From NCBI GenBank assembly GCA_028277025.1, contig JAPYVG010000103.1, positions 1 through 5,708 on the forward strand: a stretch of DNA of 5,708 nucleotides, written 5' to 3'. The position numbers and the translations under genes are program-made. How positions within the stretch are numbered: position 1 is the stretch's first letter; the number at the start of each line of letters is the position of its first letter. The DNA comes from Sulfolobaceae archaeon. GTDB taxonomy: Archaea; Thermoproteota; Thermoprotei_A; Sulfolobales; Sulfolobaceae. Below the pieces are notes generated by a model, which did not search any database, was not told the DNA's origin, and saw nothing but the letters and a program-made list of their open reading frames with translations. Of the stretch, positions 1 through 5,708 are shown piece by piece.

Positions 1-101
1 GGCATATAATTAGGTCCGCCCTCGTTTATACAAACTTTTCTACGAAAAATCTTATTCTTTCGACTTTTTATGTATTTTATTCATCTCATTTTTTACGCTA
101 A

Positions 102-278
102 AAAAGAGATTCCCATACTGACGTAAAGCGGTTTGTTGGGCGTGCTTTATCCGGTATTGAGAGTGTTCAGTCCTTTTTTGAGGGGGTGAGGGTTCCTCAC
201 ATACGCCTTAAGGCTGATTATGGTGTTGAGGACATCGTTATCGAGGCGAAGTCTCCTTGTGGGCGCATTAGGGAGTAA
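102..278 (+). pseudogene. Unrecognised open stretch, probable gene remnant without a start
   Basis: This frame is open from just after a TAA at 99-101 to a TAA at 276-278 and has no ATG, GTG or TTG at a sensible 5' position. It reads as plausible protein, including FVGRALSGIESVQSFFEGVR and DYGVEDIVIEAKS. From about 120 the composition is clearly richer in G and C than the surrounding DNA, with many third positions G or T, which suggests a different origin from its neighbours. I do not recognise the family. A decayed insertion-sequence or plasmid gene is one possibility, but nothing in the sequence proves it. The 100 bases before it are AT-rich with T tracts and show no gene. Confidence 0.25.
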
Positions 279-294
279 GTAAAGAAGTACATGA

Positions 295-660
295 AACGTC
301 TCTACAGTCCACGAGATTAACAAAGAAATTTTTAACGCAAGTTGGACTACCAAAATTACCCCCATAGGTTTCTCAGAATTAATGTTACCAGTAGCTGAGG
401 ACAACGCACTTATGCAAAGAGTGGGTGAAGGGAGTTTAACTCTCTCACAATTACTCTTGCTTACGTCAGTATGTGTTGCAGAGGTTGATATGGTAGCAGT
501 TCGTAGAGACCTTGAAATCTATAAAAGTTTACTAAAAAGTACTATGGCAATACAATTTATAAAGAGGAGGCCATATGGTGTAAGAGTTATCCCTTCTGAC
601 GGCTCTGGAGAAATTTTTTTAAAAGAGTATGGCAAAATACCCGAAATTAAAACAATCTGA
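295..660 (+). pseudogene. C-terminal remnant of a DUF711 (UPF0210) family protein
   Basis: The frame is open from 295 (after an in-frame TGA at 292-294) to a TGA at 658-660, about 121 residues. The translation carries the hallmark of the DUF711 C-terminal half: IGFSELMLPVAEDNAL corresponds to the family's cG-x-SGVMLPVxEDxgL, followed by GEGSLTLSQLLLLTSVC (family: GxYxLdxLLLYSAVC), a D-M-V-A-V stretch (DTVPLPG), and a terminal GVRVIPSDG (ArxiPvpG). These matches are from memory of the family. Full-length members have more than 400 residues, so three quarters of the protein is missing, and no upstream frame continues it. The conserved PGD after the DTVP motif is also altered. An ATG at 382 would give only 92 residues starting inside the LMLPV motif, so it is not a credible gene start. 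The remnant is probably non-functional. Confidence 0.7.
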
Positions 661-755
661 AACACATTTAAACTACTTTTATAAACTTAGAAATATATAT
701 AACTCTAGGAAGGAGACTAATCTCTACCTTAAGAAAAGTTGTCACAGAGTCGCTC

Positions 756-766
756 TTCATTTATTA
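756..766 (+). promoter_or_regulatory. Possible TATA box for the GTG-start gene at 789
   Basis: An AT-rich element (ttcatttatta) is centred roughly 26-28 nt before the GTG at 789, the spacing expected for a leaderless Sulfolobales transcript. It is weak. A stronger TATA-like run (aaatatatat, 691-700) lies about 90 nt upstream and would need a long leader. Confidence 0.3.
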
Positions 767-788
767 ACCCTCTTTCATAACTTTATTT

Positions 789-1211
789 GTGTTAAATTGG
801 AAAAGATTTGGAAAAGAATGGGGTAAATGTAAAGAGTGTTGGTTAGCTTATAAGAGGGGAATTCAACACGAGAACTCACTCAAGTGTTATAAGCTCGGAA
901 TACCCTTATCAGCGTTGAAAATCCCTTTAGACGAGTTCTTAAAAATTGTGAAGGACGTGCCAGGTAAGTACGGGATCTTCTCCTTCCCACTTAACGTACT
1001 CTCAAGGGGTGTAATAATTTTCTATTTCGAGAGTGAAGAAGAAATGCTTAAGTTTTACGATAGTGTAAAGGACTACTTGAAAGGCGATATACCGTTGAGG
1101 GAGAAGAAGTTCTTTGATGTATTCGTTAACGTGGATTGGTTAAAAGGTGCTAACTGGAGGAGAGGTTGTCCGGAGTACGATAAATTCGGGGATTGGAGGA
1201 AGTGGCCGTAA
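789..1211 (+). CDS. Hypothetical protein, 140 residues, with a CxxC near the N-terminus
   Basis: The start chosen is the GTG at 789. The frame is open only from 768 (TAA at 765-767), and no other usual start comes before the conserved-looking N-terminal part. I do not recognise the family. The protein is lysine- and aromatic-rich. C14-x2-C17 sits near the N-terminus, with further cysteines at 33 and 127, so metal binding is possible but unproven. Residues 45-100 alternate strand-like segments ([15 protein letters not shown]) with charged helices ([15 protein letters not shown]), suggesting a small alpha/beta domain. The C-terminal tail is rich in tryptophan (W117, W123, W136, W139). There are no membrane segments or signal peptide. 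It stands alone and ends 5 bases from the convergent gene on the other strand. Codon use looks normal for the locus, so a real gene is likely. Confidence 0.6.
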
Positions 1212-1216
1212 ATGAG

Positions 1217-1414
1217 TTATCTAGTCAATAGTTCAAAATGCTCATCAGCTTGAATTACACATCCCTTACATGAGTCCACTATCGCTTCATCTTCGCTATT
1301 AAAAGTAACTAGGAGGGAGTCATCAAATATTACGAACCTAGACTTAACGTTTCTAATTAAAACGTTGGGCAAATCGATCTCTTTACAAGTGAGTTTCCCG
1401 TTAAACCCTCTCAT
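1217..1414 (-). CDS. Small hypothetical protein, possibly the 3' part of a frameshifted gene
   Basis: A 65-residue frame starts at ATG 1414, with a TATA-like tttatg about 27 nt upstream that would allow leaderless expression. I do not recognise the family. The sequence alternates strand-like stretches (NVLIRNV, RFVIFDDSLLVTF) with a C-x2-C (CKGC) near residue 49, suggesting a small beta-rich protein. The frame also reads as protein upstream of the ATG, back to 1468 (VVYDDPPVIRI). A different frame from a TTG at 1482 reads DLDRARLSAL before a stop, and it has its own TATA-like box (atttaatatatct, 1506-1518) about 30 nt upstream. The gene may therefore be longer and broken by a frameshift near 1450-1458. 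It is convergent with the 789-1211 gene. Confidence 0.4.
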   Translation of the reverse strand: MRGFNGKLTCKEIDLPNVLIRNVKSRFVIFDDSLLVTFNSEDEAIVDSCKGCVIQADEHFELLTR

Positions 1415-1572
1415 AATCCTTATTACTGGTGGATCGTCATAAACTACCTTAAGGCTGAAAGTCTCGCCCTATCTAGATCCAAAATCGCTTTACAAAAAAT
1501 CTTCAAGATATATTAAATTCTTAGCGTAATAGGATTCATAATTTTAAGAATTCGTACGCTACCGATAACCAC

Positions 1573-1599
1573 AAAAGGTTCACTTATGTAGAACCTTTT
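1573..1599 (-). terminator. Perfect 9-bp hairpin over the PaREP1 stop codon, possible 3' end signal
   Basis: The arm aaaaggttc at 1573-1581 pairs perfectly with gaacctttt at 1591-1599 across a 9-nt loop. The hairpin includes the last codons and the TGA stop (1582-1580) of the PaREP1 gene. Read on the minus strand, the 3' arm ends in a short T run, like a weak intrinsic terminator. Crenarchaeal termination usually relies on T tracts rather than hairpins, so the function is uncertain: transcript-end stabilisation is an alternative. The hairpin itself is seen directly. Confidence 0.4.
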
Positions 1600-2056
1600 T
1601 AGCTTCATTTAACATCTTTTCAACTTTCTCTAACCCTATTTTTACATAGTCTAACGTAAGCTTTCTCTCATGAAAACCCCAGACATGAAGATCATATGCG
1701 GAATTCCAACCGTCAACGACCCAATCGCCTAACATCTTAGATAAACTCTTACTCGCCATGCTTAAAAGATATGTGTACCACCTACCTTCCCTCATAAAAG
1801 CCTGGTATTCTTGTGTGCGGAATTTTTCAGCTAAAGCCTTTACCACCTCCTCAGCTGCTTTATAAGCTTTTTCTGAAGCTTGGACTGGATCGCCCTTGTT
1901 TAAATACTCATAACTTTCTTTTAAGTAACTCTCAGCAAACTTTATTCTCTCTTCAGAGCTATAGTCTGGGTCCTCACGGCTAAGGGCTTCAAGTAACACC
2001 TCATTAACGTCAATTCCTTTTTCAGTAAGCTTTCTAATGAGTTCATCCAATTTCAC
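1580..2056 (-). CDS. PaREP1 family protein
   Basis: This is a 158-residue helical protein starting at a GTG (2056), a usual length for PaREP1 (Pfam PaREP1/PaREP8), a family expanded in Pyrobaculum and the Sulfolobales. Seen in the sequence: an N-terminal helix (residues 1-27), a segment typical of the family with AESYLKESYEYLNKGD and QASEKAYKAAEEVVKALAE (residues 41-78), and the characteristic C-terminal block W117 then LHVWGFHE (123-130), followed by a long charged helix to the end. The family is thought to be HEPN/KNTase_C-like in fold. Members are often suspected of toxin-antitoxin or stress roles, but no function is proven. A nucleotidyltransferase-like gene, the usual partner of HEPN proteins, lies further right in the window but is not adjacent. 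The gene appears intact. Confidence 0.85.
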   Translation of the reverse strand: MKLDELIRKLTEKGIDVNEVLLEALSREDPDYSSEERIKFAESYLKESYEYLNKGDPVQASEKAYKAAEEVVKALAEKFRTQEYQAFMREGRWYTYLLSMASKSLSKMLGDWVVDGWNSAYDLHVWGFHERKLTLDYVKIGLEKVEKMLNEAKKVLHK

Positions 2057-2076
2057 ACGTAACCATTATCCCCAAT

Positions 2077-2096
2077 ACTATTTAAGGTTATATAAC
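2077..2096 (-). promoter_or_regulatory. TATA region of the PaREP1 gene
   Basis: Two TATA-like elements lie upstream of the GTG at 2056. On the minus strand ccttaaatagt is centred about 26 nt from the start, the ideal distance for a leaderless transcript. The stronger gttatataacc, a palindrome, is centred about 35 nt from it and would give a leader of a few nucleotides. No Shine-Dalgarno is visible, so leaderless or near-leaderless translation is expected. Confidence 0.45.
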
Positions 2097-2121
2097 ATGT
2101 CATACGAGGAAAAACAATGGA

Positions 2122-2130
2122 TTTTATATA
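2122..2130 (+). promoter_or_regulatory. TATA box of a decayed leaderless gene
   Basis: The element ttttatata is centred about 25 nt before the ATG at 2152, which opens the broken reading frame that follows. The spacing matches a leaderless promoter. Whether it is still active is unknown. Confidence 0.35.
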
Positions 2131-2151
2131 GTTCCAGTAAATAATGGTTAT

Positions 2152-2522
2152 ATGAACCTAGGTATGACACTCTACGTATTATTGACTAGGGTGATGAATA
2201 AGCTGGACTTAAAAGAAAGCGTTTAACGGTGAGCTATTTAAGGTTAAGATTGTGAGAGAATTATTGAACGCATTGAGTGAACCTTGAATAAGTAGTCAAG
2301 AGTGCAATAAGAACGAAGGGAAGTATTGGAAATTTTATAATATGATGAAGAGATTACATAATCATTAACGTGATTAATTAAGGACCCGTTGATGAACGAG
2401 TAATTGAAATTTATCATAGAGAGTAAATAATTAAGGATTCATAGAGCTTTTATAATAAAGAAATTTCTACGGAAGCCCTCCCTTGTAGGTTTCTAAAAGA
2501 GTTCCGATCCTACAAAGTATGA
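2152..2522 (+). pseudogene. Decayed unrecognised gene, several frames and stops
   Basis: No intact frame exists here, but protein-like stretches run on in order across three frames. Starting at ATG 2152, MNLGMTLYVLLTRVMNKLDL and KESV end at a TAA at 2224-2226. From 2225 the next frame gives NGELFKVKIVRELLNALSEP, a TGA at 2285, then ISSQECNKNEGKYWKFYN and MMKRLHNH to a TAA at 2366. A third frame then gives GPVDERVIEIYHRE, IIKDS and SFYNKEISTEALPCRFLKEF, ending at the TGA at 2520-2522. Joined, this would be about 120 residues. I do not recognise the family. A possible 7-bp stem (2483-2489 with 2509-2515) lies inside it. From 2523 to 2707 I see nothing beyond AT-rich DNA and the promoter of the next gene. 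A chance resemblance to coding cannot be excluded. Confidence 0.4.
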
Positions 2523-2667
2523 GTTGAGAAGATACTAAATATAAGTAGCGTTAAATTATGAAGTTCTGTATCTCTTACGGGAGAATATCTCTTGCTGATA
2601 AACGGAAATAAAAACGTTTTACAATAGAAAGATCATTACTAACAAAGTTTTGTTCTCACTGATGCGG

Positions 2668-2683
2668 TTTATAAAAATATAAA
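2668..2683 (+). promoter_or_regulatory. Promoter (TATA box) of the ATPase-nuclease operon
   Basis: The run tttataaaaatataaa contains two overlapping TATA-like elements. The second, aaatataaa, is centred near 2679, about 29 nt before the ATG at 2708, consistent with a leaderless or very short leader. No Shine-Dalgarno precedes the ATG (the preceding bases are ttattttta). This appears to be the only promoter for the two-gene unit. Confidence 0.5.
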
Positions 2684-2707
2684 ACAAGCTATTCCCACTT
2701 ATTTTTA

Positions 2708-3964
2708 ATGAAGCTGATAATAAAGAACATCGGCGTGCTTAAGGATACCTCAATAGAATTAGGAGACCTTACGGTTATATTTGGTAAACCTAACTCTGGT
2801 AAATCTTACATACTGAAAAGTATTTATTCCAACCTGGCCTTCTTTGATCAAGCTAATAATGTTGACTTAGCTAGTATAGTTGGGGAGGGCCTTTACCCGG
2901 AAATTGTCTCGATTTCAGAGAAGGCGATAAATGAAGGAAAATATTATGCAACTTCCTTAAATATTACGGAAAGGTTTTTAGAAGCTCTTACAGTATTAAC
3001 AGAGAGGATTTCAAGATCTCTCCTTTCAGTTAATGAAACTGAGATAGTTTGTAAGAATTCTAATTTATTAAATAGAATAAAGGAAATCACTAAGGAAGTT
3101 TTAACGTCTTTATCTACGCCTTCAGTTACTTACACACCTTATTCACCACACTGTGTGAATAAAATAGACGTTGGGTTCTCTAAAGGTGAACTAATTTTAA
3201 GAGTTGAAGTTTCCTCAATTGGAAATAAAGAGCTATGTAAAACACTGGTTTCAAGTAACTTAATTTCAACTATAAACTCTTACATGGCTTCATATTTAGT
3301 TCCAGCAATAATGAATAAGGTTAGCATGGCAGTAGAAATTCCATCTGTGAGGTTCTTATCTTATGGGAGGTCTCTAATTTTACTTTATAGAGAGAATATA
3401 CAACCTCTGCCTTATACTAAGAGCCTAATATTCTGGATAAATAAAGGTATTGAAAGAATCAGAAGCGGTAAAGGTAGTATTAACAATTTCTGGGATTTAA
3501 GAGTGGGTGTAGAGAAAACTCTTTCAGTTAACGGCTTCGAAATTCCTTTCCTTTCCTCAAGTATGCAGGAGCTTACGGCTTTTTCCTTGGCTATTGCGGA
3601 TGGGAGGAAAAGCTTATTACTTATCGAAGAGCCAGAATCCCAATTGAGTACTGATTACCAACTTAAGATGGGGTTATTTTTATACGAGTTGTCTAAAAAG
3701 CATAAGGTTGTCGTTACTACACACAGTGAAATTATCCTCATTATATTAGCAATTCTCTCCCATTTTAAGAAGGAAAAAGAGGTTGCCGAACTATTTAACA
3801 TAGGAAAAGTTGAGAGCGAGGAAAGAAGCGTTGACGTTAAAATTTATCATGTGAGTGATGGAAAAATTGAGTTAATGGATCCTGAAAAAGTTCTGGAAAA
3901 CATTCCGGGGATAACGGATATTTACTATTCTCTTCTAAAAGTAATTGCAAAGCTAAGTGAATAA
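2708..3964 (+). CDS. SMC/OLD-like ABC-type ATPase, first gene of a candidate defence operon
   Basis: This 418-residue protein has all core motifs of the RecF/SMC/OLD group of ABC ATPases (AAA_15/AAA_21-like). The N-terminal strand MKLIIKNIGVLKD leads to Walker A GKPNSGKS (26-33). An LSSSMQELT signature follows at 282-290, then Walker B SLLLIEEPES (302-311) with E307-E308, and a switch histidine in VVVTTHSE (H339). In many OLD-like proteins the Walker B is followed by a histidine in the LHP motif; here the sequence is QLSTD. The roughly 250 residues between Walker A and the signature are mixed helix and strand, including PSVRFLSYGRSL (212-223), with no long coiled coil or zinc hook. No TOPRIM or other nuclease domain is fused to it. 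The downstream nuclease-like gene starts 2 nt after the stop, so they are probably co-transcribed. The protein is probably cytosolic and could sense nucleic-acid or protein states through ATP-driven dimerisation. A DNA repair role is the main alternative to defence. Confidence 0.85.
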   Translation: MKLIIKNIGVLKDTSIELGDLTVIFGKPNSGKSYILKSIYSNLAFFDQANNVDLASIVGEGLYPEIVSISEKAINEGKYYATSLNITERFLEALTVLTERISRSLLSVNETEIVCKNSNLLNRIKEITKEVLTSLSTPSVTYTPYSPHCVNKIDVGFSKGELILRVEVSSIGNKELCKTLVSSNLISTINSYMASYLVPAIMNKVSMAVEIPSVRFLSYGRSLILLYRENIQPLPYTKSLIFWINKGIERIRSGKGSINNFWDLRVGVEKTLSVNGFEIPFLSSSMQELTAFSLAIADGRKSLLLIEEPESQLSTDYQLKMGLFLYELSKKHKVVVTTHSEIILIILAILSHFKKEKEVAELFNIGKVESEERSVDVKIYHVSDGKIELMDPEKVLENIPGITDIYYSLLKVIAKLSE

Positions 3965-3966
3965 CC

Positions 3967-4374
3967 TTGAGGACTGTCAAGGTATGTGAAAACGACTGTT
4001 GTTTTTCTACCGAATGTTCGCTACTAATAGATATGGAAAGTGAAAAATTCAAAAGCAGTGGTAAGCATGCAGATTTCCTTTGCTTTAAGGATAATAAGAT
4101 AATATTAATCGAACTAAAGGACATTAAGAGCTTTAACGACCCGAAGGAAATAGGAAATACGATAAAGGAGAAAATAAATCAAAGTCCGGTCTCAAAAAAT
4201 CATATAGAAGATATTTATAAGAAAATAAAGGACATTTATTGCAATGGGCCTATGACGTATCACTTTTACATAGTTGTGCCTAAAGAGGTTAAAAGTGTAT
4301 TAATCCACGTTATACGCTTTAACTGGAGAAAGAAGTTTGACGATGTTGAAATCTTTAGCTGTACAGATAAATGA
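3967..4374 (+). CDS. Small putative PD-(D/E)XK nuclease, second gene of the operon
   Basis: The TTG at 3967, 2 nt after the ATPase stop, is the only plausible start: the frame is closed by TGA at 3958-3960, and the next ATG is codon 23. The 135-residue protein shows the compact core of PD-(D/E)XK nucleases: GKHADFLCF with D36 on one strand, then KIILIELKD with E49-x-K51 on the next, after a short turn. E16 or E24 could supply the upstream acid. Helix IGNTIKEKINQ follows, then a strand HFYIVVPKEV (99-108) of the kind that usually continues the fold. Unusually, four cysteines cluster at the N-terminus (C7, C11, C12, C17), with more at 39, 92 and 132. The translational linkage implies it works with the ATPase, probably as the DNA- or RNA-cutting effector. 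The fold is read from motifs only; a catalytically inactive or unrelated alpha/beta protein is possible. Confidence 0.6.
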   Translation: MRTVKVCENDCCFSTECSLLIDMESEKFKSSGKHADFLCFKDNKIILIELKDIKSFNDPKEIGNTIKEKINQSPVSKNHIEDIYKKIKDIYCNGPMTYHFYIVVPKEVKSVLIHVIRFNWRKKFDDVEIFSCTDK

Positions 4375-4788
4375 AAAGTCGTCTCCTTTATCTTTGCCTA
4401 AAATCGCCTTAACTTCGTACCTATTTCTTGGGAAAATCCCCCTAGAGATTAAATAATAATAAGCCAGCGATATTCCGTTCTTTCCTTCTCTACATAGCTT
4501 ATCTACAAGTTCTTTTGCCCTATATATTGCCTCTTCGATTATCTCGTTCATATTATCAATTTTAATTGCGTTAATAACGTGTTCTCCGTTAATTAGGACG
4601 TTAACGTAAAACGGGTCTTCTTTTAAAAGCCTTATGAAAGTACTGTAGTCTACTACGTGTAAATCAAGGCTTTCGTTAATTATAACTAGTTCCCTTAAAG
4701 CTTTAAACGCCTCCTTAATATCGTCTACGACGATTAGGATATCTTCATCGCGTTCCTTACTGCCGAACTTCGTTATTAGCCTTATCAT
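4300..4788 (-). CDS. Divergent minimal-nucleotidyltransferase-like protein
   Basis: The ATG at 4788 is preceded in frame by a stop at 4803-4801, so no longer form exists. The 162-residue protein begins with KFGSKERDEDILIVVDD. This matches the G-S then D-x-D-[IL]-x-[IV]-V core of minimal nucleotidyltransferases (MNT, Pol-beta superfamily), with G9-S10 and D14-x-D16. The DLHVVD segment at 42-47 could supply the third metal-binding acid (D42). The loop between GS and DxD is three residues instead of the usual nine or so, so activity is doubtful. Residues 55-75 (DPFYVNVLINGEHVI) fit the usual MNT end, where many members have the pattern E-G-x-x-[LIV]-[YI]. The C-terminal half is helical (80-118), then less clear. 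MNT proteins often pair with HEPN toxins as antitoxins, but no such partner adjoins it here. It is convergent with the nuclease gene and shares its last 75 bp. Confidence 0.5.
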   Translation of the reverse strand: MIRLITKFGSKERDEDILIVVDDIKEAFKALRELVIINESLDLHVVDYSTFIRLLKEDPFYVNVLINGEHVINAIKIDNMNEIIEEAIYRAKELVDKLCREGKNGISLAYYYLISRGIFPRNRYEVKAILGKDKGDDFSFICTAKDFNIVKLLSPVKAYNVD

Positions 4789-4812
4789 ATGAGGAAAAAA
4801 TTAGAAAACTAG

Positions 4813-4819
4813 ATATATA
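4813..4819 (-). promoter_or_regulatory. TATA box of the nucleotidyltransferase-like gene
   Basis: On the minus strand a clean tatatat, within acgtatatatct, is centred 28 nt upstream of the ATG at 4788. This is the expected position for a leaderless Sulfolobales promoter. No Shine-Dalgarno is seen near the start. Confidence 0.55.
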
Positions 4820-4866
4820 CGTATTTCTATTTTCTTTCTTCTCCTACCTAATTCTTAAATTAAACT

Positions 4867-4995
4867 GATAGTGTCGTCACTTGCTTATTTATATTTCTAT
4901 AATTTTTAGACTTTATATAATATTCGAATTTATTGTTAATTCTTTATATATAGAATCAACGTTTAATAAATTTATACCCTAATGACGACACTATC
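4867..4995. repeat. 129-bp AT-rich segment bounded by perfect 13-bp inverted repeats
   Basis: The left arm gatagtgtcgtca (4867-4879) is the exact reverse complement of tgacgacactatc (4983-4995). The arms are the only G+C-containing part; the 103 bases between them are extremely AT-rich and hold several TATA-like runs on both strands but no intact gene. The size and perfect termini resemble the short non-autonomous elements (MITEs) known in Sulfolobus, but I see no target-site duplication (left flank taaact, right flank tccaca). Alternatives are a pair of operator sites or a large stem-loop. The whole 4789-5134 gap has no intact gene. It holds the nucleotidyltransferase promoter, this repeat and a decayed frame overlapping its right arm. 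Confidence 0.5.
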
Positions 4996-5119
4996 TCCAC
5001 ACTCTTCTCATTCATAATTAGCTTAAGTCCAATTTTCCTATTTAGTATCTCTATCAACCTAATATATCCTTGTTCTTATGTATTACAGTTACTAATCTAT
5101 AATAATATTTAGATAAAGG
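4956..5119 (-). pseudogene. Decayed unrecognised small gene in two frames
   Basis: On the minus strand one frame (5119 down to a TGA at 5056-5054) reads PLSKYYYRLVTVIHKNKDIL then G. A second frame takes over at about 5069 and reads GYIRLIEILNRKIGLKLIMN, then EKSVEIVSSLGYKFIKR, to a TGA at 4958-4956. Fused by a single frameshift near 5060-5069 they make a smooth sequence of about 55 residues. That suggests a small gene or gene end that has decayed. I do not recognise the family. The right arm of the 13-bp inverted repeat lies inside it, encoding EIVSS. No clear start codon remains. A chance open stretch in AT-rich DNA is the alternative. Confidence 0.3.
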
Positions 5120-5134
5120 CTATCGCGGTATAGC

Positions 5135-5708
5135 TCATGTTACTAAACTCATTACGTCCTTTGCAGCCAATACTAATCCCTTCCTATCTGGCTCATCCTT
5201 AGGTAAAGAATACTCTTCATTCTCTTTCTCAATAAATCCCATGTTCACTAACCTATTTAAAATCTCGTAAATTCTTGGCTCAGGTACATTACCTAGTATT
5301 GAGCTAACAACCTTTGTTACATCGGCAACACTTCCTTTCCCTCCAAGCCTATCAAGAGCGAGTATTGCTGCTGAATACCTCTCGGGGGATTGAGTTCCTA
5401 AAATGAAGTCCTTTACTTCCTTCCTCACCTCCTCTATGGCCATCTTCTCTATATCGTCCACATTTACTTGTTTTTCACCATGCCTAATTCTGAAAGAATA
5501 TTCAGAACCGAAAAAGGTTAACCAGCCCGGAATTCCGTCAAACCTCCTCAACGCGTCGTTTATTACATCTTCCTGCACTGTAACGCCTTCTTCTGCGAAT
5601 CCCTTAAGCAGGAAATCCCTAGAAAGCTGTTCATTAAACCTCTCTATCTTTATTCTCCTTATGAACCTTCCAAAGAAGGGTTTTTCATATTCAAGATCTT
5701 TTAGCATG
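5135..5708 (-). CDS. Archaeal ATPase (Arch_ATPase family), C-terminal part, cut by the window edge
   Basis: Only the last 190 or so residues are present. The ATG at 5707 is almost certainly internal: it sits in the MLKDLEYEKPFFGR segment, which in these P-loop ATPases (Pfam ATPase_2 type, usually around 350-400 residues) lies after Walker B and the sensor region. The Walker A and B motifs should therefore lie beyond position 5708. Seen here: the end of the ATPase core with KIERFNEQLSRDFLLKGFAE (lid-type helix, residues 20-39), a small helical region with GIPGWLTFFG (53-62, the family's GxPxWL), and a C-terminal winged-helix domain (about 108-170) with helices around VADVTKVVSSIL and PRIYEILNRLVNMGFIE. 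The family is abundant and variable in Sulfolobales. Its roles are mostly unknown, with suggested links to DNA handling and mobile elements. The stop is the TGA at 5137-5135. Confidence 0.85.
   Translation of the reverse strand, partial: MLKDLEYEKPFFGRFIRRIKIERFNEQLSRDFLLKGFAEEGVTVQEDVINDALRRFDGIPGWLTFFGSEYSFRIRHGEKQVNVDDIEKMAIEEVRKEVKDFILGTQSPERYSAAILALDRLGGKGSVADVTKVVSSILGNVPEPRIYEILNRLVNMGFIEKENEEYSLPKDEPDRKGLVLAAKDVMSLVT

Follow-up and report, generated by a model that had tools for sequence, protein, structure and literature searches.

An ABC/OLD-type ATPase gene paired with a small PD-(D/E)XK-like gene in Sulfolobales, and a convergent nucleotidyltransferase-like gene at its end

Described relatives and the ATPase gene

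In WonAB, an OLD-type ABC ATPase is combined with a small PD-(D/E)xK nuclease, and phage defence requires both genes; the available portion of the describing paper also likens the system to PD-T4-4 and to operons joining an OLD-ABC ATPase to a novel REase (PMC12137116). According to the same accessible text, WonAB acts by abortive infection. The part of PMC10952713 at hand lists PD-T4-4 as having a PD-(D/E)XK nuclease domain. Several Hma-embedded candidates show antiviral activity according to the available part of PMC12988326, which does not name HEC-02, the two-gene PADLOC candidate of that kind; no paper describing HEC-02 was found in the open literature searched.

We compared these systems with a stretch of 5,708 nt from a Sulfolobaceae archaeon, the whole of which is called the window below. 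The features considered are as follows.

2708..3964, + strand: gene A, ABC/OLD-type ATPase, 418 aa, ATG start (Pfam, PADLOC, residue alignment)
3967..4374, + strand: gene B, small PD-(D/E)XK-like putative nuclease, 135 aa, TTG start
4300..4788, - strand: gene C, nucleotidyltransferase-like protein, 162 aa, convergent to B
4300..4374, no strand: antisense overlap of the 3' ends of B and C, 75 nt (ORF coordinates)
2668..2680, + strand: TATA-like stretch 28-40 nt before A (by eye from sequence)
1580..2056, - strand: PaREP1-family gene, HEPN-T clade (Pfam PF05942, 1.2e-37)

Gene B starts 2 nt downstream of the end of A, and the coordinates confirm the placement of both reading frames in the first-pass annotation. 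The TATA-like stretch at 2668-2680 would be consistent with an archaeal promoter; a scan for sigma-70 promoters is little informative here, the host being an archaeon. Rfam and tRNA scans of the window found none. The nearest named relatives of its proteins are in Metallosphaera; no plasmid or phage matched the window at the DNA level, and no viral contig matched A or the alignment A1.

The product of A was expected to be an ATPase with intact motifs, and this is borne out. Pfam finds AAA_15 (1.1e-13) and AAA_21 (1.2e-8), both exceeding their cut-offs, and gives no TOPRIM match in A. Residues G26, G31, K32, R221, E288, E307-E308-P309 and H339 are common to the window protein and 14 relatives; we take G26, G31 and K32 to be Walker A, E288 to mark the signature region and E307-E308-P309 to be Walker B. 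Walker A, signature, Walker B and H-loop of an ABC ATPase are thus all present in A, judged from Pfam and the 15 sequences. Moreover, 300 dinucleotide shuffles of the window gave stop-free stretches of 146 codons at most, so chance does not account for the length of A (418 aa).

Comparison with the described systems places the pair within a known plan. With WonAB it shares the plan of one operon with two genes, for an OLD-type ABC ATPase and for a putative small PD-(D/E)xK nuclease; however, WonAB is found mainly in Gram-negative bacteria, as far as the available text goes (PMC12137116), and the window has gene C. PD-T4-4_A is the best PADLOC match of A (5e-18), and all ten A proteins scanned match it, but no PD-T4-4_B profile matches B, and the system of the window is archaeal and includes C. 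HEC-02 likewise joins an ATPase to a small protein: A has a HEC-02A match of 2e-6, best over residues 2-50, HEC-02B gives the PADLOC match of B (1.7e-4), and for a bacterial pair (L007) the fits are 1.5e-29 to HEC-02A and 3.4e-4 to HEC-02B. On the other hand, A with its 418 aa exceeds the profiles (337-338) in length, and just 2 of 18 B proteins are matched by the HEC-02B profiles. A further PADLOC candidate, PDC-M29, is similar in that its PDC-M29B profile matches 2 of the 18 (best 1.6e-4), but the B of the window is unmatched.

The effector of PARIS is a TOPRIM protein and that of Septu an HNH nuclease. The AriA profile of PARIS aligns over residues 2-343 of A (7e-16) and the PtuA profile of Septu matches A at 2.8e-6; B, however, matches neither the AriB TOPRIM (DUF4435) nor HNH, in Pfam or PADLOC, at E up to 1. 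Both systems were therefore dropped, in agreement with the first-pass annotation, which had set B apart from their effectors. That annotation, whose interpretation is borne out in part, had also suggested a candidate undescribed defence system. Given WonAB, PD-T4-4 and the operons of an OLD-ABC ATPase with a novel REase, the two-gene plan was already known; what is new is the archaeal branch, a clade of B proteins without the lysine, and gene C. No paper on an A-B-C cassette was found in the open literature searched.

Gene B and its linkage to A

A stop-free stretch of 135 codons was reached in 6 of the 300 shuffles, so the length of B alone proves little; it is the relatives of B that make it a genuine gene. 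Pfam yields only a sub-threshold NERD match (0.016), sequence comparison with solved structures yields none, and PHROGs holds no match for B or C. The B model resembles PD-(D/E)XK nucleases weakly but repeatedly. Its top structural matches include XisH, N.BspD6I, FokI, CdiA-CT, Card1, Can2, HamA and Avs4; no Foldseek match falls below 0.001, and Z stays below 8, a range flagged as possibly reflecting a common arrangement.

The B of the window carries D36, E49 and K51, as had been claimed. All 18 B sequences share C11, E24, H34, E49 and C132 and have an acidic residue at position 36, whereas position 51 is K in 9/18, R in 3/18 and S, T or L in 6/18. In the model, residue 36 lies just before, and E49 at the end of, two successive strands. 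Some nuclease families have a migrated catalytic lysine, and five of the six B proteins with S, T or L at position 51 carry a lysine in the next helix. A Sulfolobales clade (L069-L075) has S, T or L in place of the catalytic lysine and keeps the histidine, the acidic residue and the glutamate. The cysteines C11 and C132 (window 3997-4362), invariant in the 18 relatives, perhaps form a disulphide or a metal site; C132 falls within the B/C antisense overlap at 4300-4374.

The A-B pair is a real, conserved association. Against genome contigs, A alone gave no match, and the A alignment retrieved ten loci, five of them archaeal; at all five archaeal loci a small B-like gene comes next. In Thermocladium (L002) both genes lie in broken frames: an early B profile finds nothing in that genome, and a later one matches the first half of B (5e-8). 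When B profiles were run on 690 archaeal genomes (398 Thermoproteota and 292 Thermoplasmatota), matches occurred in 4 and 5 genomes respectively, 11 in total, and A lies directly upstream in 8 of the 11 (7/7 strong, 1/4 weak). The strong matches are two in M. javensis and those of G376, G005, G788, G741 and G692; the profile already included two of them, the first M. javensis copy and that of G005, and the other five were absent from the profile that found them. Among the weak matches, that of G265 has A upstream, and those of G008, G750 and the second of G741 have no A within the roughly 3 kb covered.

The search was also conducted from the side of A, whose profile has matches in 17 of 229 genomes of the class. 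The neighbourhoods in eight of these (G001, G558, G243, G553, G307, G362, G547 and G172) were examined, and eight further Sulfolobales pairs were found in this way. A profile built from the 18 B sequences then retrieves 17 B genes in 15 genomes, every one adjoining A, 12 of the 17 having first been found through A. One G558 locus (L066) has A in broken frames and no B. The two genes also vary together: over 15 loci, the distances between A proteins correlate with those between B proteins (r=0.87, Mantel p=1e-4), a correlation to which shared host descent contributes. This test left out P0001 (context unknown), L036, which nearly duplicates L035, L071, where the start of B is missing, L073, with A split over two frames, and L002 with its broken frames. 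In the A tree of 15 loci, whose midpoint root serves for drawing only, the five Sulfolobales rows with S or T at position 51 of B split off, the window groups with the two M. javensis copies and G558 (support 100/99), and the Thermoplasmatota group with G376.

Two of the five bacterial loci from the A alignment search were examined. The HEC-02-like pair of L007 has the same layout as A-B in the window, and comparison of the archaeal B with the L007 B is insignificant; in L009, A is followed by a different gene, of 308 aa. In a Clostridia locus (L008 11263-11850), the frame directly after A matches the archaeal B profile at 4.9e-7. The B family therefore reaches bacteria, and this frame together with the L007 pair indicates that the A-B plan crosses domains. 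ATPase and nuclease pairs have been worked out in bacteria; here they form a diverse and patchy set in Sulfolobales and Thermoplasmatota. At one G558 pair (L064 5142-6685), a second ATPase (PD-T4-4_A 1e-24) directly follows A-B, beside a 126-aa protein that looks PD-(D/E)XK-like by eye and has no Pfam match.

Gene C and readings of the cassette

The first-pass annotation had seen no other gene in the operon. This does not hold: C, on the opposite strand at 4300-4788, overlaps the last 75 nt of B and recurs with the pair. C has no significant Pfam match, and sequence comparison with solved structures returned only pentatricopeptide proteins and aspartokinases, which were taken as chance. Its model resembles HalB and MNT antitoxins; pLDDT is below 50 from residue 145, and this unreliable tail lies inside the 4300-4374 overlap. 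The loop of C between GS and DxD is short and departs from the ordinary pattern, which is one difference from HalB and the MNT antitoxins; another is that no HalA channel gene, as in Hailong, stands by C in the window or in M. javensis, the adjoining genes being A and B. HEPN-MNT was likewise rejected as a full description of C, there being no HEPN gene in the corresponding M. javensis block; the PaREP1 (HEPN-T) gene of the window is not adjacent to C but 2.2 kb away.

In M. javensis the order is also A-B-C. The gene after B is convergent, overlaps B by 13 nt and is 41% identical to C (E 3e-33), so that C occupies an identical place in the two loci though A is only 33% identical between them. 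The block (L001 9598-12330, 2733 bp) contains A, B and C, and its other stop-free frames of at least 60 codons, the longest of 92, all overlap these genes. In three of five other Metallosphaera genomes searched, the flanks of the block lie 281, 374 and 468 bp apart, against 2.73 kb with the block, which indicates that the three genes came or went together; in the remaining two the flanks are rearranged.

Taken together, we propose that A-B is an antiviral ATPase-effector pair and that in this Sulfolobales branch the unit includes C as a likely check, a reading to which we assign a probability of roughly 0.6. The defence part is based on the kinship of A with antiviral ATPases and from the patchy distribution. 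Gene content, the A-B linkage, the co-variation and the gain or loss of the A-B-C block in Metallosphaera are directly supported. As to mechanism, A would dimerise around ATP, serve as a sensor and keep B inactive until a virus-linked trigger appears. B, by its predicted fold a stand-alone PD-(D/E)XK-type nuclease with a site formed by E24, D36, E49 and K51, would then cut nucleic acid and so stop the infection, by analogy with WonAB. C, predicted to be a HalB/MntA-like nucleotidyltransferase, would most likely restrain A-B, either by nucleotidylation of A or B or through an oligonucleotide product.

A bolder version of this proposal, which we advance tentatively and consider doubtful, is a three-component archaeal immune system in which C guards the ABC-ATPase-nuclease pair. 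C would nucleotidylate the nuclease or the ATPase, or tether an oligonucleotide, and viral interference with this mark would free the nuclease. If true, the guard logic of Hailong or HEPN-MNT would be joined to the effector plan of WonAB and PD-T4-4. The gain or loss of C as a block with the pair suggests a new means of silencing such a nuclease, and A-B-C is open to direct testing, as three small genes with probably heat-stable products.

The alternative that survives best is that A-B alone is complete, a plain archaeal system of the HEC-02, PD-T4-4 or WonAB kind, and that C is a gene of toxin-antitoxin type hitchhiking in the islands that carry the pair. Indeed, a C profile run over 16 of the 17 pairs besides the window, some on short contigs (G376, 4.4 kb), found C at one and none at 15; in G692, the roughly 1.5 kb covered beyond B holds no C. 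MNT genes also occur near other pairs: in place of C, the two remaining members of the window clade have an ordinary nucleotidyltransferase in the vicinity, with HEPN and MNT genes after the second M. javensis pair, and, upstream of the G558 pair, an MNT match at 1.7 kb and a HEPN gene at 1.2 kb. Among the matches listed (E to about 2e-6), PF01909 lies within 2 kb of at least 4 of 17 pairs against 0.35 expected, an enrichment that is only suggestive because the radius was chosen after the loci had been seen and toxin-antitoxin genes cluster in islands. Moreover, G554, G033 and G552 carry relics of C, and neither A nor B was detected in the 9-12 kb examined; the relic of G552 is a 187-bp stretch 88% identical to window 4655-4840, which comprises the start of C and upstream DNA.

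Against this stand the identical placement of C beside such divergent A genes, the lack of any further gene in the M. javensis block, and the rarity of C. Its profile has matches in 14 of the 229 genomes of the class, and an intact C occurs in one of them, M. javensis, adjoining A-B. Nine matches are weak; L022, the one examined, is an ordinary neighbourhood of HEPN and nucleotidyltransferase genes, and the other eight were only rescanned by profile. Linkage between C and A is further kept in G558 despite a different gene order (C-A, not A-B-C), where 27 nt separate the end of a decayed C match from a truncated A that shares 67% identity with the second M. javensis A over 73 residues. We therefore regard a self-sufficient pair with an accidental neighbour as rather unlikely.

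An addiction function, in which the module would be toxin-antitoxin-like or serve genome maintenance, would play no part in antiviral defence, and C would neutralise a constitutively harmful A-B, would agree with the likeness of the C model to HalB and MNT antitoxins and with the convergent B/C overlap; we consider it improbable, since WonAB, the closest characterised relatives in plan, is antiviral and 15 of the 16 other pairs scanned do without C. Equally improbable is a B that is a structural or metal-binding partner of A, with C11, H34 and C132 as a metal site or disulphide and not for catalysis: these residues are more conserved than K51 and the structural matches are weak, but E24, the acidic residue 36 and E49 occur in 18/18, the latter two just before and at the end of successive model strands, and a next-helix lysine is present in nearly all B proteins with S, T or L at 51 (five of six).

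Sequences around the cassette

Outside the proposed A-B-C unit, the window holds a PaREP1 gene; PaREP1 is counted among HEPN families in the available part of PMC3710099. It was rejected as a fourth part and left out of the unit because the M. javensis block has no counterpart. Window 1-137 is a repeat that likely belongs to a mobile element; at least seven Sulfolobales genomes (G394, G307, G178, G362, G553, G291 and G554) carry copies 74-86% identical to it. At 382-660 lies a DUF711 gene fragment, C-terminal, which matches positions 322-398 of the 413 in the Pfam profile (3.2e-15), and similar DNA is found in other Sulfolobales. A 140-aa reading frame at 789-1211 has no Pfam match and has DNA relatives in at least ten Sulfolobales genomes. 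Finally, a 129-bp element at 4867-4995 is bounded by 22-nt terminal inverted repeats that are 82% complementary; since other Sulfolobales genomes, G255 and G130 among them, have similar stretches, it is probably a MITE.
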